The notes beneath the pieces are model-generated. The model worked only from the letters and a program-made list of their open reading frames with translations. It did not search any database and was not told the DNA's origin. A DNA stretch of 64,000 bases from Chthoniobacter flavus (lineage in GTDB: Bacteria; Verrucomicrobiota; Verrucomicrobiia; Chthoniobacterales; Chthoniobacteraceae), in NCBI GenBank assembly GCA_945861435.1, contig CAMAUX010000027.1:1-64000 (forward strand), in the 5' to 3' direction. This document shows, piece after piece, positions 1-64,000 of this stretch (within the stretch, counting starts at the first letter, position 1; the number at the start of each line of letters is the position of its first letter). The position numbers were made by a program, and so were the translations under genes.

Positions 1-1518
1 GCCATCGGCGCGAGTGGCGCCACGGTGGACGTGACCGGCTCCAACCTGCTCACCCTTTCCGGTGTGGTCAGCGGCTCCGCAGCTCTCACCAAGATCGGCA
101 CAGGCACACTCGCGCTTTCCGGCACGAATACGTTCACAAGCCCGCTCACTGTCAGCGCCGGCACGCTCTCCATCGGCGCCGCCGCGAACCTTAGCACCTC
201 CGCCTCCTCGATTGCCGTGAACCTCAATGGCGGCGCGCTGCAGAGCACCGGCGCCTCCGTGACTCTCGGCACCACGCGCCCCATCGCCATCGGCACAAAC
301 GGCGGCTCCCTGGACGTGACGGGTTCCAACACCCTCACCCTCAGCGGCGCCATCACCGGCTCCACCACCGCGAATAAAACCGGCACCGGCACCCTGGCCC
401 TCTCCGGTTCCAAGACCTTCAGCGGTTCATGGAATGTCACGGGAGGCACCCTCAGCGTCTCCGCCAGCAACAACCTCGGCAACGGCTCCGCCGGCAACAC
501 CCTCACCCTCAATGGCGGCTCCCTCCAGAGCACGGGCGCTTCCGTCGACCTCGGCACCAACCGCACGCTCACCCTCGGCGCTTCCGGCGGCGGACTGGAC
601 GTGACCGCCTCCAACACACTCACCTTCTCCGGCGCCATCAGCGGCAGCGGCGCTCTCACCAAGACCGGCACAGGCACCGCCATCCTCAGCGCCACCAACT
701 CCAGCTTCAACGGCGGCCTCAATATCAACGCAGGCACGCTCTCCGTCGCCTCCAGCGCCAATCTCGGCGACGCCACCAACTCCCTCACCTTCGGCGGCGG
801 CACCCTCCAGACCACCGGTGCCTCAGTCGATCTGGGCTCGAGTCGCACCCTCACTGTGGGGGCCGGCGGCGGCACCTTGAACGTGGGCGCTTCCAACGCC
901 CTCACCCTCTCCGGCGCCATCAGCGGCTCGGGAACCCTCTCCAAGACAGGAACCGGCACCCTCGAAGTCACCAGCACCACCGGCGACTTCTCCGGCACCC
1001 TCAACGCCAACGGCGGCTCCCTCCAGATGACCGGCACCCTCACCGGTGCCACCGCCGTCTCCGTCACCTCCGGCACGCTGATCCTGGGAGCCAGCGAGCG
1101 CATCAACAACACCGCCTCCCTCGCCATGGCGGGCGGCACGTTCAACGTCAACGGCTTCAGCGAAACCCTCGGCACGCTGACCCTGAGCGCCTCCTCCACC
1201 ATCGACTTCGGGGTAAGTGCCAGCGCCTCCAGCATCCTCATCTTCAGCGGCGCGGGTTCCTTCACCGCCGGCCAGACCCTGGCCTTCACCAACATCGGCG
1301 CCACCGGCACCGACCGCGTACTCTTCAGCAACTCGGTGTCCGGCGTCCTCGGCCAGATCAGCCTCAACGGCTCTATCGCAGGCGAGGCGCAGGTGAGCTT
1401 CAACGGCAACAGCTACTACGAGCTCACCGCCGTGCCCGAACCCTCCACCTGGATCGCCGGCGGCCTCCTCCTCGGCCTCCTCGCCTACCGCGAACGCCGC
1501 CGCTTCAAGCGCGAGTAA
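1..1518 (+). CDS. PEP-CTERM autotransporter-type beta-strand repeat protein (5' truncated)
   Basis: The reading frame is already open at base 1, so this is the C-terminal part of a larger exported surface protein. About 430 residues consist of loose repeats rich in Gly, Ser, Thr and Ala, with recurring turns such as LTLSGAISGSG, KTGTGTL and GGTLQ(S/T)TGASV. This is the autotransporter-associated beta-strand repeat that folds into a long parallel beta-helix. The last 30 residues hold a PEP-CTERM sorting signal: VPEPSTW, a hydrophobic helix (IAGGLLLGLLAY) and an Arg-rich tail ending RRRFKRE. In this family the tail is recognised by exosortase at the inner membrane and the protein is delivered to the cell surface or matrix. 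The true start and signal peptide lie outside the window. Codons end mostly in C, unlike plus-strand genes beyond 8 kb. Confidence 0.9.
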   Translation, partial: AIGASGATVDVTGSNLLTLSGVVSGSAALTKIGTGTLALSGTNTFTSPLTVSAGTLSIGAAANLSTSASSIAVNLNGGALQSTGASVTLGTTRPIAIGTNGGSLDVTGSNTLTLSGAITGSTTANKTGTGTLALSGSKTFSGSWNVTGGTLSVSASNNLGNGSAGNTLTLNGGSLQSTGASVDLGTNRTLTLGASGGGLDVTASNTLTFSGAISGSGALTKTGTGTAILSATNSSFNGGLNINAGTLSVASSANLGDATNSLTFGGGTLQTTGASVDLGSSRTLTVGAGGGTLNVGASNALTLSGAISGSGTLSKTGTGTLEVTSTTGDFSGTLNANGGSLQMTGTLTGATAVSVTSGTLILGASERINNTASLAMAGGTFNVNGFSETLGTLTLSASSTIDFGVSASASSILIFSGAGSFTAGQTLAFTNIGATGTDRVLFSNSVSGVLGQISLNGSIAGEAQVSFNGNSYYELTAVPEPSTWIAGGLLLGLLAYRERRRFKRE

Positions 1519-1590
1519 GCGCAGTCGCCCGCCGAGCGTAGGCCGTCCCCGGGTGCGCTCGCCACCGCTCCGTGGTCCATCGCCGTCCGT

Positions 1591-1728
1591 GGTCCACGTC
1601 GGTCCACGTCGGTCCACGTCGGTCCACGTCAGTCCACGACAGTCCACGTCAGTCCATGTCGATCCACGTCGATCCACGTCGATCCACGTCGATCCACGTC
1701 GATCCACGTCGGTCCACGTCGGTCCACC
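1591..1728. repeat. 10-bp tandem array (consensus GGTCCACGTC)
   Basis: About 14 uninterrupted ten-base units follow the PEP-CTERM gene. Units drift along the array: GGTCCACGTC at both ends, AGTCCACGTC near 1631-1660 and GATCCACGTC at 1661-1710. The period never slips. The array is open in several frames and makes spurious reading frames on both strands, including a false N-terminal extension of the downstream ATPase. The ten-base period is close to one DNA helical turn, so a protein-binding array is conceivable, but no function is shown. Confidence 0.95.
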
Positions 1729-1841
1729 CCCGTCCGTTGCGCCCTCCAGCCCCGATTTGTTTTCAGGCAGAGAGGGCTCCTTTCACGTCCGGCCCATATT
1801 CCGCACGCGTCGCGCTCCCACGCCCACGGCACCGCGCTCCC

Positions 1842-4649
1842 ATGCGACTCCACCGGATCCCCATCCCCGAGGTCTTCACCACCCTCCATAGTTCGCCGGA
1901 CGGTCTTTCCGAACCCGAGGCCGCGCGCCGCCTCGCCGAGTACGGCCCCAATCGCTTCGAACGCATCCACCGCCGCCCCGTATGGCGCCAGTGCGCCGCC
2001 AGCTTCACCCACTTCTTCGCCTTCATCCTCTGGACCGCCGCCGCCCTCGCCTTCCTCGCCGACTGGCACGCCCCAGGCGAGGGGATGCAAACCCTCGGCG
2101 CCACCATCACCGGCGTCATCCTCATCAACGGCTTCTTCTCCTTCTGGCAGGAGTATCGCGCAGGAAAAACCGTCGACGCCCTCGAACGCCTCCTTCCCCG
2201 CAGGGTCTGCGTCCTGCGTGCGGGCCGCATCACCGACCTGCCCTCCGAAGCCCTCGTCCCCGGCGATCTCCTCTGCGTCGAAGCCGGGGATGATGTCCCG
2301 GCCGACTGCCGCGTTGTCGAAGCACGCGGCCTTGCCGTCAACAACGCCACCCTCACCGGCGAATCCGCCATCCTCGGCCGTTCCCCTGTGGATGAGGAAC
2401 GCGAGCCCGGCATCGAGCACAGCCGCAACCTGATCCTCGCCGGCACCTCCGTCGTCGCCGGCGAGGGCCGCGCAGTGGTCTTCGCCACGGGCGCGCGCAC
2501 CCGCCTCGGCTTGCTTGCGCACCTCACGCAATCCGCTCCCGCGCCCTCCAGCCCGCTCCAGCGCGAGATCGCGCGCCTCAGCCGCTGGATCGCGGTCATC
2601 TCCGTCCTCCTTGGGAGCGCCTGCTTTGGTGCGGCCGAATGGATGGGACTTTCGCTGTTCCAAGGCGCCCTCCTCGCCATCGGCGTCATCGTCGCCAACG
2701 TTCCCGAGGGCCTCCTGCCCACCGTCACCGTCTCCCTCGCCATGGCCTCCCAGCGCATGGCTCGCCGCAACGCCCTCGTCCGCCACCTGCCCGCCGTCGA
2801 GGCGCTCGGCGCCACCTCCGTCATCTGCACCGACAAGACCGGCACCCTCACCGAAGGCCGCATGGCTGTCCGCCAGATCCACGTCCACGGCCGCCTCTGG
2901 GACCGGGATGCATTCCCGGACGCCTCCCTCTGCGCCTCGTTCTACGAAGTCGCAGCCGGCTGTCATCACCTGCGCGAGGTCTCCCGCGACGGTATCCTCC
3001 AGCTCCAAGGCGACCCCATGGAACTCGCCCTCTTTCACCTCGGCCGCAACGTGCTCGGCATCGCAAGCCCTCCCGAGCGCGAGGACGAAATCCCCTTCGA
3101 CCCCGTCCGCAAACGCACCGCCACCCTCCACCGCAGCACCGCCGGACTGCGGCTTCTCGTCAAGGGTGCCGTCGAAACCGTCCTCCCACTCTGCACCTCC
3201 GCCGAAGGCACGGACCGCACCGATCCGCTCAGCGTCACCGCGCGCACCGCCCTCCTCTCCGAACACGACGCCATGGCGGGACGCGGCCTGCGGGTCCTTG
3301 CTTTCGCCGTGCGTCTCCTGCCCGAACCCATCCCACCCCGCACCGAATGGGAGCGCGACCTCGTGTTTGCGGGCTTTGCGGGCCTTGAGGATCCACCGCG
3401 TCCCGAAGTCCCCGCAGCCCTGCGCAGCTGCAGGGAGGCTGGGATCCGGGTGATCATGCTCACCGGCGATCATCCCGGCACGGCCCTGGCCATCGCGCGC
3501 GAAACCGGGCTGGCACTCAATCCGCACGTGCTGACGGGCGAGACCCTCGGCCGCATGACCGACGTCCAACTCCAGCTCCTGCTCGACGCCCCGGAGGTCC
3601 TCTTCGCCCGGGTCGCCGCCGAGCAGAAACTGCGCATCGTCAAAGTCCTCCGGGGCAAGGGGCACGTCGTCGCCGTCACGGGCGACGGTGTCAACGATGC
3701 ACCCGCATTGCGCAGCGCGGACATCGGCGTGGCCATGGGCCGTTCCGGCACCGACGTCGCCTGCGAGGCCGCCGATCTCGTCCTCCTCGACGACAACTTC
3801 GCCAGCATCGTCGCAGCCGTCGAAGAGGGCCGCGCCGTGTTTGCCAACCTCCGCAAATTCCTCACCTACGTCCTCACCTCCAACGTCCCCGAACTCGTTC
3901 CCTACGTGGCCTTCGTGCTCCTCGGAATCCCTCTGCCACTCACCATTCTCCAAGTCCTCGCCGTCGACATTGGCACCGACATGCTCCCCGCCCTCGCTCT
4001 GGGGGCTGAACGCCCGCATCCCGGCACACTCCGCGAACCGCCGCGTCCACGCTCTGAGCGGCTCCTGGACGGCGCGCTGCTGCTGCGTGCGTACGTGTTT
4101 CTCGGCGGCATCGCCTCCGTGGCCGCCATGGCGGCGTACTTCTATGTGCTGCACACGGGCGGCTGGAAATGGGGTGTCGCCCTCGGACCGCACGACCCGC
4201 TTTACCTCCGCGCCACCACCGCCTGCTTCGCCGCCATCGTGGTCATGCAGGTGGTCAACGTCTTCCTCTGTAGAAGCCGCCGCGCCTCCGCGGTCTCCTT
4301 CCCCTTTTGGAGCAACCCCCTGCTGCTCGCCGGCGTGGCCTGCGAGATCCTCCTCCTGCTCCTCATCGTCTACTCCCCTTGGGGCGCTCTTCTTTTCGGC
4401 ACCGCACCCCTCCCGCCCAGCGTCTGGCTCTTCCTACTTCCCTTTGCCCTCTTCTTTTTTCTCTCCGAAGAAATCCGCAAAAGCGTCGTCCGCCGATTCT
4501 GGAAGGGGGCCGGACAACGGAGCCCTCATGCACCTCACAGCACCGATCTCCCGCCGGGCCGCGACGTCGGGGCGGGGGAAACGCATTCTCCGCGCATCCA
4601 GTCCCCGGGAAAACCCAGCGGAACCGGGGAGTCCTCTGTGCCAACGTGA
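1842..4649 (+). CDS. P-type cation-transporting ATPase (P2 class, Na,K-ATPase-like)
   Basis: This 935-residue membrane pump would move cations across the inner membrane using ATP. Visible hallmarks in order are an N-terminal cation-ATPase domain, the actuator TGES loop (near residue 174), the M4 helix with NVPEGLLPTVT, the phosphorylated Asp331 in DKTGTLT, the nucleotide-binding domain, the hinge TGDGVNDAP (near 613-621), and six C-terminal helices. The M4 PEGLLPTVT and the M5-M6 segment NVPEL...PLPLTILQ...DIGTDMLPA are closest to the Na,K/H,K-ATPase (P2C) group rather than SERCA, so Na+ or K+ is a likelier substrate than Ca2+; this is inference. I start at the ATG at 1842 because the longer open frame runs back into the 10-bp array. 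The stop overlaps the start of the CHAD gene by four bases. Confidence 0.9.
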   Translation: MRLHRIPIPEVFTTLHSSPDGLSEPEAARRLAEYGPNRFERIHRRPVWRQCAASFTHFFAFILWTAAALAFLADWHAPGEGMQTLGATITGVILINGFFSFWQEYRAGKTVDALERLLPRRVCVLRAGRITDLPSEALVPGDLLCVEAGDDVPADCRVVEARGLAVNNATLTGESAILGRSPVDEEREPGIEHSRNLILAGTSVVAGEGRAVVFATGARTRLGLLAHLTQSAPAPSSPLQREIARLSRWIAVISVLLGSACFGAAEWMGLSLFQGALLAIGVIVANVPEGLLPTVTVSLAMASQRMARRNALVRHLPAVEALGATSVICTDKTGTLTEGRMAVRQIHVHGRLWDRDAFPDASLCASFYEVAAGCHHLREVSRDGILQLQGDPMELALFHLGRNVLGIASPPEREDEIPFDPVRKRTATLHRSTAGLRLLVKGAVETVLPLCTSAEGTDRTDPLSVTARTALLSEHDAMAGRGLRVLAFAVRLLPEPIPPRTEWERDLVFAGFAGLEDPPRPEVPAALRSCREAGIRVIMLTGDHPGTALAIARETGLALNPHVLTGETLGRMTDVQLQLLLDAPEVLFARVAAEQKLRIVKVLRGKGHVVAVTGDGVNDAPALRSADIGVAMGRSGTDVACEAADLVLLDDNFASIVAAVEEGRAVFANLRKFLTYVLTSNVPELVPYVAFVLLGIPLPLTILQVLAVDIGTDMLPALALGAERPHPGTLREPPRPRSERLLDGALLLRAYVFLGGIASVAAMAAYFYVLHTGGWKWGVALGPHDPLYLRATTACFAAIVVMQVVNVFLCRSRRASAVSFPFWSNPLLLAGVACEILLLLLIVYSPWGALLFGTAPLPPSVWLFLLPFALFFFLSEEIRKSVVRRFWKGAGQRSPHAPHSTDLPPGRDVGAGETHSPRIQSPGKPSGTGESSVPT

Positions 4650-5632
4650 GCGCCCATCCCCATCCAAAGCCGATTCCCGCACATCCCGCTTCTGGTGACG
4701 GGAGTCCGGCACATCCCCACGCCGCATCTCCCTCTTCCTTCTCTCCTGCCTCTCCTGCCGCGCCCTCCGCTCCTGTACTGGCCGCGCGCCTTGCCGTCAG
4801 TCTCGCTGCACAACTCCGGAAGGCACGCCTTCGCTACCGATCCCGACTCCGCCATTGCCGCCGTCATTTCTCCGAAAAATCCGTCCATGCCCTCCGGGTC
4901 GAATCCCGCCGCATTCTTGCCTTGCTCGACCTCGTGCGTGGACTGGGTTTTGAAGCCTCCACCGCCCGTCCGCGCAAGCTCCTCAAAAAACGGCTCAAAG
5001 CCTTCAACACACTGCGCGACCTCCAAGTCCAGCGTCTCCTTGTCAAAACCTGGATCTCCCGATTCCCGGCCGCGCACTCTTTCGCCATCCTCCTCAAGCA
5101 CCGCGAACAATCCACCGTCCACGAGTTGCGTGCACGAATTGCCTCCCTGCGTGCGCGGCCCGTCACGCGCAGGCTGCGGAAACTTTCCGCGCAAATCGCC
5201 GCCGCCGGCGTTGCGAAGGCCCCGGCCCCGGCTCTCACCCTCGCGCCCCTCCTGGACAGCGCCATCGCGAGACTCGTGGTAGCGCGCGGAAAAGTCCGTG
5301 CCCGTTCTCCCGAGACCATCCACCAGACCCGCGTGGCCCTGAAACGACTGCGCTACCTGTGCGAAATCCTGCAGCCGTGGCTGCCTGTGATCACCTCGGA
5401 GGAACTAGAACGCATGCGCCAGGGGCAGGTGCGCATGGGCGAGGTCCAAGACATCGCCGTCCTCCTCGCGGCCATCCAGCACGCGACCACGGAGGGGGCC
5501 GTGCCGAAGGCGGAACTCGCTCCGTGGTGCGCCGCCCTCCGGCGTCGTCTGACCCTTTCCTCTGGCAGGGTTACGAAAGCAGCAGCTGTTTCTTTTGCAC
5601 GGACACAGCCCGTCCAGCAGGGCGCTGATTGA
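4646..5632 (+). CDS. CHAD domain protein
   Basis: A roughly 328-residue basic alpha-helical protein. CHAD domains are paired helical bundles with conserved His and basic residues that bind polyphosphate, often beside triphosphate tunnel enzymes. The two typical half-motifs are visible: VHALRVESRRILALLDL, then RDLQV, and IHQTRVALKRLRYLCEIL followed by a second acidic/basic repeat. The first 50 residues are Pro, Ser and His rich and look disordered. The GTG at 4646 overlaps the TGA of the ATPase gene as GTGA, so translational coupling is likely and I prefer it to longer starts inside the ATPase gene. A downstream start near residue 50 is possible. No CYTH partner domain is present here. Confidence 0.75.
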   Translation: MSAHPHPKPIPAHPASGDGSPAHPHAASPSSFSPASPAAPSAPVLAARLAVSLAAQLRKARLRYRSRLRHCRRHFSEKSVHALRVESRRILALLDLVRGLGFEASTARPRKLLKKRLKAFNTLRDLQVQRLLVKTWISRFPAAHSFAILLKHREQSTVHELRARIASLRARPVTRRLRKLSAQIAAAGVAKAPAPALTLAPLLDSAIARLVVARGKVRARSPETIHQTRVALKRLRYLCEILQPWLPVITSEELERMRQGQVRMGEVQDIAVLLAAIQHATTEGAVPKAELAPWCAALRRRLTLSSGRVTKAAAVSFARTQPVQQGAD

Positions 5633-5717
5633 CCATCGCGCAACAGGGCCACACGCCACCGCAAGGAGCTGAGTCCTTTCCGGGTGTCACTGTGAGCCCG
5701 CTTCTTGCTTCTCCGTG

Positions 5718-5772
5718 CCTTGGTGCCTCGGTGTGAGAAATTGCGACTGAAGGGCACACCAGGGCACCAAGG
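5718..5772. repeat. Hairpin element with 10-bp inverted ends, copy 1
   Basis: The ends CCTTGGTGCC (5718-5727) and GGCACCAAGG (5763-5772) are perfect inverted repeats around a core GGTGTGAGAAATTGCG. Two diverged relatives share the core, at 6031-6071 and 6704-6774. Confidence 0.75.
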
Positions 5773-5830
5773 AGAGCCTGCAAAGCCTGCAAACAAGGAA
5801 CAGGCATCATCGTCCCCTCCTCCCTCTGCC

Positions 5831-5936
5831 AGCGGGGGTGCGTGGCGCGTGGGGAAACGCGATACGGTGGCTCCCTGCGTCTGCGTTCCGGACTTGCGGT
5901 CACCGACCGCTTACTGGCTTTCATGCCTCCGGCATG
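5831..5936 (+). repeat. Structured dispersed repeat, copy a (3' part only)
   Basis: This copy matches the 3' half of the ~225-bp element whose best copies lie at 28733-28956 and 29109-29334. It keeps the GCGTGGGGAAAC block, a second hairpin (GTCTGCGTTCCGGAC), the GCGGTCACCGACCG block and the terminal hairpin CATGCCTCCGGCATG. The first hairpin is not recognisable. Confidence 0.75.
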
Positions 5937-6030
5937 ACGGTGTGTACGGCATTGCGAGTGCCTGGTTCTCGGTCGGGACGCTCACCGAGGTCTGGCCACT
6001 CGGGCCACGCATTCGCTCCCTTTTTTGCGG

Positions 6031-6071
6031 CTTGGTGTGAGAAACTGCGCCCTTAGAGGGGATGGACCAAG
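6031..6071. repeat. Hairpin element, copy 2
   Basis: CTTGGT (6031-6036) and ACCAAG (6066-6071) flank GTGTGAGAAACTGCG, the core shared with 5718-5772. It lies just upstream of the 9-bp tandem array. Confidence 0.6.
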
Positions 6072-6093
6072 TGCTTCGTTCCTCTACGCCCCC

Positions 6094-6143
6094 GTTTACC
6101 CCGTTTACCCCGTTTACCCCGTTTACCCCGTTTACCCCGTTTG
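6094..6143. repeat. 9-bp tandem array (GTTTACCCC)
   Basis: Five perfect units start at 6094, 6103, 6112, 6121 and 6130 and are followed by a partial unit. The plus strand would read as repeated Phe-Thr-Pro, but no start, ribosome site or conserved flank supports translation. Confidence 0.9.
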
Positions 6144-6158
6144 CGGCCGATCCCTTTT

Positions 6159-6353
6159 CTACTTTTCCTTGGAACTCACCTCGAGCGGGAGATCCACCGA
6201 ACGACCTTCCTCCACCGCGTCGCACCAGCCTTCCGCCAGCGCCCTGAGGACCGCTCCCATGCTACTCCCCTTGCGACGAGCGCATTTCATCAGTCGGTCG
6301 CGTTCGGCTGTGGAGAGCCGGATTAGAAGCTTTTCGGTCTTTTTGTCGTCCAT
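6159..6353 (-). CDS. Small ribbon-helix-helix-like protein
   Basis: A possible 64-residue basic protein with the pattern of a ribbon-helix-helix DNA-binding or mobilisation-type regulator: KLLIRLSTAERDRLMKCAR, then KGSSMGAVLRALAEGWC. The first strand carries alternating hydrophobics and the two helices are separated by a Gly/Ser turn. I prefer the internal ATG at 6353 because the 23 residues before it look like junk sequence, though no clear ribosome-binding site precedes either start. No toxin partner lies beside it. It is the only plausible gene inside the repeat desert and may be a remnant. Confidence 0.45.
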   Translation of the reverse strand: MDDKKTEKLLIRLSTAERDRLMKCARRKGSSMGAVLRALAEGWCDAVEEGRSVDLPLEVSSKEK

Positions 6354-6703
6354 TGAGAAAGGTCCATCTGACTGCTGTGAATGTCCATCAACATAGCCAC
6401 GGTATTCGGGGCTTTGCGTCAATCATCGCCATGTATGTCATCGGTCATACAGCGCAGTGTGCGAGGCATTTGCGTCGCTAAAAGCCGCCTGTCTCCTCCC
6501 CGGTTCTGAGCGAAATCTCAGGCGCTTTACCCTCCCGCTTTCCTCCCCTCAATTGTCCCCCCTACCCCCCTCCTGACCTCGCGCCCCGAATGGCACTTCG
6601 GTAAATCCCTGTCCGCAAAGGGCAACGCCTGCAAGGTTCAACGCCTGCAAGGGCCAGGCAATCTCCCCTTCATTTCATCTCCACTTCCCGCAATCTCCTG
6701 TTT

Positions 6704-6774
6704 CTTGGTGCCCCGCGCCTTGGCGCCGTGGTGTGGCGACTCTGCGCCTCAAGGGCACCTCACCAAGGCACCAT
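6704..6774. repeat. Hairpin element, copy 3 (diverged)
   Basis: CTTGGTGCC and a second CCTTGG on the left can pair with CCAAGGCACCA on the right. The centre keeps GGTGTG...TGCGCCTCAAGGGCAC, aligning with the copy at 5718-5772. Confidence 0.5.
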
Positions 6775-7105
6775 GAGGCAATGCTCAGCCGATCCGCTGG
6801 GTTGAAAGACGCTTGTCCCAAATGGCGCTGAGTGAAGCCTCAATGCGGCGATGAAAACTTGTCGGATCTGATGTGAGTTTCTGTGGAAACGGAATTGGCA
6901 CCTTAAAATCATCCCGTTTCAAACTCACCCGTTGGGTGAGTCTCTTTGAGCGATCTTCAAAGTCGGTAACGACATAGCTGTTACCCTCAAGTACCCAGGC
7001 ACTGATAGGACTCAGCAGTCGCCTGAACCCGGAGAGTTCCCAATGGCCCACGGAACGCACTGAATGCACGGACCACGCAACAGCCTGTCCCTATCGGCTC
7101 ACTTC

Positions 7106-7137
7106 GGCATGCGGAAGTTGCGCAACTTCCGCATGCC
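7106..7137. repeat. 32-bp perfect palindrome
   Basis: The left arm GGCATGCGGAAGTTGC is followed immediately by its exact reverse complement. It adjoins copy b of the structured repeat, sharing its terminal hairpin sequence. A single arm (CTTCGGCATGCGGAAGTTGCG) recurs near 8112-8132. Confidence 0.95.
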
Positions 7138-7360
7138 GGAGGCATGGGAGCCCATACCGGTCGGTGACCGCAGTTCGGATCGCGAACGCAGGGAACCACC
7201 GGAACCCGTTTCCCCACGCGACGCGCCCCGGGTTGGGGCGCGAGAAGGGCGATGATCCGAGAAAGTGTTCCCGGTCCCGATCGGCTCCACTACTCGCACT
7301 CGCCTGCGCGCCACCGTCGTCCCGAGAAACACGGTGAAGCCCCTTCACTAAGTGCCATTC
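7132..7360 (-). repeat. Structured dispersed repeat, copy b (full length)
   Basis: Read on the minus strand it begins GAATGGCACTTAG, continues through GGGGCTTC and GTGGAGCCGAT, then hairpin 1 (GCGCCCCAACCCGGGGCGC), GCGTGGGGAAAC, hairpin 2 (GTTCGCGATCCGAAC), GCGGTCACCGACCGG and hairpin 3 (CATGCCTCCGGCATG). Order and spacing match the 28.7- and 29.1-kb copies. The stem of hairpin 2 differs in sequence but still pairs. Confidence 0.8.
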
Positions 7361-7435
7361 GGCACAGCTCAAAATCTCCTTACCTCAAGATGAGGGGGGT
7401 GAGCTCAATATGAGGGGGGGCAGCTTCTGTTTCAT

Positions 7436-7553
7436 GGTCCGTGCATTCCGCGCGTTCCGTGGGCCATTGTGCGTACGCCGCCGTCCTTGGCTCCTACCGG
7501 GAATGAGCGGGCCGAGCTTCATGCCACGAGATTTTGCCTGTCCCTATCGGCTC
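7436..7553 (+). repeat. Direct repeat R1, copy 1
   Basis: About 118 bp, starting GGTCCGTGCATTCCGCGCG and ending CCTGTCCCTATCGGCTC, recurs almost unchanged at 7762-7879. Differences are confined to a short central stretch. Confidence 0.9.
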
Positions 7554-7614
7554 CTTCTTTGGAGGCAAAAGGCGACCAGTCGCCGCCAAATCCAGTGCCA
7601 TCTACCGCATCTAA

Positions 7615-7681
7615 GCCACCGCATCGGGCGCGGCGGCGAACTGGCCGAACTCCCACGAGATTTTGCCTGTCCCTATCGGCT
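7615..7681 (+). repeat. Direct repeat R2, copy 1
   Basis: About 67 bp from GCCACCGCATCGGGCG to CCTGTCCCTATCGGCT. A second copy with a handful of substitutions lies at 7979-8046. It shares its last 24 bases with repeat R1. Confidence 0.9.
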
Positions 7682-7761
7682 TATCCACGGAACGCACTGA
7701 ATGCACGGACCACGCAACAGACTCTCTGAGCCCCCTCATTCCCACCCCATTCCTTCCGTGC

Positions 7762-7879
7762 GGTCCGTGCATTCCGCGCGTTCCGTGGGCCATTGTGCGT
7801 ACGACGCCGTCCTTGGCTCCGCTGGGGATGAGCGGGCCGAGCTTCATGCCACGAGATTTTGCCTGTCCCTATCGGCTCA
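7762..7879 (+). repeat. Direct repeat R1, copy 2
   Basis: Second copy of the 118-bp unit seen at 7436-7553, offset by 326 bp, ending in the GCCTGTCCCTATCGGCT module. Confidence 0.9.
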
Positions 7880-7978
7880 CCGCGCAGCGGCGCCTGATCG
7901 CGTCACGCCAAGGCCGCTATCCCACCCAAATCTGAAATTACTGACCCCAAACTCGCGCGCGGTGATTTATGCGGGCTA

Positions 7979-8046
7979 GGCCACCGCATCGGGCGCAGCG
8001 GTGAACTGGTCGAACTCCTGCGAGATTTTGCCTGTCCCTATCGGCT
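7979..8046 (+). repeat. Direct repeat R2, copy 2
   Basis: Second copy of the 67-bp unit at 7615-7681, again ending CGAGATTTTGCCTGTCCC and TATCGGCT, and running directly into the CATCGGCTC satellite. Confidence 0.9.
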
Positions 8047-8112
8047 CGGCTCATCGGCTCCTCTATCTGCTCCTATCGGCTCCTATCGGCTCATCGGCTC
8101 ATCGGCTCCTTC
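8036..8112 (+). repeat. Degenerate CATCGGCTC / CTATCGGCTC satellite
   Basis: Around seven 9-10 bp units of the type CTATCGGCTC, CATCGGCTC and CTATCTGCTC follow one another. They appear to be amplified from the 3' end of repeat R2. Confidence 0.8.
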
Positions 8113-8242
8113 GGCATGCGGAAGTTGCGAGTGCCTGTTGATTGCCCGCTCAACAAGGCATGACCCATGCCCTTATCTCAGTGCCATCCACGCCTGCGCC
8201 TCCTTATGCTCCGGCTCGGCGCCACCCCTGCAATCCCCCCCC

Positions 8243-10666
8243 ATGAACCCGTGCTCCCGCTCCCCAAATCCTCCGCCGCCCTCCTTGCTTCGCCGTGTCC
8301 CCGTTCACCGCCTGGCGTTCTGGACCCTGCTTTTGTCCCTCCTCACCGGCTCGAACAGTGAGTCCGCAGACAACGTTCCGGTGGACTACGCACGCGCAGC
8401 CGCGGTCGGCCAGAATTGGAATGACAAGGTCTTCCGCTCGGAGGTTGCACCCCAGTGGGAGGGGGGCGGCGACGATCACTTTTGGTATACTGTGAGCACC
8501 GGGCCCGGCACGCGGGAGTATGTGCGGGTGTCGACCGCCGACGGGAGCATCCAGCGCGCTCCAGACGCCGCATCCGCCGGCATCGCGCAGGTCCCTGTCA
8601 CCACCAGTTCCCAGCCGGTGGATGGCCCCCGCAAAACCCGACGCACCGGGCCGGAGACGGTGGTGCATTTTCAGAACCGCTCAGGCACAGCAGTGGAACT
8701 CTTCTGGTTGGACTTCAAAGGGGGCCGCCGCTCGTACGGAAAGCTCGCGGACGCGAAGGACGTGGAGATGAGGACCTTTGCCGGTCACCTCTGGTGCGTG
8801 ATCGGGCCGGGCGGTCGCGAAATCGCGGTGGTGGAGGCCAGCGAGGCGGTGCCCGTGGTGGTGATCGACGCCCCGTCCGGCCGCCGGGAGCAGAAGACGG
8901 ATCCTCCACAAAGGCGCGAGTGGGTCGTGGAGTTCGCGGATCATCAGGTGGTGACGCGCAATCCTCGCACGGGTGAAAGGCGCACCCTCACCCGCGATGG
9001 CACGGCCGCGCAGCCTTACCGCGGCCCGGTGGCGTGGTCACCGGATGGGCGCTGCTTTGTCGTGCAGCGGGTTGCCCTTGTTCCCGTGCGCGAGGTGCAG
9101 TTGCGCGAGTCGGCCCCCAAGGATCAGCTGCAGCCGAAGACGCGTGTGATTTCTTATCCAAAACCCGGCGATGCATTGCCGCGGCCCCGTCTGGTGCTTT
9201 TCGATGGGGCGGATTCGGAGCCGCAAATGGTGGGGATGGTGGGAGTGGTGGGGGACGAACTCACGCCCGAGCCTTTCGAGCCGGACGGGGCCTACGACGT
9301 GCGTTGGTCGCCGAAGGGGGGCGAGTTTTACTTTTCCTACAACGCGCGCGGCCACCAGCTCTACCGCGTTCTTGCCGTGGATGCGCGCACAGCGGCGGCG
9401 CGCGTGGTGGTGGAGGAGAAAGCCTCCACCTTCATCGACTATACGAACAAGATCTGGCGCGAGTGGCTCGACGATTCAGGCGAGCTGCTCTGGATGAGCG
9501 AGCGCGATGGATGGGCCCACCTCTGGATCCAGGACATCGCCACGGGCCAGCCCAAGCTCCAGCTCACGCGCGGCCCATGGGTGGTGCGCGAGGTGCTCCG
9601 TGTCGATCGAGAGCGGCGTCAGCTCTGGTTCATGGCGGGCGGCCGCCGCGCGGGGGAGGATCCCTACCACCGGCACCTCTGCCGCGTGAACCTCGATGGC
9701 ACCGGCCTCGTGCAACTCACCGAAGGGGATGGCGATCACGAGATTTCCTTCTCCCCCGGTCAGCGCTTCTTCATCGACCGGTGGAGCCGCGCGGACCAGC
9801 CGCCCGTCGTCGAATTGCGTGCCTGTGAGGATGGGCGGCGCATCGCGGAACTGGAGCGTGCGGATGCGCGCGCCCTTTTGGAGACGGGATGGAGCCTGCC
9901 TGAGCGCTTCGTTGCGAGCGGACGCGATGGGATCACGCCGATTCACGGGATCCTGATCAAGCCCTCGCACTTCGATCCAGCGCTGCGCTATCCGGTGCTG
10001 GAGGAGGTTTACGCGGGGCCGCATGGAGCCTTCGTGCCAAAGCGTTTCGGCACGCTGTCGCGCCAGCATGTGCTCGCGGAGCTTGGATTCATCGTCGTCC
10101 AGGCCGATGGCATGGGCACCAACCACCGGGGCAAAGCCTTTCATGATCTCGCATGGAAGAACCTCCGCGACTCCGGATTTCCCGATCGCATGGCGTGGAT
10201 CAAGGCGGCTGCTGCCACGCGCCCATGGATGGATCTCACGCGTGTCGGGATCTATGGCGGATCCGCCGGTGGTCAGAGTGCGATGCGTGCCGTGCTTGAG
10301 TTTCCGGAGTTCTACCGCGCGGCGCATGCGGACTGTGGCTGCCACGACAACCGCATGGACAAGATCTGGTGGAACGAGCAGTGGATGGGCTGGCCTGTGG
10401 ATGATTCCTACAAGGCCTCCTCGAATGTGGAGGATGCGCACAAACTCGGCGCGCCGCTCATGCTCTGCGTGGGTGAGATGGACGACAACGTCGATCCCGC
10501 CTCCACCCTGCAAGTCGTGAAGGCCCTCGTCGCTGCGGACAAGCAATTCGACCTGCTCGTCCTGCCCGGCACCGGCCACGGCGCCGCTGAGACCCCCTAC
10601 GGATCCCGCCGCCGCATGGAGTTCTTTGTTCGCAACCTTGGGCGGCCCAGACGCGGTCCCGAGTAG
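8243..10666 (+). CDS. Exported S9 family (prolyl oligopeptidase/DPP-IV-like) peptidase
   Basis: An 807-residue serine peptidase that would cleave peptides, typically after proline, outside the cytoplasm. The N-terminus has a basic stretch (LLRRVPVHR) and a hydrophobic core ([13 protein letters not shown]), consistent with a signal peptide. Residues ~60-560 form a beta-propeller-like region with repeated WSPDG/WSPKG blades. The C-terminal alpha/beta-hydrolase domain shows nucleophile Ser674 in YGGSAGG, Asp747 in GEMDDNV and His779 in TGHG. The nucleophile elbow has Ala where many relatives have Tyr. I start at the ATG at 8243 because upstream sequence belongs to the repeat desert. This is the first gene to the right of the desert whose codons favour G at third positions. 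Confidence 0.9.
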
Positions 10667-10725
10667 AGTCGGCCGCCTTGGAGTTGGAAAAGGGCGCGGT
10701 GATCGTGCAGGTTCGCGCTTCATCG

Positions 10726-12096
10726 ATGAGCCACCCGGACAGCTCCACCAATCCGACTTCTCCCCGCCCTGCGTTCCGCTGGCTGGTGGAATCGGCGTGG
10801 TTTGCTGCCATGAGTATTGCAGTGGGAGCGGTCTCCGCGCTCTTTCTCACAAGTCTCGACGAGGTCACCGCGCTCCGCTTCCAGTTCCCATGGCTGCTCT
10901 ATCTGCTGCCGGTCGCGGGCGTGCTGATGGTGTGGGCGTACCGGCGCCATGGAGGAAGGGCGGAGGGGGGTTCCGTGCTGCTCTTCGAGGCGATCCGATC
11001 GCCTGCGCCTCCGCCTGCGGAGCCCGGTGCAGCCGTTCCGCGCCGCATGGCGCCTTTCATTTTCTTCGCCACGCTGCTCACGCATCTCTGCGGCGGTTCC
11101 GCCGGACGCGAGGGCGCCGCCGTTCAGATGGGGGGCGGCATGGCGGCTGCGGTCTGCCGCTGGGCTGGCGCCTCCGAACGCTTTGCCCGTCTACTCCTGA
11201 TGGGGGGTGTTGCGGCCGGATTTGGTGCGCTTTTTGGAACCCCGCTGGCCGGTGCGGTATTTGCCTTGGAAGTGCTGCGACCGGGGCGCCTCCCGTGGAG
11301 GGCCCTGCTGCCCTGTCTTGCGGCCGGGTTTCTGGGGGACCTTGCGTGCGGCTTCTGTGGCGCAACGCACGTGCCCCTTCGCATCACGTTCCAAAGCGGA
11401 TCGACGTTCTGGGGAGTGCTCGGTGCCATGGATTTTTCATTGCTGGGCAAGGTGGTCTTTGCCGCGCTCTGCTTCGGTGCCATTGGCAGGCTCTTCGTCT
11501 TCTGCGCGCACGGGCTTTCCGGCCTGCTGGCGCGCTGGGTCGCGTCGCCCCTGTGGCGCGTGTCGCTCGGGGGCGGCGTGGTCGTCGCGCTCTGTGTGGT
11601 CCTCGGGACCCGCGATTATCTGGGCCTCGGCGCATCGTCTGCAGATCCCGGGGCGATGGTGATCCCCGCGTTCTTTTCAGAAGCGCCGGCATCCCCATGG
11701 GCGTGGGGATGGAAGATGGTGTTCACGCTCGTGACGATCTGTTCCGGGTTCAAGGGCGGAGAGGTCACGCCGCTCTTCTTCATCGGTGCCGCCGCGGGTC
11801 ATGCGCTGGCGGTGGTGATGGGCGTGCATGTCGATCTGCTCGCGGGTCTCGGCTTCCTCGCGGTGTTTGGTTCGGCTTCCAAGACGCCGCTCGCGTGCGC
11901 TCTCATGGGCGTCGAGATTTTCGGTCCCACGCATGGTCTTCTCATGCTCGTGGTGTGTCTGCTCGCATCCGCCGTGAGCGGCGGCGCGGGCCTGTACCGC
12001 CGCCCCCATGCCCCGCGTTCCCAGCATGCCCCGGCCGATGACGCCGATGGGCGGCCTGCCACTGCGGAAAATCCGCCGGTGCTACGCGAGGAGTGA
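10726..12096 (+). CDS. ClC-family chloride channel/antiporter
   Basis: A 456-residue integral membrane protein with about ten hydrophobic helices. It carries the ClC filter signature GSAGREGAAVQ (residues ~125-135), the FGALFGTPLAGAVFALE segment that follows in this family, and the KGGEVTPLFFIGAAAG segment that corresponds to GxFxP of the anion pathway, here with GEVTP. The conserved Glu of GREG, the gating glutamate, is present. ClC proteins conduct or exchange Cl- (in some groups F-) across the inner membrane; which applies cannot be decided here. No C-terminal CBS domains are present. I chose the ATG at 10726; a TTG 48 bases upstream is in frame but less likely. It follows the peptidase gene by about 60 bases. 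Confidence 0.9.
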   Translation: MSHPDSSTNPTSPRPAFRWLVESAWFAAMSIAVGAVSALFLTSLDEVTALRFQFPWLLYLLPVAGVLMVWAYRRHGGRAEGGSVLLFEAIRSPAPPPAEPGAAVPRRMAPFIFFATLLTHLCGGSAGREGAAVQMGGGMAAAVCRWAGASERFARLLLMGGVAAGFGALFGTPLAGAVFALEVLRPGRLPWRALLPCLAAGFLGDLACGFCGATHVPLRITFQSGSTFWGVLGAMDFSLLGKVVFAALCFGAIGRLFVFCAHGLSGLLARWVASPLWRVSLGGGVVVALCVVLGTRDYLGLGASSADPGAMVIPAFFSEAPASPWAWGWKMVFTLVTICSGFKGGEVTPLFFIGAAAGHALAVVMGVHVDLLAGLGFLAVFGSASKTPLACALMGVEIFGPTHGLLMLVVCLLASAVSGGAGLYRRPHAPRSQHAPADDADGRPATAENPPVLREE

Positions 12097-12151
12097 GCGC
12101 CCTTGGGGCCTCCACGGGACTGCACGGGAACTCACACCGCGGCGCGGCTCC

Positions 12152-13483
12152 TCACTGAACGCGCGCGCGCAGTTCGCGCCATGTGCGGCCGTCCGGGAAG
12201 GTGTGGTCGGCGAGGGAGTCCGGCTTCATGGTGATGCTGGTGCCGGGCGCGGTGGGCGTAAGGTAGCGGCCGCCGCGCACGATGCACGGGTCGAGGAAGT
12301 GTTCGTGCAAATGGTCGACGAATTCGGTGATGCGTCCCTCGAGCGAGCCGCTCACGGCGATGTAGTCGAAGATCGACTCGTGCTGCACGTATTCGCAGAG
12401 GCCGACGCCGCCCGCATGCGGACAGACCGGGATTCCGAACTTGGCGGCAAGCAGGAGGACGGCGACCACTTCGTTGACGCCGCCGAGCCTGCAGGAGTCG
12501 ATCTGGCAGTAGGCGATGGAGCGCGCTTGGAGGAGTTGTTTGAAGATCACCCGGTTCTGGCAGTGTTCGCCGGTGGCGACGCCGATGCCGAGGGGTTCGA
12601 GGGCGCGTGCGATGGCGGCATGGCCGAGGACGTCGTCCGGCGAGGTGGGTTCCTCGATCCAGAGCGGGCGGTGCGGAGCGAGTGCGGTGGTCCATTCGAT
12701 GGCCTGCGGGACGTCCCAGCGCTGGTTGGCATCGATCATGAGTGCGTTGCCGGAGCCGATCTCCTCGCGGACGATGGCGGCGCGGCGCTGGTCGTCTTGG
12801 AGGTCCGAGCCGACCTTGATCTTGAAGTGGGTGAAGCCGTCGGCGAGGGCTTCGCGGCAAAGGCGGCGGATCTTTTCGTCCGGGTAGCCGAGCCAGCCAG
12901 CGGAGGTGGTGTACGCGGGGTAACCGTGCTGGAGCATTTCGGCTTCGCGCGCGGCCTTGGTGGGGGCGAGGCGCTCGAGCATGGCGAGTGCTTCCTCGGG
13001 AGTGAGGGCGTCGGTGAGATAACGCCAGTCGACGAGTTCGACGATCTGGGCGGGGGAGAGGTCGGAGAGAAGCTTCCAGAGGGGCTTGGACTCAAGCTTC
13101 GCCCAGAGGTCCCAGAGAGCGTTGACGACGGCCGCTGTGGCGAGATGGATGACGCCTTTTTCGGGTCCGATCCAGCGCAGTTGGGAATCGCCGGTGAGGT
13201 GTTTCCAGAAGGCGCCCGGAGTGCGTGTGAAGGCCGCGAGATCCTGGCCGACGACCAGTGGGCGCAGGGCTTCCACGGCGGCGACGACGATCTCGGTGCC
13301 GCGTCCGATGGTGAAGGTGAGGCCGTGGCCCTCGACGCCATCGCCGCGGTCCGTGGAGAGAATCACGTAGGCGGCGGAGTAGTCGGGGTCCGGGTTCATG
13401 GCGTCCGAGCCATCGAGGGAAAGGGAGGTGGGGAAGCGCACATCGCAGATGCGCATGCCGGTGATTTTGCCGAGATGGTTCAT
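12152..13483 (-). CDS. L-fuconate dehydratase (enolase superfamily)
   Basis: A 443-residue mandelate-racemase-type enolase that would convert L-fuconate to 2-keto-3-deoxy-L-fuconate with Mg2+. The sequence follows the fuconate dehydratase family closely: RFPTSLSLDGSDAMNPDPDY at the N-terminus, QLRWIGPEKGV, YPAYTTSAGWLGY, WIEEPTSPDDVLGHAAI, and FVDHLHEHFLDP near the end. Catalytic elements are Lys221 and Lys223 (KIK), metal ligands Asp251, Glu277 and Glu306, and His356 in CPHAGG. Length equals the usual 435-445. It is the last gene of a minus-strand run with the SDR and MFS genes, separated by only tens of bases, which supports a role in fucose or fucoidan-derived sugar breakdown. Confidence 0.92.
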   Translation of the reverse strand: MNHLGKITGMRICDVRFPTSLSLDGSDAMNPDPDYSAAYVILSTDRGDGVEGHGLTFTIGRGTEIVVAAVEALRPLVVGQDLAAFTRTPGAFWKHLTGDSQLRWIGPEKGVIHLATAAVVNALWDLWAKLESKPLWKLLSDLSPAQIVELVDWRYLTDALTPEEALAMLERLAPTKAAREAEMLQHGYPAYTTSAGWLGYPDEKIRRLCREALADGFTHFKIKVGSDLQDDQRRAAIVREEIGSGNALMIDANQRWDVPQAIEWTTALAPHRPLWIEEPTSPDDVLGHAAIARALEPLGIGVATGEHCQNRVIFKQLLQARSIAYCQIDSCRLGGVNEVVAVLLLAAKFGIPVCPHAGGVGLCEYVQHESIFDYIAVSGSLEGRITEFVDHLHEHFLDPCIVRGGRYLTPTAPGTSITMKPDSLADHTFPDGRTWRELRARVQ

Positions 13484-13509
13484 GGCCGGAGAGGTTGGGG
13501 GGGATGGGG

Positions 13510-14265
13510 TTACTTGCCTGCGCTCCAGCCGCCATCGATGAGCTGGCAGCTGCCGGTGACCATGGCGCTTTCGTCGGCGGCGAGGTAGAGGGCGGCTGCG
13601 GCGACTTCATCCGGGCGAGCCATGCGGCCGTTGAGCTGGGTGGAGGCCATGTCGCGGTAGGCGGCCTGGGGATCCGGGTACGAGGCGATGCGGGCTTGGA
13701 CGAAGGGGGTTTCGACGCGGCCGGGGCAGATGGCGTTGAAGCGGACGCCGGTGTGCGAGTGGTCGAGTGCGAGGGCGCGGGTGAGTCCGACGACGGCGTG
13801 TTTGCTGACGGTGTAGGCGAGGCGGTCGCGGACGCCGAGGAGGCCGCCGATGGAGGCGAGGTTGATGACGCTGCCGGAGCCGCGCTCGAGCATCGCGGGG
13901 ACGAAGGCTTTGCAGAGGTTGAAGGGGCCGCGGACGTTGACAGAGTGAAGGCGGTCGAGGTCGTCTGCTTTGGTTTCGTGGAGGTTGCCGACATGGCCGA
14001 TGCCGGCGTTGTTCACGAGGACGTGGAGCTCGGGAAGGGTGGCGGCGAGGGCGAGTGCGGCGTCCGGGTCGCTGACATCGAGCGAGGCGAAGTGAGCCTG
14101 GGCGCCTGAAGAACGCAGGGATTCGACGACGGCGCTTCCGCTTTCCGCATCGCGGTCGGCGACCCAGACGATGGCGCCTTGGCGGGCGAAGGTTTCTGCG
14201 ATGGCGCGTCCGATGCCGGAGCCGGCGCCGGTGACGAGGGTGTTTTTGTGGTCGAGGCGGAACAT
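13510..14265 (-). CDS. SDR family dehydrogenase, probable 2-keto-3-deoxy-L-fuconate (or L-fucose) dehydrogenase
   Basis: A 251-residue classical short-chain dehydrogenase. The Rossmann motif TGAGSGIG lies at residues 12-19, NNAG at 85-88, and the catalytic triad is Ser138, Tyr151 and Lys155 (YTVSK). An acidic residue after the second strand (ADRD) suggests NAD+ rather than NADP+. It lies 26 bases upstream of the fuconate dehydratase gene in the same direction. In known oxidative fuconate pathways an SDR oxidises 2-keto-3-deoxy-L-fuconate, and a related SDR oxidises L-fucose itself; the context supports one of these but cannot separate them. Confidence 0.85.
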   Translation of the reverse strand: MFRLDHKNTLVTGAGSGIGRAIAETFARQGAIVWVADRDAESGSAVVESLRSSGAQAHFASLDVSDPDAALALAATLPELHVLVNNAGIGHVGNLHETKADDLDRLHSVNVRGPFNLCKAFVPAMLERGSGSVINLASIGGLLGVRDRLAYTVSKHAVVGLTRALALDHSHTGVRFNAICPGRVETPFVQARIASYPDPQAAYRDMASTQLNGRMARPDEVAAAALYLAADESAMVTGSCQLIDGGWSAGK

Positions 14266-14273
14266 AAGGTGGA

Positions 14274-15542
14274 TCAGAGGGTGGCGGGGCTTGGGATGGG
14301 AGAAGATTTTTCGAGGGGAAGGAGGAGGGTGATGAGGGTGGCTGGGATGAAGAGGAAGCCTGCGTAGAGGAGGGCGCGGCTGACGTCATCGACGGTGTTG
14401 AAGATGCCGAAGAAGACGGTGCCGGCTGCTGCGAAGATGCGGCCTGCGTTGTAGCAGAAGCCTGCGCCGGTGGTGCGGAGGAGGACGGGGAAGAGGGGTG
14501 GGAGGCACATGGTGAAGAGGCCGAAGGCGCCCTGGCATGCGCCGAGTGCGGCGAAGAGGAGCTTGGTGGCCTGCCAGCTCCACGGGGTCGAAAAGGTGAT
14601 GATCATGAGAATGCCGTAGGCTGCGAGCATGGCGGCGATGGCGGTGCGGTAGCCGAGAAGTTTGGCGAGTGCGCCCGCGAGGTAGTTGCCGAAGAGGCTG
14701 CCGACCGAGAGCCAGATCAGTCCGATGACGATGGCGTGGTCCTTGCCCACCTTCGGGAGGAGGTGGATTTCCGGCAGGCTGGTGATGTGCTTGGTCTGCC
14801 AGAACATGAAGGACCAGTGGGCGGTGAGGGAGACGGCGCAGATGACGAGCACGCGCCATGTGGTGGAGCGGACCGCCGGGCTGAAGAGTTCGCTGATGCC
14901 GGGCAAGACGCGGTCCTTGCGGGCGGTGGTCCATTCCTCGGTTTCCGGAACGGCGCGTCGGATCCAGAGGGTGACGAAGGCTGGGAGGAGGCCGACGAGG
15001 AAGACGTTGCGTGGGTCGTGTCCGGCGTTGAGGTTGCCAGCGAAGCAGGCGAGGAGGATGCCGAAGTTGACGGCGCTCTGGAGGGTGGCGGCGATCCATG
15101 GGCGCCATGTCTTGGGCCACGATTCTGCGAGGAGGGCGGCGCCGACGGCCCATTCTCCGCCGATGCCGAGGGCGGAGAGGAAGCGGCAGGCCGTGAGTTG
15201 TTCCCAAGACTGGGCGAAGTAGGAGAGGCCCGTGAATCCGGCGTAAGTGAGGATGGTGAGGACGAGAGCGCGGCTGCGCCCGACGATGTCGCCGATGCGG
15301 CCGAAGAATGCGCCGCCGATCGCCCAGCCGATGAGGAACGCGGCCTGGATGAAGGAGGCGTTGCGCGCGACTGCGGGGTCGGATTCCTGGGTTCCCATGA
15401 GCTCGGCGACGAAGGCCATCGCGACGAGCGTGAAGAGGTGCATGTCGAGACCGTCGAAGAACCAGCCCAGCCACGCGGCGATGCCCGAGCGCAGATGGTG
15501 AGGGGAGAGCGTGGTGGCTGGAGGTGCTTCTGTGGCAAGCAT
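14274..15542 (-). CDS. MFS transporter, probable sugar-acid or sugar uptake
   Basis: A 422-residue permease with twelve predicted hydrophobic helices. It has the MFS loop GRIGDIVGRSRALVL between helices 2 and 3, RFLSALGIGGEWAVGAALLAESWP in helices 4-5, and the charged pair in WLGWFFDGLDMHLF of helix 1. The GIGGEW...AE signature groups it with aromatic-acid/sialate-type proton symporters. It ends eight bases before the SDR gene, so it is probably co-transcribed and imports the substrate of that pathway. Substrate specificity is inference from context. Confidence 0.85.
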   Translation of the reverse strand: MLATEAPPATTLSPHHLRSGIAAWLGWFFDGLDMHLFTLVAMAFVAELMGTQESDPAVARNASFIQAAFLIGWAIGGAFFGRIGDIVGRSRALVLTILTYAGFTGLSYFAQSWEQLTACRFLSALGIGGEWAVGAALLAESWPKTWRPWIAATLQSAVNFGILLACFAGNLNAGHDPRNVFLVGLLPAFVTLWIRRAVPETEEWTTARKDRVLPGISELFSPAVRSTTWRVLVICAVSLTAHWSFMFWQTKHITSLPEIHLLPKVGKDHAIVIGLIWLSVGSLFGNYLAGALAKLLGYRTAIAAMLAAYGILMIITFSTPWSWQATKLLFAALGACQGAFGLFTMCLPPLFPVLLRTTGAGFCYNAGRIFAAAGTVFFGIFNTVDDVSRALLYAGFLFIPATLITLLLPLEKSSPIPSPATL

Positions 15543-15641
15543 GCGGGTGCGATGGAACTCGGCAGAACAGTTCTGCCCGAGCGGGAACCGGGAGCGAGTG
15601 GGGGGCCGGGAAGTTTTACCCGGCAGAGTCGGCGCTCTTGT

Positions 15642-15941
15642 TTACTGCTTGGCGGGTGCTTCCGCGGGAAGCAGGCCACGCCATGAGGTGCGCTCGAATT
15701 CGGTGGCGACGATGCCGAAGGACTTGGTGGTCATGGAGGCGGCGAAGCCGGCGATGTTCATGACTTCCTGGGCGTCGGCCTCGGTCTGGCCGAGGTAGTT
15801 GCCGGTGGGGAGCTGGTAGGCGGTGCCGTCGTTGCCGGTGATGGCTTGGAGGAAGCCTTGGGCGGCCATGGCGCGGTTGAGCACTTCGTAGTCTGCGGGG
15901 GTGGCGTCGCGCAGTTCGATACGGGTCATGTAGACAGGCAT
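15642..15941 (-). CDS. Small conserved protein, possibly DUF2622/GhoS-like
   Basis: A 99-residue soluble protein without signal peptide or membrane helix. The alternation MTRIELRDATPADYEVLNRAMAAQG, AYQLPTGNYLG and SFGIVATEF suggests a small alpha/beta ferredoxin-like fold. The pattern, with an N-terminal strand, a helix ending in GF, and a short YxLPT strand, recalls DUF2622 proteins, to which the GhoS endoribonuclease antitoxin is related. That resemblance is from memory and unverified. It sits 99 bases upstream of the MFS gene and may be the first gene of the fuconate run. A start at Met5 is also possible. Confidence 0.6.
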   Translation of the reverse strand: MPVYMTRIELRDATPADYEVLNRAMAAQGFLQAITGNDGTAYQLPTGNYLGQTEADAQEVMNIAGFAASMTTKSFGIVATEFERTSWRGLLPAEAPAKQ

Positions 15942-16044
15942 GGTGTGTGGGGTATTGGGGGTGGAAGGTTTCTGAATGGGTTCCTTTTATGTCAGCGTGG
16001 CAGACGGGGTGTCCAGCTTCGGAGCCGTGGAAGAGAGGGAAGCT

Positions 16045-16884
16045 TCACTGCTTCGGCTCGTGGAATCGGAACGGGGTGCCGCCGAGCACGGAGTCGCTGG
16101 TGAAGGTGTGGCACCAGTATTTTTCGATATGCGCGACGACGAGCGCGGTGCCCTCGGCGTGCGAGACGTGGGGTGGGCGTTCCGGGTTGTACATGGCGTC
16201 GGTGAGGTCGCGCACAAGGGCGACGTGCTTGCCTTGGGCGACCATCTGGCGGATGCCGAAGGGGCGGCCGAGGACGCACATGTTGGTGTGGACGCCCATG
16301 AGGATGAGGTGGTCGATGCCGCGCTGCTGCAGGAGATGATAGGCCTCGGCGGAGTCGGTGATGGCGTCCTGCGGCGCGATTTCGAGCGTCGCGATCTGGC
16401 GTGTCCACGGATAGGGATCGCCTTTCTTCCATGTGCGCGGGCAGTCGCAGCCGCCATCGGAGTCGTCGATGGGGAGCGGGGGTTCGCGCTCGGGATCAAC
16501 GCGGCACCATTTTTGAAGGGGGACGGGCGGGATGGAAACGGGGGCCTGCTGGGCGAGGAGGCGTTGCGGTGTGCCGGCGTAAAAGCCCATGGTGTCGCTC
16601 GGGCAGTGGATGATGAGGACGCCGCGCGCGCGAAGGTTTTTGAGGAGGTCGTTCATGCGGGGCGCCATCTCGGCGACGCGCGCTGCAGCGGCGGGGCAGG
16701 TGTGGGTGTCCCACATGTCGCAGACGATGGCGGCGGTTTTTTGCGGAGGCCATGAGAGGACTTCCTGTTTGAGCTCCCACGAGTCTGCACCGGAGCGTGT
16801 GCGGCGCTGGGCGCGGAGTTCCAGCGGTGGAGCGGCGAGAAGTGGAAGAGCGCCCAGAAGGAGGGCGATGAGGATTCTGTGCAT
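16045..16884 (-). CDS. Exported isochorismatase-fold cysteine hydrolase
   Basis: A 279-residue protein with a cleavable signal peptide (hydrophobic core LIALLLGALPLLAA) followed by an isochorismatase-like hydrolase domain. The catalytic Asp56 lies in AIVCDMWDTHTC, and the nucleophilic Cys203 in GVHTNMCVLGRPFGIRQ. A Lys between them is expected, and lysines lie around residue 153-154. Related enzymes cleave amide or ester bonds in nicotinamide, N-carbamoyl compounds or isochorismate; the substrate here is unknown. Signal peptides on this fold are typical of Verrucomicrobia and Planctomycetes. It lies 36 bases downstream of the exported esterase gene, same strand. Confidence 0.88.
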   Translation of the reverse strand: MHRILIALLLGALPLLAAPPLELRAQRRTRSGADSWELKQEVLSWPPQKTAAIVCDMWDTHTCPAAAARVAEMAPRMNDLLKNLRARGVLIIHCPSDTMGFYAGTPQRLLAQQAPVSIPPVPLQKWCRVDPEREPPLPIDDSDGGCDCPRTWKKGDPYPWTRQIATLEIAPQDAITDSAEAYHLLQQRGIDHLILMGVHTNMCVLGRPFGIRQMVAQGKHVALVRDLTDAMYNPERPPHVSHAEGTALVVAHIEKYWCHTFTSDSVLGGTPFRFHEPKQ

Positions 16885-16920
16885 CGCGCTGTGTGTGTGG
16901 AGGCGACTGGGAGGGCGTGG

Positions 16921-17943
16921 TCAGTGGGAGAAGATCCACTGAAGACCGCGGACGAGGCGCTCGGAAAGCCGATCGCTGTGATGGCCCGGGGGTTCGTGAA
17001 ATTCAACGGGTGCTTTGCGTTCCCTGAGGACGGCGTGGATTTTGCGCGCGCCGATGTTGGCGCCGAATTCGTCGTGTTCCGCGCCGTCGAGGTAGATGCG
17101 TTGGGCGGGGGAGAATGCGTCCGGATTTTTGCGGACGATGGTGAGGGGATCGAGGTCCAGCCAGCGTTGCCATGCTTCGGGGCGCCACTGGCCCTTGGCA
17201 TTGTAGAGCCATTCGAAGCGGCCGGGTTGCGAGGGGATGGGGGCGTAGTTGGCGCAGAGGCCGAGGATGAGGGTGCCGAGGCCGTTGGAGGGCATGCGGA
17301 ATTTGGGGGCCGGGGCGGAGGCGGCGTCGACTTCGGCGGGGGTGAGCGAGCGGGCCTGCTGGACGAGGGGGCGGTGGGTCACTTCGAAGTCGCTGTCGGG
17401 GGAGAGTGCGGCGACGGCGGTGAACTGCTTCTGGTTGCGGCTGGCGAGAAGCAGTGCGCCGTACGCGCCGCTGGAATGGCCGGCGAGGAGGATCTGGGAG
17501 GTTTTGTAACGCTGGGTGAGAAGGGGTGCGACTTCTTCGCAAACGTAGTCTGCGTAGCGGCCTGTGGCGGTGGAGTTGAGGAACTGGCTGCCGCCGTAGC
17601 GGGATCTGCCATCGACGACGGCGATGCGCACGGGGCGGCCCGCGGCGGTGAGGGTGTCGACGGTGCGTGCGAGCCAGCCCGAGGTGCCTTGGCCGATGGT
17701 GTCTTCGGAGGAACCGCCCCAGCCCGGCAGGTAGATGACCATGGGGAGCGGGGTGGTGGCGTCGGAGCGGTCGGGGAGGAGTGCGGCGATGCGGCGCTGG
17801 GCGGGGTCGCCGAGGGGGTTGTCGCGCAGAACGGTGCTGGTGTGGGAGAGGGGCTCGAGCTGTGCGCCTCTGGCGGTGGGGGCAAGGAGAAGCAGGCCGA
17901 AGGCGTGGGCGGCAAGAAGCAGGCGGGCGAGCGGGGGATGCAT
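16921..17943 (-). CDS. Exported alpha/beta-hydrolase esterase
   Basis: A secreted esterase of about 340 residues, likely acting on carbohydrate esters or other extracellular substrates. After a signal peptide (LARLLLAAHAFGLLLLAPTARG) come the oxyanion region YLPGWGGSSED, the nucleophile elbow AGHSSGAYGALLLA, an acidic residue in LDGAEHDEFG and the catalytic His in EPPGHHSDRL. The arrangement resembles the esterase-D/enterochelin-esterase group. I use the ATG at 17943; an in-frame GTG ten codons upstream would add only a basic peptide. With the isochorismatase-fold gene it may form an exported two-gene unit. Confidence 0.85.
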   Translation of the reverse strand: MHPPLARLLLAAHAFGLLLLAPTARGAQLEPLSHTSTVLRDNPLGDPAQRRIAALLPDRSDATTPLPMVIYLPGWGGSSEDTIGQGTSGWLARTVDTLTAAGRPVRIAVVDGRSRYGGSQFLNSTATGRYADYVCEEVAPLLTQRYKTSQILLAGHSSGAYGALLLASRNQKQFTAVAALSPDSDFEVTHRPLVQQARSLTPAEVDAASAPAPKFRMPSNGLGTLILGLCANYAPIPSQPGRFEWLYNAKGQWRPEAWQRWLDLDPLTIVRKNPDAFSPAQRIYLDGAEHDEFGANIGARKIHAVLRERKAPVEFHEPPGHHSDRLSERLVRGLQWIFSH

Positions 17944-17988
17944 GGGGTGGTGTTTGCGGGGCCGGCGTTTCACCGGTTCTTCCCGGGC

Positions 17989-20121
17989 TTAAGGCGGTGT
18001 GGTGCCGTGCGGTTCGGCGGCGCGTGTGCTGGAGGCAGCGGGAACCACGCAATGGATGATGCAGCCTTTGCCTGGGGTACTCTGAATCCTGGCTTCGGCG
18101 CCGATGATGCGGGAGCGGTAGTCAATGAGATGGAGGCCCATGCCGGAGCGGGGAATGGAGGAGTCGAAGCCGCAGCCGTTGTCCTCGACGGCGAGGATGC
18201 AGCCCTTGTGGTCGGTCTCCAAGGAGATGCGGATGCGGGAGGCGCCGCCGTGTTTGGCCGCGTTGGTGAGGCATTCCTGCAGGATACGGTAGAGGTGGAT
18301 TTCGACGTTTTCCGGGAGGCGTTGGAAGCGGGGAGGGAGGCAGAGCTCGTAGGTGATGGTGGAGCGCTTGCGGGCCTGGAGGAGGAGATCCTTGATGGCG
18401 GTGACGAGGCCGTAGCGCTGGAGTTCGACCGGATAGAAGCCCTTTGCGAGGTTGCGTGCGACCTCGATGGTGCTGGCGATGGCGTCGGCGAGTTCGGCGG
18501 CCCGGTCGGCGCTCGGATGGTTTTCTCGGGCGAGGAGTTGGGCGTGGGTGATGCAGAGGAGCGCGATGCCCGTGAGTTCCTGACCGAGGCCGTCGTGGAG
18601 ATCCTGTCCGAGGCGGGATTGTTCACGTTCGGAGATCTCGGTGAGTTCGGCTTCGAGGGAGCGGCGCCTGCTCATTTCGGTGCTGAGATCTTCGAAAGCG
18701 GTGACGAGCTGGCGGGTGCGCTCGGCGACGCGGGCTTCGAGTTCCGTATTGGCGCTCTGGAGGATGGCTTCGGCCTGCTTGAGCTCGGTGATGTCGTGGA
18801 GCGTGCCGATGACGCAGCGCTCACCGCTCGGGCTCTGGCTGAGCTTGCCTCGGCTGGCGAACCAGCGGGTTTGGTTGGAACGGTTGAATATCCGGGAGTG
18901 ATGAGAGAATGGGCTGCCGTCGGCGATGACCCGTTCCACGGCGCGCCGGCAGGTATCGCGATCCTGGTGATGGATGCGTTCGAGGCCCTTTTCGAATTCG
19001 ATCTCGCCGGTTTCGGGGTCGCCGAAGAGCTCGGTGAATTTAGGGCAGCCTGTGATGCGGTTTGTTTGGAGGTCCCATTCCCAGGTGGCGATGTCTGTGA
19101 CGGCGAGGGCTTCAGCGAGTTTCTCGTTGCTGGCGGTGAGAGCCGTGAGGAACTGTTTGCGTTCGGTCACGTCGGCGTGGGTGCCAATGGCGCGCACGGG
19201 CGAGCCGTCCGGGGCGCGTTCGACGACGCGTCCGCGGTCGAGGATCCAGCGCCATGAGCCATCCCTGTGGCGGAGGCGGTGTTCATTTTCAAAGAAGCTG
19301 GTGCGCCCATCGAGGTGGTCCTGAAGGGCGCGCAGAGTGGAGGCTCGGTCGTCGGGGTGGACGAAACTCTCCCAGCATCGGTAGCTGTGCTCGATCTCGT
19401 GGAGCTCGTAGCCGAGCATTGCCGCCCACTCGCCGCCGAAGCGCGTGGTGCCGCTGGGGATGTGCCAGTCCCAGAAGCCGAGGAAGCCGGCTTCGAGCAC
19501 GAAGAGGAGCTGTTCCTTGGTCTCGCGGATGGCGTTTTCCGCAACGGCGCGCTGGTCCTCTGCGAGTTTGCGGTCGGTGATGTCGACAAAGGTGGTGACG
19601 ACGCCGACCGTGCGGGACCCGTCGAGGACGGGTGCTGCGGTGATGAGCAGCCAGCGGGTGTCTCCATTGATGGCATGCGGGACGCCGACAATGACGTCAC
19701 TGACCTTGGTGACGGTGCGGTGGGCGATGACTCCCGGGAGTTGTTCTGAGGGAAAGGGAGATCCGTCCTCCCGGACCGCGTTCCAGCGGGGGTCGAGGGT
19801 GTTGAGGCCGCGGAGTTGATCGAGTTTGATACCGAGGGTGGCGCAGGCGGCGTCGTTGGCTTCGATGATATCGCCGTTTCCGTCGTGGACGACTAGTCCG
19901 GCAGAGGCGGAATCGTAGAGGGCGCGGAGGTCGGCGACTTGCTGGCGGAGGGAGAGGCCCTGGCGGGTGAGTTCGGAGAGCTGGTGTCTGGACTCCTTGA
20001 GTTCTGCCTCGAGGGCGGCGATGCGGGCCTGCGCTGAGGGGGCGATGGCGACGTCGGCGCGGGATGAAGGGGCCGCTGTCTTGGGTTTCCCTTTCCTTCT
20101 GCCTTGGGTTGAGGCGGGCAT
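17989..20121 (-). CDS. PAS-domain sensor histidine kinase (NarL-type partner class)
   Basis: A 710-residue cytoplasmic kinase without membrane segments. A coiled region (~35-70) leads into three PAS domains (about 65-185, 205-325 and 335-455). The second is of PAS_3 type with FVHPDDRA, and the domains end in the usual VDITD, ADVTERK and HDITELK. A coiled linker leads to a HisKA_3 dimerisation domain with phosphorylated His509 in GQDLHDGLGQE, then an HATPase domain with LTNAAKHGGA (N box), DNGCGFD (G1) and GMGLHLIDYR (G2). HisKA_3 kinases normally pair with LuxR/NarL-type response regulators; none is encoded next to it. I start at the ATG at 20121 because the longer frame approaches the tRNA gene. 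Confidence 0.9.
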   Translation of the reverse strand: MPASTQGRRKGKPKTAAPSSRADVAIAPSAQARIAALEAELKESRHQLSELTRQGLSLRQQVADLRALYDSASAGLVVHDGNGDIIEANDAACATLGIKLDQLRGLNTLDPRWNAVREDGSPFPSEQLPGVIAHRTVTKVSDVIVGVPHAINGDTRWLLITAAPVLDGSRTVGVVTTFVDITDRKLAEDQRAVAENAIRETKEQLLFVLEAGFLGFWDWHIPSGTTRFGGEWAAMLGYELHEIEHSYRCWESFVHPDDRASTLRALQDHLDGRTSFFENEHRLRHRDGSWRWILDRGRVVERAPDGSPVRAIGTHADVTERKQFLTALTASNEKLAEALAVTDIATWEWDLQTNRITGCPKFTELFGDPETGEIEFEKGLERIHHQDRDTCRRAVERVIADGSPFSHHSRIFNRSNQTRWFASRGKLSQSPSGERCVIGTLHDITELKQAEAILQSANTELEARVAERTRQLVTAFEDLSTEMSRRRSLEAELTEISEREQSRLGQDLHDGLGQELTGIALLCITHAQLLARENHPSADRAAELADAIASTIEVARNLAKGFYPVELQRYGLVTAIKDLLLQARKRSTITYELCLPPRFQRLPENVEIHLYRILQECLTNAAKHGGASRIRISLETDHKGCILAVEDNGCGFDSSIPRSGMGLHLIDYRSRIIGAEARIQSTPGKGCIIHCVVPAASSTRAAEPHGTTPP

Positions 20122-20191
20122 GGGAGTTGGGCTGGGGTGGCCTTGATTTGGTTTCAGATCCGCCGATACGGCGGCCACCCCGGAAGGGGAG

Positions 20192-20267
20192 TGGAGCGGG
20201 TGACGAGACTCGAACTCGCGACATCTTCCTTGGCAAGGAAGTGCTCTACCAACTGAGCTACACCCGC
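20192..20267 (-). tRNA. tRNA-Gly (anticodon GCC)
   Basis: A complete 76-base cloverleaf on the minus strand. The acceptor arms GCGGGTG and CACCCGC pair; the D arm reads TAGCTCAGTTGGTAGAGC; the anticodon stem CTTCC/GGAAG holds the loop TTGCCAA with GCC at positions 34-36; the T arm contains GTTCGAGTC. The discriminator T is followed by an encoded CCA. Confidence 0.97.
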
Positions 20268-20283
20268 GTTTGAGCGGACGGGA

Positions 20284-20312
20284 AAACTAGGAGCCGCGCC
20301 CGGGGCTTGCAA
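20284..20312 (-). promoter_or_regulatory. Probable sigma-70-type promoter of tRNA-Gly
   Basis: Reading the minus strand, TTGCAA (20307-20312) is followed by a 17-base spacer and TAGTTT (20284-20289), and the tRNA 5' end lies 16 bases further on. The geometry fits a housekeeping promoter. Confidence 0.55.
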
Positions 20313-20352
20313 TGCTTTTTTTGCGGGCTTGCTGAGTTCTTTGGGAGGGGAT

Positions 20353-21195
20353 TCAGAGCGAGGCGAGGCCGGTGACCCACTTGCCTTTTCGCACGATGCG
20401 CTGGAGGGAGAAGCCCTGTTTCTTGAAGGCGGCGACGACGCCCTTTTCCTGGGAGCGAAGCACGCCTGAGAAGAGGAGGTGGCCGCCGGGGGCGACGCAG
20501 CGAGCCAGTTTCGGGGCGCTCTCGATGAGTAGTTCGCTGAACATGTTGGCTGCGACGACCTGCCACTTTCTGTCGGGGTTCCAAGTGAGCACGTCGAGTT
20601 TGCGGATGGTCACGCGGTCGAGGCGGTTGAGGGCGAGATTCTGTTTGGCGACGGTCACGGCCGTCGTATCGAAGTCGCCCGCAAGCACGGGGCACGCGCC
20701 GAGGAGTCTGCCTGCAAGAGCGAGGATGCCGGTGCCGCAGCCGAGGTCGAGGAGGCTCCATGGGCCCGAGGCCGGTGCGAGATCGGCAAGAAGCCGCAGG
20801 CAGGTGGAGGTGGTGGCGTGCTCGCCGGTGCCGAAGGCGAGGCCCGCCGGGACGAGGAGCTGGGGGCGCCTGGGATGCGCCGCGGCGAGGGATGCGCGCG
20901 GTTTTTCATCGGAGACGACGAGGAGTTTCTGACGGATGCGGATGGGGGGCCGCGGGGAGGTGGTGATTCCGAGGTTCTGGCGCTGGACGGTGACATCGCC
21001 GCCAAAGTTGGTCTTGAGTGCGGTGGCTTGGGCTTTGGTGAGTTCGAAGGCCTCGAGTCGGATGGATTTGCTGCATGGGAGGCTGGTGATGGCGAGGCGG
21101 TCGGCCACGGAGGTGAGGCGCTCGACCCATGCGTCCTCCCATTTTGCGGAGGCGAGTTTGCGCCAGCGGTAGCGAGGGGTGGTGGTTTTCTTCAT
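20353..21195 (-). CDS. prmA: Ribosomal protein L11 methyltransferase-like protein
   Basis: A 280-residue SAM-dependent methyltransferase of the PrmA family, which trimethylates ribosomal protein L11 in other bacteria. The N-terminal region has the PrmA alpha/beta substrate-recognition pattern (KWEDAWVERL). The diagnostic FGTGEHATTSTCLRLL precedes the SAM-binding LLDLGCGTGILALAGRLLGA, and AANMFSELL replaces the usual ANI(L)xxxL motif. The Met at 21195 overlaps the stop of the upstream exported methyltransferase gene by four bases (ATGA). Identity as true L11 methylase rather than a paralogue is likely but unproven. Confidence 0.85.
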   Translation of the reverse strand: MKKTTTPRYRWRKLASAKWEDAWVERLTSVADRLAITSLPCSKSIRLEAFELTKAQATALKTNFGGDVTVQRQNLGITTSPRPPIRIRQKLLVVSDEKPRASLAAAHPRRPQLLVPAGLAFGTGEHATTSTCLRLLADLAPASGPWSLLDLGCGTGILALAGRLLGACPVLAGDFDTTAVTVAKQNLALNRLDRVTIRKLDVLTWNPDRKWQVVAANMFSELLIESAPKLARCVAPGGHLLFSGVLRSQEKGVVAAFKKQGFSLQRIVRKGKWVTGLASL

Positions 21196-21923
21196 TGGCG
21201 GGTGAAGATGAGGATGTGTTGTTGGGGGAGTGGAGATTTGTTTTCGAGGAACTTGAGGGCGGGGTGGAGGCGCATTTCCTTGCGGACCTGTTCCTCGCTC
21301 ATGCGGTGGAGGAGTTTGATGGGGACCTTGGGGTCTTCGAGGCGGAACTCGACGAAGACGAGGCGGCCGCCGGGTTTGAGGGCGGAGATCATGGCGGTGA
21401 TCATTTCGAAGGGGTGGTCGAACTCGTGGTAGACGTCGACCATGAGCATGAGGTCGCAGGAGTTCGGGGGGAGCTTGGGATCGGTGATGGTGCCGAGCAC
21501 GGGCTTCACGCGTTTCTCCACGCGGCGCATGGCCATGTTGCGCATGAGCATCTCGAGCATTTCGTTTTGGATGTCGACGGCGAGGACGCGGCCTTCGTCG
21601 CCGACCTTGCGCGCCATGCGCCACGAGAAGTAGCCGCTGCCCGCGCCGATGTCCGCGACGGTTTGTCCGGGCTGGATCGCGAGGGCTTCCAAAAGAAGGT
21701 CGGTGCGTTCCTCTTCCTCACGTTCGGGACGCTCGAGCCAGCCCCAGGCCTGGTGACCCATGACGTGTGCGATTTCGCGCCCGAGGAAGAATTTCCCGAT
21801 GCCGTTGGGGTCATGCTCCGATCGGGTTTCGTAGAGTGGAGCAGGGATCGGTTCCGCGCGCAGGAGCGGTGCGCCAAGGAGAAGCGTGAGGTGGGCGAGA
21901 AGGAGGAGGCGGATAGGATGCAT
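21192..21923 (-). CDS. Exported SAM-dependent methyltransferase-like protein
   Basis: A 243-residue class I methyltransferase with an N-terminal signal peptide (MHPIRLLLLAHLTLLLGAP...RAEP). The SAM site is VADIGAGSGYFSWRMARKVG, followed by VLAVDIQNEML and the motif-IV region LMLMVDVYHEFDHP. Similar proteins with predicted signal peptides occur in Planctomycetes, Verrucomicrobia and Acidobacteria, but SAM is not normally available in the periplasm. Either the leader is a membrane anchor facing the cytoplasm or the start is further downstream near residue 35-45. It overlaps prmA by four bases. Confidence 0.8.
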   Translation of the reverse strand: MHPIRLLLLAHLTLLLGAPLLRAEPIPAPLYETRSEHDPNGIGKFFLGREIAHVMGHQAWGWLERPEREEEERTDLLLEALAIQPGQTVADIGAGSGYFSWRMARKVGDEGRVLAVDIQNEMLEMLMRNMAMRRVEKRVKPVLGTITDPKLPPNSCDLMLMVDVYHEFDHPFEMITAMISALKPGGRLVFVEFRLEDPKVPIKLLHRMSEEQVRKEMRLHPALKFLENKSPLPQQHILIFTRQ

Positions 21924-22118
21924 GGGGGGCGGGCGTTGGAGAAGGCGTGGAGGCTAGGGCCGGGGACGAAGGAAGGCGACTTTCTTCGCGGCGGCGCGGT
22001 CCCGTTCCGGTGGCGCATTTCGGGGATGGGCTCGGAACCGCGGGGTGGGGAGCTTCTGCTTTGTGCGCGGTGGTTTGCCTTGCGCCGGGGGGGCTTTCCA
22101 TGGCGACATTCGGGGTTA

Positions 22119-23006
22119 ATGAAATTCATCCGCGACCTGCATACCGAGGCCGCCCGGGAAGGGCGTCCGGCGGTTTCGTTTGAGTTCTTCCCGCCCAAGA
22201 CGGTGGAGGGTGAGGGCAACCTGCTCGGGAAGACGCTGCCGGCGCTGCTTGCGGCGCGTCCGGACTACTGTTCCGTGACGTACGGGGCGGGAGGCGGAAC
22301 GCGGGAGAAGACGCTGGAGATTGTGGAGCGCATCCAGCGGGAGCACGGTTTGACGACGATGATGCACCTCACCTGCGTGGGGTCGACGCGTGCGGATTTG
22401 GAGCGTGTTGTGGCCGAGGCGCGGGAGCGCGGTGTGCTCAATGTGCTCGCGCTGCGCGGCGATCCACCGGGGGGCGGCGCGTTTGTGGCACAGCCCGGCG
22501 GATTCGAGTTTTCACGGGAGTTGGTGGGTTTCCTGCGGGATGCAGGCGGGCTTTGCGTTGGGACGGCGGGTTTCCCGGAAGGGCACATCGCGTGCAAGGC
22601 CGGGCGGGAGGTGGATTGGGGGTATCTGCGGGACAAGGTGCAGGCGGGTGCGGACTTCATCATCACGCAGCTCTTTTTCGACAACCGGGATTTCCTGGAG
22701 TTCCGGGAGCATCTGCGCGGGCGGCTGGGGGTGGACGTGCCGATCATCGCCGGGATCCTGCCGGTGCTGTCGCGCAACCAGACCAAGCGCTTCGTGGAGT
22801 TGTGCGGTGCGCGGATGCCTGCGGAGTTCCTGGGGCGCATTGATGCTCTGGGCGAGGACGAGGCGGCGGTGACCGCTTACGGGATCGAGTACGCGACGCG
22901 GCAGTGCGAGGAGTTGCTGGCGGCCGGTGTGGACGGGTTGCACTTCTACACGCTCAACAAGGCGCACTCGACGGCGAGCATCCTGCGCAACCTCGGCCGG
23001 CTGTGA
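22119..23006 (+). CDS. metF: 5,10-methylenetetrahydrofolate reductase
   Basis: A 295-residue flavoprotein that reduces methylene-THF to methyl-THF for methionine synthesis. The TIM barrel begins with VSFEFFPPKT, followed by CSVTYGAGGGTREKT, MHLTCVGS, LNVLALRGDPP, GTAGFPEGH, ADFIITQLFFDN, IIAGILPVLS and the C-terminal GVDGLHFYTLNKA. Length matches MetF. The start at 22119 is fixed by VSFEFF spacing; sequence upstream is not coding. The 195 bases before it show no SAM riboswitch that I can recognise. The stop overlaps the GTG start of the ArsC-like gene (GTGA). Confidence 0.95.
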   Translation: MKFIRDLHTEAAREGRPAVSFEFFPPKTVEGEGNLLGKTLPALLAARPDYCSVTYGAGGGTREKTLEIVERIQREHGLTTMMHLTCVGSTRADLERVVAEARERGVLNVLALRGDPPGGGAFVAQPGGFEFSRELVGFLRDAGGLCVGTAGFPEGHIACKAGREVDWGYLRDKVQAGADFIITQLFFDNRDFLEFREHLRGRLGVDVPIIAGILPVLSRNQTKRFVELCGARMPAEFLGRIDALGEDEAAVTAYGIEYATRQCEELLAAGVDGLHFYTLNKAHSTASILRNLGRL

Positions 23007-23365
23007 GGGCCTACGTTTACGCGCAGTGCGAGAGCTGCCGCAAGGCGCTGCGCTTTCTGCGCGAGCAGGGCATCGCGGTGGAGGAGGTGCCGGTGCGTGA
23101 AACACCGCCCACACTCGGAGAGTTGAGCGCGATGCTGGGTTTTGTCGGCGGGGATGTGCGCCGTCTCTTCAATACTTCAGGCCGCGATTACCGGGAGCAG
23201 AACGTCGGAGAACGGCTGCGGGAGCTCACGACAGAGGAGGCTCTCGCCCTGCTCGCCACCAATGGGAATCTCGTGAAACGCCCGTTCCTCATCGGTGCGG
23301 CGTCCGGGTTGGTGGGGTTCCGGCCGGAGGAATGGGAGCGTTGGGCGCGCGGCGGGGTTCGGTAG
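23003..23365 (+). CDS. ArsC/Spx-family thioredoxin-fold protein
   Basis: A 120-residue protein of the ArsC-like (Spx/YffB) group. The N-terminal strand leads to a CxxC pair (Cys9 and Cys12 in YAQCESCRKALRFL), followed by helix-rich middle segments, LLATNGNLVKRPFLI, which corresponds to the NPxLxKRP region, and GFRPEEW at the end. Family members reduce arsenate or act as redox-sensing regulators; this one has a Cys pair like Spx, but no Spx RNA-polymerase motif can be judged. The GTG start overlaps the metF stop by four bases, indicating coupling. Function remains open. Confidence 0.8.
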   Translation: MRAYVYAQCESCRKALRFLREQGIAVEEVPVRETPPTLGELSAMLGFVGGDVRRLFNTSGRDYREQNVGERLRELTTEEALALLATNGNLVKRPFLIGAASGLVGFRPEEWERWARGGVR

Positions 23366-23436
23366 CGGGTGAGAATTGGATCGATCGCCGGGTGCTTTGG
23401 GCTATGAGAGGCGGAGGACCCGCCTGCCCGCCCCCC

Positions 23437-25269
23437 ATGGAAAGCCGCCTTCAGAAATCGTGTTGCCGCGCTCTTTGCGCGTGGTGTGTGCTTTGGCTGG
23501 TGCTGTGCTTTGGAGCCGGGGGCGTGCTTCTGGCCAAGACGCCCGTGCCGCTGGTGGTGGGTGGATCCGTGAAGCTCAATCGCGATGAACCGCTGCGTTT
23601 CTACGACAAGGTGGTGCGCGAGGCGAAGAAGGGGGAGCGCTTTCAGGTGATGGAGATCCGCCTGCCCAAGATTTATCTGGGCACGATGGTGGGCGGAAAA
23701 CGCGTGGCCGTGTGGGTGGACATCGAGGCGGTGACCCCGGTGAAGTCTGAGACGGACAAGGCTGCGGAGCGCAAGAAGGAGGACACGCTCTTCCGCGAAG
23801 GGCAGATCCCGGTGGTGAAGATTGTGATTTCGCCGGAGGCCATGGAGCGTCTGCGCAAGGAGCCGCGATCGTATGTGGAGGTGACGGTGGAGGAGGCGGG
23901 CGGCAGGACGTACTCGCACCTCGGTCTGAAGCTCAAGGGATCTGCGGGAAGCTTTCGTCCGATCGACGACCGGCCGGGGTTCTCGATCAACACGGGCAAG
24001 TTCAAGGGGGGCGATCGGTTTCACGGGTTGGACAGGTTTCAGCTGAACAACTGCGCGCAGGATGGGACGGCGCTTCACGAGATGATTGCGGGTGAACTTG
24101 CGCGCAAGGCGGGCGTGCCTGCGTCGCGTTGTTCGCACGCGATCGTGCAACTGAACGACCGGCCGCTTGGCATCTATGTGCTGAAGGAGGGGTTCTCGGA
24201 GGATTTCCTCGCGCCCTTCTTCAAGCGCACCGATGGGAACCTGTACGACGGGGGTTTTTGTGCGGAGGTTCGCAAGGACATGGAGCTCGACCATGGAGAT
24301 GCGAGCCATCAGGAGCGGCTTGCGGAACTGCTCGGGGCCTTGGGCGAGGGAGATCAGGCCAAGCAGCAGCAGCGTATGGAGCAGGTGGTGGACGTGGATG
24401 CGTACCTCCGCTACGTGGCACTCGAAAACATCCTGTGCCACTGGGATGGCTATTCCTTCAACCGGAACAATTACCGGGTCTACGAGAATCCCGAGACGGG
24501 CCGTTTCCATTTCTTCCTCCACGGGATGGATCAGACTTTTGGGGATCCCAACTGGAACCTGTGGCGTGCTCCGGATGCGGTCGTGGGTGCTGTGTTGTGG
24601 CGCAGGGAGCAGATCCGGGAACGTTACGATCTGATTTTGCGTGAGATCTACGAGAAGACCATCAAGGGGGTCGACTGGGGTGCGCGCGCGGAGCAGATCG
24701 GAAAACAGGTGGCCGCCGCCGCGCTGGTGGTGGGGCCGAATCTCGCCAAGGAATACGAGCCGCGCATCAACGAGGGGCGCGACCACATCCGCAACCGGAT
24801 GCGGGGTGTCGCCGAACAGTTGACCCGCGGGGATCTGCTGAAGACGCTGAATAATCCGGGGGGCGTGGATTTGAGCGGGATGGCGTGGACGCCGCAGACC
24901 GAGAACTCCGAGGCGGCGGAGATGGATGCGGACAAGCATCCTTCGTTGAGTCTGAAGGCCACGGGGGACGGGGTCGGCTCCTGGCGCCTGCAGATTGCGG
25001 TGCCGCCGGGCACTTACCGTTTCGAGGCCAAGGTGAAGACGGCGGGGGTGAGGAAGCTGCAAAATCCAAGCGGAGACGGCGCGGGGCTGCGGATTTCGGG
25101 GGCTTCACGGCAGGGGAAGAACAGCATGGAAGGCGATGGGAATTGGAAGAAGGTGGAGTACGAGTTTCAGTCGGGCGGGGGATCGGTGACGCTTGTGGCG
25201 GAGTTGCGGGCCGGAGCGGGTCAGATGTGGATTGAGCGTCGCAGCCTGCATCTTTTGCGGTTGCGGTAA
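23437..25269 (+). CDS. Exported CotH-kinase family protein
   Basis: A 610-residue secreted protein. A signal peptide (LCAWCVLWLVLCFGAGGVLLA) is followed by an SH3-like small domain up to ~90. The CotH kinase-like domain (about 120-440) shows RPGFSINTGKFKGGDRFHGL, LNNCAQDGTALHEMIAGELARKAGVPASR and NDRPLGIYVLKEGFSEDFL. CotH proteins are atypical protein kinases first seen in spore coats; in Verrucomicrobia and Planctomycetes they are usually extracellular and of unknown role. The last 100 residues look like a carbohydrate-binding-type beta sandwich. I chose the ATG at 23437 because it begins directly at the signal peptide. Confidence 0.85.
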   Translation: MESRLQKSCCRALCAWCVLWLVLCFGAGGVLLAKTPVPLVVGGSVKLNRDEPLRFYDKVVREAKKGERFQVMEIRLPKIYLGTMVGGKRVAVWVDIEAVTPVKSETDKAAERKKEDTLFREGQIPVVKIVISPEAMERLRKEPRSYVEVTVEEAGGRTYSHLGLKLKGSAGSFRPIDDRPGFSINTGKFKGGDRFHGLDRFQLNNCAQDGTALHEMIAGELARKAGVPASRCSHAIVQLNDRPLGIYVLKEGFSEDFLAPFFKRTDGNLYDGGFCAEVRKDMELDHGDASHQERLAELLGALGEGDQAKQQQRMEQVVDVDAYLRYVALENILCHWDGYSFNRNNYRVYENPETGRFHFFLHGMDQTFGDPNWNLWRAPDAVVGAVLWRREQIRERYDLILREIYEKTIKGVDWGARAEQIGKQVAAAALVVGPNLAKEYEPRINEGRDHIRNRMRGVAEQLTRGDLLKTLNNPGGVDLSGMAWTPQTENSEAAEMDADKHPSLSLKATGDGVGSWRLQIAVPPGTYRFEAKVKTAGVRKLQNPSGDGAGLRISGASRQGKNSMEGDGNWKKVEYEFQSGGGSVTLVAELRAGAGQMWIERRSLHLLRLR

Positions 25270-25359
25270 GCGTGGTGGTTCGAGCGCTCTGCGTCCTTCA
25301 TGGATGGGCGGTCCCGTGCGTTCGCGGTGCGGTTGATCGGGAAGACGCGCCGCTGCGCT

Positions 25360-25470
25360 TCACCAACTCGCGGCGATCTGCCGGGCCTGATGTCCGAGAA
25401 ACTCGAGGAACGCCTGGGCGGTCGGGGACAAGCGCTTGCCCTTGAGGTGCACGGGGGGCCAGTCGGTCTG
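25360..25470 (-). pseudogene. C-terminal remnant of a LysR-type regulator
   Basis: On the minus strand, ending at a TGA at 25360-25362, the translation WPPVHLKGKRLSPTAQAFLE followed by FLGHQARQ matches the typical LysR substrate-binding-domain end, with a hxKGxRLSPxAxAFxxFL pattern. Upstream of about 25470 the frame loses any LysR similarity, so only ~35 codons remain. It lies tail-out, directly against the sbtA remnant. Confidence 0.6.
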
Positions 25471-25471
25471 G

Positions 25472-25750
25472 GTGTTCGCCTACGGTCTCCTTGCACCGCC
25501 TGCGCATGCGGCCCTTGCGCTGGGTGTGGGAGCGCTGCTGCGGCTCTCACCCGGGGATGCTGGTCTGCTGATGGTGCTGGCTGCCAGCGCATCCTACATT
25601 GCCGTTCCGGCCGTTCTGCGTGAGGCCATTCCTGAAGCGCAGCCCTCTGTGTACTTTGGCATGGCGCTGGGCATCACCTTCCCCATGAACATCCTCGTGG
25701 GGATTCCCGTGTACATGGAAACTGCACGGCGCGTTCTCGGTGGAGGATGA
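25472..25750 (+). pseudogene. C-terminal remnant of an SbtA-type sodium/bicarbonate symporter
   Basis: About 90 codons encode the last helices of SbtA (DUF897): FAYGLLAPPAHAALALGVG, LAASASYIAVPAVLREAIPE and ITFPMNILVGIPVYMETA, ending in a TGA at 25748. The intact protein is about 320-370 residues with ten helices, so roughly three quarters is missing. The 5' break abuts the LysR remnant at about 25470. A LysR gene divergent from sbtA is a common arrangement, and one deletion removing both 5' ends and the shared promoter explains the scar. Confidence 0.7.
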
Positions 25751-25850
25751 GTTCTGGTGCAGGACCGTGCGTGCTTGGTCTGCTCTGTGCGGAGCGTGGT
25801 CTGTGTGTGGGTGCGGCCTTTTTCATGATGCCAGCGTCCCTGTGGTTTGT

Positions 25851-25880
25851 GAGACGTGATGAGACGTCATTAGACGTGAT
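25851..25880. repeat. Three tandem 10-bp units (RAGACGTSAT)
   Basis: GAGACGTGAT, GAGACGTCAT and TAGACGTGAT follow without gaps, ending 86 bases before the start of the next gene. The ten-base period puts the units on one helix face; a regulatory site is possible but unproven. Confidence 0.6.
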
Positions 25881-25966
25881 TGGGCGCGAAAGGCTGCATG
25901 GCCTGCTCTCTCTCGACGGTGCCTTTCCCGGCGATCTATGATCGGGGTTTCATCACCCCACCCCCC

Positions 25967-28291
25967 ATGCATCCTCCTGCGCTCTGTCTCGCTGCAGCAC
26001 TCGCCCTTGCAGCACTCCAGTCCCCTGCAGCGCACGCTGCCGAATCGCCGAAGGAAACCAAGGTGTCGGCAACGACCGGCACTGCGTCCGCACCGGCTGG
26101 AAATCCAGGCCCAGCCGAGCCGGCCGGTTCGGCGGTGTATTACCTTAACCAGTTCGGGAAGATCAAAACGCCCCAAGGCGCCCAAGCCGCCTTCGAGGCT
26201 GCTTCGGAAGCGATCCAGAACGGCGGCGGTGGTCTCCTCATTATTCCCAACGACACGGTGGCGGGATGGGTTCCGAAAAACCAAGGGCAGCATGAGTTGC
26301 GCATTCCGCCGGCACCCGCGCCCGCGAAGACGTGGAGGGAGGGGCCCGGAATGATGGTCTTTGATCCGCGCGGGAAGCAGCCCACGTTTCACCCGGCGCC
26401 GATCACCGGATTAAACATCCGCCGAGTGCTGGATCTGCCGGAGGGCGAGAGTCTGCCGCATTGGAATTACAATCCGATGCTCAACTTCGAGAACGTCATC
26501 GCGCGCGGTTCGACGAGTTACCACGACTGGCTGCAGGAGGATGTGGAGCCCGGCGAGAACGCGCGGTTTTATGTGGCGACGATCCGGGGGCTGTTTCCGG
26601 GGATGTTCATCAACGCCAATGCGTGGAGCACGGTGGAGCGGCTGTATGTGAAGTCGCTGGGGTACGACCGGGAGAAGCGCGCATGGTACTTGGTTGCGGA
26701 GACGACCAAGCCTTTTAAGAAGGGCATCCTGCTCTCGAACAAGAACCACGTGAACATCCTGAAGATGGAGACGTCGTCGCATAACGAGAATCAGACGTTC
26801 GACATCCATCTGCTTCGCAAGAATTACTCGCAGGGCGACAATTACCTGCTCGATGCGCGGTTCCGCTACATGGGGGATGTGCATTCCACCGCGGGCGATG
26901 AGAACGGCGTCATTTACGCCGCCTTCATCCAAGCCGAACTCAACGCATTCAAGAGCACCGTGGACAAGTGGACTCCGGAGACGGGTGAACTCGTCTTCAA
27001 GGGCGGGGCCAATGCCGCGACCCTCGGCTCGGGCCGGCCCCTTCTCAACATGAACCCCAAGAAGTGGGTGACAGCTGGAGACGCTTACATCGTGCGTCCC
27101 GCGCAGTCCGAGACGGACCCGCTCAATGAGCCCGCCCAATCGGTCTTTGAGGGGAAGCGTTACCCTTCCACATCGGGGCCGAATCATCTGGGGATTACTG
27201 GCATTCATGTGGGCGGTCTGATCCGTCTTTCGAAGGAGGCGCCAGTGTCCGCCGAGTGCGTCGGACGGTATTTTGCGGTCGATCAGGATGATGAGTCACC
27301 GAAGGGCACGCATGCCCGCCGCTGGTATCTGATCCATGATGTCAAAACGAACCCTGACGGCACGAAGGATATCGAGATCGTGCGGCACTGGTGGGGGGCG
27401 AAACCCGCATCCTCACCCACCCTCTACAATCCTGCGAATTACTCGTTCGACGGCAATCTGCGGCCGCTCAAGTACGCGATTGTTCCTGGAGTGAATGTGT
27501 ATGAGGTTTCCAAAGCCCTGCCCGGACCGGGATCCAAGCCTGTGCTGATGCTGTCGCCCTCGCCTTTTGCGGGAAGTGCGGTCGACTTCGCGCCCGGGGA
27601 TCCGGTGGAGCAGGCCATCGGACCGGATCCCTTCCATCCCCAGCCGTTCCGGAGTTGGACATGGGATGAAGTGCCGGGCAGTTTCCCGGCCTCCTATTTT
27701 GACGTGCGCAATCTGGGCCAGGTGCAGCGGCACTCCGTCCTCTCGGTTGGCGGTGGTTCAGGGAGTCTCGCGACGGACCAGGAGACGCGGTGGAGTCATG
27801 CGCCGGTGTTTGATCGGTGGATCGATCTGAGCGCGACGGCGCGTAATGGCATCGTTTTCAATGCGGATGTGCAAGGTGCAGCCCTCCTTTTTTTGCAGCC
27901 CCATGAGCGTGCGCAGCCGATCCAATGGGCTTACGGCGGGGAGGGCGCATCGAAGCGGGCCAGCCTCTCGGTCTCGCCGGACGAGGGAGTGCTGCGTTTT
28001 GAGGGCGGTGGTGCAGCGATCCCGGGAGGTCTCGCACAGATCAAGGGCCTCTCCGGATCCGACACCAAGGCGCGCAACTTGCGCGGATTGGGAGTGGCGG
28101 TGAGCGCGGGCGCGAAGGAGGTGGGCGTGGAGTTTCGGGAGGAGGAGGCGGATGAGAAGTATGTGATCTTTGTGGAGAGCACATGGATGACGATGCACAT
28201 GGTGTCGGAACGCACGCCGAAGGGTTTCAAGGTGCGGTTTTCCGAAGGTGCGCCCGCCAACGCCGCCATCCACTGGCTGCTCACGCGGTGA
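25967..28291 (+). CDS. Large secreted protein, possible pectate-lyase-like beta-helix, unknown function
   Basis: A 774-residue exported protein. A signal peptide (LCLAAALALAALQSPAAHA) precedes a Pro/Ala-rich linker. Residues ~60-100 (AFEAASEAIQNGGGGLLIIP) resemble the first turn of pectate-lyase-3-type beta-helices, where AxxxAxxxGGGxVxxPxG opens the helix. The middle has long stretches with repeated YLVAETTKPFKKGILLSNKN-like strands, and LGITGIHVGGLIRLS. The last 150 residues look like a separate beta-rich domain. I recognise no catalytic motif. The 17-bp tandem array begins directly after the stop codon. Role in extracellular polymer binding or breakdown is speculation. Confidence 0.75.
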   Translation: MHPPALCLAAALALAALQSPAAHAAESPKETKVSATTGTASAPAGNPGPAEPAGSAVYYLNQFGKIKTPQGAQAAFEAASEAIQNGGGGLLIIPNDTVAGWVPKNQGQHELRIPPAPAPAKTWREGPGMMVFDPRGKQPTFHPAPITGLNIRRVLDLPEGESLPHWNYNPMLNFENVIARGSTSYHDWLQEDVEPGENARFYVATIRGLFPGMFINANAWSTVERLYVKSLGYDREKRAWYLVAETTKPFKKGILLSNKNHVNILKMETSSHNENQTFDIHLLRKNYSQGDNYLLDARFRYMGDVHSTAGDENGVIYAAFIQAELNAFKSTVDKWTPETGELVFKGGANAATLGSGRPLLNMNPKKWVTAGDAYIVRPAQSETDPLNEPAQSVFEGKRYPSTSGPNHLGITGIHVGGLIRLSKEAPVSAECVGRYFAVDQDDESPKGTHARRWYLIHDVKTNPDGTKDIEIVRHWWGAKPASSPTLYNPANYSFDGNLRPLKYAIVPGVNVYEVSKALPGPGSKPVLMLSPSPFAGSAVDFAPGDPVEQAIGPDPFHPQPFRSWTWDEVPGSFPASYFDVRNLGQVQRHSVLSVGGGSGSLATDQETRWSHAPVFDRWIDLSATARNGIVFNADVQGAALLFLQPHERAQPIQWAYGGEGASKRASLSVSPDEGVLRFEGGGAAIPGGLAQIKGLSGSDTKARNLRGLGVAVSAGAKEVGVEFREEEADEKYVIFVESTWMTMHMVSERTPKGFKVRFSEGAPANAAIHWLLTR

Positions 28292-28304
28292 GCCTCGCGA
28301 CGCG

Positions 28305-28525
28305 CGTCCGCGCACAGCGCCCGTCCGCGCACAACGCCCGTCCGCGCACAGCGCCCGTCCGCGCACAGCGCCCGTCCGCGCACAACGCCCGTCTGCGCAC
28401 AACGCCCGTCCGCGCACAACGCCCGTCCGCGTACAACGCCCGTCCGCGTACAACGCCCGTCCACGCACAACGCTCCTCCACGCACAACGCTCCTCCACGC
28501 ACAACGCCGCTCCACGCACAGCGTG
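28305..28525. repeat. 17-bp tandem array (CGTCCGCGCACARCGCC)
   Basis: Thirteen contiguous 17-base units begin 13 bases after the upstream stop codon. The left units are CGTCCGCGCACA(G/A)CGCC; the right units decay to CGTCCACGCACAACGCT and CCTCCACGCACAACGCT. There are no unique spacers, so it is not a CRISPR array. Because 17 is not a multiple of three, it is open by chance in several frames. Confidence 0.95.
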
Positions 28526-28537
28526 GTAGGCTGCCGC

Positions 28538-28650
28538 CGTGCCGGAGGCACGAGAGCCATTAGCCGGCGGTGGACGTAGTCCGCAAAGCGGACGCAGGGA
28601 ACCGCCGGTTTCAGAAAAAACACGCGGGGCGCCCCGGCAGAGGGCGCGAG
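28538..28650 (-). repeat. Structured dispersed repeat, copy c (3' part only)
   Basis: On the minus strand this has hairpin 1 (GCGCCCTCTGCCGGGGCGC), CGGTTCCCTGC, hairpin 2 (GTCCGCTTTGCGGAC), a CGTCCACCGCCGG block and hairpin 3 (CGTGCCTCCGGCACG). Hairpins 2 and 3 carry A-T to G-C pair exchanges relative to copies d and e. Its 5' side is interrupted by the 9-bp array. Confidence 0.8.
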
Positions 28651-28671
28651 AGGCGAGGTGAATACGGGGGA

Positions 28672-28726
28672 CTACATGGACTACATGGACTACATGGACG
28701 GGATGGACGGGATGGACGGGATGGAC
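28672..28726. repeat. 9-bp tandem array (CTACATGGA then GGGATGGAC)
   Basis: Three CTACATGGA units are followed by three GGGATGGAC units in the same nine-base register. It joins copy c and copy d of the dispersed repeat. Confidence 0.9.
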
Positions 28727-28732
28727 GGGTGG

Positions 28733-28956
28733 GAATGGCACATAGGCGGGGCTTCGCCGTGGTGTTTGAGGGGGCCGACGCCGGCAGGCAGACGGCTGCA
28801 AACAGTGGAGCCGATGAGGACAAGCGAGGTTTCCTCTATACTCCTCCTTCTCGCGCCCCAGACCGGGGCGCGTCGTGTGGGGAAACGGGTTCCGGTGGTT
28901 CCCGCAATCCGCTTTGCGGATTGTGTTCACCGACCGGCTTTCATGCCTCCGGCATG
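28733..28956 (+). repeat. Structured dispersed repeat, copy d (full length)
   Basis: The order is GAATGGCACATAG, GGGGCTTCGCCGTGG, GGCTGCAAACAGTGGAGCC, hairpin 1 (GCGCCCCAGACCGGGGCGC), GTGGGGAAACGGGTTCC, hairpin 2 (ATCCGCTTTGCGGAT), TTCACCGACCGG and hairpin 3 (CATGCCTCCGGCATG). From 28751 the match to copy e is nearly perfect and extends 3' to about 29018. Confidence 0.9.
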
Positions 28957-29108
28957 CAGACGGTGAGAGCGACTGTTTCGTGGCCGAGCTATCCCATCGA
29001 GGCATGGCAGATGCCCTTACTATTGAGGATCGCGAAATAGGGTGACCCGCTCCGCGCCCAGAGAATGAGCCTTCCGGATGTCATTGGGGAGCCGATAGGG
29101 ACAGGCGA

Positions 29109-29334
29109 GAATGGCACTTAGATAAGGGGCTTCGTCGTGGTATTTGAGGGGGCCGACGCCGGCAGGCAGACGGCTGCAAACAGTGGAGCCGATGAGGACA
29201 AGCGAGGTTTCCTCTATACTCCTCCTTCTCGCGCCCCAGACCGGGGCGCGTCGCGTGGGGAAACGGGTTCCGGTGGTTCCCGCAATCCGCTTTGCGGATT
29301 GTGTTCACCGACCGGCTTTCATGCCTCCGGCATG
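29109..29334 (+). repeat. Structured dispersed repeat, copy e (full length)
   Basis: Same layout as copy d at a constant offset of 378 bp, so the 268-bp block at 29129-29396 is a direct duplicate of 28751-29018 with no indels. It is preceded by GCCGATAGGGACAGGC, the reverse complement of the module that ends repeats R1 and R2 in the 7-8 kb desert. Confidence 0.9.
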
Positions 29335-29788
29335 CGGACGGAGAGAGCGACTGTTTCGTGGCCGGGCTACCGCATCGAGGCATGGCAGATGTCCTTAACC
29401 TAAAAACGGCGATGGGACGAGGCGTTGAAACGGAAGCCTTTCAAAGGCAGGAAATTCGCATTGCTCCGCAATGAACTGATCGGGTGAGAATACACTCCGT
29501 TGTAAAAAGCTGCGTTTGAACGCACGCCCCCGTTTTCGGGAATTCCATTCACGTTTTCAGGCTTCACTCAGTGCCATTCGGCACAGGCAAGGTTTCCTCG
29601 CGTCATCCGCCGTCTTTCTCGTGCCCCCTGTCGGCGGTGTACGCGGGGCCGGATACGGCGGGTGGTGGGGGTGGATGCACGTGAGCGCCGCGTTTTGGAG
29701 CGCGCGAAATGCGTGCTTCGAATGGGCGGGCGATATTGGCTGAACGCGTGGAAACCGAAGGCCCGGGCCCTTGTTGGGGCTAGTGGGG

Positions 29789-30349
29789 CTAGCGGTTTTT
29801 GTTCAGGAGTTCGCGGACGTCCTCGATGGTCTTGAGTTCGCGGAAGTCGTTGTTCGAGCGTGGAAGGCGGAGTTGGTCGACCTCGACGCGGAGTTTGTCG
29901 TTCTCCTTGCCTAGGAAGGTGCGCTGGCCGTCTGGGAGCGGGCGTGTGGGGGCCTGCTTTTCGGCTTCGGGGAGTGTGCGCGCGGCGAATTTGGAGGTGG
30001 GGACTTCGCGCTGGAGGTTGGGGATTTCGTTCCTTCCCTTGGTTGGGGCGTCCTTGGTCGAGAATTTGAAGTCGCCCATCCAGAAGTCCTTCCCCCCTTG
30101 GAAAGATTTGGTGTCGTAGCTCTTGCTGCGGAAGCGTTGGAGGAAGCCGAAAGTCTTGTCCGTTTGGACGGTGGAGGAACCGTTTTGGAATGTTTTCGGG
30201 TTGATGGAACCCTGCCGGAGATCGAATTGGCGGTTGGGGTCTGGCTTGAGGATTTCGCGCATGCGCGGGCTTTCGCCGTTGTCCTGAGCGCGCAACTGGG
30301 CGCAGAGGGCGATGCAAAGCAGGAGGAAGACTGGGAGGGGGCGGCGCAC
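29789..30349 (-). CDS. Small exported protein of unknown function
   Basis: A protein of about 186 residues with a signal peptide (RRPLPVFLLLCIALCAQLRAQ). The mature part is polar and charged: RQFDLRQGSINPKTFQNGSS, SKSYDTKSFQGGKDFWMGDF and RTFLGKENDKLRVEVDQL, ending KTIEDVRELLNKNR. I recognise no family. The GTG at 30349 is the best start because it begins the signal peptide; a TTG about 14 codons upstream is an alternative. It starts 64 bases downstream of the giant TPR gene on the same strand and may be its operon partner. Confidence 0.7.
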   Translation of the reverse strand: MRRPLPVFLLLCIALCAQLRAQDNGESPRMREILKPDPNRQFDLRQGSINPKTFQNGSSTVQTDKTFGFLQRFRSKSYDTKSFQGGKDFWMGDFKFSTKDAPTKGRNEIPNLQREVPTSKFAARTLPEAEKQAPTRPLPDGQRTFLGKENDKLRVEVDQLRLPRSNNDFRELKTIEDVRELLNKNR

Positions 30350-30413
30350 AGTGCTGTTCGAGCCAATGCCACAACGGGTGTTGTTGGGCAAGACTGAACG
30401 CTCAGCCGAACGC

Positions 30414-33400
30414 TCAGCGAGCGGGGGGAAGGGGGCCGATGGTGGTGGCGGGTGCCGCTTCCCGGGCGAGTCTGCGGACGGTTTCCAGAAGCTTGGGTGG
30501 GAGCCAGAAGGGGGCGAGTTCGTGGTCGAGGTTTTCCGGGCGGGCGAGTTTGCCGGCTTCGGCGAGGGTGGCGACGAGTTCCTCGCAGGCTTGGTTTGCG
30601 GGGTTGCGGAAGGCGACGCGAAGGACCTTGATGGCGCGACCGAACTCGCGGTGCTGGCGCAGGAAGCGTGCGTAGTCGAGGTAGGTTTGGAAGCGTTTTG
30701 CGGCCGGGTCGACGGCGAGTGCGGTTTCAAAGAGCGAGCGGGCGGAGGTGTCGGCGCCCAATTCTGCGAGGAGCGGGGCGACGAGGGCGGCGATTTCCGG
30801 GTTGATGACGCTTTGGAGGCCGAGTGCTTCGAGGGTGGTGATGGCTTCCGCTGTGCGGCCCGCTCTGCGGAGAGCCTGTGCGAGGGCGAGCACGGGGGCG
30901 GAGTCTGCGGGGTTGATCCGGGCGAGTGTGGCGCGGGCCTTGAGTTGTTCATCCGGGTGGTCTGCGAGGAGTTGGATGAGACGGTCGAGGAGCGGGAGGG
31001 AGAGGTCGTCGCGTGCGGTGAGCTTTGCGCAAAGGGAATGGATGGAGGGTTGGTCCTTGTCGGCGAGTGCCGCCTCGAGAAGTGCGAAGCCCGCGGCTGG
31101 TGTTCCCTGGCCGTCCTCCCATTCTGCGCGCCATTGCTGGCGGAACTTTTCGGGTGAACCGAGGCGCGAAGCCTGACGGCTTTGGAACTGGAAGTAGTTT
31201 TCGAGGAGATCGGGATCGTCGCCGGCCATGCGCCGCAGGATGCGCCATTCGCGGGTGATGAGGTCCGGGTCCGTGGTGGGTTCGAGGAGTTCGAGAAAGC
31301 GGAGTTGGAGAGGGAAGGCGCTGCGGGGTTCGGGGTGGCGGGAGAGGATGTTGCGAAGGAGGACGCGGGCGGCGGAATCGGCGCCCTGGCGTGCGAGTTC
31401 TGCGGCGGCGGGGCTGGCGGCTGCGATCTGGGCGGCGAGAGGGAGGCGATCGAGGAGGGCGGCGGCTTCTTCCCGCTGGGTGTTTTGGAAGTAGAGTTCG
31501 ACGAGTTTGGTCTCGGAGTCCGGGTTGGCGGAGCGTTCCAAGAGTGCGATGGCATCGTCGAAGCGGCTTTGGGATTGGAGAAGGTTGGCAAGGGAAACGC
31601 GTGCGGCGCCGTTGGAGGGTTCGGCGACGAGGACGCGCCAGTAGAGGGTTTCCGCGTCTGCTGCCCTGTTCTGGCGCTGGTGAAGGAGGGCGAGGCGGAG
31701 GAGGAGGCGGGAATCGCGAGGGGCGTTTGCGAGTGTGGCGTTGAGGGCGGCTTCGCAGCTTTTGAGTTCGCCGCGTTCCTCGAGGACGTCGGCGAGGTGG
31801 AGCATGAGTTCGCGACTGGCGGGATCCCTGCCCGCGTGTCGGCCGTCGGCGGTGCATTTGTGGAGGATGTCCTCGAGTGTGGTGAAGTCCTGGGCCGTGC
31901 GGCAGGCGTTGATGAGGTTGCGCAGGGCGTGGGTGTTTTCGGGTTCCTGCTCCCACTGGCGGCGGTAGATGGCGATGGCGGCGCGGTGGCCGCCTCTGGA
32001 CTCGAGGGCTTCTGCGAGTGGGAGGAGGGATTCGCCGCCGCTCTGGCGCGCATAATCGCGGAGGATGGGTTCGGTTTCGCCTGGGGTGGCGCGGAGGATC
32101 TTCATGGTGGCGAGGGCCGTGCGGACCTCGAAGATACGTGCGCGGAGGGATTCGCCCTGTTCGGCCTGTTGGAGGGTGAGGAGGGCGGGATCGCGGAGGG
32201 CGTTTTCCCAGAGGAAGATGGCGAGCGGGTCGAGGCCCCATTGCTGGAGCTGGAGGCCTGCGGCGACGAGGAAGTTCCAGTGGCGGGTGGAGGCGTTGCC
32301 GGGTTCGCCATCGCCGAGGGAGATGACGGCGCGCATTTCGAGAATGCGGAGCAGTTCGGTGCGAGCGAGTGCGTCGGCTTCTGGAGTGCCTTCGCAGGCG
32401 TGGAGGACGACGGAGCAGAGGGTTTGGTGGAGGAGGTGGTCGGAGGATGTGGAGTCGTGGAGGAAGTCCGAGGCGAAGCGTGCGCGCAGTTTTGGCGGGC
32501 AGAGGAGGTAGCGTTCGCGGAGGGCTTGGTAGACGGGGGCGTCGAGGGAATCGTCTGGGGTGAGGGCGGCTTGGTTGAGGAGGCGCAGGGCGGGATCGAG
32601 TTCGCCGAGGATGAGGTGCCAGTGTGCGAGTTCGAGGAGGTAGGCTGGTCTCTGGCCGGAGAACTGTTTGAGGGCGCGTTCGCCCAGTTGCGTGGCGGTG
32701 CGCAGCTGGCGGTTTTGGGTGAGTGCGGCGGCGGCTTGCCAGAGGCGGAAGCTGCCGTTGAAAAGCTGGTCGAGGAGGGCGGGGTCGATGCGACCGTTGG
32801 TGGTCTGGAGGTGTTCGCCGAGGGCGACGAAGAGGGAGTCGCGTTCGAGGACTGAGCGTTCGGGGGCCTGCATCCAGCTGGCGAGTCTTGCGTACTGGCC
32901 GCCGTTGAGGGCGAACCAGATGAAGGCCTGGCGTGCGGGTGCGGCGTCGTCGTTGCGTTGTGCGAGTTGCTCGAGGGCGTCGAGTAGTGCGTCGGTGGCG
33001 CCTGCGTGATGGAGAGCCCAGAGCGTTTCGCTGGGTTGATCGGCAAGCGTGTTCTTCCAGCGTGCGACCCATGCGGCGAGGGTTTCCGGGTCGCCCTTGG
33101 CGAGCGTGAGGGTGGCGAGGCTGCGGAGGGCGCCGAGGCGCAGTTCGGAGTCGGTGCCGCCGGCGGGTACGGGGTCTGTCCAGAAGGTGCGCAGGGCGCG
33201 GAGGGCTTCGTTGCTGGGTTGTGCGCCACGGAGGCGGACTGCGTTGAGATAGGCGTTCTGGACTCTGCCGGGCTGGGTGTTTTTGCGGGCGGGGAAGTGG
33301 ATGGGGGATCCCGGGCGTTCCGGGGCGGATGCGGCGAGGAGTTGTTCGAGGCAGCTGCGGGCTTCGTCGAGGTGGTCGAAATCGACGGCGAGTTCGGCGC

Positions 33401-36206
33401 GGTTTTGGAGGGCCTGAAGGTTGAGGGGGTCGATGGAGTGGAGGCGACGGTAGAGGTCGAGGGCCTTGCGTGGGGAACCCCAGCGGAGCTGGAATTCGGC
33501 TGCGTGCTGGAGAGCGGTGCAATCGCGTGGGAAGCGGTTGACGACTTTTTCCCAAGTGGTGCTGGAGTTTTGGATGTCGCTGTTTTGCTCCTGAAGGTTG
33601 GCGAGTTTTTCGAGGCCGTCTGGGTGGAGTTGAGGGGTGGTGCGGAGGAGGAGTCCTTGGAGTTGGATGGCGGTTGTCGGCCTATGGAGTTCCTCGGCTT
33701 CGCGGATGAGTTCCGGTAGGGCTTCGGCTTGGTTGGGGGCGCTGAGTGCGGCTTGGGAGAGGAGGTCGAAGGCGCAGACTTTGTCGCCCATGGCTTTGTA
33801 GACGCGGCCGAGGGCGATTTCGGTGAAGTAGTCTTCTCCGAGTTGTTTGCGGCGGTCCTCGAACTGGTCGCGCAGCCATTCGAGGAGGTGGTGTTTGGTG
33901 CAGTGGGCGAGGAGTTCGTGGAGGAGGCTGACGCGGGCTTTTTCGTCGGGCTGGGAGTCGACCTGCTCGAGGAGGAGGGAGGCGGCTTCGCGCGGCATGG
34001 CGAGCCGAGCGTAGATGCGCAGAAGGGTGGTGGTGGCTTCCCGTCGGCGCGCGGGTGGGGTGAGGGAGGCGATCTGGCGCCATGTGGATAAGGCGTCGCT
34101 CCAGTGTTCTGCGCGCTGCTGGGCAAGGCCGAGGTCGGAGAGGGCTTGGAGGTTGCCGGGATTCTGGGTGGAAAGAGCCTGGTAATTGGAGAGGGCTTCC
34201 TCGACCTGGCCGCTCTCGAGCTGGATCTGGGCGATGCGGCGGAGGTAGTCGTCCTTGGAGGCGGGCTTGAGCTCGATGAGGGCCTGAAGATGGGTGACGG
34301 CGAGGGGGACTTGCGATTCTGAGGCGGCGAGGCGGACGAGGAATTCGTGAGCCGCGATGGAGTCGGGATCGAGCGTGAGCGCGCGCTGGGCGCAGTCTTG
34401 GGCAATACGGAGGCTGTGGTTCCAGAATTGCCAGCGGGCGATGCGCAGCCAGCCTGCGACGGATGGATTTTGTGCGGCTTCGCGGGTGAGTTGCAGGAGG
34501 TAGTCGGCGAGTTCGGGTTCCTGCGTTGGTTTCTGGGAGCGGCTGGGGAGGGGGTCGATGGTGGAGGGGCCGGGTGGGGCGTTGCGAAGGAGTTCGAAGA
34601 GTTTCTGGTCGGCTTCCGACGCCTCTTCATCTGTGCGGCTGAGGGTGAAGGCTTTTTCCCACGCGGTGCGTGCTTCGGGCTGGTGGTCGGCTGCGGTTTC
34701 GAGTTCGCCGAGGAGAAGGAGTGCGTCGCGGTGGTCCGGGGTGAGGGCGAGTGCGTTGCGGACTTCCACGGTTGCGGCTGGTGGGTAGCCTTGTTCCTTG
34801 AGGATCTGGGCGATGCGGAGGTGGGCGGCGGTCCGGGCGGCTGGCGGAGAGGTGGGGTCGACGAGTTTGGCGAGGACTTCGCGGGCCTGCGGGGTTTTCT
34901 TTTGGTTGAAATAGAAGCGGGCGAGGGCGAGGCGGGCGTCTTCGGAGCCGGAGAGGGTGTCCTGCTGGAGTTGCGCTTCGAGGAGGTCGTCGAAGTGGTG
35001 GAGTTCGAAGAAGTCCGCGGCGCGGTGGCGCAGGGGTTCGTCTGAGGGATGGCTGGTGAGGAGGAGTTGGATGCGGCGGCGGGCGTCGTCGATTGAGCCG
35101 CGCTGTACGTCGATGCGAGCGCGTTCGAAGGTGAGTTCGGGGCTGGCGTTGGGTTGGGCGAGGAGTTGGTCGTAGAGAGCGGCTGCCTTGTCGGTCTGGT
35201 CGAGGAGGCCGTGGAGTTTGGCGCGACGGAGTTGGTAGTCGGTGTTCTGCGGGGCGAGTGCGCAGAGTTTGTCGAGCCACGGGAGCTGGCGTTCCTGTTC
35301 ACCAAGGCGGTCGTAGAGGTCGAGGAGCTGGAGGTGGACTGCGAGGTCGCGAGGGTTTTGTTGTGCGGCGAGGATCCATTTTTGCTCGAGCTCCTCGGTG
35401 CGGTGGAGGCGTTGGCAGAGGCGGATGAGCTGGGACTGGAGGTCGCCGCGCATCCAGCTGGTGGGGCCGACGAGGGTGAGAGCTTCCTCAAGGGCTGCGA
35501 TGGCAGGGTCCGGGCGGCCGGCTGTCTGGTGGATCTTTGCGGTTTGTTGGAGGGCTTGGACGCGGCCTTCTGGCTGGGCTTTTTGTCGAAGGAGATCGAG
35601 GTGTGGGAGGGCTTTGTCCGGAAGGCGGTTGGCGAGGTAGGCGTCGACGAGGCGGCGGCGGAGCTCGAGGTTGGCGGGGTCGAGGGCGGCCATGCGTTCC
35701 CATGCGTCCACGGCCTTCTGGGGTTCGCGCGCCTGGATCCATGCGGAGCCGAGTTGAAGGAGGGCGTCGCTGGTGCGAGGGTCGCCCTTTGGGAGGAGGG
35801 GGAGTGCTTTGTCTAGGAGAGCGGCTGCGGCTGCGTGGGAGCCTTGTTCGGAGAGGATCCGTGCCTGGGCGAGTGCGGGGGCGGGATCCGATGGGGAGAG
35901 AGTCTGGGCGCGTGTGAAGGCTTCGAGGGCGCGTTTTTGTTCACCGGCCTTGCGCAGGAGTTGGCCGAGGAGCATCTGGCGGGGGAAGCTGCTGCGGGCG
36001 TCCGGGGAATCGAAGTCCGCGAGGAGTTCTGCGGTGCGGCCGAGATCGCTGTAACCCTTCCAGAGGCGGTCGAGGACGATGCCTTCGGCGGGGTTTTTTT
36101 CGAGCATCTGTTTGTAGCGCTCGAGGGCCACGGGGCTGGGAGTGGTCTGGGCATGGACCCAGCCTGCGAGGAACAAAGATGGGAGCAAGACGGTGAGCCG
36201 TGCCAT
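30414..36206 (-). CDS. Giant exported tetratricopeptide-repeat protein
   Basis: A 1,930-residue protein with a cleavable signal peptide (LTVLLPSLFLAGWVHAQ) and then TPR-like helical hairpins almost to the C-terminus. Typical units read ALEAFTRAQTLSPSDPAPALAQARIL, AVDAWERMAALDPANLELRRRLVDAYLA and ALDLYRRLHSIDPLNLQALQNRAELA. I see no catalytic domain or membrane anchor. Such solenoids act as protein-binding scaffolds, for example in secretion, outer-membrane assembly or polysaccharide export; which applies is unknown. The ATG at 36206 is preferred to an ATG eight codons upstream because it starts the signal peptide. It lies 46 bases downstream of recN in the same direction. Confidence 0.9.
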   Translation of the reverse strand: MARLTVLLPSLFLAGWVHAQTTPSPVALERYKQMLEKNPAEGIVLDRLWKGYSDLGRTAELLADFDSPDARSSFPRQMLLGQLLRKAGEQKRALEAFTRAQTLSPSDPAPALAQARILSEQGSHAAAAALLDKALPLLPKGDPRTSDALLQLGSAWIQAREPQKAVDAWERMAALDPANLELRRRLVDAYLANRLPDKALPHLDLLRQKAQPEGRVQALQQTAKIHQTAGRPDPAIAALEEALTLVGPTSWMRGDLQSQLIRLCQRLHRTEELEQKWILAAQQNPRDLAVHLQLLDLYDRLGEQERQLPWLDKLCALAPQNTDYQLRRAKLHGLLDQTDKAAALYDQLLAQPNASPELTFERARIDVQRGSIDDARRRIQLLLTSHPSDEPLRHRAADFFELHHFDDLLEAQLQQDTLSGSEDARLALARFYFNQKKTPQAREVLAKLVDPTSPPAARTAAHLRIAQILKEQGYPPAATVEVRNALALTPDHRDALLLLGELETAADHQPEARTAWEKAFTLSRTDEEASEADQKLFELLRNAPPGPSTIDPLPSRSQKPTQEPELADYLLQLTREAAQNPSVAGWLRIARWQFWNHSLRIAQDCAQRALTLDPDSIAAHEFLVRLAASESQVPLAVTHLQALIELKPASKDDYLRRIAQIQLESGQVEEALSNYQALSTQNPGNLQALSDLGLAQQRAEHWSDALSTWRQIASLTPPARRREATTTLLRIYARLAMPREAASLLLEQVDSQPDEKARVSLLHELLAHCTKHHLLEWLRDQFEDRRKQLGEDYFTEIALGRVYKAMGDKVCAFDLLSQAALSAPNQAEALPELIREAEELHRPTTAIQLQGLLLRTTPQLHPDGLEKLANLQEQNSDIQNSSTTWEKVVNRFPRDCTALQHAAEFQLRWGSPRKALDLYRRLHSIDPLNLQALQNRAELAVDFDHLDEARSCLEQLLAASAPERPGSPIHFPARKNTQPGRVQNAYLNAVRLRGAQPSNEALRALRTFWTDPVPAGGTDSELRLGALRSLATLTLAKGDPETLAAWVARWKNTLADQPSETLWALHHAGATDALLDALEQLAQRNDDAAPARQAFIWFALNGGQYARLASWMQAPERSVLERDSLFVALGEHLQTTNGRIDPALLDQLFNGSFRLWQAAAALTQNRQLRTATQLGERALKQFSGQRPAYLLELAHWHLILGELDPALRLLNQAALTPDDSLDAPVYQALRERYLLCPPKLRARFASDFLHDSTSSDHLLHQTLCSVVLHACEGTPEADALARTELLRILEMRAVISLGDGEPGNASTRHWNFLVAAGLQLQQWGLDPLAIFLWENALRDPALLTLQQAEQGESLRARIFEVRTALATMKILRATPGETEPILRDYARQSGGESLLPLAEALESRGGHRAAIAIYRRQWEQEPENTHALRNLINACRTAQDFTTLEDILHKCTADGRHAGRDPASRELMLHLADVLEERGELKSCEAALNATLANAPRDSRLLLRLALLHQRQNRAADAETLYWRVLVAEPSNGAARVSLANLLQSQSRFDDAIALLERSANPDSETKLVELYFQNTQREEAAALLDRLPLAAQIAAASPAAAELARQGADSAARVLLRNILSRHPEPRSAFPLQLRFLELLEPTTDPDLITREWRILRRMAGDDPDLLENYFQFQSRQASRLGSPEKFRQQWRAEWEDGQGTPAAGFALLEAALADKDQPSIHSLCAKLTARDDLSLPLLDRLIQLLADHPDEQLKARATLARINPADSAPVLALAQALRRAGRTAEAITTLEALGLQSVINPEIAALVAPLLAELGADTSARSLFETALAVDPAAKRFQTYLDYARFLRQHREFGRAIKVLRVAFRNPANQACEELVATLAEAGKLARPENLDHELAPFWLPPKLLETVRRLAREAAPATTIGPLPPAR

Positions 36207-36251
36207 TTGGAAATCTCGCCTCTGCAGCATGGGGGGGCAAGCGTGGCGGCG

Positions 36252-37916
36252 CTATAGGAGAAGGGTGCGTGCGTGGGCGAGAGCGGATTCGCCCTTGCCG
36301 CCAAGCATGCGGGCGAGCTCCTCGACGCGGTCCTGACCCTGGACCCGGGTGAGGAGGGAGTGCGTGCGCTGGCGGTTGAATTCCTTGGTGACGACGAAGT
36401 GGTCGGAGGCCTGTGCGGCGACCTGGGGGAGATGGCTGATGCAGAGCACCTGGCGATCGCGTCCGAGTTCCTTCATTTTTGCGCCGACGGCATGGGCGAT
36501 TTCGCCGCCGACATTGGCGTCGATTTCGTCGAACACGAGGAGAGCGACGGTGTCCTGCGCGGCGAGGGTGGATTTGACGGCGAGCATGACGCGGGAGATT
36601 TCGCCGCTGGAGGCGATGGAGCGCAGGGGCTTCTGGGGTTCGCCGGGGTTTGGGGCAAAGAGGAACTCTGCGGCTTCCATGCCGTGGGGGCCGGGCTGCG
36701 GGAGGGGGGCGAGTGCGAGAGCGAACTCGCTTTTTTTGAAGCCGAGGTTGCGGAGGTGGGTGGTGACGCCGGCGGCGAGTTTGGGGGCGGCCTTGAGGCG
36801 TTTTTCGGAGAGTTTTTCGCCGGCCTTCCTGAGGGCGGTTGTGGCGGTGGCGATTTCTTTTTCGAGGCGTGCGAGTTCTTCGCCGCGGGAGTTGATTTTG
36901 TGGAGGCGTGCGGCGGCGTCTTTGCCGAAGGCGATGACTTCCGCGATGGAGCCGCCGTACTTGCGTTTGAGGGTTTCGAAGAGGCCGACGCGTTCCTCGA
37001 GTTCGGCGAGTTGTGCGGGCTCGAGGTCGAGGTCGTCGGTGTAGTGCTGGAGGTCGCGGGCGAGGTCTTCGAGTGCGGCGACGGCTTGTGCGTGGGATTC
37101 GGTGAAGCGGGTGGCAGCGGGATCGAGGCGTTCGAAATCGCGCAGGAGCCTGCCCATTTCGTTGAGTCTGCCGAGGACGGCGTCGTCTGCCTCGTTGAGG
37201 CGGGAGAGGAGTTGGCCGCTGATTTCGAGGAGGCGCCGGCTGTTGGAGGCGACTTGGTAGCGAGCGAGGAGCGGGTCTTCCTCGCCGGGTTGGAGGTGAG
37301 CGGCGTCGATTTCCTGGACTTGGTGGTTGAGGAGGTCGAGTTCGCGTTCGAGGGCGGCCTCGCTGGTGGCAAGGCCGGCGTGTTCTGCGGTGAGGGCAGC
37401 GAGCTTGCGGTAGGCGGTGGAGTAGTCGTGGCGGAGTTTTTCTGCGCCGGCGAAGGAGTCGAGGAGGAGGAGCTGTTTTTCGTTGGAGAGGAGGGACTGG
37501 TGGTCGTGGGGGCCGTGAAGGTCGACGAGGCCGTCGCCGATTTCGCGGAGGAAGGCGAGGGTGGTGGGGGATCCGTTGATGAACTGGCGGTTGGTGCCTG
37601 AGGCGGTGAGGACGCGTTTGAGGAGGAGTTGGCCGTCTTCGCAAGGGTCGATGCCGTTGGCTTCGAGGGCGGTGTTGATGGCGGCGGGATCGCGCAGTTC
37701 GAAGATGGACTCGACCGAGCAGTTGTCGGCGCCTGTGCGGACGAGGGTTTTGTCGGCGCGTTCGCCGAGGACGAGCTTGAGTGCGCCGACGATGATGGAT
37801 TTGCCGGAGCCGGTTTCTCCGGTGACTACGGTGAAGCCGGGTGCGAGCTGCCATTCGAGCTCTTCGACCAAGGCGAGGTTGCGGATGCGGAGGGAGGTGA
37901 GGGTGGCGCTCGTCAC
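36252..37916 (-). CDS. recN: DNA repair protein RecN
   Basis: A 554-residue SMC-like ATPase acting in double-strand break repair. Residues 33-40 form the Walker A GETGSGKS after LRIRNLALVEELEW. Following motifs are GADNCSVESIFEL, FINGSPTTL and LVDLHGPHDHQSLL (the Q-rich RecN signature, with H replacing G in the usual HGQHEHQSLL). Two coiled stretches surround the middle. The C-terminal half has SSGEISRVMLAVKS, Walker B LLVFDEIDANVGG and LCISHLPQVAAQASDH. Length agrees with RecN (550-560). Confidence 0.95.
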   Translation of the reverse strand: MTSATLTSLRIRNLALVEELEWQLAPGFTVVTGETGSGKSIIVGALKLVLGERADKTLVRTGADNCSVESIFELRDPAAINTALEANGIDPCEDGQLLLKRVLTASGTNRQFINGSPTTLAFLREIGDGLVDLHGPHDHQSLLSNEKQLLLLDSFAGAEKLRHDYSTAYRKLAALTAEHAGLATSEAALERELDLLNHQVQEIDAAHLQPGEEDPLLARYQVASNSRRLLEISGQLLSRLNEADDAVLGRLNEMGRLLRDFERLDPAATRFTESHAQAVAALEDLARDLQHYTDDLDLEPAQLAELEERVGLFETLKRKYGGSIAEVIAFGKDAAARLHKINSRGEELARLEKEIATATTALRKAGEKLSEKRLKAAPKLAAGVTTHLRNLGFKKSEFALALAPLPQPGPHGMEAAEFLFAPNPGEPQKPLRSIASSGEISRVMLAVKSTLAAQDTVALLVFDEIDANVGGEIAHAVGAKMKELGRDRQVLCISHLPQVAAQASDHFVVTKEFNRQRTHSLLTRVQGQDRVEELARMLGGKGESALAHARTLLL

Positions 37917-38064
37917 AGAGCCGGGGAGTTTGGGTGGAACGCCCGGGGGCTGGCAACGCCGAAGCGGGGGGATGGGGTGGGATTATCCGGGAAAGGTATC
38001 GGATGGGGGCGGATGGGGGCGGGGGCTAGACTGGCAGGCGGGGTAGTCGTAGGGTGGCCGTTGA

Positions 38065-38844
38065 ATGACAGGGACGACGTTCACTTTTCTGGGGACCGGC
38101 ACCTCGCAGGGGGTGCCCATGTTGGCGTGTGAATGTGTGGTGTGCCGGTCGGAGGATCCACGGGATCGGCGCACGCGGTCCTCGGTGTATGTGGAGGGGC
38201 CGGAGGGGGCCTTTGTGATCGACACCGGGGCGGACTTCCGCAGCCAGTGCCTGCGCGAGGGGGTGAAGCGGGTGGATGCGGTGGTGTACACGCATGCGCA
38301 CGCGGATCACGTGATGGGGTTTGACGATTTGCGGCCGTTCTGCCGACCGGGGGAGATGCTGCCGGTGTACGCGTCGGCACCGACCATGGCGGATTTGCAG
38401 GTGACGTTCCGCTTCGCGTTCAACGGGGAGAACCGGTATCCGACGTACATTCATCCGGATCCGCGGATCATTGAGGGGTCGTTCCATTTGGGGGGATTGG
38501 AGTTGGTGCCGGTGCCGTTGCCGCACGGACGGGTGACGGTGTTTGGGTATGTGCTTCGGCGCGGGGGGGAGGCGCTGGTGGCGTATTTGAGCGACTGCAA
38601 GGAGGTGCCGGAATCGGTGACGCCGCTGCTGGCGGGAGTGCGGCATCTGGTGGTGGACGCTTTGCGGCATCGTCCGCATCCGACGCACATGAGCGTGGAG
38701 GAGGCGCTTGCGGTGGTGGCGCGTGTGCGTCCGCAGCAGGCATGGTTCACGCACATTTGCCATGAGCTGGGGCATGCGGAGACGGAGGCCGCGCTGCCTC
38801 CGGGTGTGCGGATCGCGTACGACGGTTTGAAGCTGGAGTTATGA
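38065..38844 (+). CDS. MBL-fold phosphodiesterase-like hydrolase (PhnP-type)
   Basis: A 259-residue metallo-beta-lactamase-fold hydrolase. It begins TFLGTGTSQGVPMLACECVVC, where the Cys residues at 22, 24 and 27 resemble the extra zinc site of PhnP. The di-metal motif THAHADH gives ligands His77, His79, Asp81 and His82, with later ligands in PLPHGR, LSDCKE and the final His. PhnP cleaves cyclic ribose phosphates in phosphonate breakdown; no phn genes are nearby, so it is probably a general cyclic phosphodiesterase. The stop overlaps the start of the TIGR03790 gene (ATGA). Confidence 0.88.
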   Translation: MTGTTFTFLGTGTSQGVPMLACECVVCRSEDPRDRRTRSSVYVEGPEGAFVIDTGADFRSQCLREGVKRVDAVVYTHAHADHVMGFDDLRPFCRPGEMLPVYASAPTMADLQVTFRFAFNGENRYPTYIHPDPRIIEGSFHLGGLELVPVPLPHGRVTVFGYVLRRGGEALVAYLSDCKEVPESVTPLLAGVRHLVVDALRHRPHPTHMSVEEALAVVARVRPQQAWFTHICHELGHAETEAALPPGVRIAYDGLKLEL

Positions 38845-40430
38845 GGTGCGGGAGGCTGCTTGTGCGGCTGATGCGGCTGATGCGGCTGATGCCGTGTGTG
38901 CTGCTGGCGGTCGCGCTGGTGGTTGGCAGGGTTTTTTCCGCGAGGGCGGTGGCTGCGGGGGAATTGGCGGCGCGTACGGTGGTGGTTTACAACCGGACAG
39001 ATCCGGAGTCGGAGGGGCTTGCGCGCTTCTACGCGGGGCGGAGGGGGATCGCGGCGGAGCGTCTTGTGGGGTTGGACTGTGCGCGGGAGGAGGAGATCAC
39101 GCGGGAGGCTTTTGACCGGACAATCGCGGAGCCGCTGCGGGCGGAGTTCGTGCGGCGTGGTTGGTGGCGGCCCGAGGATCCGGGGAGGCTCGGGCGGGGG
39201 CTGGCATGGAGTGACATCAGCTTTCTGGCGTTGATGCGCGGGGTGCCATTGCGGATTGGGGCGGTGGAGGGGTATCCGGGGGACGAGGCGGAGGGTGCGG
39301 AGGCGGTGCGTCATCGCAACGAGGCATCGGTGGATTCGGAGTTGGTGCTGCTTGCACGCGAGAACCGGCGGATTTCCGGGATTGTGGACAATCCGTGTTT
39401 CAACTCCTTTACGGCTGCTGGAGCGGGTGCGTGGACGGACCTTTTGCTGGTGGGACGTTTGGATGGCCCATCGGCGGAGATTGTGAGGCGGATGATCACC
39501 GACAGCATTGCGGCGGAGCGGTCCGGGCTGCGGGGGTGGCTGTATGTGGACGCGCGGGGTTTGCGCGAGGGGCCGTATCTGGAGGGGGACCAGTGGTTGG
39601 ATCACTTGGCGAGGCATGGGCGTCGCAATGGGTTGCCGGTGGTGATCGACCGGCGTGATGCGTGTTTTCCAGAGGGCTATCCAATGCGGCGCGCCGCGGC
39701 GTACTTCGGATGGTATGCCGACCACGTGTCGGGCCCGATGGCGCAGGGGAGGAACTGCTTTGTACCGGGCGCGGTGGCGGTGCATTTGCATTCGTTCTCA
39801 GCCGCGACCCTGCGGGATCCTGCGCGGCATTGGTGCGGGCCGTTGCTCGCGGCCGGGGCGGCGGCGACGGCGGGCAGTGTGTACGAGCCCTACCTGACGA
39901 TGACCCCGCACTTGGATGTGTTCTGGGAGCGGTTGCGTGCGGGGTACACGTTTGCGGAGAGCGGCTGGATGTCCGAGCGCGCGTTGTCCTGGATGACCAC
40001 GTTTGTGGGAGATCCGCTTTATCGTCCGTTTCCCGAGCATCCCACGAAGCCGTTGCAGGACGAGTGGGCGGCGTATGCGGAGGGGGCGCGGCTGTGGCAG
40101 GGGGATTCCGCGGCTGGAGCTGCTTTTCTGCGCGAGGGGGCGCGGAAAAAGGGGAGCGGGATGATGTTGGAGGCCCTTGGGTTGTTGCAGAAGCAGGCGG
40201 GCGAGTCTGAGGCGGCGCTCGAGTCGTGGGGGCGTGCGCGTCCGCTGTACTCGGATGCGATGGACCGCTGGCGGGTGCTGGGGTCCGAACTGGAGTTGCT
40301 CCGCGAGTCGGGTCGTTCGGAGGAGGCGCGTGCGCTGGCGGCGAGGGAGAAGGCACCCGTGGACGGGCCGGTGGCGCAGTGGTTGGGGACGGGCGCTGAA
40401 GCGGTCGACGGACAGCCGGCTTCGCGTTAG
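38841..40430 (+). CDS. TIGR03790-family exported protein
   Basis: A 529-residue exported protein typical of Verrucomicrobia, Planctomycetes and Acidobacteria. After a signal peptide with an odd LMRLMRLMP repeat it begins VVVYNRTDPESEGLARFYAGRRGIAAERLVGLDC, the TIGR03790 opening. Further conserved stretches are FLALMRGVPLRI, ASVDSELVLL, LLVGRLDGPSAEIVRRMI, and GAVAVHLHSFSA followed by TAGSVYEPYLTMTPHLDVF. The C-terminal 100 residues are helical and TPR-like. The biochemical role of the family is unknown. It overlaps the PhnP-like gene by four bases and is followed nine bases later by the phosphoesterase gene, suggesting a three-gene operon. Confidence 0.85.
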   Translation: MRCGRLLVRLMRLMRLMPCVLLAVALVVGRVFSARAVAAGELAARTVVVYNRTDPESEGLARFYAGRRGIAAERLVGLDCAREEEITREAFDRTIAEPLRAEFVRRGWWRPEDPGRLGRGLAWSDISFLALMRGVPLRIGAVEGYPGDEAEGAEAVRHRNEASVDSELVLLARENRRISGIVDNPCFNSFTAAGAGAWTDLLLVGRLDGPSAEIVRRMITDSIAAERSGLRGWLYVDARGLREGPYLEGDQWLDHLARHGRRNGLPVVIDRRDACFPEGYPMRRAAAYFGWYADHVSGPMAQGRNCFVPGAVAVHLHSFSAATLRDPARHWCGPLLAAGAAATAGSVYEPYLTMTPHLDVFWERLRAGYTFAESGWMSERALSWMTTFVGDPLYRPFPEHPTKPLQDEWAAYAEGARLWQGDSAAGAAFLREGARKKGSGMMLEALGLLQKQAGESEAALESWGRARPLYSDAMDRWRVLGSELELLRESGRSEEARALAAREKAPVDGPVAQWLGTGAEAVDGQPASR

Positions 40431-40439
40431 GATGGGAGG

Positions 40440-41453
40440 ATGCCCGCCCCTCTGGCCACCCCTCTGAGTTTCTCGCATCGTCTGGATCGTCGTCGCTTTT
40501 TAAGGACGCTCTTCTGCTCGAGTGCGGCGCTTGCGCTCAATGTGAAGCCCCGGCGGGTGGCTGCTGCGGGGTTGTCCGGCGACCTGCACTTGATTGCGGT
40601 GGGGGATTATGGAAGTGGAGACGAGAAGCAGGCGGCGGTTGCGGCTGCGATGCGTCTGTATGTGGAGCAGCAGAAGTTGAAGCCGGAATGGCTGCTGATG
40701 CTCGGGGATAACTTCTATAAAAGCTCGAGGTTGGGCGGGGTGAGTCCCGCGCGGTGGAAGGCTGGATTTGAGGAGATGTATCCGCAGGACGCCTTTCCCT
40801 GTCCGTGCCCGGCGGTGTTGGGCAACCACGACTACTCCGATGACGCCCCGCAGCAGCTTGCGTATGCGAAGGCAGGCGGCACCCGTTGGACTCTGCCTGC
40901 CAAGTGGTACCGGATGGAATTAGGAGGAGTGGCGACGTTCCTCTTCATCGACACGAATCTGCGAGGGCCCAGTGGGAAGCTCCCTTTCGGCGGCGCTCCC
41001 ACGCTTTTTTTAACTCCGGAGGAAGAGTCGGCGCAGTGGCGGTGGCTGGACGCGCAGCTGGCGGCATCGCGTGCGGGGTTCACCGTGGTGGTGGGCCATC
41101 ACCCGGTTTATTCCAATGGGATGCATGGTGACACCCGGGAGTTGGTGGCCAAACTCGCCCCGCGTTTGGAGAAGGGGGGCGTGCACCTTTACCTTTGCGG
41201 GCACGACCATGATCTGCAGCATCTGGAGGCGAAGGGTTCCCGTACGAGCTTTGCGCTTTCGGGCGGTGGCGGGGCGCGAATCCGGGAGTTGAAGAAGCCT
41301 GAGCGCACGATGCCTTACGGGCGTGCGGTGCACGGGTTCAGTCACTTGCAACTGAATGCGGATCGGATTTTGGTGCGTCATGTGGATGTGAGCGGGGTGC
41401 AGTTGCACGCGTTTGAGAAGGCGTTGGACTACAGTTGGCGTCTGGCAGTTTGA
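40440..41453 (+). CDS. Tat-exported metallophosphoesterase (acid-phosphatase-like)
   Basis: A 337-residue calcineurin-like phosphatase. The leader has a twin-arginine motif (DRRRFLRTLF) and a hydrophobic stretch, so it is exported folded by Tat. Metal-binding motifs are all present: AVGDYG, LLMLGDNFYKSS, AVLGNHDY, VVGHHPVYS and LCGHDHDLQHL. The arrangement and size resemble type 5 (tartrate-resistant) acid phosphatases, which remove phosphate from esters or proteins. It is the third gene of the run starting at 38065; the product may act on phosphate esters in the periplasm. Confidence 0.9.
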   Translation: MPAPLATPLSFSHRLDRRRFLRTLFCSSAALALNVKPRRVAAAGLSGDLHLIAVGDYGSGDEKQAAVAAAMRLYVEQQKLKPEWLLMLGDNFYKSSRLGGVSPARWKAGFEEMYPQDAFPCPCPAVLGNHDYSDDAPQQLAYAKAGGTRWTLPAKWYRMELGGVATFLFIDTNLRGPSGKLPFGGAPTLFLTPEEESAQWRWLDAQLAASRAGFTVVVGHHPVYSNGMHGDTRELVAKLAPRLEKGGVHLYLCGHDHDLQHLEAKGSRTSFALSGGGGARIRELKKPERTMPYGRAVHGFSHLQLNADRILVRHVDVSGVQLHAFEKALDYSWRLAV

Positions 41454-41495
41454 GGGGGGGATTTGTCTGGATGGCTGGGGTGAGGGTGCGTGGGG

Positions 41496-41521
41496 GGGCG
41501 GTGATTTTTCCAAAATCGCCC
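41496..41521. other. Hairpin in the rpsB leader region
   Basis: GGGCG(GT)GATTTT pairs with AAAATCGCCC around a short loop. There is no T tract after it on the plus strand, so it is not a canonical terminator. It separates the phosphoesterase gene from rpsB. Confidence 0.45.
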
Positions 41522-41550
41522 TTGTACTCCGGTCGGGTCTGGGGCATTCT
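41522..41550 (+). promoter_or_regulatory. Possible rpsB promoter
   Basis: TTGTAC and CATTCT are separated by 17 bases, about 60 bases upstream of rpsB. The -10 match is weak, so this is only a candidate. Confidence 0.25.
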
Positions 41551-41607
41551 CCCCGCCCTTTTCTAAAAAACCCGCCCACCCATCCAAGTCCCCTTTAAGC
41601 TCACTTT

Positions 41608-42333
41608 ATGTCCACTGAATTGATGACGGAACTTCTCGAGGCCGGTGTCCACTTCGGCCACCAGACCAAGCGCTGGAACCCCAAGATGAAGCCCTTCATC
41701 TTCGAGAAGCGCAACGCGATCTACATCATCGACCTTGGTGCAACGGTGCGTCAGTTGGACGGGGCGACCACGTTTCTGGCCAAGATCGCTGCGCAGAAGG
41801 GCAACGTGCTTTTCGTGGGCTGCAAGAAGCAGGCGCAGGAAGCGATCAAAGAAGCCGCGCAGGCTTGCAATCAGTTCTACGTGAATCAGCGCTGGCTTGG
41901 TGGCACCCTCACCAACCTCACCACGATTCGCAAAAGCATCGCGCGCCTGAAGTTCATCGAGAACATCGAGAGCGACCCGATTTACACGAAGATGGGCAAG
42001 AAGGAACTTGCCGCTTTAGGCCGCGAGGGGGAGAAGCTCAAGCGTAACCTCGAGGGGATCCGCAATCTGGACAAGCTTCCCGACGCGATGGTGGTGATCG
42101 ACTCGACCCGCGAGGCGATTGCGGTCGCTGAGGCGCGCCGGCTCCGCATCCCGATCGTGGCGATCGTGGATACGAACGCGAATCCGGACCTGATCGACTA
42201 TCCGATTGCTGGCAACGACGACGCGATTCGTGCGATTCGGATCGTGCTGCAGAAGCTGGTGGACGCCATTGTTTCGGGCGCTCCCGGCTCACCGGTGAAG
42301 GATCAGGCCGCGATGGCCGGCGTCAGCGAGTAA
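41608..42333 (+). CDS. rpsB: 30S ribosomal protein S2
   Basis: A 241-residue ribosomal protein. The opening [28 protein letters not shown] and the following [47 protein letters not shown] and [20 protein letters not shown] are diagnostic of S2. It is followed by tsf, the standard bacterial order, with a strong terminator hairpin in between. There is no obvious Shine-Dalgarno sequence before the ATG, a common situation in this window. Confidence 0.98.
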
Positions 42334-42357
42334 TCCTTCTCCCAGTCTCCAACCTTT

Positions 42358-42396
42358 GCAGAGACGAGGGCAGCCGCTCTCGTCTCTGCTTTTTTT
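42358..42396 (+). terminator. Intrinsic terminator/attenuator between rpsB and tsf
   Basis: A perfect 11-bp stem, GCAGAGACGAG (42358-42368) with CTCGTCTCTGC (42379-42389), closes a 10-base loop and is followed by seven Ts. It lies 25 bases after the rpsB stop and 22 before tsf, so it should reduce read-through into tsf. Confidence 0.9.
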
Positions 42397-42418
42397 CCAC
42401 CCACACATCCTAATCATT

Positions 42419-43261
42419 ATGAGTTCTGTAGTTATCGATGCGCAACTGGTCAAAACCCTCCGCGAGAGAACCAATGCCGGTCTGATGGAATGCAAGCGCA
42501 CGCTTGCTGAGACCAATGGCGATATCGAGGCGGCGATCGACCTCCTTCGGAAGAAGGGTGCCGCTGGAGCCGCCAAGAAGGCGGATCGTGAGGCGAAGGA
42601 CGGAGTGATCGCGCAGGCGATCGCTGCGGGATCGAACGCTGGGTTGCTGGTGGAGATCAACTGCGAGACGGATTTCGTTGCCAAGAATGAGAGCTTCAAG
42701 GCGTTCGCCGCGGACGTTGCGAAGAGGCTTCTTGCGGATCCCTCCGCCGACCTTGAAGCCGATCGCATCGCCGCTGTGCAGATGCTGGGCGAAAACCTTC
42801 GTATCCGGCGTCATGCTCGGATCGACGCGGAGGGGAGCGGGTTGCTGGCAGCGTATATTCACACGGGCAGCAAGCTCGGTGTGTTGGTGGAGGTGAGCGT
42901 GACCAAGGAGGCGACCCTCCATAACGAGGCGTTCAAGCAGATGGTGTGCGACCTTGCGATGCAGGTGGCCGCCTCCAACCCGATCAGCGTGGACCGTGGT
43001 TCCGTGCCTGCGGACATTGTGGAGCGCGAGCGGGAGATCTGCCGTGGTCAGGTGCCGGCCGGCAAGCCTGCGAACATCATCGAGCAGATCATCGATGGGA
43101 AGATGAAGAACTTCTTCAGCCAGTCCTGCTTGGTCGACCAGTCCTTTGTGAAGGATCCTGATCTGAGCGTGAGCCAGGTGGTGGAGCAGACCGGCAAGGC
43201 GGTTGGCGATACCCTCACGGTTCGGCGGTTCCTGCGCTACGCGGTCGGACAGGAGGAATAA
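42419..43261 (+). CDS. tsf: Translation elongation factor Ts
   Basis: A 280-residue guanine-nucleotide exchange factor for EF-Tu. The N-terminal TDVGKLR-like helix (VKTLRERTNAGLMECKRTLAETNGDIEAAIDLLRKKG) is followed by the core motif LLVEINCETDFVAKNESF and IHTGSKLGVLVEV. C-terminal KPANIIEQIIDGKMKNFFSQSCLVDQSFVKD is typical. The ATG at 42419 is chosen because the longer frame runs back through the terminator. Confidence 0.97.
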   Translation: MSSVVIDAQLVKTLRERTNAGLMECKRTLAETNGDIEAAIDLLRKKGAAGAAKKADREAKDGVIAQAIAAGSNAGLLVEINCETDFVAKNESFKAFAADVAKRLLADPSADLEADRIAAVQMLGENLRIRRHARIDAEGSGLLAAYIHTGSKLGVLVEVSVTKEATLHNEAFKQMVCDLAMQVAASNPISVDRGSVPADIVEREREICRGQVPAGKPANIIEQIIDGKMKNFFSQSCLVDQSFVKDPDLSVSQVVEQTGKAVGDTLTVRRFLRYAVGQEE

Positions 43262-43287
43262 GTTTCCCCGAATTGCTCGGATTTTAG

Positions 43288-43324
43288 CGGCCCCGGTGGA
43301 TCGATTCCCCGGGGTCGTTTTCTT
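43288..43324 (+). terminator. Intrinsic terminator after tsf
   Basis: CGGCCCCGG pairs with CCGGGGTCG (one G-T pair) around an ~11-base loop, followed by TTTTCTTT. It begins 27 bases after the tsf stop. Confidence 0.8.
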
Positions 43325-43435
43325 TGGTGCATGCGCCGCATTTGCGGGCGGGTATGCGGACGCGCGAGGGTTGCGGGCGGGTGTGGGTGGAAGATTGCCC
43401 TTTTCCTTTTTGTCTGTGGCAAACAGCTTTGGGGG

Positions 43436-43666
43436 ATGACTGAGGCGCAACAGCAGACCATCGACAAGGTATTCGAACTACTCAGCGAGCACTTCGACCA
43501 TGCGGTGATCGCCGTTGGGGTGTATGACGAGGACAAGCAGTACACCACGGCGGCCTCGTTTTCCGGCGGGGTGGCGGCTGCGGTGGGTCTGTGCAGGCTC
43601 TACGAGATGAAGTGGAGCAAGGAGCACCTGTGGGGCGCCCCTGAGGACGAGGACTTCGATCGTTGA
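43436..43666 (+). CDS. Small hypothetical protein
   Basis: A 76-residue soluble, mildly acidic protein without a recognised family. It opens MTEAQQQTIDKVFELLSEHF, followed by HAVIAVGVYDEDKQY and a GGVAAAVGLCRLYEMKWSKE helix, and ends in an acidic tail (EDEDFDR). The ATG at 43436 follows a GGGGG stretch that can serve as a ribosome site; upstream sequence in frame looks non-coding. It lies downstream of the tsf terminator, so it probably has its own promoter. Confidence 0.65.
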   Translation: MTEAQQQTIDKVFELLSEHFDHAVIAVGVYDEDKQYTTAASFSGGVAAAVGLCRLYEMKWSKEHLWGAPEDEDFDR

Positions 43667-43714
43667 TGCCGGACCGACGGAGGGGGCGAGGGAACTCGTT
43701 GGGCCGCCCCGGGG

Positions 43715-44569
43715 CTAAGCGGTGACGGCGGGTGCGGGAAGGTGCATCTCGACCACCGCGAATGCGGAGTGGTTGTGGATGCTCTCATGGTTGACGGTGC
43801 GGACTTCGAACCATGCGATGCGTGGGTCCTGGCGCAGATGGGCGGCGACGTTGCGCACGACGTCCTCGACGAAGACCGGGTTGTCGTAGGCTTGCATGGT
43901 GACGAAGCGCTCGTCGGTCCGTTTGAGGAGGGGGTAGATGGGAGCGGAGGCGGATTTTTCTGCCACGGCGATGAGTTCCTCGATCCAGAGCATCTGCCAT
44001 GTGCCGTTGGTGTCGGTGCGTGTGCGCACGGAGATGGTGACGTAGCCGCGTTGGTTGTGGGCGCCGTAGTCGCTGATCATCTTGGAGCACGGACAGAGCG
44101 TGCTGACGGGGATGGTGACGCGGAGGATGAAGTCGTCGCTGTCGCCATTGGATTCGCCGATGAAGCAGCAGCGGTAATCCATGGGGGCTTTGAGTCCGCT
44201 GACGGGCGCCGTGCGCTGGAGGAAGTAGGTGAAGTCGAGTTCGATATGGGCGGCCTGTGCGTCGAGGCGCTGCTTGAGTTCGTGCAGGATGGCCGGGAGG
44301 GAGTGCATGGTGACCTCGCCCTGATGAGCTGCGAGCACCTGCAGGAACCGGCTCATGTGAGTGCCCTTGAAGTGCTGGGGCAGGTTGACCGAGAGCGAGA
44401 CACGGGCGGCGGTCTGCTGGCGTTGGTGTTCGCGGTCGAGCACCACGACGGGGTAGGTGAGGTCGCAGACGCCCACTTGGCGGATCTCGATGCCACGGGT
44501 GTCCGGGGTCTTCTGGACGTCGACCAACTCGGTGGTTGCGGGGGATTGAGGATGCGGGGTGTGGGTCAT
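43715..44569 (-). CDS. folE2: GTP cyclohydrolase IB
   Basis: A 284-residue type IB GTP cyclohydrolase, producing 7,8-dihydroneopterin triphosphate from GTP. Family motifs visible are LVDVQKTPDTRGIEIRQVGV at the start, HFKGTHMSRFLQVL, STLCPCSKMISDYGAHNQRG, carrying the catalytic Cys, and the C-terminal HESIHNHSAFAVVE. Type IB enzymes tolerate different metals and replace FolE under zinc limitation. As the last gene of the que cluster, five bases after queD, it probably supplies the first intermediate of preQ1 rather than of folate. Start at 44569 fits the MTHTPHPQ opening. Confidence 0.93.
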   Translation of the reverse strand: MTHTPHPQSPATTELVDVQKTPDTRGIEIRQVGVCDLTYPVVVLDREHQRQQTAARVSLSVNLPQHFKGTHMSRFLQVLAAHQGEVTMHSLPAILHELKQRLDAQAAHIELDFTYFLQRTAPVSGLKAPMDYRCCFIGESNGDSDDFILRVTIPVSTLCPCSKMISDYGAHNQRGYVTISVRTRTDTNGTWQMLWIEELIAVAEKSASAPIYPLLKRTDERFVTMQAYDNPVFVEDVVRNVAAHLRQDPRIAWFEVRTVNHESIHNHSAFAVVEMHLPAPAVTA

Positions 44570-44574
44570 TTCTC

Positions 44575-45030
44575 TTATTCGAAGTATTCCGCCCACGAGC
44601 TGCTCGTCTCCCAGAGACGCACCTTCACGACCCGCAGGCTGGCGCGGATGGGATAGCGGGTGGAGCCGGACTGGGCCAACTCTTTCAGTTGGGCGGTGAG
44701 GTGGTCGTAGAAGCTTTTGGCCATGACCTCGGTGGTGGGGTCGGTTCCCGGGAAGCCGATGATGCGCTCTCCGTAGGCTGCTTGGAGGGTGGCGAACATG
44801 GGGTCCTCGGTGTTCATGCAGAGGGCGTGGTCGAAGCGTTCGAGGAAGGCGTGCATGATTTCGCGGACGACTTTGAAATCGCAGACCATCTCGTTTTCAT
44901 CGAGTGCATCTGCCTCGAGCACGCATTCCACCTTGCGGCTGTGGCCGTGGGGGAACTGGCACTTGTCGGGATGCTTGGAGAGCATGTGACCGTTTTCGAC
45001 CTCGAAGGTTTTGCAGATGCGGTAGGGCAT
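44575..45030 (-). CDS. queD: 6-carboxytetrahydropterin synthase
   Basis: A 151-residue pterin synthase family enzyme converting dihydroneopterin triphosphate to 6-carboxytetrahydropterin. The catalytic Cys24 lies in HPDKCQFPHGHS and the zinc ligands include His15, His28 and His30. MVCDFKVVREIM, FDHALCMN and PTTEVMAKSFYDHL are typical of QueD. It lies six bases downstream of queE and five upstream of folE2. Confidence 0.94.
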   Translation of the reverse strand: MPYRICKTFEVENGHMLSKHPDKCQFPHGHSRKVECVLEADALDENEMVCDFKVVREIMHAFLERFDHALCMNTEDPMFATLQAAYGERIIGFPGTDPTTEVMAKSFYDHLTAQLKELAQSGSTRYPIRASLRVVKVRLWETSSSWAEYFE

Positions 45031-45036
45031 GGATGT

Positions 45037-45726
45037 TCAGGTTCCCTTGGTGTTGCCAAAGAGGGTGATGTGAAGGCGGTCGCAGTAGCGGTATCCGCGG
45101 GACTTGCAGAGTTCGAGCACGGTGTGCACGCGGGCGTTGAGGGCGGACTGTTCGGTGCCCTGCGGCATCAGCAGGACCTTGGAGGGTGGGATGTCCGTGC
45201 CCACTGCAGCGAGCAGGGATTCGATTTCGGGGAGATCGTTGGCGGATTCGACCACGAACTTGAATTGGAATGGGTGCTGCGTGACCCATTGGCGGAGTAC
45301 GCCGGGCTGGAGGCGGGTCGCCTCGTGCTTGCGGGCCCATTCCTCGCCGAGGGTCTGCGGGGCGGAGTTGGCGAGCTTCGGGCTGATGGAAGCGAGGTCG
45401 CAGGCGATGCCGGAGGGAGGAACGGTGCCTGCGGTTTCGATGGTGATATGGAGGCCGCGCGCGCGCAGTGCTGAGGCGAGTGCCGGGAGTTCGGGCGCCA
45501 CCATGGGCTCGCCTCCGGTGAGGACGACGTGCCGTGCGGGGTGGGCGGTGACGGCCGCGAGAACCTCATCCACGCTCATTTGGCGGCCTTCAGGAGTCCA
45601 GGACGCGTATTTGGTGTCGCACCACTGGCAGCGCAGGTTGCAGCCGGCGGTGCGCACGAAAACGGAGGGAACGCCGGTCAGTTCGCCCTCGCCCTGAATG
45701 GAATAAAAAATCTCAGAGATCCACAC
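45037..45726 (-). CDS. queE: 7-carboxy-7-deazaguanine synthase (radical SAM)
   Basis: A 229-residue radical SAM enzyme that contracts 6-carboxytetrahydropterin to 7-carboxy-7-deazaguanine. The [4Fe-4S] motif CNLRCQWC gives Cys29, Cys33 and Cys36, preceded by EIFYSIQGEGELTGVPSVFVR, the QueE opening. VVLTGGEPM and ETAGT follow for SAM binding. The order queC-queE-queD with gaps of 6-15 bases indicates one transcript. Confidence 0.95.
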   Translation of the reverse strand: MWISEIFYSIQGEGELTGVPSVFVRTAGCNLRCQWCDTKYASWTPEGRQMSVDEVLAAVTAHPARHVVLTGGEPMVAPELPALASALRARGLHITIETAGTVPPSGIACDLASISPKLANSAPQTLGEEWARKHEATRLQPGVLRQWVTQHPFQFKFVVESANDLPEIESLLAAVGTDIPPSKVLLMPQGTEQSALNARVHTVLELCKSRGYRYCDRLHITLFGNTKGT

Positions 45727-45741
45727 GGTGACGGGGTGGGT

Positions 45742-46431
45742 TCAGGCGGGCTTGGGCGGGAGCGGGCCGCAGTGTGCGTAGGCGGTGGGGTCCGTGATTT
45801 CTGCGAGGAGGAAGGCTTCGCGGCGTTCGACGCAGGTGCCGCATTCGCCGCAGTGGAGCTCTGCGCCGACGTAGCAGGACCATGTGTTTTTAAAGTCGAC
45901 GCCGAGAGCATGGCCGCGTTGTGCGATCTGGGCCTTGGTCATGGCGATGAAGGGGCGGTGGACCTCGATGGAGCCGTAGCTGCCAAGGCGGATGGCGGCG
46001 GCCATGGCCTCCATGAAGGGTTCGCGGCAGTCGGGATAGATCGCGTGGTCGCCCGCGTGCGCGGCGATCACCAGTCCGCTTGCGCCCTGGCTTTCCGCAA
46101 ATCCGGCGGCGATGGCGAGCATGATTCCGTTGCGGAAGGGGACGACGGTCTGCTTCATGGAAGCTTCCTCGTAGTGGCCTGTGGGAATGGGGGCGCCGTT
46201 CTGGAGGAGGGCGGAGGTGAAGTGCTGGCCAATGAAGGCGAGGGGCACGGTGGTGTGCGGGACGCCGAGGAGTTCAGCGTGATGGCGTGCGAGTGGCAGT
46301 TCGCGGGCGTGATGCTTCGCGCCGTAGTCGAAGCTGAGGCAGGCGGCGACTTCGTGGTGCGTCCGCGCTTCGTAGAGGGCGCACACGGAGTCCATGCCGC
46401 CGCTCAGAAGCACGATGACGCGGGAGTTCAT
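45742..46431 (-). CDS. queC: 7-cyano-7-deazaguanine synthase
   Basis: A 229-residue ATP-dependent enzyme forming preQ0 from 7-carboxy-7-deazaguanine. The PP-loop SGGMDS lies at residues 10-15 after VIVLLSG, followed by SFDYGAKHHARELP, VPFRNGIMLAIAAGFAE and a zinc knuckle in TWSCYVGAELHCGECGTC. The ATG at 46431 overlaps the queF stop by four bases (ATGA), so translation is coupled. Confidence 0.95.
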   Translation of the reverse strand: MNSRVIVLLSGGMDSVCALYEARTHHEVAACLSFDYGAKHHARELPLARHHAELLGVPHTTVPLAFIGQHFTSALLQNGAPIPTGHYEEASMKQTVVPFRNGIMLAIAAGFAESQGASGLVIAAHAGDHAIYPDCREPFMEAMAAAIRLGSYGSIEVHRPFIAMTKAQIAQRGHALGVDFKNTWSCYVGAELHCGECGTCVERREAFLLAEITDPTAYAHCGPLPPKPA

Positions 46432-46844
46432 GGGTGGGAGGCGTCGACTGTGACGCTGATCCCGCCGCGGGCCGCGAACTCGCCATGGACGGTCATCCGG
46501 CGCGGTTTGCACACTGCGACCAAGTCTTCGAGGATGCGGTTGACGACCTCCTCGTTGAAGCTGCGGGTGTTGCGGTAGGAAGCCAGGTAGAATTTGAGGG
46601 ACTTGGTTTCGATGCAGAGGCGGTCTGGGATGTACTCGATGCGCAGTTTGGCGAAGTCGGGCTGCGTAGTGATGGGGCACAGCGAGGTGAAGTCCGCACA
46701 ATCAAAGCGCACCCAGTAATCGCGGCCGGGCGTCTTGTTTTCGAAGCTCTCAAGCACTTTGGTGCCGGGGGTGGCGGGGTAGGTGGCATCCGCCTTGCCC
46801 AGAAGGGTGAGGCCGCGGCGGGCGGTTGTTTTGGACTTTTTCAT
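46428..46844 (-). CDS. queF: preQ0 reductase (NADPH-dependent 7-cyano-7-deazaguanine reductase)
   Basis: A 138-residue type I (unimodular) QueF, reducing the nitrile of preQ0 to preQ1. The thioimide-forming Cys56 lies in FTSLCPITTQPDFA, followed by ESKSLK-like IETKSLKFYLASYRNTRSFNEEVVN, the QueF NADPH motif. It is the first gene of the operon queF-queC-queE-queD-folE2. The ~100 bases upstream do not show the preQ1-I riboswitch core that I would expect. Confidence 0.95.
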   Translation of the reverse strand: MKKSKTTARRGLTLLGKADATYPATPGTKVLESFENKTPGRDYWVRFDCADFTSLCPITTQPDFAKLRIEYIPDRLCIETKSLKFYLASYRNTRSFNEEVVNRILEDLVAVCKPRRMTVHGEFAARGGISVTVDASHP

Positions 46845-46946
46845 GCTCGGGAAAATGGGGCTGCAGGGGATGGAAAAAAGGTGAGTGTAAGCATAGGGGC
46901 GCGGATGCAGCCAGCGTTTGAGTGCGGAGTTGAGGCAGGTGCGTCC

Positions 46947-48176
46947 TCAGGCCCCGTCGTGGTTGCGCAGCCATTGCAGCGCGCCTGTGGCCGCGCGGGT
47001 TCCGGTGGCGAAGCAGCCTTGGATAAGGTAGCCGCCGGTGGGTGCCTCCCAGTCGATCATCTCGCCGGCGGCGAAGACACCGGGCAGCTTGGGAAGCATG
47101 AGCGATGGGTCGAGTTCCTGCCAGCAGAGGCCGCCCGCGGAGGAGATGGCTTCTGCGATGGGGCGGGGGCCGCGAAGTGCGATGGGGCAGGATTGAACGA
47201 GGGTTGCGAGTGCTTCCGGTGACTCGAAAGGCGTGTCTGATGTGTTCGCGGCGTGAGCGAGGATGGCGGTGGCGGCATCGCCCAGATTCAAGCGCTGAAG
47301 CGCCTTTGCGGGCGATCCGCTGCGCACCGGGCCGATGCGCGCTGCGAGACGCTGGGGAGTTACCCCGGGCTTGAAATCGATGTGGAGGATGGGCGTTGGC
47401 AGTGCCCGCAGGGCCGGGCCGAGACGATAGAGGGCGCTGCCTTCGAGCCCATAGCGGGTGACGAGTAGTTCCCCTAAGACGCGCGTTCCGCCAGCACTTG
47501 CGGCGAGGTTCTTGAGGGGGCGACCCTCCGCGCTTTCCAGCACGGACGGGGGCCACGGGTGTTCCCATCCGCAGTTGGCGGGCTGCCAAGCGGAGCACTT
47601 GGCGCCGAGGTTCTGGAGCGCTTCAGTCCAGAGGCCGTCGGAACCGGTCTGCGGCCATGAGGCGCCGCCGAGGGCGAGGATGACGCAAGTTGCGGTGGTG
47701 GTGGAAGTGCGGCCGTCGTGCTCGAAATCCAGCTCCCATGCAGGTTGCGGGGTGGTGAGCGGGCGCATTCCGCGGAGGCGGTGTCCGGTGCGGAGGTTGA
47801 CGTGGAGGCTGCGCAGACGCTGCACCCAGCGGCGAAGAAGCGGGGCGGCCTTGAGTTCGCGTGGGTATACCCTGCCGGTGGATGCGACGAAGGTTTCGAC
47901 GCCAAGGCCGGCGGCCCATTCACGGAGGGCGTTGCAGTCGGCCTCGGCAAGCAGCTCCAGCCACGGGATGGGTGGGGTGCCGGGGCTCTGGTAATGGGAG
48001 GCCATTTCTTCGCGCGGCTGGGCGAAGGTGAGGTTGAGCCCGCCGCGTCCTGCGACGAGGAATTTGCGGCCTGCGGAGGCTTTTGCCTCAAAAAGGGAGA
48101 CACTGGCGCCCGCGCTGGCGGCGATTTCGGCGGCGCGCAGTCCTGCGGGACCAGCGCCGACGACGGCGATGTCCAT
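46947..48176 (-). CDS. FAD-dependent oxidoreductase (HI0933/TIGR03862-like)
   Basis: A 409-residue flavoprotein. The FAD Rossmann motif VVGAGPAGLRAAEIAA is at the N-terminus, followed by AGRKFLVAGRGGLNLTF, the hallmark of the HI0933-like family, then VILALGGASWPQTGSDG and the C-terminal GVFAAGEMIDWEAPTGGYLIQGCFATG. TIGR03862-type proteins have this layout. Substrate unknown; they are often annotated as aminoacetone oxidases without firm support. I start at the ATG at 48176; the longer frame would run through the nrdA upstream region. Confidence 0.9.
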   Translation of the reverse strand: MDIAVVGAGPAGLRAAEIAASAGASVSLFEAKASAGRKFLVAGRGGLNLTFAQPREEMASHYQSPGTPPIPWLELLAEADCNALREWAAGLGVETFVASTGRVYPRELKAAPLLRRWVQRLRSLHVNLRTGHRLRGMRPLTTPQPAWELDFEHDGRTSTTTATCVILALGGASWPQTGSDGLWTEALQNLGAKCSAWQPANCGWEHPWPPSVLESAEGRPLKNLAASAGGTRVLGELLVTRYGLEGSALYRLGPALRALPTPILHIDFKPGVTPQRLAARIGPVRSGSPAKALQRLNLGDAATAILAHAANTSDTPFESPEALATLVQSCPIALRGPRPIAEAISSAGGLCWQELDPSLMLPKLPGVFAAGEMIDWEAPTGGYLIQGCFATGTRAATGALQWLRNHDGA

Positions 48177-48377
48177 GGAGCAAGCAAACAGGGGGGAGGG
48201 GTGGCGCGCAATGCCGGTGAGCAGGGTGTTGGGCGCTCTGGGGGGCGTGGAACCCATGGAAATGCGGGTTCGCGGTGGGGGGGTGATGCCTTTTTCTGGG
48301 TTTTCTTGGCTCCCGGGCGGGGTCAGGACGCGCAAGCAAAAAGTGGTTTTTACGAGGTTTTTTCCCAAGACCGCAAC

Positions 48378-48443
48378 TTGACTGGGGGCGGCGCGCATCG
48401 GTTATGTTGTGTGCTTCGCTCGATCCGCCACAACCCGTTGTGG
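48378..48443 (+). promoter_or_regulatory. Candidate nrdA promoter with NrdR-like boxes
   Basis: TTGACT (48378-48383) and TATGTT (48403-48408) form a possible promoter with a long 19-base spacer. A 16-bp palindrome, CCACAACCCGTTGTGG (48428-48443), resembles the CAC(A/T)A...T(A/T)GTG core of NrdR boxes. A half-site TTGTGT lies exactly 31 bases upstream, the spacing known for paired NrdR boxes, and overlaps the -10 region. Confidence 0.4.
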
Positions 48444-48526
48444 TTTGCAGGCCCCTGATGCTGCGCTGATCCCGTCGCCGCCAGAAACCGTCACCGCCAC
48501 CCTTCGCCACCCTGAAAGAGACCGCA

Positions 48527-51367
48527 ATGAGTTTGGAAACATTCGCCCTGACCAATAGTGAATTCGCCCCCGAAGTTTCGGGGGATTATCCCCAAGTGAT
48601 CCGCAGGGAGGTGTCGAGTTCATCGACGGAAAAGCCGCGTGTGGTGCCGTGGCTGGGACACAAGATTGCGCAGGCGGTGCGCGCGGCGTCGCTGGCGACC
48701 GGTGCGGATGTGAGTGTGGGGGACCAGGTGCAGGCGGAGATCGAGTTCCGGCTGAAGCGGGAGCGTCCTCTTTTCATCCATGTGGAGCAGTTGCAGGACA
48801 TGGTGGAGGAAACCCTGATCGAGTTGGGGCATGGAAAGGTGGCATTGGCGTACGCGAAGTATCGGGCTCGGCGCTCGGCGTTGCGCGACATCGACAAGGA
48901 CGCCAATCAGGCGACGGACGCGCAGTTGGAGTTGGCATCGCGCGAGCAACTCACCGAGATGCGGGCGCGGATTTCGTTCGCTAGGATCGGTCTGGATCTG
49001 ACGATGAGCGATCCGGAGTTGATCGGCCGTCTGCTGCGCAGCGTTTCGATGAACCTAACCGCTGAGGAGCAACGCGACACCATTGTGCTCAATGCAAAGA
49101 GCCTTCTGGATGTCGACGCCGATTCGCGGTTTTTCGCCGGGCGGATTCTCCTGAGCTACATCTACGAGGAGACGCTTCCGTGGAAGATCAGTGATGGGAT
49201 CGGTGCTCTGAAAGAAGCGCATCGCAAGGCGTTCTTGGCGGCGATCCCGAAGGGCATCGAGGCCGGGCGGTTGGACAAGAGCCTGCTGGATTTCGATCTG
49301 AAGGCGATGGCCAGTGCGCTGGATCCGTACGCGGATCTGCAGTTTGATTTCATCGGGATCCAGAACCTGTACGATCGTTACCTGATCCACATCCGGGACC
49401 AGCAGGCCGGGACCAAGGTGCGGCTGGAGGCGCCGCAGATGTTCTGGCTGCGCGTGGCGATGGGGCTGTCCCTGCGGGAGAAGAACAAGGAGGAGGCAGC
49501 GCGCGAGTTTTACGGGGTGTACAAGACGCGTCGGGCATGTTCGTCGACGCCGACGCTCTTCAATGCCGGCACCTGCAGGCCGCAGCTCTCGAGCTGTTAC
49601 CTGCTGTACTGCGGGGATTCCATTGAGGAAATCACCGAGACATGGAGCCGCTTCTCGCATCTCTCGAAGTGGGCTGGCGGGCTGGGGTGCTCTTGGACGG
49701 CGGTGCGGGGCACCGGTTCGCACATTCAGGGGACGAACGGCGAGTCCTCGGGAGTGATTCCCTTTTTGAAGGTGTCCAACGACATCGCCATCGCGGTGAA
49801 CCAAGGCGGTAAGCGGCCCGGGGCTCTGTGCAGCTACTTGGAGCTGTGGCATGCGGATGTGGAGGACTTCCTGGACCTGCGCAAGGAGACGGGAGACGAC
49901 CGTCGGCGCACGCACAACATGAACACGGCCCACTGGATTCCGGACCTGTTCATGAAGCGGCTCAAGCTGATTTCCGACGGGAAGCTTTCGAAGGAGGCGA
50001 CATGGACGCTCTTCCGCACCAACGAGGTGCGGGATCTTCCCGAGACCTACGGGCGCGCATTTGAGGAGCGCTACGAGCACTACGAGCGCCTCGCGGAGGA
50101 GGGCAAGATCTGGGGCCGCAAGGTGCGTGTGCTGGCGCTGTGGAAGAAGATGCTCGAGACGCTCTTTGAGACGGGGCATCCGTGGATGACGTGGAAGGAT
50201 CCCGCGAACCTGCGTTCGCCGCAGGACCACTGCGGGGTGATTCACAACTCGAACCTCTGCACGGAGATCGAGCTGAACACGAGCATGGACGAGGTGGCGG
50301 TCTGCAACCTTGCATCCATCAACATCCCGGCGCATCTGCGCGAGGATGGTGGCATCGATCACGACAAGCTGCGTGCGACGGTGAAGACGGTGATGCGGAT
50401 GCTGGACAACGTCATCGACATCAACTTCTACCCGGTGCCAGCGGCGGCCAACGCGAACCTCAAGCACCGGCCCGTGGGCCTCGGTGTGATGGGTCTGCAG
50501 GATGCGCTCTACATGAAGCGCGTCCCGTTCGACTCCCCGGCGGCTGTCGATTTCAACGACGAGTTCATGGAGGCCGTGGCCTTCTACGCATACAATGCGA
50601 GCAGCGATCTCGCGGCCGAGCGTGGCGCGTATGCCAGTTACCAGGGGTCGAAGTGGCAGCGCGGATTGCTGCCGCTCGACACGCTGGAACTGCTCGAGCA
50701 GGAGCGTGGCATTCCCGTGAATGTGAGCCGCACGAGTCGGATGGATTGGGAGCAACTGCGCGCAAAGATTGCCAAGCAGGGGATGCGGAATTCCAACTGC
50801 CTTGCCATCGCCCCCACGGCCACGATTTCCAACCTCATGGGGTCCACCCCGTGCGTGGAGCCCGTGTACAAGCACATCCACACCAAGTCGAACCTGAGCG
50901 GTGAGTTCATCCGCACGAACGATCACTTGGTGAAGGAACTCCAGCGCCACGGGATCTGGGATTCCGACATGCTGGCCGATTTGAAGTACTTCGACGGATC
51001 CATCCAGCGCATCGAGCGGATTCCGGAAGACGTGAAGAGGCTCTACAAGACGGCATTCGAGATCGAGCCGACCTGGATCCTGCAGTGTGCGGCGGCGCGT
51101 CAGAAGTGGATCGATCAGGCCCAGAGCACGAACCTCTGGCTGGACGACAACGACGCGCGCAAGGCGAGCTTCATGTATCGGGAAGCGTGGGAGCGTGGTT
51201 TGAAGACGACCTATTACCTACGCACGATGAACAAGTCGTCCATCGACTCCGGCCACCGCGAACGCCGCATCACCGAGGCTGCGCCTGCAACGCCCGACGA
51301 GGCGGCGAAGATGGCGTGTTCGATCGAGGCGATGCGCAACGGCGGTTCCTGCGAATCCTGCCAGTAA
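48527..51367 (+). CDS. nrdA: Class Ia ribonucleotide reductase, large subunit
   Basis: A 946-residue ribonucleoside-diphosphate reductase alpha chain. An ATP-cone-like N-terminal region covers about 40-130. Catalytic features are LSSCYLL with the first redox Cys, SNLCTEIEL holding the Asn/Cys/Glu active site, VAVCNLASI with the second redox Cys, and the radical-transfer tyrosines in KTTYYLRTM. The C-terminal shuttle pair Cys942 and Cys945 is in SCESCQ. At ~946 residues it is longer than E. coli NrdA (761), mainly at the N-terminus. No nrdB lies beside it in this window, so the small subunit must be encoded elsewhere. Confidence 0.95.
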   Translation: MSLETFALTNSEFAPEVSGDYPQVIRREVSSSSTEKPRVVPWLGHKIAQAVRAASLATGADVSVGDQVQAEIEFRLKRERPLFIHVEQLQDMVEETLIELGHGKVALAYAKYRARRSALRDIDKDANQATDAQLELASREQLTEMRARISFARIGLDLTMSDPELIGRLLRSVSMNLTAEEQRDTIVLNAKSLLDVDADSRFFAGRILLSYIYEETLPWKISDGIGALKEAHRKAFLAAIPKGIEAGRLDKSLLDFDLKAMASALDPYADLQFDFIGIQNLYDRYLIHIRDQQAGTKVRLEAPQMFWLRVAMGLSLREKNKEEAAREFYGVYKTRRACSSTPTLFNAGTCRPQLSSCYLLYCGDSIEEITETWSRFSHLSKWAGGLGCSWTAVRGTGSHIQGTNGESSGVIPFLKVSNDIAIAVNQGGKRPGALCSYLELWHADVEDFLDLRKETGDDRRRTHNMNTAHWIPDLFMKRLKLISDGKLSKEATWTLFRTNEVRDLPETYGRAFEERYEHYERLAEEGKIWGRKVRVLALWKKMLETLFETGHPWMTWKDPANLRSPQDHCGVIHNSNLCTEIELNTSMDEVAVCNLASINIPAHLREDGGIDHDKLRATVKTVMRMLDNVIDINFYPVPAAANANLKHRPVGLGVMGLQDALYMKRVPFDSPAAVDFNDEFMEAVAFYAYNASSDLAAERGAYASYQGSKWQRGLLPLDTLELLEQERGIPVNVSRTSRMDWEQLRAKIAKQGMRNSNCLAIAPTATISNLMGSTPCVEPVYKHIHTKSNLSGEFIRTNDHLVKELQRHGIWDSDMLADLKYFDGSIQRIERIPEDVKRLYKTAFEIEPTWILQCAAARQKWIDQAQSTNLWLDDNDARKASFMYREAWERGLKTTYYLRTMNKSSIDSGHRERRITEAAPATPDEAAKMACSIEAMRNGGSCESCQ

Positions 51368-51627
51368 CGGAGATCGACTGGTTGTTGGTTGTTGGTTGAG
51401 CGGCAGTCGGGGAGTCGTGTGCGCGAGCGCATGGAGGCCCCGCTGCCGCTGAACCTTGGGGGGGGCGGCGAGTGGGGTTGACGTGCGCGCCAAGTCGATG
51501 CGTGCGGGCAGTCGGCGGTGCTTGTGTGCTTTCGTGGCGTCGGCACACGGGCAGTTGGTGGAAGCATCGGTGATCCCCGAGGGCGGCGGGTTTGCACGGG
51601 ACACCGCCTGTGATACACGGGAGGGCC

Positions 51628-52566
51628 ATGAACTCCCCCACCATGCTGAATCGACGTCATTTTCTTGCGGGCACAGGTGCCGCGCTTTCCTCCGGGCTGC
51701 TATTACCGGGGGCAGCTCCAGCGATCGCGAAGGAAGCGGCGGTGGGCGGGGTGGGGCCGGAGAGTGCGGATCCGCGTTACAGGATCCGCAACCATGGGAT
51801 CCGGCACACGCTGATGGGTTGGTGCTGGAAGCCGATGGACATGGTGGAACTGGCGCGGCACGCGAAGGAGATTGGGTTGGTGGGGATCGAGGGGATCGAC
51901 CGGAAGTATTATCCCGCGATGAAGGAGCTCGGGCTGGAGATTTCGCTGGTGGGTTCGCATGGGTTCGCGAATGGCCCGTGCAATCCGAAGTTCCGGGACG
52001 AGGTGGTGGCGAAGTTGAACGAGGCGGTGGATGTGGCGGCGGACGTGGGATGTAAGAAGGTGATCACGTTCACCGGGATGCGGTTTGAGGGGATGGATCC
52101 GGAGCGTGCGGCGCGGGAGTGCGTGGAGGTGTGGAAGTCGGTGCTGGGGCATGCGGAGTCCAAGGGGATCACCTTGGTGCTGGAGCATCTGAACTCGCGC
52201 GATTCGACCCATCCGATGAAGGGGCATCCGGGCTATTTTGGAGACGATGTGGAGTTCTGCGTGGATCTGGTGAAACGGGTCGGGAGCGCGAACTTCAAGC
52301 TGCTGTTCGACATTTACCACGTGAGCATCATGAACGGGGACGTGATCCGGCGGTTCCGTCAGCACCGGGAGTTCATCGGGCATGTGCACACGGCGGGGAA
52401 TCCCGGGCGGTGCGAACTTGATGATCTGCAGGAGATCAACTACCCGGCGGTGATGCGTGCGGTGGTGGAGGCGGGTTACCACGACTTCGTGGCGCATGAG
52501 TTTATTCCGACGTGGAAGGATCCGGTGCTGGCGCTCCGACACGCGGCCATGGTGTGCGACGTGTGA
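51628..52566 (+). CDS. Tat-exported sugar isomerase/epimerase (hydroxypyruvate-isomerase-like)
   Basis: A 312-residue TIM-barrel protein of the AP-endonuclease-2/xylose isomerase-like superfamily with a twin-arginine leader (LNRRHFLAGTGAAL). The closest pattern is hydroxypyruvate isomerase: GLVGIEGIDRKYYPAMKELG, KKVITFTGMR, TLVLEHLNSRDST, FKLLFDIYHVSIMNGD, IGHVHTAGNPGR and YHDFVAHEFIPT. Metal ligands would be Glu, Asp, His and Glu in EHLN, FDIYH, HVHTA and HEF. Exported versions are frequent in Planctomycetes and Verrucomicrobia. The ATG at 51628 follows GGAGGG, one of the few clear ribosome sites here. Confidence 0.9.
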   Translation: MNSPTMLNRRHFLAGTGAALSSGLLLPGAAPAIAKEAAVGGVGPESADPRYRIRNHGIRHTLMGWCWKPMDMVELARHAKEIGLVGIEGIDRKYYPAMKELGLEISLVGSHGFANGPCNPKFRDEVVAKLNEAVDVAADVGCKKVITFTGMRFEGMDPERAARECVEVWKSVLGHAESKGITLVLEHLNSRDSTHPMKGHPGYFGDDVEFCVDLVKRVGSANFKLLFDIYHVSIMNGDVIRRFRQHREFIGHVHTAGNPGRCELDDLQEINYPAVMRAVVEAGYHDFVAHEFIPTWKDPVLALRHAAMVCDV

Positions 52567-52646
52567 GGGCTTCCCAAAGGGGAGTGAAGGCAGCGTGTGC
52601 TGCGATGGCTGTTGCGCCGGAGGAGGGCGTCCGCTAATCGGGAGGG

Positions 52647-52997
52647 ATGCCACTGCCCTATTACCACATCATCCATCTTGTCGCGGTCATGGCGCTTTTC
52701 GCCGGAACAGGAGCGGCGCTTGGCGCTTCGGAAAATGAGGGTCTTCGCAAACTGGGCGGGATCCTGCGCGGGTCGGCGTTGCTGCTGCTTTTGGTGAGCG
52801 GGTTTGGGATGCTTTCGAAGCTGAGCCTGATGAAGGCGATGCCGTTGTGGGTGTGGGTGAAAGTGGGGATCTGGGTGGTGGCGGCGGTGTTGCCGGTGTT
52901 CGTGAAGCGCAAGCTTCTCCCGGGATCGGCGGCGGTGGTGTTGGCGCTGGTGCTGGGCGCGGCAGCCGCTGCGTTGGGTTACTTGAAGCCGTTTTGA
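52647..52997 (+). CDS. Small integral membrane protein (about four helices)
   Basis: A 116-residue hydrophobic protein with four likely transmembrane helices: YYHIIHLVAVMALFAGTGA, ILRGSALLLLLVSGFGML, LWVWVKVGIWVVAAVLPVF and AAVVLALVLGAAAAALGY. The first helix starts with a conserved-looking HxxH pattern (YYHIIHL), as in proteins that bind haem or metal, but this is inference. I know no name for the family. A GGAGGG ribosome site lies just before the ATG. Confidence 0.75.
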   Translation: MPLPYYHIIHLVAVMALFAGTGAALGASENEGLRKLGGILRGSALLLLLVSGFGMLSKLSLMKAMPLWVWVKVGIWVVAAVLPVFVKRKLLPGSAAVVLALVLGAAAAALGYLKPF

Positions 52998-53118
52998 GCG
53001 GGATGGGTCCTGACGGGACCCAGCGTGGGGGATGTTTGACTGGCGGATCCGCTCTCCTGTTTCCGCTGTGGCTAATGAATTTTGTTGAGGTGGTCCGCAC
53101 CGGTGGCATGGTCGGGGG

Positions 53119-53529
53119 ATGATGAAGAACCGCGTGCGCGCCTGCGGGGCGTTTTCCGTCACTGAGACCGTGCTTCTGATTCTGGTCGCGGTGCTGCTGG
53201 CCGGTGTGGCGGTGCCGCGGTTTCTCCAGGCGCAGAAGCGTTCGGAGGCGCGGGAGATTTTGGAGGACCTGCAGGCAATCGATAGTGCGATTGATCAGTA
53301 CGCAATCCAGTCGGGCCTTGCGCCGGGAAGTCCGGTGCCGTGGACCAAGGTGCAGTATTACTTGAGGCCCGACAGCCGGGCTGCGACGAATCCGGTGAAT
53401 CGGATCGGGGGCGACTACAGCGCCACGCCGTACTCAGTGGATGGTCCGGTGCCGACGCCCGTGGGGACGAAGGCGGCCTTGGGCGGGGTGGTTGCGGAGG
53501 AGTTTTGGAAGCCGTACGAGTTGCGCTGA
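53119..53529 (+). CDS. Type II secretion/type IV pseudopilin-like protein
   Basis: A 136-residue protein with a prepilin-type N-terminus: a short basic leader (MKNRVRACGA), then FSVTETVLLILVAVLLAGVAVPRFLQAQKRSEAREI, giving a hydrophobic helix with Glu at the fifth position of the mature protein. The residue before the Phe is Ala instead of the usual Gly; cleavage after the Gly would put Ala first and the Glu sixth. The C-terminal half (YYLRPDSR, GGDYSATPYSVDG) resembles GspG-like domains in Verrucomicrobia. No secretion genes are adjacent, so it is an orphan pseudopilin. Confidence 0.8.
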   Translation: MMKNRVRACGAFSVTETVLLILVAVLLAGVAVPRFLQAQKRSEAREILEDLQAIDSAIDQYAIQSGLAPGSPVPWTKVQYYLRPDSRAATNPVNRIGGDYSATPYSVDGPVPTPVGTKAALGGVVAEEFWKPYELR

Positions 53530-53819
53530 GCGTGCGGTTCAGCGCCTGGGCGCGTTCGCTTCAGCCGAAGAGGCTGAGCAGGATGGCGCGGGTTTTATGG
53601 GTGCGGCGCTGAGTTCCGCCGTTGGGCCCGAGTTGGTTGTGGGATGGTGCTTTCCTGTTCAGGAGGCGGCATTCGCAGTTTGTCTGGGGGCCTTGGGGTG
53701 GGTGAGGTGGGGTGGCGGCGCGCGGTTTTCGGGTGGGTTTTTTCTTGGCTCTGAGAGAGGGATAGGGGAGGATCGGAATTCCAGACAATTCCCATAGACA
53801 ATACGAAAATCCCGGCTCA

Positions 53820-54557
53820 ATGCTCCTGCAGCCCCACGAAATCCAGCCTGATGAAGTCCGCTCCCTGAATGCGGAATTCGTCGATGCACCCCTGAGCGAA
53901 GTGCTCCGCTGGGCGTGGGATCGTTTCGGGACCCGGGCGGCGGTGGGGACCAGCTTTCAGGGTGCCGGTTTGGTGATGCTGCACCACGCGGTGGAGGCCG
54001 GGTTTCGCTTTCCGGTGTTCACGTTGGACACGCAGTTGCTGTTTCCGGAGACCTACGAGCTGAAGCAGAAGCTGGAGCAGTTTTTTGGGATTGAGATCGA
54101 GGCGCTGGTGCCTGAGCAGTCGCCCGAGGCGCAGGCTGCGGAGCTTGGGCCTGAGCTGTGGAAGTCGAGGCCGGATACGTGCTGCACTTTGCGCAAGGTG
54201 ATGCCGCTGCAGCGCAAGTTGGAGAATCTGGCGGTATGGATGACGGGGGTGCGTCGGCAACAGGCGAGCACGCGGGAGCAGGCGCAGATTCTGGAGCTTT
54301 ACCACTTCGACGTGCTGAGGGATCGGTACATCCTGAAGTTAAACCCGATGGTGCTCTGGAGCAGGGAGCAGGTGTGGGAGCACATTCGCAGGCATCAGAT
54401 TCCGTATAACGTGCTGCAGGACCGTGGGTATCGGTCGATCGGCTGCATGCCTTGCACGCGAGCGACGGCCGGCGGCGAAGATGAGCGTGCTGGACGCTGG
54501 ACGGGTTTCGACAAGGCGGAGTGCGGGATCCACACCTTTCTTGGCGAGAGCATCTGA
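53820..54557 (+). CDS. cysH: APS/PAPS reductase (iron-sulfur type)
   Basis: A 245-residue reductase forming sulfite from an activated sulfate. It has a PAPS-reductase fold with TSFQGAG in place of the PP-loop, FTLDTQLLFPETYEL, and the C-terminal redox Cys235 in ECGIH. Two Cys pairs, Cys121-Cys122 (DTCC) and Cys209-x-x-Cys212 (GCMPC), are the [4Fe-4S] ligands typical of assimilatory APS reductases, absent from the PAPS-specific E. coli enzyme. APS is therefore the likely substrate. It opens the operon cysH-cysD-cysNC. The 290-base upstream region has a repeated AGACAAT but no recognised riboswitch. Confidence 0.92.
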   Translation: MLLQPHEIQPDEVRSLNAEFVDAPLSEVLRWAWDRFGTRAAVGTSFQGAGLVMLHHAVEAGFRFPVFTLDTQLLFPETYELKQKLEQFFGIEIEALVPEQSPEAQAAELGPELWKSRPDTCCTLRKVMPLQRKLENLAVWMTGVRRQQASTREQAQILELYHFDVLRDRYILKLNPMVLWSREQVWEHIRRHQIPYNVLQDRGYRSIGCMPCTRATAGGEDERAGRWTGFDKAECGIHTFLGESI

Positions 54558-54592
54558 GCGCTGCTTTTGAGCCCTTGAACCCACTTTTTCCC

Positions 54593-55555
54593 ATGTCCCA
54601 ACCCACCATTCCCATGAAGATGTCCGAACATCCGGCCTATGCGGGCCGTTACCCTGCGCCGCCCGAGGACGGGAAGGCCGCCTTTTTTCCTGAGAAGATC
54701 TCGCGTGAGGACTGTGCGCATCTGGACGCGCTGGAGGCGCAGAGCATCTTTCTGATTCGGGAGGCGTATCATTACTTCAAGAACGTCTGCATGCCATGGT
54801 CGATGGGGAAGGATTCGAACGTGCTGATCTGGCTTTCGAAGAAAGCGTTCTGCGGACACATCCCGTATCCGCTGCTGCATATCGACACCACGTACGAGTT
54901 TCCGGAGATGATCGAGTACCGGAACTGGGCGGTGGAGCATCACGGGCTCAATCTGATTGTGAAGATCAACGAGGACGCGCGCGCTGGGCGGGGTGCTTAT
55001 GCGGAGCGCGGACCGATTGGATACGACACGACGGATCCGGTGACGGTGACGCACGAGTTGAAGACGGAGGCGCTCAAGCAGGTGATGGCGGAGCATCGGT
55101 GGGATGCGTTGATCACGGGGATCCGGCGCGACGAGGATCCGACGCGTGCGAAGGAGCGTTATTTCAGCCCGCGCACGGCGGATTTTGACTGGGACTACAA
55201 GGATCAGCCGCCGGAGTTTTGGAACCAGTTCACATCGAGCTGCGGGGCCGGGGAGCATGTGCGCGTGCAGGCGCTGCTGGACTGGAGCGAGCGCGACATC
55301 TGGCTCTACATCCAGCGGGAGGGGATCCCGATTCCGAAGATGTACTTTGCGCGGACGGGCGCGGACGGGAAGCGGTACCGGTTCCGCTCTCTAGGCTGCT
55401 GGCCGATTTCCGGGCCGGTGGAAAGTGAGGCGGACACGATCGACAAGATCATCGACGAGCTGGCGGTGACGAAGACGAGCGAGCGTGCGGGCCGGGCGCA
55501 GGATCATCACGAGCGCAATGCGATGCAGAAGCTGCGCGCCAAGGGCTTCATGTAA
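54593..55555 (+). CDS. cysD: Sulfate adenylyltransferase small subunit
   Basis: A 320-residue subunit of ATP sulfurylase. The N-terminal helix (LDALEAQSIFLIREAYHYFKN) is followed by the nucleotide motif PWSMGKDSNVLIWL, HIDTTYEFPEMI, ALITGIRRDEDPTRAKERYFSPR and the C-terminal RYRFRSLGCWPISGPVES. The start at 54593 gives a short leader; a second Met eight codons on is also possible. It begins 35 bases after cysH and ends 32 bases before cysNC. Confidence 0.95.
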   Translation: MSQPTIPMKMSEHPAYAGRYPAPPEDGKAAFFPEKISREDCAHLDALEAQSIFLIREAYHYFKNVCMPWSMGKDSNVLIWLSKKAFCGHIPYPLLHIDTTYEFPEMIEYRNWAVEHHGLNLIVKINEDARAGRGAYAERGPIGYDTTDPVTVTHELKTEALKQVMAEHRWDALITGIRRDEDPTRAKERYFSPRTADFDWDYKDQPPEFWNQFTSSCGAGEHVRVQALLDWSERDIWLYIQREGIPIPKMYFARTGADGKRYRFRSLGCWPISGPVESEADTIDKIIDELAVTKTSERAGRAQDHHERNAMQKLRAKGFM

Positions 55556-55587
55556 GCCGCACCGAAACCTTCCAACTTTTTACAACC

Positions 55588-57513
55588 ATGTCCGTCATCC
55601 AATCATCCAAGCCCGTGTCTGCGGTTGCGTCGTTCGAGGATCAGCAGCGTTTGAAGGTGGTCTTTGTGGGCCACGTGGACCACGGGAAGTCGACCCTCAT
55701 CGGGCGGATCTTCTACGACACGCAGTCGCTTGCCGACGGCAAGGTGGAGCAGATCCAGGCGGCGTGCCGTGAGGAGGGGATGGAGTTTGAATACGCGTTC
55801 CTGCTGGATGCGCTGCTGGAGGAGCAGGAGCAGAACATCACGATCGACACCACGCAGATCCAGTTCAAGACGGCGCGCCGTCCGTACGTCATCATCGACG
55901 CACCCGGGCACAAGGAGTTCTTGAAGAACATGATCACTGGTGCGGCGAGTGCGGATGCGGCGGTGCTGTTGATTGCGGCGAACGAGGGGGTGCGCGAGCA
56001 ATCGCGGCGGCATGGGTACTTGCTGAGCATGCTGGGGATCCGTCAGGTGGTGGTGGCGGTGAACAAGATGGACCTCGTGAATTTTTCGGAGGAGACCTTC
56101 AACGCGGTGGTGGCGGAGTACCGGCAGTTCCTCTCCCAGATTGGGCTGGAGGCGCGTACGTTCGTTCCGATCTCCGCGCGCAACGGGTTCAACGTGGCGT
56201 CGAAGGCCGCTGTGGAGATGCCATGGTACAAGGGACCGAGCGTGCTCGACATGCTCGACCGGTTTGAGTCGCCCAAGCCCACGACCGAGCAGCCGCTGCG
56301 TTTTCCGGTGCAGGACGTGTACCGGTTCGACGAGCGGCGGATCATTGCCGGGCGGATTGAGTCGGGCACGCTGCGGGTGGGGGATCGGCTGCTGTTTTCG
56401 CCCAACAACAAGACGAGCGTGGTGGCGAGTATTGAGCGGTGGAGCGGGGAGCCCGGCGAGGTGGCGTATGCGGGGGAGAGTGTGGCCATCACGCTGACGG
56501 AGCAGATCTTCGTGCAGCGGGGCCATGTGGCTTCGCAGGAAAAGGACACGCCCATCGAGTCGAACCGTTTCAAGGCGAACCTGTTCTGGATGGGGAAGAA
56601 CAACTTGGTGGCCGGGAACCGGTACAAGTTGAAGCTCACGACACAGGAGCTCGATTGCGAGCTGGTGTCGGTGGACCGGGTGATCGACGCATCGACGTTG
56701 GAGGCGGTGGGTGAGCCGCGTAATTACATCGCGCGCAATGATGTGGCGGAGATCACGCTTCAGACCCGCACGCCGCTGGTGATGGACAACCATGACCGCA
56801 TCCCGACGCTGGGGCGGTTCATCATCGTCGACGGTCACCAGGTGGGTGGTGGCGGCATCCTCTCGGGCGGCACCTACACGGATCGTACGCAGGTGAAGAG
56901 TCAGAACATCTTCTGGAGCGAAGGCAAAGTGACCGCCAGTCACCGCGCAGCGCGCAACGGGCATCAGGGTGCGATTGTCTGGCTGACGGGGCTGAGCGGT
57001 TCGGGTAAGTCGACGCTGGCCAAGGCGCTGGAGCGCGAGCTTTTCAACCTCGGGATGCACACCACGATCCTCGACGGCGACAATGTCCGGCACGGGCTCA
57101 ACTCGAACCTTGGTTTCTCGCCCGAGGACAGGGTGGAGAATATCCGGCGGGTGGGGGAAGTGGCGCGGCTCATGGCGGAAAGCGGGCTCATTGTCATTAG
57201 CGCGTTTATTTCGCCGTACCGGGTGGATCGGCGTCGGGCGCGCGAGATTGCGCTCGAGGGGGGATGTGGATTTCTGGAGGTCTTTGTGGATGCGCCGCTG
57301 GAGGTCTGCGAGCAGCGCGACCCGAAGAACCTCTACAGGAGGGCGCGTGCGGGTGAGATCCAGGAGTTCACGGGGATCAGCGCTCCGTACGAGAGTCCGG
57401 AGAATGCGGAGGTGGTGGTGCCGACGTCGAAGCTGAGTCTTGAAGAATCGATTGCTGTGGTGATGGAGGCGTTGCTGCCGCGGGTGCGTCACGAGTTTTC
57501 CCCCGAGATCTGA
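55588..57513 (+). CDS. cysNC: Bifunctional sulfate adenylyltransferase large subunit / APS kinase
   Basis: A 641-residue fusion. Residues ~20-450 form the GTPase subunit CysN: GHVDHGKSTLIGR, TIDTTQIQF, IDAPGHKEF, VNKMDLVNF, and barrel domains with IAGRIESGTLRVGD. Residues ~460-640 form APS kinase CysC: LTGLSGSGKSTLAKALE (P-loop near 468), ILDGDNVRHGLNSNLGF, FISPYR and FVDAPLEVCEQRDPK. It would make APS with CysD and phosphorylate it to PAPS. Coupling with an APS-type CysH implies PAPS is needed for something else, such as sulfation. Confidence 0.95.
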   Translation: MSVIQSSKPVSAVASFEDQQRLKVVFVGHVDHGKSTLIGRIFYDTQSLADGKVEQIQAACREEGMEFEYAFLLDALLEEQEQNITIDTTQIQFKTARRPYVIIDAPGHKEFLKNMITGAASADAAVLLIAANEGVREQSRRHGYLLSMLGIRQVVVAVNKMDLVNFSEETFNAVVAEYRQFLSQIGLEARTFVPISARNGFNVASKAAVEMPWYKGPSVLDMLDRFESPKPTTEQPLRFPVQDVYRFDERRIIAGRIESGTLRVGDRLLFSPNNKTSVVASIERWSGEPGEVAYAGESVAITLTEQIFVQRGHVASQEKDTPIESNRFKANLFWMGKNNLVAGNRYKLKLTTQELDCELVSVDRVIDASTLEAVGEPRNYIARNDVAEITLQTRTPLVMDNHDRIPTLGRFIIVDGHQVGGGGILSGGTYTDRTQVKSQNIFWSEGKVTASHRAARNGHQGAIVWLTGLSGSGKSTLAKALERELFNLGMHTTILDGDNVRHGLNSNLGFSPEDRVENIRRVGEVARLMAESGLIVISAFISPYRVDRRRAREIALEGGCGFLEVFVDAPLEVCEQRDPKNLYRRARAGEIQEFTGISAPYESPENAEVVVPTSKLSLEESIAVVMEALLPRVRHEFSPEI

Positions 57514-57705
57514 GGGTGTTTTGGATCCTCGTGGCCGGTGGGATTGATGGAGGGCCGCTGCCTGGCGGGCGGTGAAATGCGCAACGCCGCTGGGTGTTTG
57601 GCGCTGGGGATGCGAGGGGGTCTGCTGCGCCAAACGAAGCGAGAAATCTCGGCACCACGGCGTCAAGTTCTGTTGAAATCCGGGATCACGGGTTTCGGCC
57701 AATGT

Positions 57706-59154
57706 TCAAGCGAGCAACTCGGTGACGACGCGTGCTTCCGGCACATCCACGAGAGCGGCGTTGGTTCCGTTGCGTTTGTAAGACAGGTTTTTGTGGTCGA
57801 GGCCGAAGCAGTGGAGCAGCGTGGCGTGCCAGTCGTAATGGTGGACGATGTCCTTGACCGCGTGGTGGCTGAAGTCGTCGGTCTCGCCGTGGACGCAACC
57901 GCGCTTGAAGCCTCCGCCGGCGACCCATTGGGAGAAGCCGTAGGTGTTGTGATCGCGGCCCCATTTGTCGCGGCCTGCGTCATTTTGCAGCACCGGCAGG
58001 CGGCCCATCTCGCCGCCCCAGTGCACGACCGTCGAATCGAGAAGGCCGCGTTGTTTGAGGTCGGTGATGAGCGCGGCGCTGGGTTTGTCGGTCGCGATGC
58101 AATTTGCCGGCAGCGCCGTGATAAGTGAGCCGTGTTGGTCCCATGACTGCCCGGAATTGAGGACCTGCACAAAGCGCACGCCGCGTTCGATGAGCCGCCG
58201 CGCGATGATGCAGCGCGTGGCGTAGTCTTTTGTCTTCGGATCATCGACGCCATAGAGATGCTTGATCGAGTCCGGCTCATTGGAAATATCGAGAGCCTCC
58301 TTTGCCGCTGTCTGCATGTGCGCGGCGAGTTCGTAGCTGGAGATCCGAGCCTGCAGGTCGAGTTCACCGGGGTGTTCGGCAAGGTGCGTTTCGTTGAACT
58401 CCCTGAGGAGATCGAGTTGGCGGTCCTGCGCCCTGCCCGCGAGCGCCGGTGGTGGATCCAGGTTCAAGATTCGCGGCTCGCTTGGGCGGATCACGGTGCC
58501 TTGATAGAGCGCGGGCAGCCAGCCGTTGGTGAAGTGTTCGCCTTGGAAGGTGGGCAGCCCGCCGGGATGCGCGAGCACCATGTAAGCGGGCAGATTTTGC
58601 GATTCCGTACCGAGGCCGTAGGTGAGCCATGATCCGATGGTGGGGCGGCCCGGGGAGGTGCGGCCATTGAGGAGCGCATAGAGCGCCTGAGCGTGGTTGT
58701 TCACGCCGGAGTGCATCGAGCGGATGAGGGTGATGTCGTCTGCCACGGTGGCGAGGTGCGGGAGCAGTTCGCTCAATTCGATGCCGGACTGGCCGCGCGG
58801 CTCGAACTTCCACGGCGAACCGAGAACCTTCGCGGACGCCTGTGCGAGATTGTCGTACTTGATTTCGCCGGGGAATTTTTGGCCGTCGTATTTCTGCAGC
58901 ATCGGCTTTGGGTCGAAGAGATCCATCTGCGAAGGGCCGCCCATCATGAAGAGCGAGATCATCGCCTTGGCCCTTGGGGCGAAGTGCGGCTTTTTTGGCA
59001 GCAAATCGAAGTGCGGCAAGCCGTCGGTGTGCGGCTTCACCGGGCCGGCGAGGAGGTTGCCCTCACGCAAGAGGCACGCGAGCGCGAGTGAGCCGAGGCC
59101 GAAGCCGTTCGCGTGGAGGAAATGTCGTCGTGAGCAGAGGTGCGAGCGGTTCAT
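57706..59154 (-). CDS. DUF1501 family Tat-exported protein
   Basis: A 482-residue exported protein with a twin-arginine leader (CSRRHFLHANGFGLGSLALACLL). It belongs to DUF1501, a sulfatase/alkaline-phosphatase-like fold: AMISLFMMGGPSQMDLFDPKP, LPHLATVADDITLIRSMHSGVNNHAQA, GRPTIGSWLTYGLG, RLIERGVRFVQVLNSG, and HWGGEMGR followed by RDHNTYGFSQWVAGGGFK. It follows its usual partner, the DUF1549/DUF1553 gene, with a 4-base overlap. Such pairs are abundant in Planctomycetes and Verrucomicrobia and are proposed to act in polysaccharide breakdown, unproven. Confidence 0.92.
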   Translation of the reverse strand: MNRSHLCSRRHFLHANGFGLGSLALACLLREGNLLAGPVKPHTDGLPHFDLLPKKPHFAPRAKAMISLFMMGGPSQMDLFDPKPMLQKYDGQKFPGEIKYDNLAQASAKVLGSPWKFEPRGQSGIELSELLPHLATVADDITLIRSMHSGVNNHAQALYALLNGRTSPGRPTIGSWLTYGLGTESQNLPAYMVLAHPGGLPTFQGEHFTNGWLPALYQGTVIRPSEPRILNLDPPPALAGRAQDRQLDLLREFNETHLAEHPGELDLQARISSYELAAHMQTAAKEALDISNEPDSIKHLYGVDDPKTKDYATRCIIARRLIERGVRFVQVLNSGQSWDQHGSLITALPANCIATDKPSAALITDLKQRGLLDSTVVHWGGEMGRLPVLQNDAGRDKWGRDHNTYGFSQWVAGGGFKRGCVHGETDDFSHHAVKDIVHHYDWHATLLHCFGLDHKNLSYKRNGTNAALVDVPEARVVTELLA

Positions 59155-61769
59155 TCGACGTAAAGGAATCGGTTCGAGCTGTAGAGGATCTGGCAGAGGC
59201 TTGCGAGCGCCTCAAGTTGTGGATCGGGGGGCGGTGCGTCCTTTGCATGCTGAATGCCGTGGTGGTAGGCGCGCACGGCTTCGGTCTGCTCGGCGAGATA
59301 GGCGAGGCAGCGGAAAATGTCGGTGTCCCTTGGTTGCTCGCCGTAGAGCGTGCGCCAGGCTTTCACGATCTGACCACGGGCGTCGCCCTGCACCTCGTTG
59401 CGCAACCGTGTGGCGAGCGCCTTGGAGGTATCCAGCACGAAGGTGTCGTTCATCAGCAGCAGCGATTGCGGGGCCACGGTGCTGCGATTGCGCGCCTCGC
59501 AGTTGGGGGTCATTGTCGGCGCGTCGAATGCATCGAGAACGGTGAGCGGTTGTTTGCGGCGGACTTGCACGTAGATCGAGCGGCGGAAATCGTCGTTCCC
59601 GGCGCTCTCGACTTTTGCGGTGTTGATGGTGCCCTTGTCGACGCCGACCACGATGCGGCCGGCCGTGTCGCGTGCGATGGAAACAGGCGGTCCGAACTGT
59701 TGGCGATTGAGTGTGCCGGCGGTGGCGAGCATGGAATCGCGCAACGCCTCGGCCTCGAGGCGCTGGAGCTTGAAGCGGGCAAGATAGATGTTGTCCGGGT
59801 CGGTTTTGAGCGACTGCTCATGGATTGATGACTGCCGGTAAGTCGTGCTCATGACGATCGTGCGATGGAGTGCCTTCAACCTCCACCCGCTGCTCATGAA
59901 CTCGCTCGCGAGCCAGTCGAGGAGTTCCGGGTGCGAGGGTTTTTCGCCCAGTGCGCCGAAATCGCCGGGTGTGTTCACGAGTCCGCGGCCGAAATGATTG
60001 AGCCAAAAGCGATTCACCAGCACACGCGCCACGAGCGGATGGCGGCCGCTGGTGAGCCACTTCGCGTAAGCGAGACGGCGGCCGCTGGTCCCGGCGGGCG
60101 TGGGCTCAATCGTGAGTGGCTCCCGTTCGAGCACAGTGAGTTCGCCGGGCTGGAGGATTTGCTTGGGTTGGTCGTGATCGCCGCGGTGAAAGAGGCGCGT
60201 CTCGGGCGCTTTTCCCTTCAACTCGGTGAGCGCCATCACCCTGCCCTCGGGCGGCTTGGTGGCCCGCAGTTTTGCCGCCTCGGCCGTCTTGTCGGTGACT
60301 TTTTTCTGGAGCTTGGCGTCGTACAGATCGAGCGAGTAGAGCGCGAGTGCGGACGGGTGCTTTTTGATCAGCGCCTTCTGCTCCGACGTGCGGTCTTTCT
60401 CGGCTGTGGAGCGCGCGGCACGGTATGGTTCGCGGTCTTCCTCTGGCAGCTTGACGACCTCTTTTTCGAAGATCTCGTCGAGGAACCTCTTGCTCATGGC
60501 CCTCGACTCCACCTCGATCGCCGCGGCCTGTTTCTCGATTTCTGCGGCGTTCGCCTGCTCGTCCGGAGTGTAGAGCGAATAGAGGCGTTGTGCGGGGGTA
60601 CGCCATGTCTGCCAGTCAAATGCGGGCTCGAAGACCGCGCGCAGTCGGTAGTAATCGGGTTGCGAGACGGGATCGTAGCGATGGTCGTGGCACTGCGCGC
60701 AGGCCACGGTGAGGCCGAGCAGCGAGGAGGTGACGACCCTGATTTCCTCGGCGATGACCTGATTCTTGGCGAGCTTGGCGTCGTCCACGGCATCGCCGGT
60801 GCCGTCGGGTGCGAGGCGCAGAAAAGCCGTCGCGATCAGCGCGTCACGCTTCTTGGTTTCGAGCACGACCTTTCTCGTGTCGGCGTGAGTGGCACCTGTG
60901 AGTTCGTCGCCGGCGAGTTGCTCGGCGATGAAGTCGTTCCAAGGTTTGTCGGCATTAAAGGCGCGGATCACGTAATCGCGATAGCGCCACGCTTCGGGAC
61001 GGACGGAATCCACTTCGGTGTAGCCGTTGGAGTCTGCGTAGCCGGCGACGTCGAGCCAGTGCCGGGCCCAGCGTTCGCCATAGGCTGGCGAGGCGAGCAG
61101 GCGATCGATCACTTTTTCGTAAGCGTCCGGTGCGGTGTCGGCGAGGAACGCGTCGAATTCCTCGGGCTTCGGCGGAAGGCCGGTGAGGTCGATGGTCACG
61201 CGGCGAAGAAGCGTGCGGCGGTCTGCATCGGGCGCAAAATCGAGTTTCTGATCGCGGAGTTTGGCGAGGACGAAGGCATCGAGCGGTGTGCGGATGAGGG
61301 CGGCATTTTCCGGCTGCGGCACCGCCGGCTTTTCGATGGGCTTGAAGGACCACCACTCGCGATCCTGGTCGGTGATGAACATACCGTGTGCGAGCGTCTC
61401 GGGCTCGGGTTTCGTAACCTTTGCGCCCTGAGCGATCCACTTCTCGATGAGCGTGATCTGCTCGGCTGCAAGCCTCCTGCCCTTTTTCGGCATCTCACCT
61501 TCGCGGATGAGCAGGACCATCTCGCTCGCGTCCGGTTGGCCCGGCACGAGGACGTGGCCGCCGCCATCGAGAGTCTTGTCCATGAAGCGCCGGAGTCGCA
61601 GGTCGACGCCACCTTTGGGCTGCTCTTCCTCGCCGTGGCAATGGGTGCAGTGGGCTTTCAGGATCGGCCGCACATCGCGCTCGAAACTCACCTCGCCATT
61701 TTCCGCGCGTGCGCAGAGGAAGACCAGCGGGGCCGTGATGAAGCTGGAGAGGAGAACGCGACGAAGCAT
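59151..61769 (-). CDS. DUF1549/DUF1553 protein with planctomycete-type cytochrome c domain
   Basis: An 872-residue exported protein. After a signal peptide a PSCyt1-type haem domain has CTHCH (Cys41-Cys44-His45) in RPILKAHCTHCHGEEEQPKGG and the later methionine-containing REGEMPKKG. DUF1549 (about 155-360) contains RRVTIDLTGLPPKPEEFDAFL, SPAYGERWARHWLDVAGYADSNGY and a second CAQCHDHRYDP. DUF1553 (about 560-810) includes VARVLVNRFWLNHFGRGLVNTPGDFG and LKALHRTIVMSTTYRQSS. The strand composition is more even than in the other minus-strand genes. A promoter may lie in the AT-richer 61770-61920 stretch. Confidence 0.93.
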   Translation of the reverse strand: MLRRVLLSSFITAPLVFLCARAENGEVSFERDVRPILKAHCTHCHGEEEQPKGGVDLRLRRFMDKTLDGGGHVLVPGQPDASEMVLLIREGEMPKKGRRLAAEQITLIEKWIAQGAKVTKPEPETLAHGMFITDQDREWWSFKPIEKPAVPQPENAALIRTPLDAFVLAKLRDQKLDFAPDADRRTLLRRVTIDLTGLPPKPEEFDAFLADTAPDAYEKVIDRLLASPAYGERWARHWLDVAGYADSNGYTEVDSVRPEAWRYRDYVIRAFNADKPWNDFIAEQLAGDELTGATHADTRKVVLETKKRDALIATAFLRLAPDGTGDAVDDAKLAKNQVIAEEIRVVTSSLLGLTVACAQCHDHRYDPVSQPDYYRLRAVFEPAFDWQTWRTPAQRLYSLYTPDEQANAAEIEKQAAAIEVESRAMSKRFLDEIFEKEVVKLPEEDREPYRAARSTAEKDRTSEQKALIKKHPSALALYSLDLYDAKLQKKVTDKTAEAAKLRATKPPEGRVMALTELKGKAPETRLFHRGDHDQPKQILQPGELTVLEREPLTIEPTPAGTSGRRLAYAKWLTSGRHPLVARVLVNRFWLNHFGRGLVNTPGDFGALGEKPSHPELLDWLASEFMSSGWRLKALHRTIVMSTTYRQSSIHEQSLKTDPDNIYLARFKLQRLEAEALRDSMLATAGTLNRQQFGPPVSIARDTAGRIVVGVDKGTINTAKVESAGNDDFRRSIYVQVRRKQPLTVLDAFDAPTMTPNCEARNRSTVAPQSLLLMNDTFVLDTSKALATRLRNEVQGDARGQIVKAWRTLYGEQPRDTDIFRCLAYLAEQTEAVRAYHHGIQHAKDAPPPDPQLEALASLCQILYSSNRFLYVE

Positions 61770-62262
61770 ACGATGAGCGGAGGTGAATCGGGACCCAATT
61801 TAAGTAAGATCAGGTGGCAGGTCTTTATTAGGACCATTAAAAATCTGACCGCGCGGTGCGCGGGTTTTCCGAGCCAGCCCGACCCGTAAAGTCGTTAAAG
61901 ATAATATCTCGGACCAGGTGCCGTTTGGGCTGGAGTCCACAGTGCGCTTCGGGAGGTGTCACCGTCGGAGATTGGATTGCGCCACCCAGGTTTGGAGTAA
62001 AGTTGGGGGGAAGCGATCGCGGCAGCGAGACGCGTTTTGTCTGCCGCTTTTGGCGTCTGCGGCAGCGCGGGCATGGCGGGTTCTGCCGCAGGGGCGTCAG
62101 GATGGAGTGCGAGAGAGATGTTATTTTCCGATGCCTTATGGAGGTGCTCTGCTTTTCCGATCGGCGCTGATGGGGCGAGGGTTGATCCAGACAGGTTCTG
62201 GCGAGGGGTGTCATTGGGCTGGGCAACAGGCGGCGGGGTTCTTATAGAGGGTCTGCGTACGC
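61770..62262. other. Intergenic stretch between divergent genes
   Basis: No credible gene is visible in these 490 bases. The part nearest the DUF1549 gene (61790-61920) is AT-richer, with a small CCGCGC/GCGCGG hairpin at 61849-61863, and may hold divergent promoters. I see no repeat shared with the two repeat-rich stretches. Confidence 0.7.
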
Positions 62263-62985
62263 ATGGCCCGATTGCACATGCATTTGGAGGCGGCTGAGGA
62301 ACCCTGCGGCTATCTGCAGGGGCTTCAGGCCACCATGGAGTACAAGCTCATGACGGATGTGAATCCGGAAGAGCTTGAGCTGCTTCTCGAGCATGGGTGG
62401 AGGAGGTTTGGGGCGACGTATTTCCGACCAGTGTGCGCCTCGTGTCGGGAGTGTGTTTCGCTGCGCGTGCCCGTGGCACGCTTTGCGCCGAGCAAGAGCC
62501 AGCGTCGTGCGCTGCGCAGTTGCAGTGGGCTCCGGGTGAACGTGAGGGCGCCTGTGGCGGACGAGGAGCGTTTCGCGCTCTACCTTGCGTGGCACCGGAT
62601 GCGTGAGGAGACGCGGGGCTGGAAGACCAGTTGCGAGACGCTGGAGAATTATGCAGAGACCTTCTGCTTTCCGCATCCATGCGCCCGGGAGTTCGATTAT
62701 TTCGATGGTGAGCGGTTGGTGGGCGTTGGGTTTGTGGATGAGACTCCGCGCGCCGCGAGCTCCGTTTATTTTTTCTATGATCCGGAGTGGTCCGGGCGTT
62801 CGCTGGGGAGTGCGAGTGTGCTCTTCGAGGTGGCATGGGCCGGGGACCGTGGGCGCGATCACCTTTACCTTGGATACCGGGTGCAGGGCTGCGCTTCGAC
62901 TGCCTATAAGGCCCGGTACCGACCGCACGAACTGCTGCACGGGAGTGTGCCTCTCGACATGCCCGCCTGCTGGGAGCCCGGATGA
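62263..62985 (+). CDS. Aminoacyl-tRNA--protein transferase (Bpt/ATE-like)
   Basis: A 240-residue N-end-rule transferase of the Bpt/ATE group, which adds Leu or Arg from a tRNA to acidic N-termini and marks proteins for ClpAP degradation. The N-terminal part has PCGYLQGLQATMEYKLMTDVNPEEL and YFRPVCASCRECVSLRVPVARF, with the Cys-rich site. The GNAT-like C-terminal half has VGVGFVDETPRAASSVYFFYDPEWSGRSLGSASVLFEV and YLGYRVQGCASTAYKARYRPHELL. Length fits Bpt. Which amino acid is transferred cannot be read off. Confidence 0.88.
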   Translation: MARLHMHLEAAEEPCGYLQGLQATMEYKLMTDVNPEELELLLEHGWRRFGATYFRPVCASCRECVSLRVPVARFAPSKSQRRALRSCSGLRVNVRAPVADEERFALYLAWHRMREETRGWKTSCETLENYAETFCFPHPCAREFDYFDGERLVGVGFVDETPRAASSVYFFYDPEWSGRSLGSASVLFEVAWAGDRGRDHLYLGYRVQGCASTAYKARYRPHELLHGSVPLDMPACWEPG

Positions 62986-63004
62986 CCGGGTGGCGTCGGC
63001 GCGG

Positions 63005-64000
63005 CTACGGGCCGCCGGGTTTCATCCGGGCGACGCACTGGAGCAGGTAGGGCAGGAGCTGCTTTTTGCGGGAGACGACGTCGGCGAGGGTCCAGATGAA
63101 GGGGGAGTGGTGCGGGTAGTCGATCGCGTGGAGGAAGGCATCGTCGCCACGGACGAGGAGCAGCGAGGTTTTGTCGTTGATGTCGGTGACGAGGAGTGCG
63201 CTGAAGAGCAGGTGCTCGCGCTGTCGCTGTGCCTGGAGGGCATCAAGGAGGGCGTCGCGCTTTTCCGGAAAGTGGGCGAAGGAGAGCTCCTCCACCTGTG
63301 CGACAGCGAAGCGGTGACCGCTTTCCTGATAGATCTTGGAGTCGGCGTTGATGGCCTGCTGCGGGGACATGGTGAGCAGGGGGGAGCCGACGGAGAAGAT
63401 CTTCTCGGCGAGTTCTGCGGGGTCGGTCTGCGCGATAGCGGAGAGCTCGGCGAGGATCTGGCGATCGTAGGGTGTGGCGGTGGGGGAGGTGAGATTCAGG
63501 GTGTCCGAGATGAGGCCGGCCATGAGAAGCCCCGCGATTTTTTGGGGGATGGGGATGCCGGCATGCTGGTAGCACATGGCGACGATGCTGCTGGTGGAGC
63601 CGAGCGGGTTGTTCCAGAAGAGGATGGGCGTGTCGCTGGCGAAGCCGCCGAGCTTGTGGTGGTCGAGGATCTCGACGATGGGCACCTTGTCCGCGCCGCG
63701 CACGGCTTGGGCGAGTTCGTTGTGGTCGACAAGGATGAGCTGACGCGGGATTTCCTTGATGAAGTCGGACTTGGAAAGGATGCCGACGAGCCTGCCGTCG
63801 TCGTCCAGTACGGGGAAGATGAAGGCCGCGGATTCTGAGGCGATGTGGCGGGCCTCGCTCAGAAGGGTGTCGCCGTGGAAGCTAATATAATCGGGCTCCA
63901 GCATCCGTTCGACGCGCACGGCACCGCGGGCAAGCAGCACGGTGGTGGCGGTGTCGTGGGGCGAGCTGACCATGGTGACGCCAGCCTGACGGGCAGCGGC
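63005..64000 (-). CDS. CBS-DHH manganese-dependent pyrophosphatase-like protein (5' truncated)
   Basis: This is the C-terminal part of a larger protein; the frame stays open to the window end, with GVTMVSSPHDTATTVLLARG, the end of a DRTGG-type domain, just inside it. A CBS domain follows (ERMLEPDYISFHGDTLLSEARH to FIFPVLDDDGRLVGILSKSD). Next come the DHH motif VEILDHHKLGGF, NPLGSTSSIVA and GLLMAGLISDTLNL, then a DHHA2 domain up to LLQCVARMKPGGP. The complete protein should be a family II (Mn2+/Co2+) inorganic pyrophosphatase whose CBS domains bind adenine nucleotides. The internal Met at the position of 63973 is not the true start. Confidence 0.85.
   Translation of the reverse strand, partial: AAARQAGVTMVSSPHDTATTVLLARGAVRVERMLEPDYISFHGDTLLSEARHIASESAAFIFPVLDDDGRLVGILSKSDFIKEIPRQLILVDHNELAQAVRGADKVPIVEILDHHKLGGFASDTPILFWNNPLGSTSSIVAMCYQHAGIPIPQKIAGLLMAGLISDTLNLTSPTATPYDRQILAELSAIAQTDPAELAEKIFSVGSPLLTMSPQQAINADSKIYQESGHRFAVAQVEELSFAHFPEKRDALLDALQAQRQREHLLFSALLVTDINDKTSLLLVRGDDAFLHAIDYPHHSPFIWTLADVVSRKKQLLPYLLQCVARMKPGGP

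Follow-up and report, generated by a model that had tools for sequence, protein, structure and literature searches.

In REPtrons and REPINs, short palindromic REPs are associated with a transposase of the TnpA-REP or RAYT kind (PMC6006769, PMC8266576, PMC3116915). GTAG-tagged REPs and TIRtrons have already been noted in the verrucomicrobium O. terrae (PMC3733652). The TnpA-Y1 transposases of subclass 1.2, which are mostly from Cyanobacteria and Bacteroidetes, are entered with a "no" in the REP column of the published classification (PMC6006769, Table 1). The IS4 subgroup of the IS4 family is characterized by ends of the form -AATR--------WTW and direct repeats of 10-13 bp (PMC2266710). The Acido-Lenti-1 motif (Rfam RF01687) was considered by Weinberg et al. 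to be probably an RNA and not cis-regulatory (PMC2864571), and a 2026 paper describes it as little known (PMC13298647). Our literature search found no paper tying Acido-Lenti-1 to a transposase.

The dispersed repeat of Chthoniobacter flavus described here combines known kinds in a new form, as a REP-type unit carried by an IS4-family MITE. The REP-type unit is very probably the terminal unit of a TnpA-Y1 transposase of subclass 1.2, nested in the MITE. The initial annotation had suggested a REP/MITE-type mobile element and was right on both counts, as the core is of REP type and the ends are those of a MITE.

The window, which is the whole 64,000-nucleotide stretch of DNA analysed, is contig C27 of the C. 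flavus genome (5.35 Mb, 105 contigs). It holds three full repeat copies and two fragments (Table 1). The places, order of parts and strands of these five copies agree with the initial annotation, as do the variants of hairpin 2 (ATCCGC/GCGGAT, GTCCGC/GCGGAC and GTTCG/CGAAC) and hairpin 3 (CATGCC/GGCATG and CGTGCC/GGCACG). Within the window, the copies are confined to two intergenic stretches, as had been stated. The ~225-bp repeat exists, but its 3' boundary was drawn too early, since complete copies extend a further ~70 bp to an inverted AATGGCAC end. The count of five is correct, but the copies are not uniform: some possess MITE ends and some consist of the bare hairpin core.

Copy A matches the left-arm profile over positions 1-71 (E=8.3e-15) and the right-arm profile over positions 2-63 (E=3.7e-16), and its 3' limit is placed where similarity stops. 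Copy B contains ~180 bp of extra sequence ahead of the right terminal inverted repeat (TIR). It is longer than the size range of the target-site duplication (TSD) test described below, and its TSD pair was read from the sequence. The 7-kb copy has lost its right MITE arm, none being detected by arm-profile search. Other repeats are present in the neighbourhood. A tandem array of 17-bp units (near CAACGCCCGTCCGCGTA) occupies 28249-28554, between the end of an open reading frame at 28291 and the first repeat copy. Tandem repeats of 9 bp adjoin repeat copies at 28669-28731 and 6090-6147 (ATGGACTAC/ATGGACGGG; CCCCGTTTA). The 7-kb element is surrounded by at least four copies of a second dispersed inverted repeat, CAATGGCCCACGGAACGCACTGAATGCACGGACC (7041-7083, 7427-7469, 7685-7726 and 7762-7820).

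Table 1. Repeat copies in the window and their parts.
Feature	Position	Strand	Remarks
Copy A, IS4-type MITE with three-hairpin core	28733..29019	+	left end intact, right end truncated
Three-hairpin core of copy A	28848..28956	+	model R1, 101.8 bits
Copy B, same IS4-type MITE with core as copy A	29109..29579	+	
Copy B, left TIR	29109-29121		
Copy B, right TIR	29567-29579		minus strand reads GAATGGCACTGAG
Copy B, left TSD, gggacaggcga	29098..29108	+	
Copy B, right TSD partner, ggcacaggcaa	29580-29590		9/11 match to left
Three-hairpin core of copy B (putative TnpA-Y1 terminal unit)	29226..29334	+	model R1, 102.4 bits, E=2.7e-16
Copy B, hairpin 1, CGCGCCCC/GGGGCGCG	29230..29250	+	
Copy B, hairpin 2, outer arms CCGGTGGT/ACCGACCGG	29270..29315	+	
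Copy B, hairpin 2, inner palindrome ATCCGC/GCGGAT	29285-29299	+	
Copy B, hairpin 3, CATGCC/GGCATG	29320..29334	+	
Core without MITE arms	28538..28652	-	model R1, 108.3 bits
Core of 7-kb copy	7132..7246	-	model R1, 95.3 bits
7-kb copy, left TIR	7348-7360		left arm E=4e-20
Diverged core fragment without MITE arms, hairpin 1 degraded	5829..5937	+	profile match 5785-5941, E=2.9e-24

A covariance-model search of the complete genome, which the initial annotation had proposed, finds at least 150 copies, and BLAST finds 54 places with a best E value of 1.8e-120. The repeat is therefore far beyond chance. Many dispersed copies are a feature of REP-type elements, and intergenic placement is seen within the window. 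Copies with the 3' half of the repeat outnumber those with the 5' half. Among 147 copies, both MITE arms are present in 23, only the left in 7, only the right in 38, and neither in 79, some of which run to contig ends. Many copies lack the left arm and start at GAGCCGATAGGGACAGGCAA.

The AATGGCAC...GGGGCTTC stretch lies outside the fold and is an IS4-family inverted repeat. A genome of the same genus (G001) has six matches to its first 29 bp, and the sequence adjoining them encodes on the other strand the C-terminus of an IS4-type transposase. In C. flavus, the AATGGCAC end recurs in inverted orientation ~300 bp downstream, which makes complete elements of 303-310 bp (six copies) or 288 bp (two copies). 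These eight elements are flanked by 11-bp target duplications, a feature that the initial annotation had recommended looking for at the copy ends. The flanking 11 bp are 78% identical, compared with 13-39% at neighbouring lengths. Matches between the two flanks of the same element amount to 69 of 88 positions, compared with 48.6 (sd 6.2) for permuted pairs (1/2000), so a shared target motif alone does not account for them. Both traits of an IS4-family MITE, IS4-type terminal inverted repeats and a target duplication of 10-13 bp (here 11 bp), are thus present.

A complete insertion sequence with the MITE's ends, the autonomous partner expected of such an element, is found in a relative of the same bacterial family (G014). 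It is 1,552 bp long, with the TIR GAATGGCACTAAGATAAGAC and the TSD cggactgaccc, and encodes an IS4-family transposase (NF033592, 1.3e-66). An IS4 transposase with these ends was not found in the C. flavus assembly, where the partner may be unassembled or lost. The DDE_Tnp_1 genes of this genome (L082 and L083) were rejected as partners, being without the MITE's ends. In G001, contigs C14, C17, C22, C39, C145 and C225 end inside the IS4-family element, which is probably multi-copy and collapsed in the assembly. Because contigs break inside this element, its absence from an assembly is weak evidence.

The motif GGGACAGGCAA occurs 149 times in the C. flavus genome, compared with 2 occurrences of the reversed control. 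It forms same-strand clusters whose consensus is GAGCCGATAGGGACAGGCAA-AATTTCCTC. In the window, it is located on the minus strand at 7534-7544, 7663-7673, 7859-7869 and 8028-8038.

The earlier statement that no transposase is present holds for the window but not for the genome. Contig C37 harbors an HUH/Y1 transposase gene of 148 aa (13525-13971), the kind of associated RAYT/TnpA gene that the initial annotation had advised searching for. The gene is bracketed by inverted cores at 13393-13499 (-) and 13978-14091 (+), with hairpin 1 being the part of the core nearest the gene, and two further cores lie downstream. Bracketing of an HUH/Y1 gene by inverted repeat copies, a REPtron trait, is seen here and in the homologues described below. 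The protein contains the motifs DHVH, WQ and YILRQEEHH, and scores above the NCBIfam cut-off for IS200/IS605 and below that for REP-associated transposases. As its Y-motif is YILRQEEHH and not the Y---NP of class 2 RAYTs (TnpA-REP proper), it is assigned to subclass 1.2. It is the only TnpA copy in the genome.

Large Y1 transposases (L077-L081) were rejected as the partner of the core, which does not flank them. These five Y1_Tnp open frames of ~390-480 aa (contigs C20, C86, C15, C64 and C78) represent a second transposase family in the genome. The frames that were read through are closely alike and have the Y-motif YIDLNP (subclass 2.1/2.3-like). The large Y1 transposases are adjoined by the GGGACAGGCAA variants GGGACAGGCAATTTATC and GGGTCAGGCAATTTATG; their class is published as being without REPs.

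The association between gene and core was assessed at 80 homologous loci, mostly of Verrucomicrobiota and Planctomycetota. The Y...Q..HH motif is kept in 76 of the 80. Of the 68 testable loci, 51 have flanks that share inverted repeats of 40 bits or more, compared with 9 of 203 mismatched flank pairs. The core profile itself matches 36 of the 80 loci, typically at the gene ends, on the minus strand upstream and the plus strand downstream. Of the window genome's relatives, 56 were compared: 27 possess both gene and core, 7 the core only, 3 the gene only, and 19 neither. The core is found in 27 of 30 relatives with the gene and in 7 of 26 without it (Fisher p=1.5e-6, relatedness ignored). Sixteen gene-carrying genomes contain the core 2 to 124 times each. 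In two relatives (G057 and G064), the listed cores are mostly minus/plus pairs separated by tens to a few hundred bp, similar to REPINs. In C. flavus, 138 of 147 copies examined are not in head-to-head pairs. Together with the single TnpA copy, this suggests that, in this genome, TnpA-driven spread may date far back.

A tetranucleotide directly follows the hairpin 2 arm. It is CTAA in 44 and CTAC in 9 of 56 transposase-linked units, and the other strand accordingly reads TTAG or GTAG at the stem foot (53/56). The foot is degraded in many of the C. flavus copies (CTAT in 18 and CTAA in 14 of 56).

Hairpins 2 and 3 of the core correspond to the Acido-Lenti-1 RNA. A permissive Rfam scan of window positions 28400-29700 yields one weak match, RF01687 at 28538-28570, which covers the hairpin 2/3 end of the 28.5-kb copy. 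With 20.7 bits, it does not reach the gathering cut-off of 37 bits. At gathering cut-offs, the scan of the window gives only a tRNA and no family at the repeat copies. RF01687 scores above the cut-off at transposase ends in relatives (L113, L110, L130, L115, L101, L103, L138 and L184), with up to 47.7 bits in the transposase flanks, and lies on both sides of the transposase, in inverted orientation, at L130 and L115. An RF01687 match is located within 500 bp of the gene at 18 of 59 scanned transposase loci when weaker matches, listed down to E limits of 0.5 and 0.05, are included. RF01687 matches are found in 27 of 30 relatives with the gene, compared with 9 of 26 without it (p=1.9e-5).

Covariation was assessed on a hand-named structure of 28 pairs in 58 C. 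flavus copies; the fold given by RNAalifold for the 58-copy alignment was misleading and was replaced by this structure. Pairing is observed in 95.2% of cells, compared with 32-40% when the partners are slid. Double-changed cells number 28, compared with 8.1 in shuffled alignments of these copies (0/500, shared descent ignored). When transposase-linked units of other genera are added, the numbers are 55 and 19.3 (0/500, shared descent ignored). Double changes are present in hairpins 1, 2-inner and 3. The compensatory change proposed from five copies is thus borne out. Cells with G-T and A-C are about equally frequent, at 30 against 26 and 18 against 22. This balance favors neither strand, which is expected of a DNA signal and not of an RNA; strand-specific wobble pairing, a trait of structured RNA, is not seen.

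Significant covariation, along with the correspondence of hairpins 2-3 to an Rfam sRNA family, could point to selection for the fold of a structured, dispersed non-coding RNA or of the RNA component of an RNA-guided nuclease. Rfam presumes as much for Acido-Lenti-1. We consider this reading highly unlikely. The balance of G-T and A-C cells speaks against it, and sixteen RF01687-like matches, identical ones counted once, have 195 pairs, of which 191 are Watson-Crick and 1 is G-T, a pattern that RNA helices do not show. In addition, such matches flank a transposase on both sides in inverted orientation, a search for a sigma-70-type promoter pattern found none, and many of the at least 150 copies have MITE ends and TSDs. 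The folded RNA offered by the initial annotation is not upheld, given the balanced wobble cells, the lack of any Rfam family at the cut-off in the window copies and the lack of a sigma-70-type promoter pattern.

Two other readings would each dispense with one of the two layers. If the repeat were an IS4 MITE only, the hairpins would be incidental palindromic filler and the transposase gene would happen to sit in MITE debris. We consider this highly improbable. Both arms are indeed present in 23 of 147 copies and one arm in 45 more, but homologous transposases in relatives are flanked by the same core, which contradicts it, and 79 copies have no MITE arm at all. Conversely, the element could have started as a three-hairpin REP whose "MITE ends" belong to the TnpA-mobilised unit, with no IS4 element involved. 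The great abundance of GGGACAGGCAA (149 against 2 controls) would allow the flanking repeats to be a target motif. However, the permutation test of the TSDs controls for the motif, one duplication, on contig C29, differs from GGGACAGGCAA, and there is a complete insertion sequence that has these ends and codes for an IS4 transposase, making this reading very improbable.

A nested REP-type unit and MITE could have arisen as follows. The core would be recognised as folded single-stranded DNA by the small HUH/tyrosine transposase, TnpA-Y1 of subclass 1.2 by its motifs, whose gene, lying between two inverted units, makes up a REPtron. In related genomes, inverted pairs of units are scattered without the gene, presumably through cutting and joining by TnpA at the hairpins. 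In C. flavus, IS4-family ends may have come to enclose one core, perhaps once a pair of them lay on either side of it. The MITE formed in this way, whose complete form measures 303-310 bp, would have been spread in trans by an IS4 transposase with a preference for GGGACAGGCAA-like targets, generating the 11-bp duplications. The 28.7-, 29.1- and 7-kb copies are MITEs of this kind in partly eroded form, and the other window copies are bare units. With GAGCCGATAGGGACAGGCAA inside the element as well as at the target, recombination from one to the other would remove precisely the left arm, which may explain its frequent loss. On this view, the compensatory changes come from DNA hairpins being selected or copied, and not from a working RNA. 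The anatomy, the ends, the TSDs, the link of gene to hairpins and the covariation are seen directly, and movement of the elements by TnpA and the IS4 transposase is inferred.

Acido-Lenti-1 is probably no RNA family but the DNA unit that TnpA-Y1 of subclass 1.2 recognises; in C. flavus, an unrelated DDE (IS4) transposon would have captured and amplified such a unit. Its likely reassignment to the DNA elements provides a candidate function for an orphan Rfam "sRNA", which recent work still attempts to interpret as a regulator (PMC13298647). A TnpA-Y1 subclass thought to be REP-less would gain cognate repeats, and the hairpin unit of a single-strand transposase is seen riding in a double-strand transposon. 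Covariation alone is usually taken as a sign of RNA. Here, DNA hairpins explain it better, because the wobble pairs show no strand bias, and the symmetric wobble test provides a simple means to separate DNA-hairpin cases from RNA.

The core resembles the described systems to different degrees. As in REPtrons and REPINs, one HUH tyrosine transposase gene stands between hairpin units in inverted orientation, copies are numerous and dispersed, and relatives show them as inverted pairs (PMC6006769, PMC8266576, PMC3116915). The (T/G)TAG foot beside the stem in transposase-linked units, degraded in many C. flavus copies, may be a further likeness. The core differs in being a three-hairpin unit of ~115 bp instead of a short single palindrome of 20-40 bp, and its transposase has the Y...Q..HH motif of subclass 1.2 instead of the Y...NP of class 2. 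GTAG-tagged REPs and TIRtrons are likewise palindromes with a 4-nt tag by the stem, but the tag of the core is mostly TTAG, with GTAG in 9 of 56 units (PMC3733652). The transposase fits TnpA-Y1 subclass 1.2 in its 148 aa, DHVH, WQ and YI..Q.EHH (PMC6006769, Table 1), but is found here among Verrucomicrobiota, Planctomycetota and other groups, and its hairpin flanks are clear. The MITE ends fit the -AATR--------WTW pattern of the IS4 subgroup, and the 11-bp duplication falls within its 10-13 bp (PMC2266710), whereas the window copies are without a transposase and carry the REP-type unit instead. Acido-Lenti-1 shares with the core hairpin 2, CTAA(T) and hairpin 3 (PMC2864571); it differs in that hairpin 2 of the window copy is longer, with a match of 20.7 bits, and in that Rfam lists it under sRNA genes.
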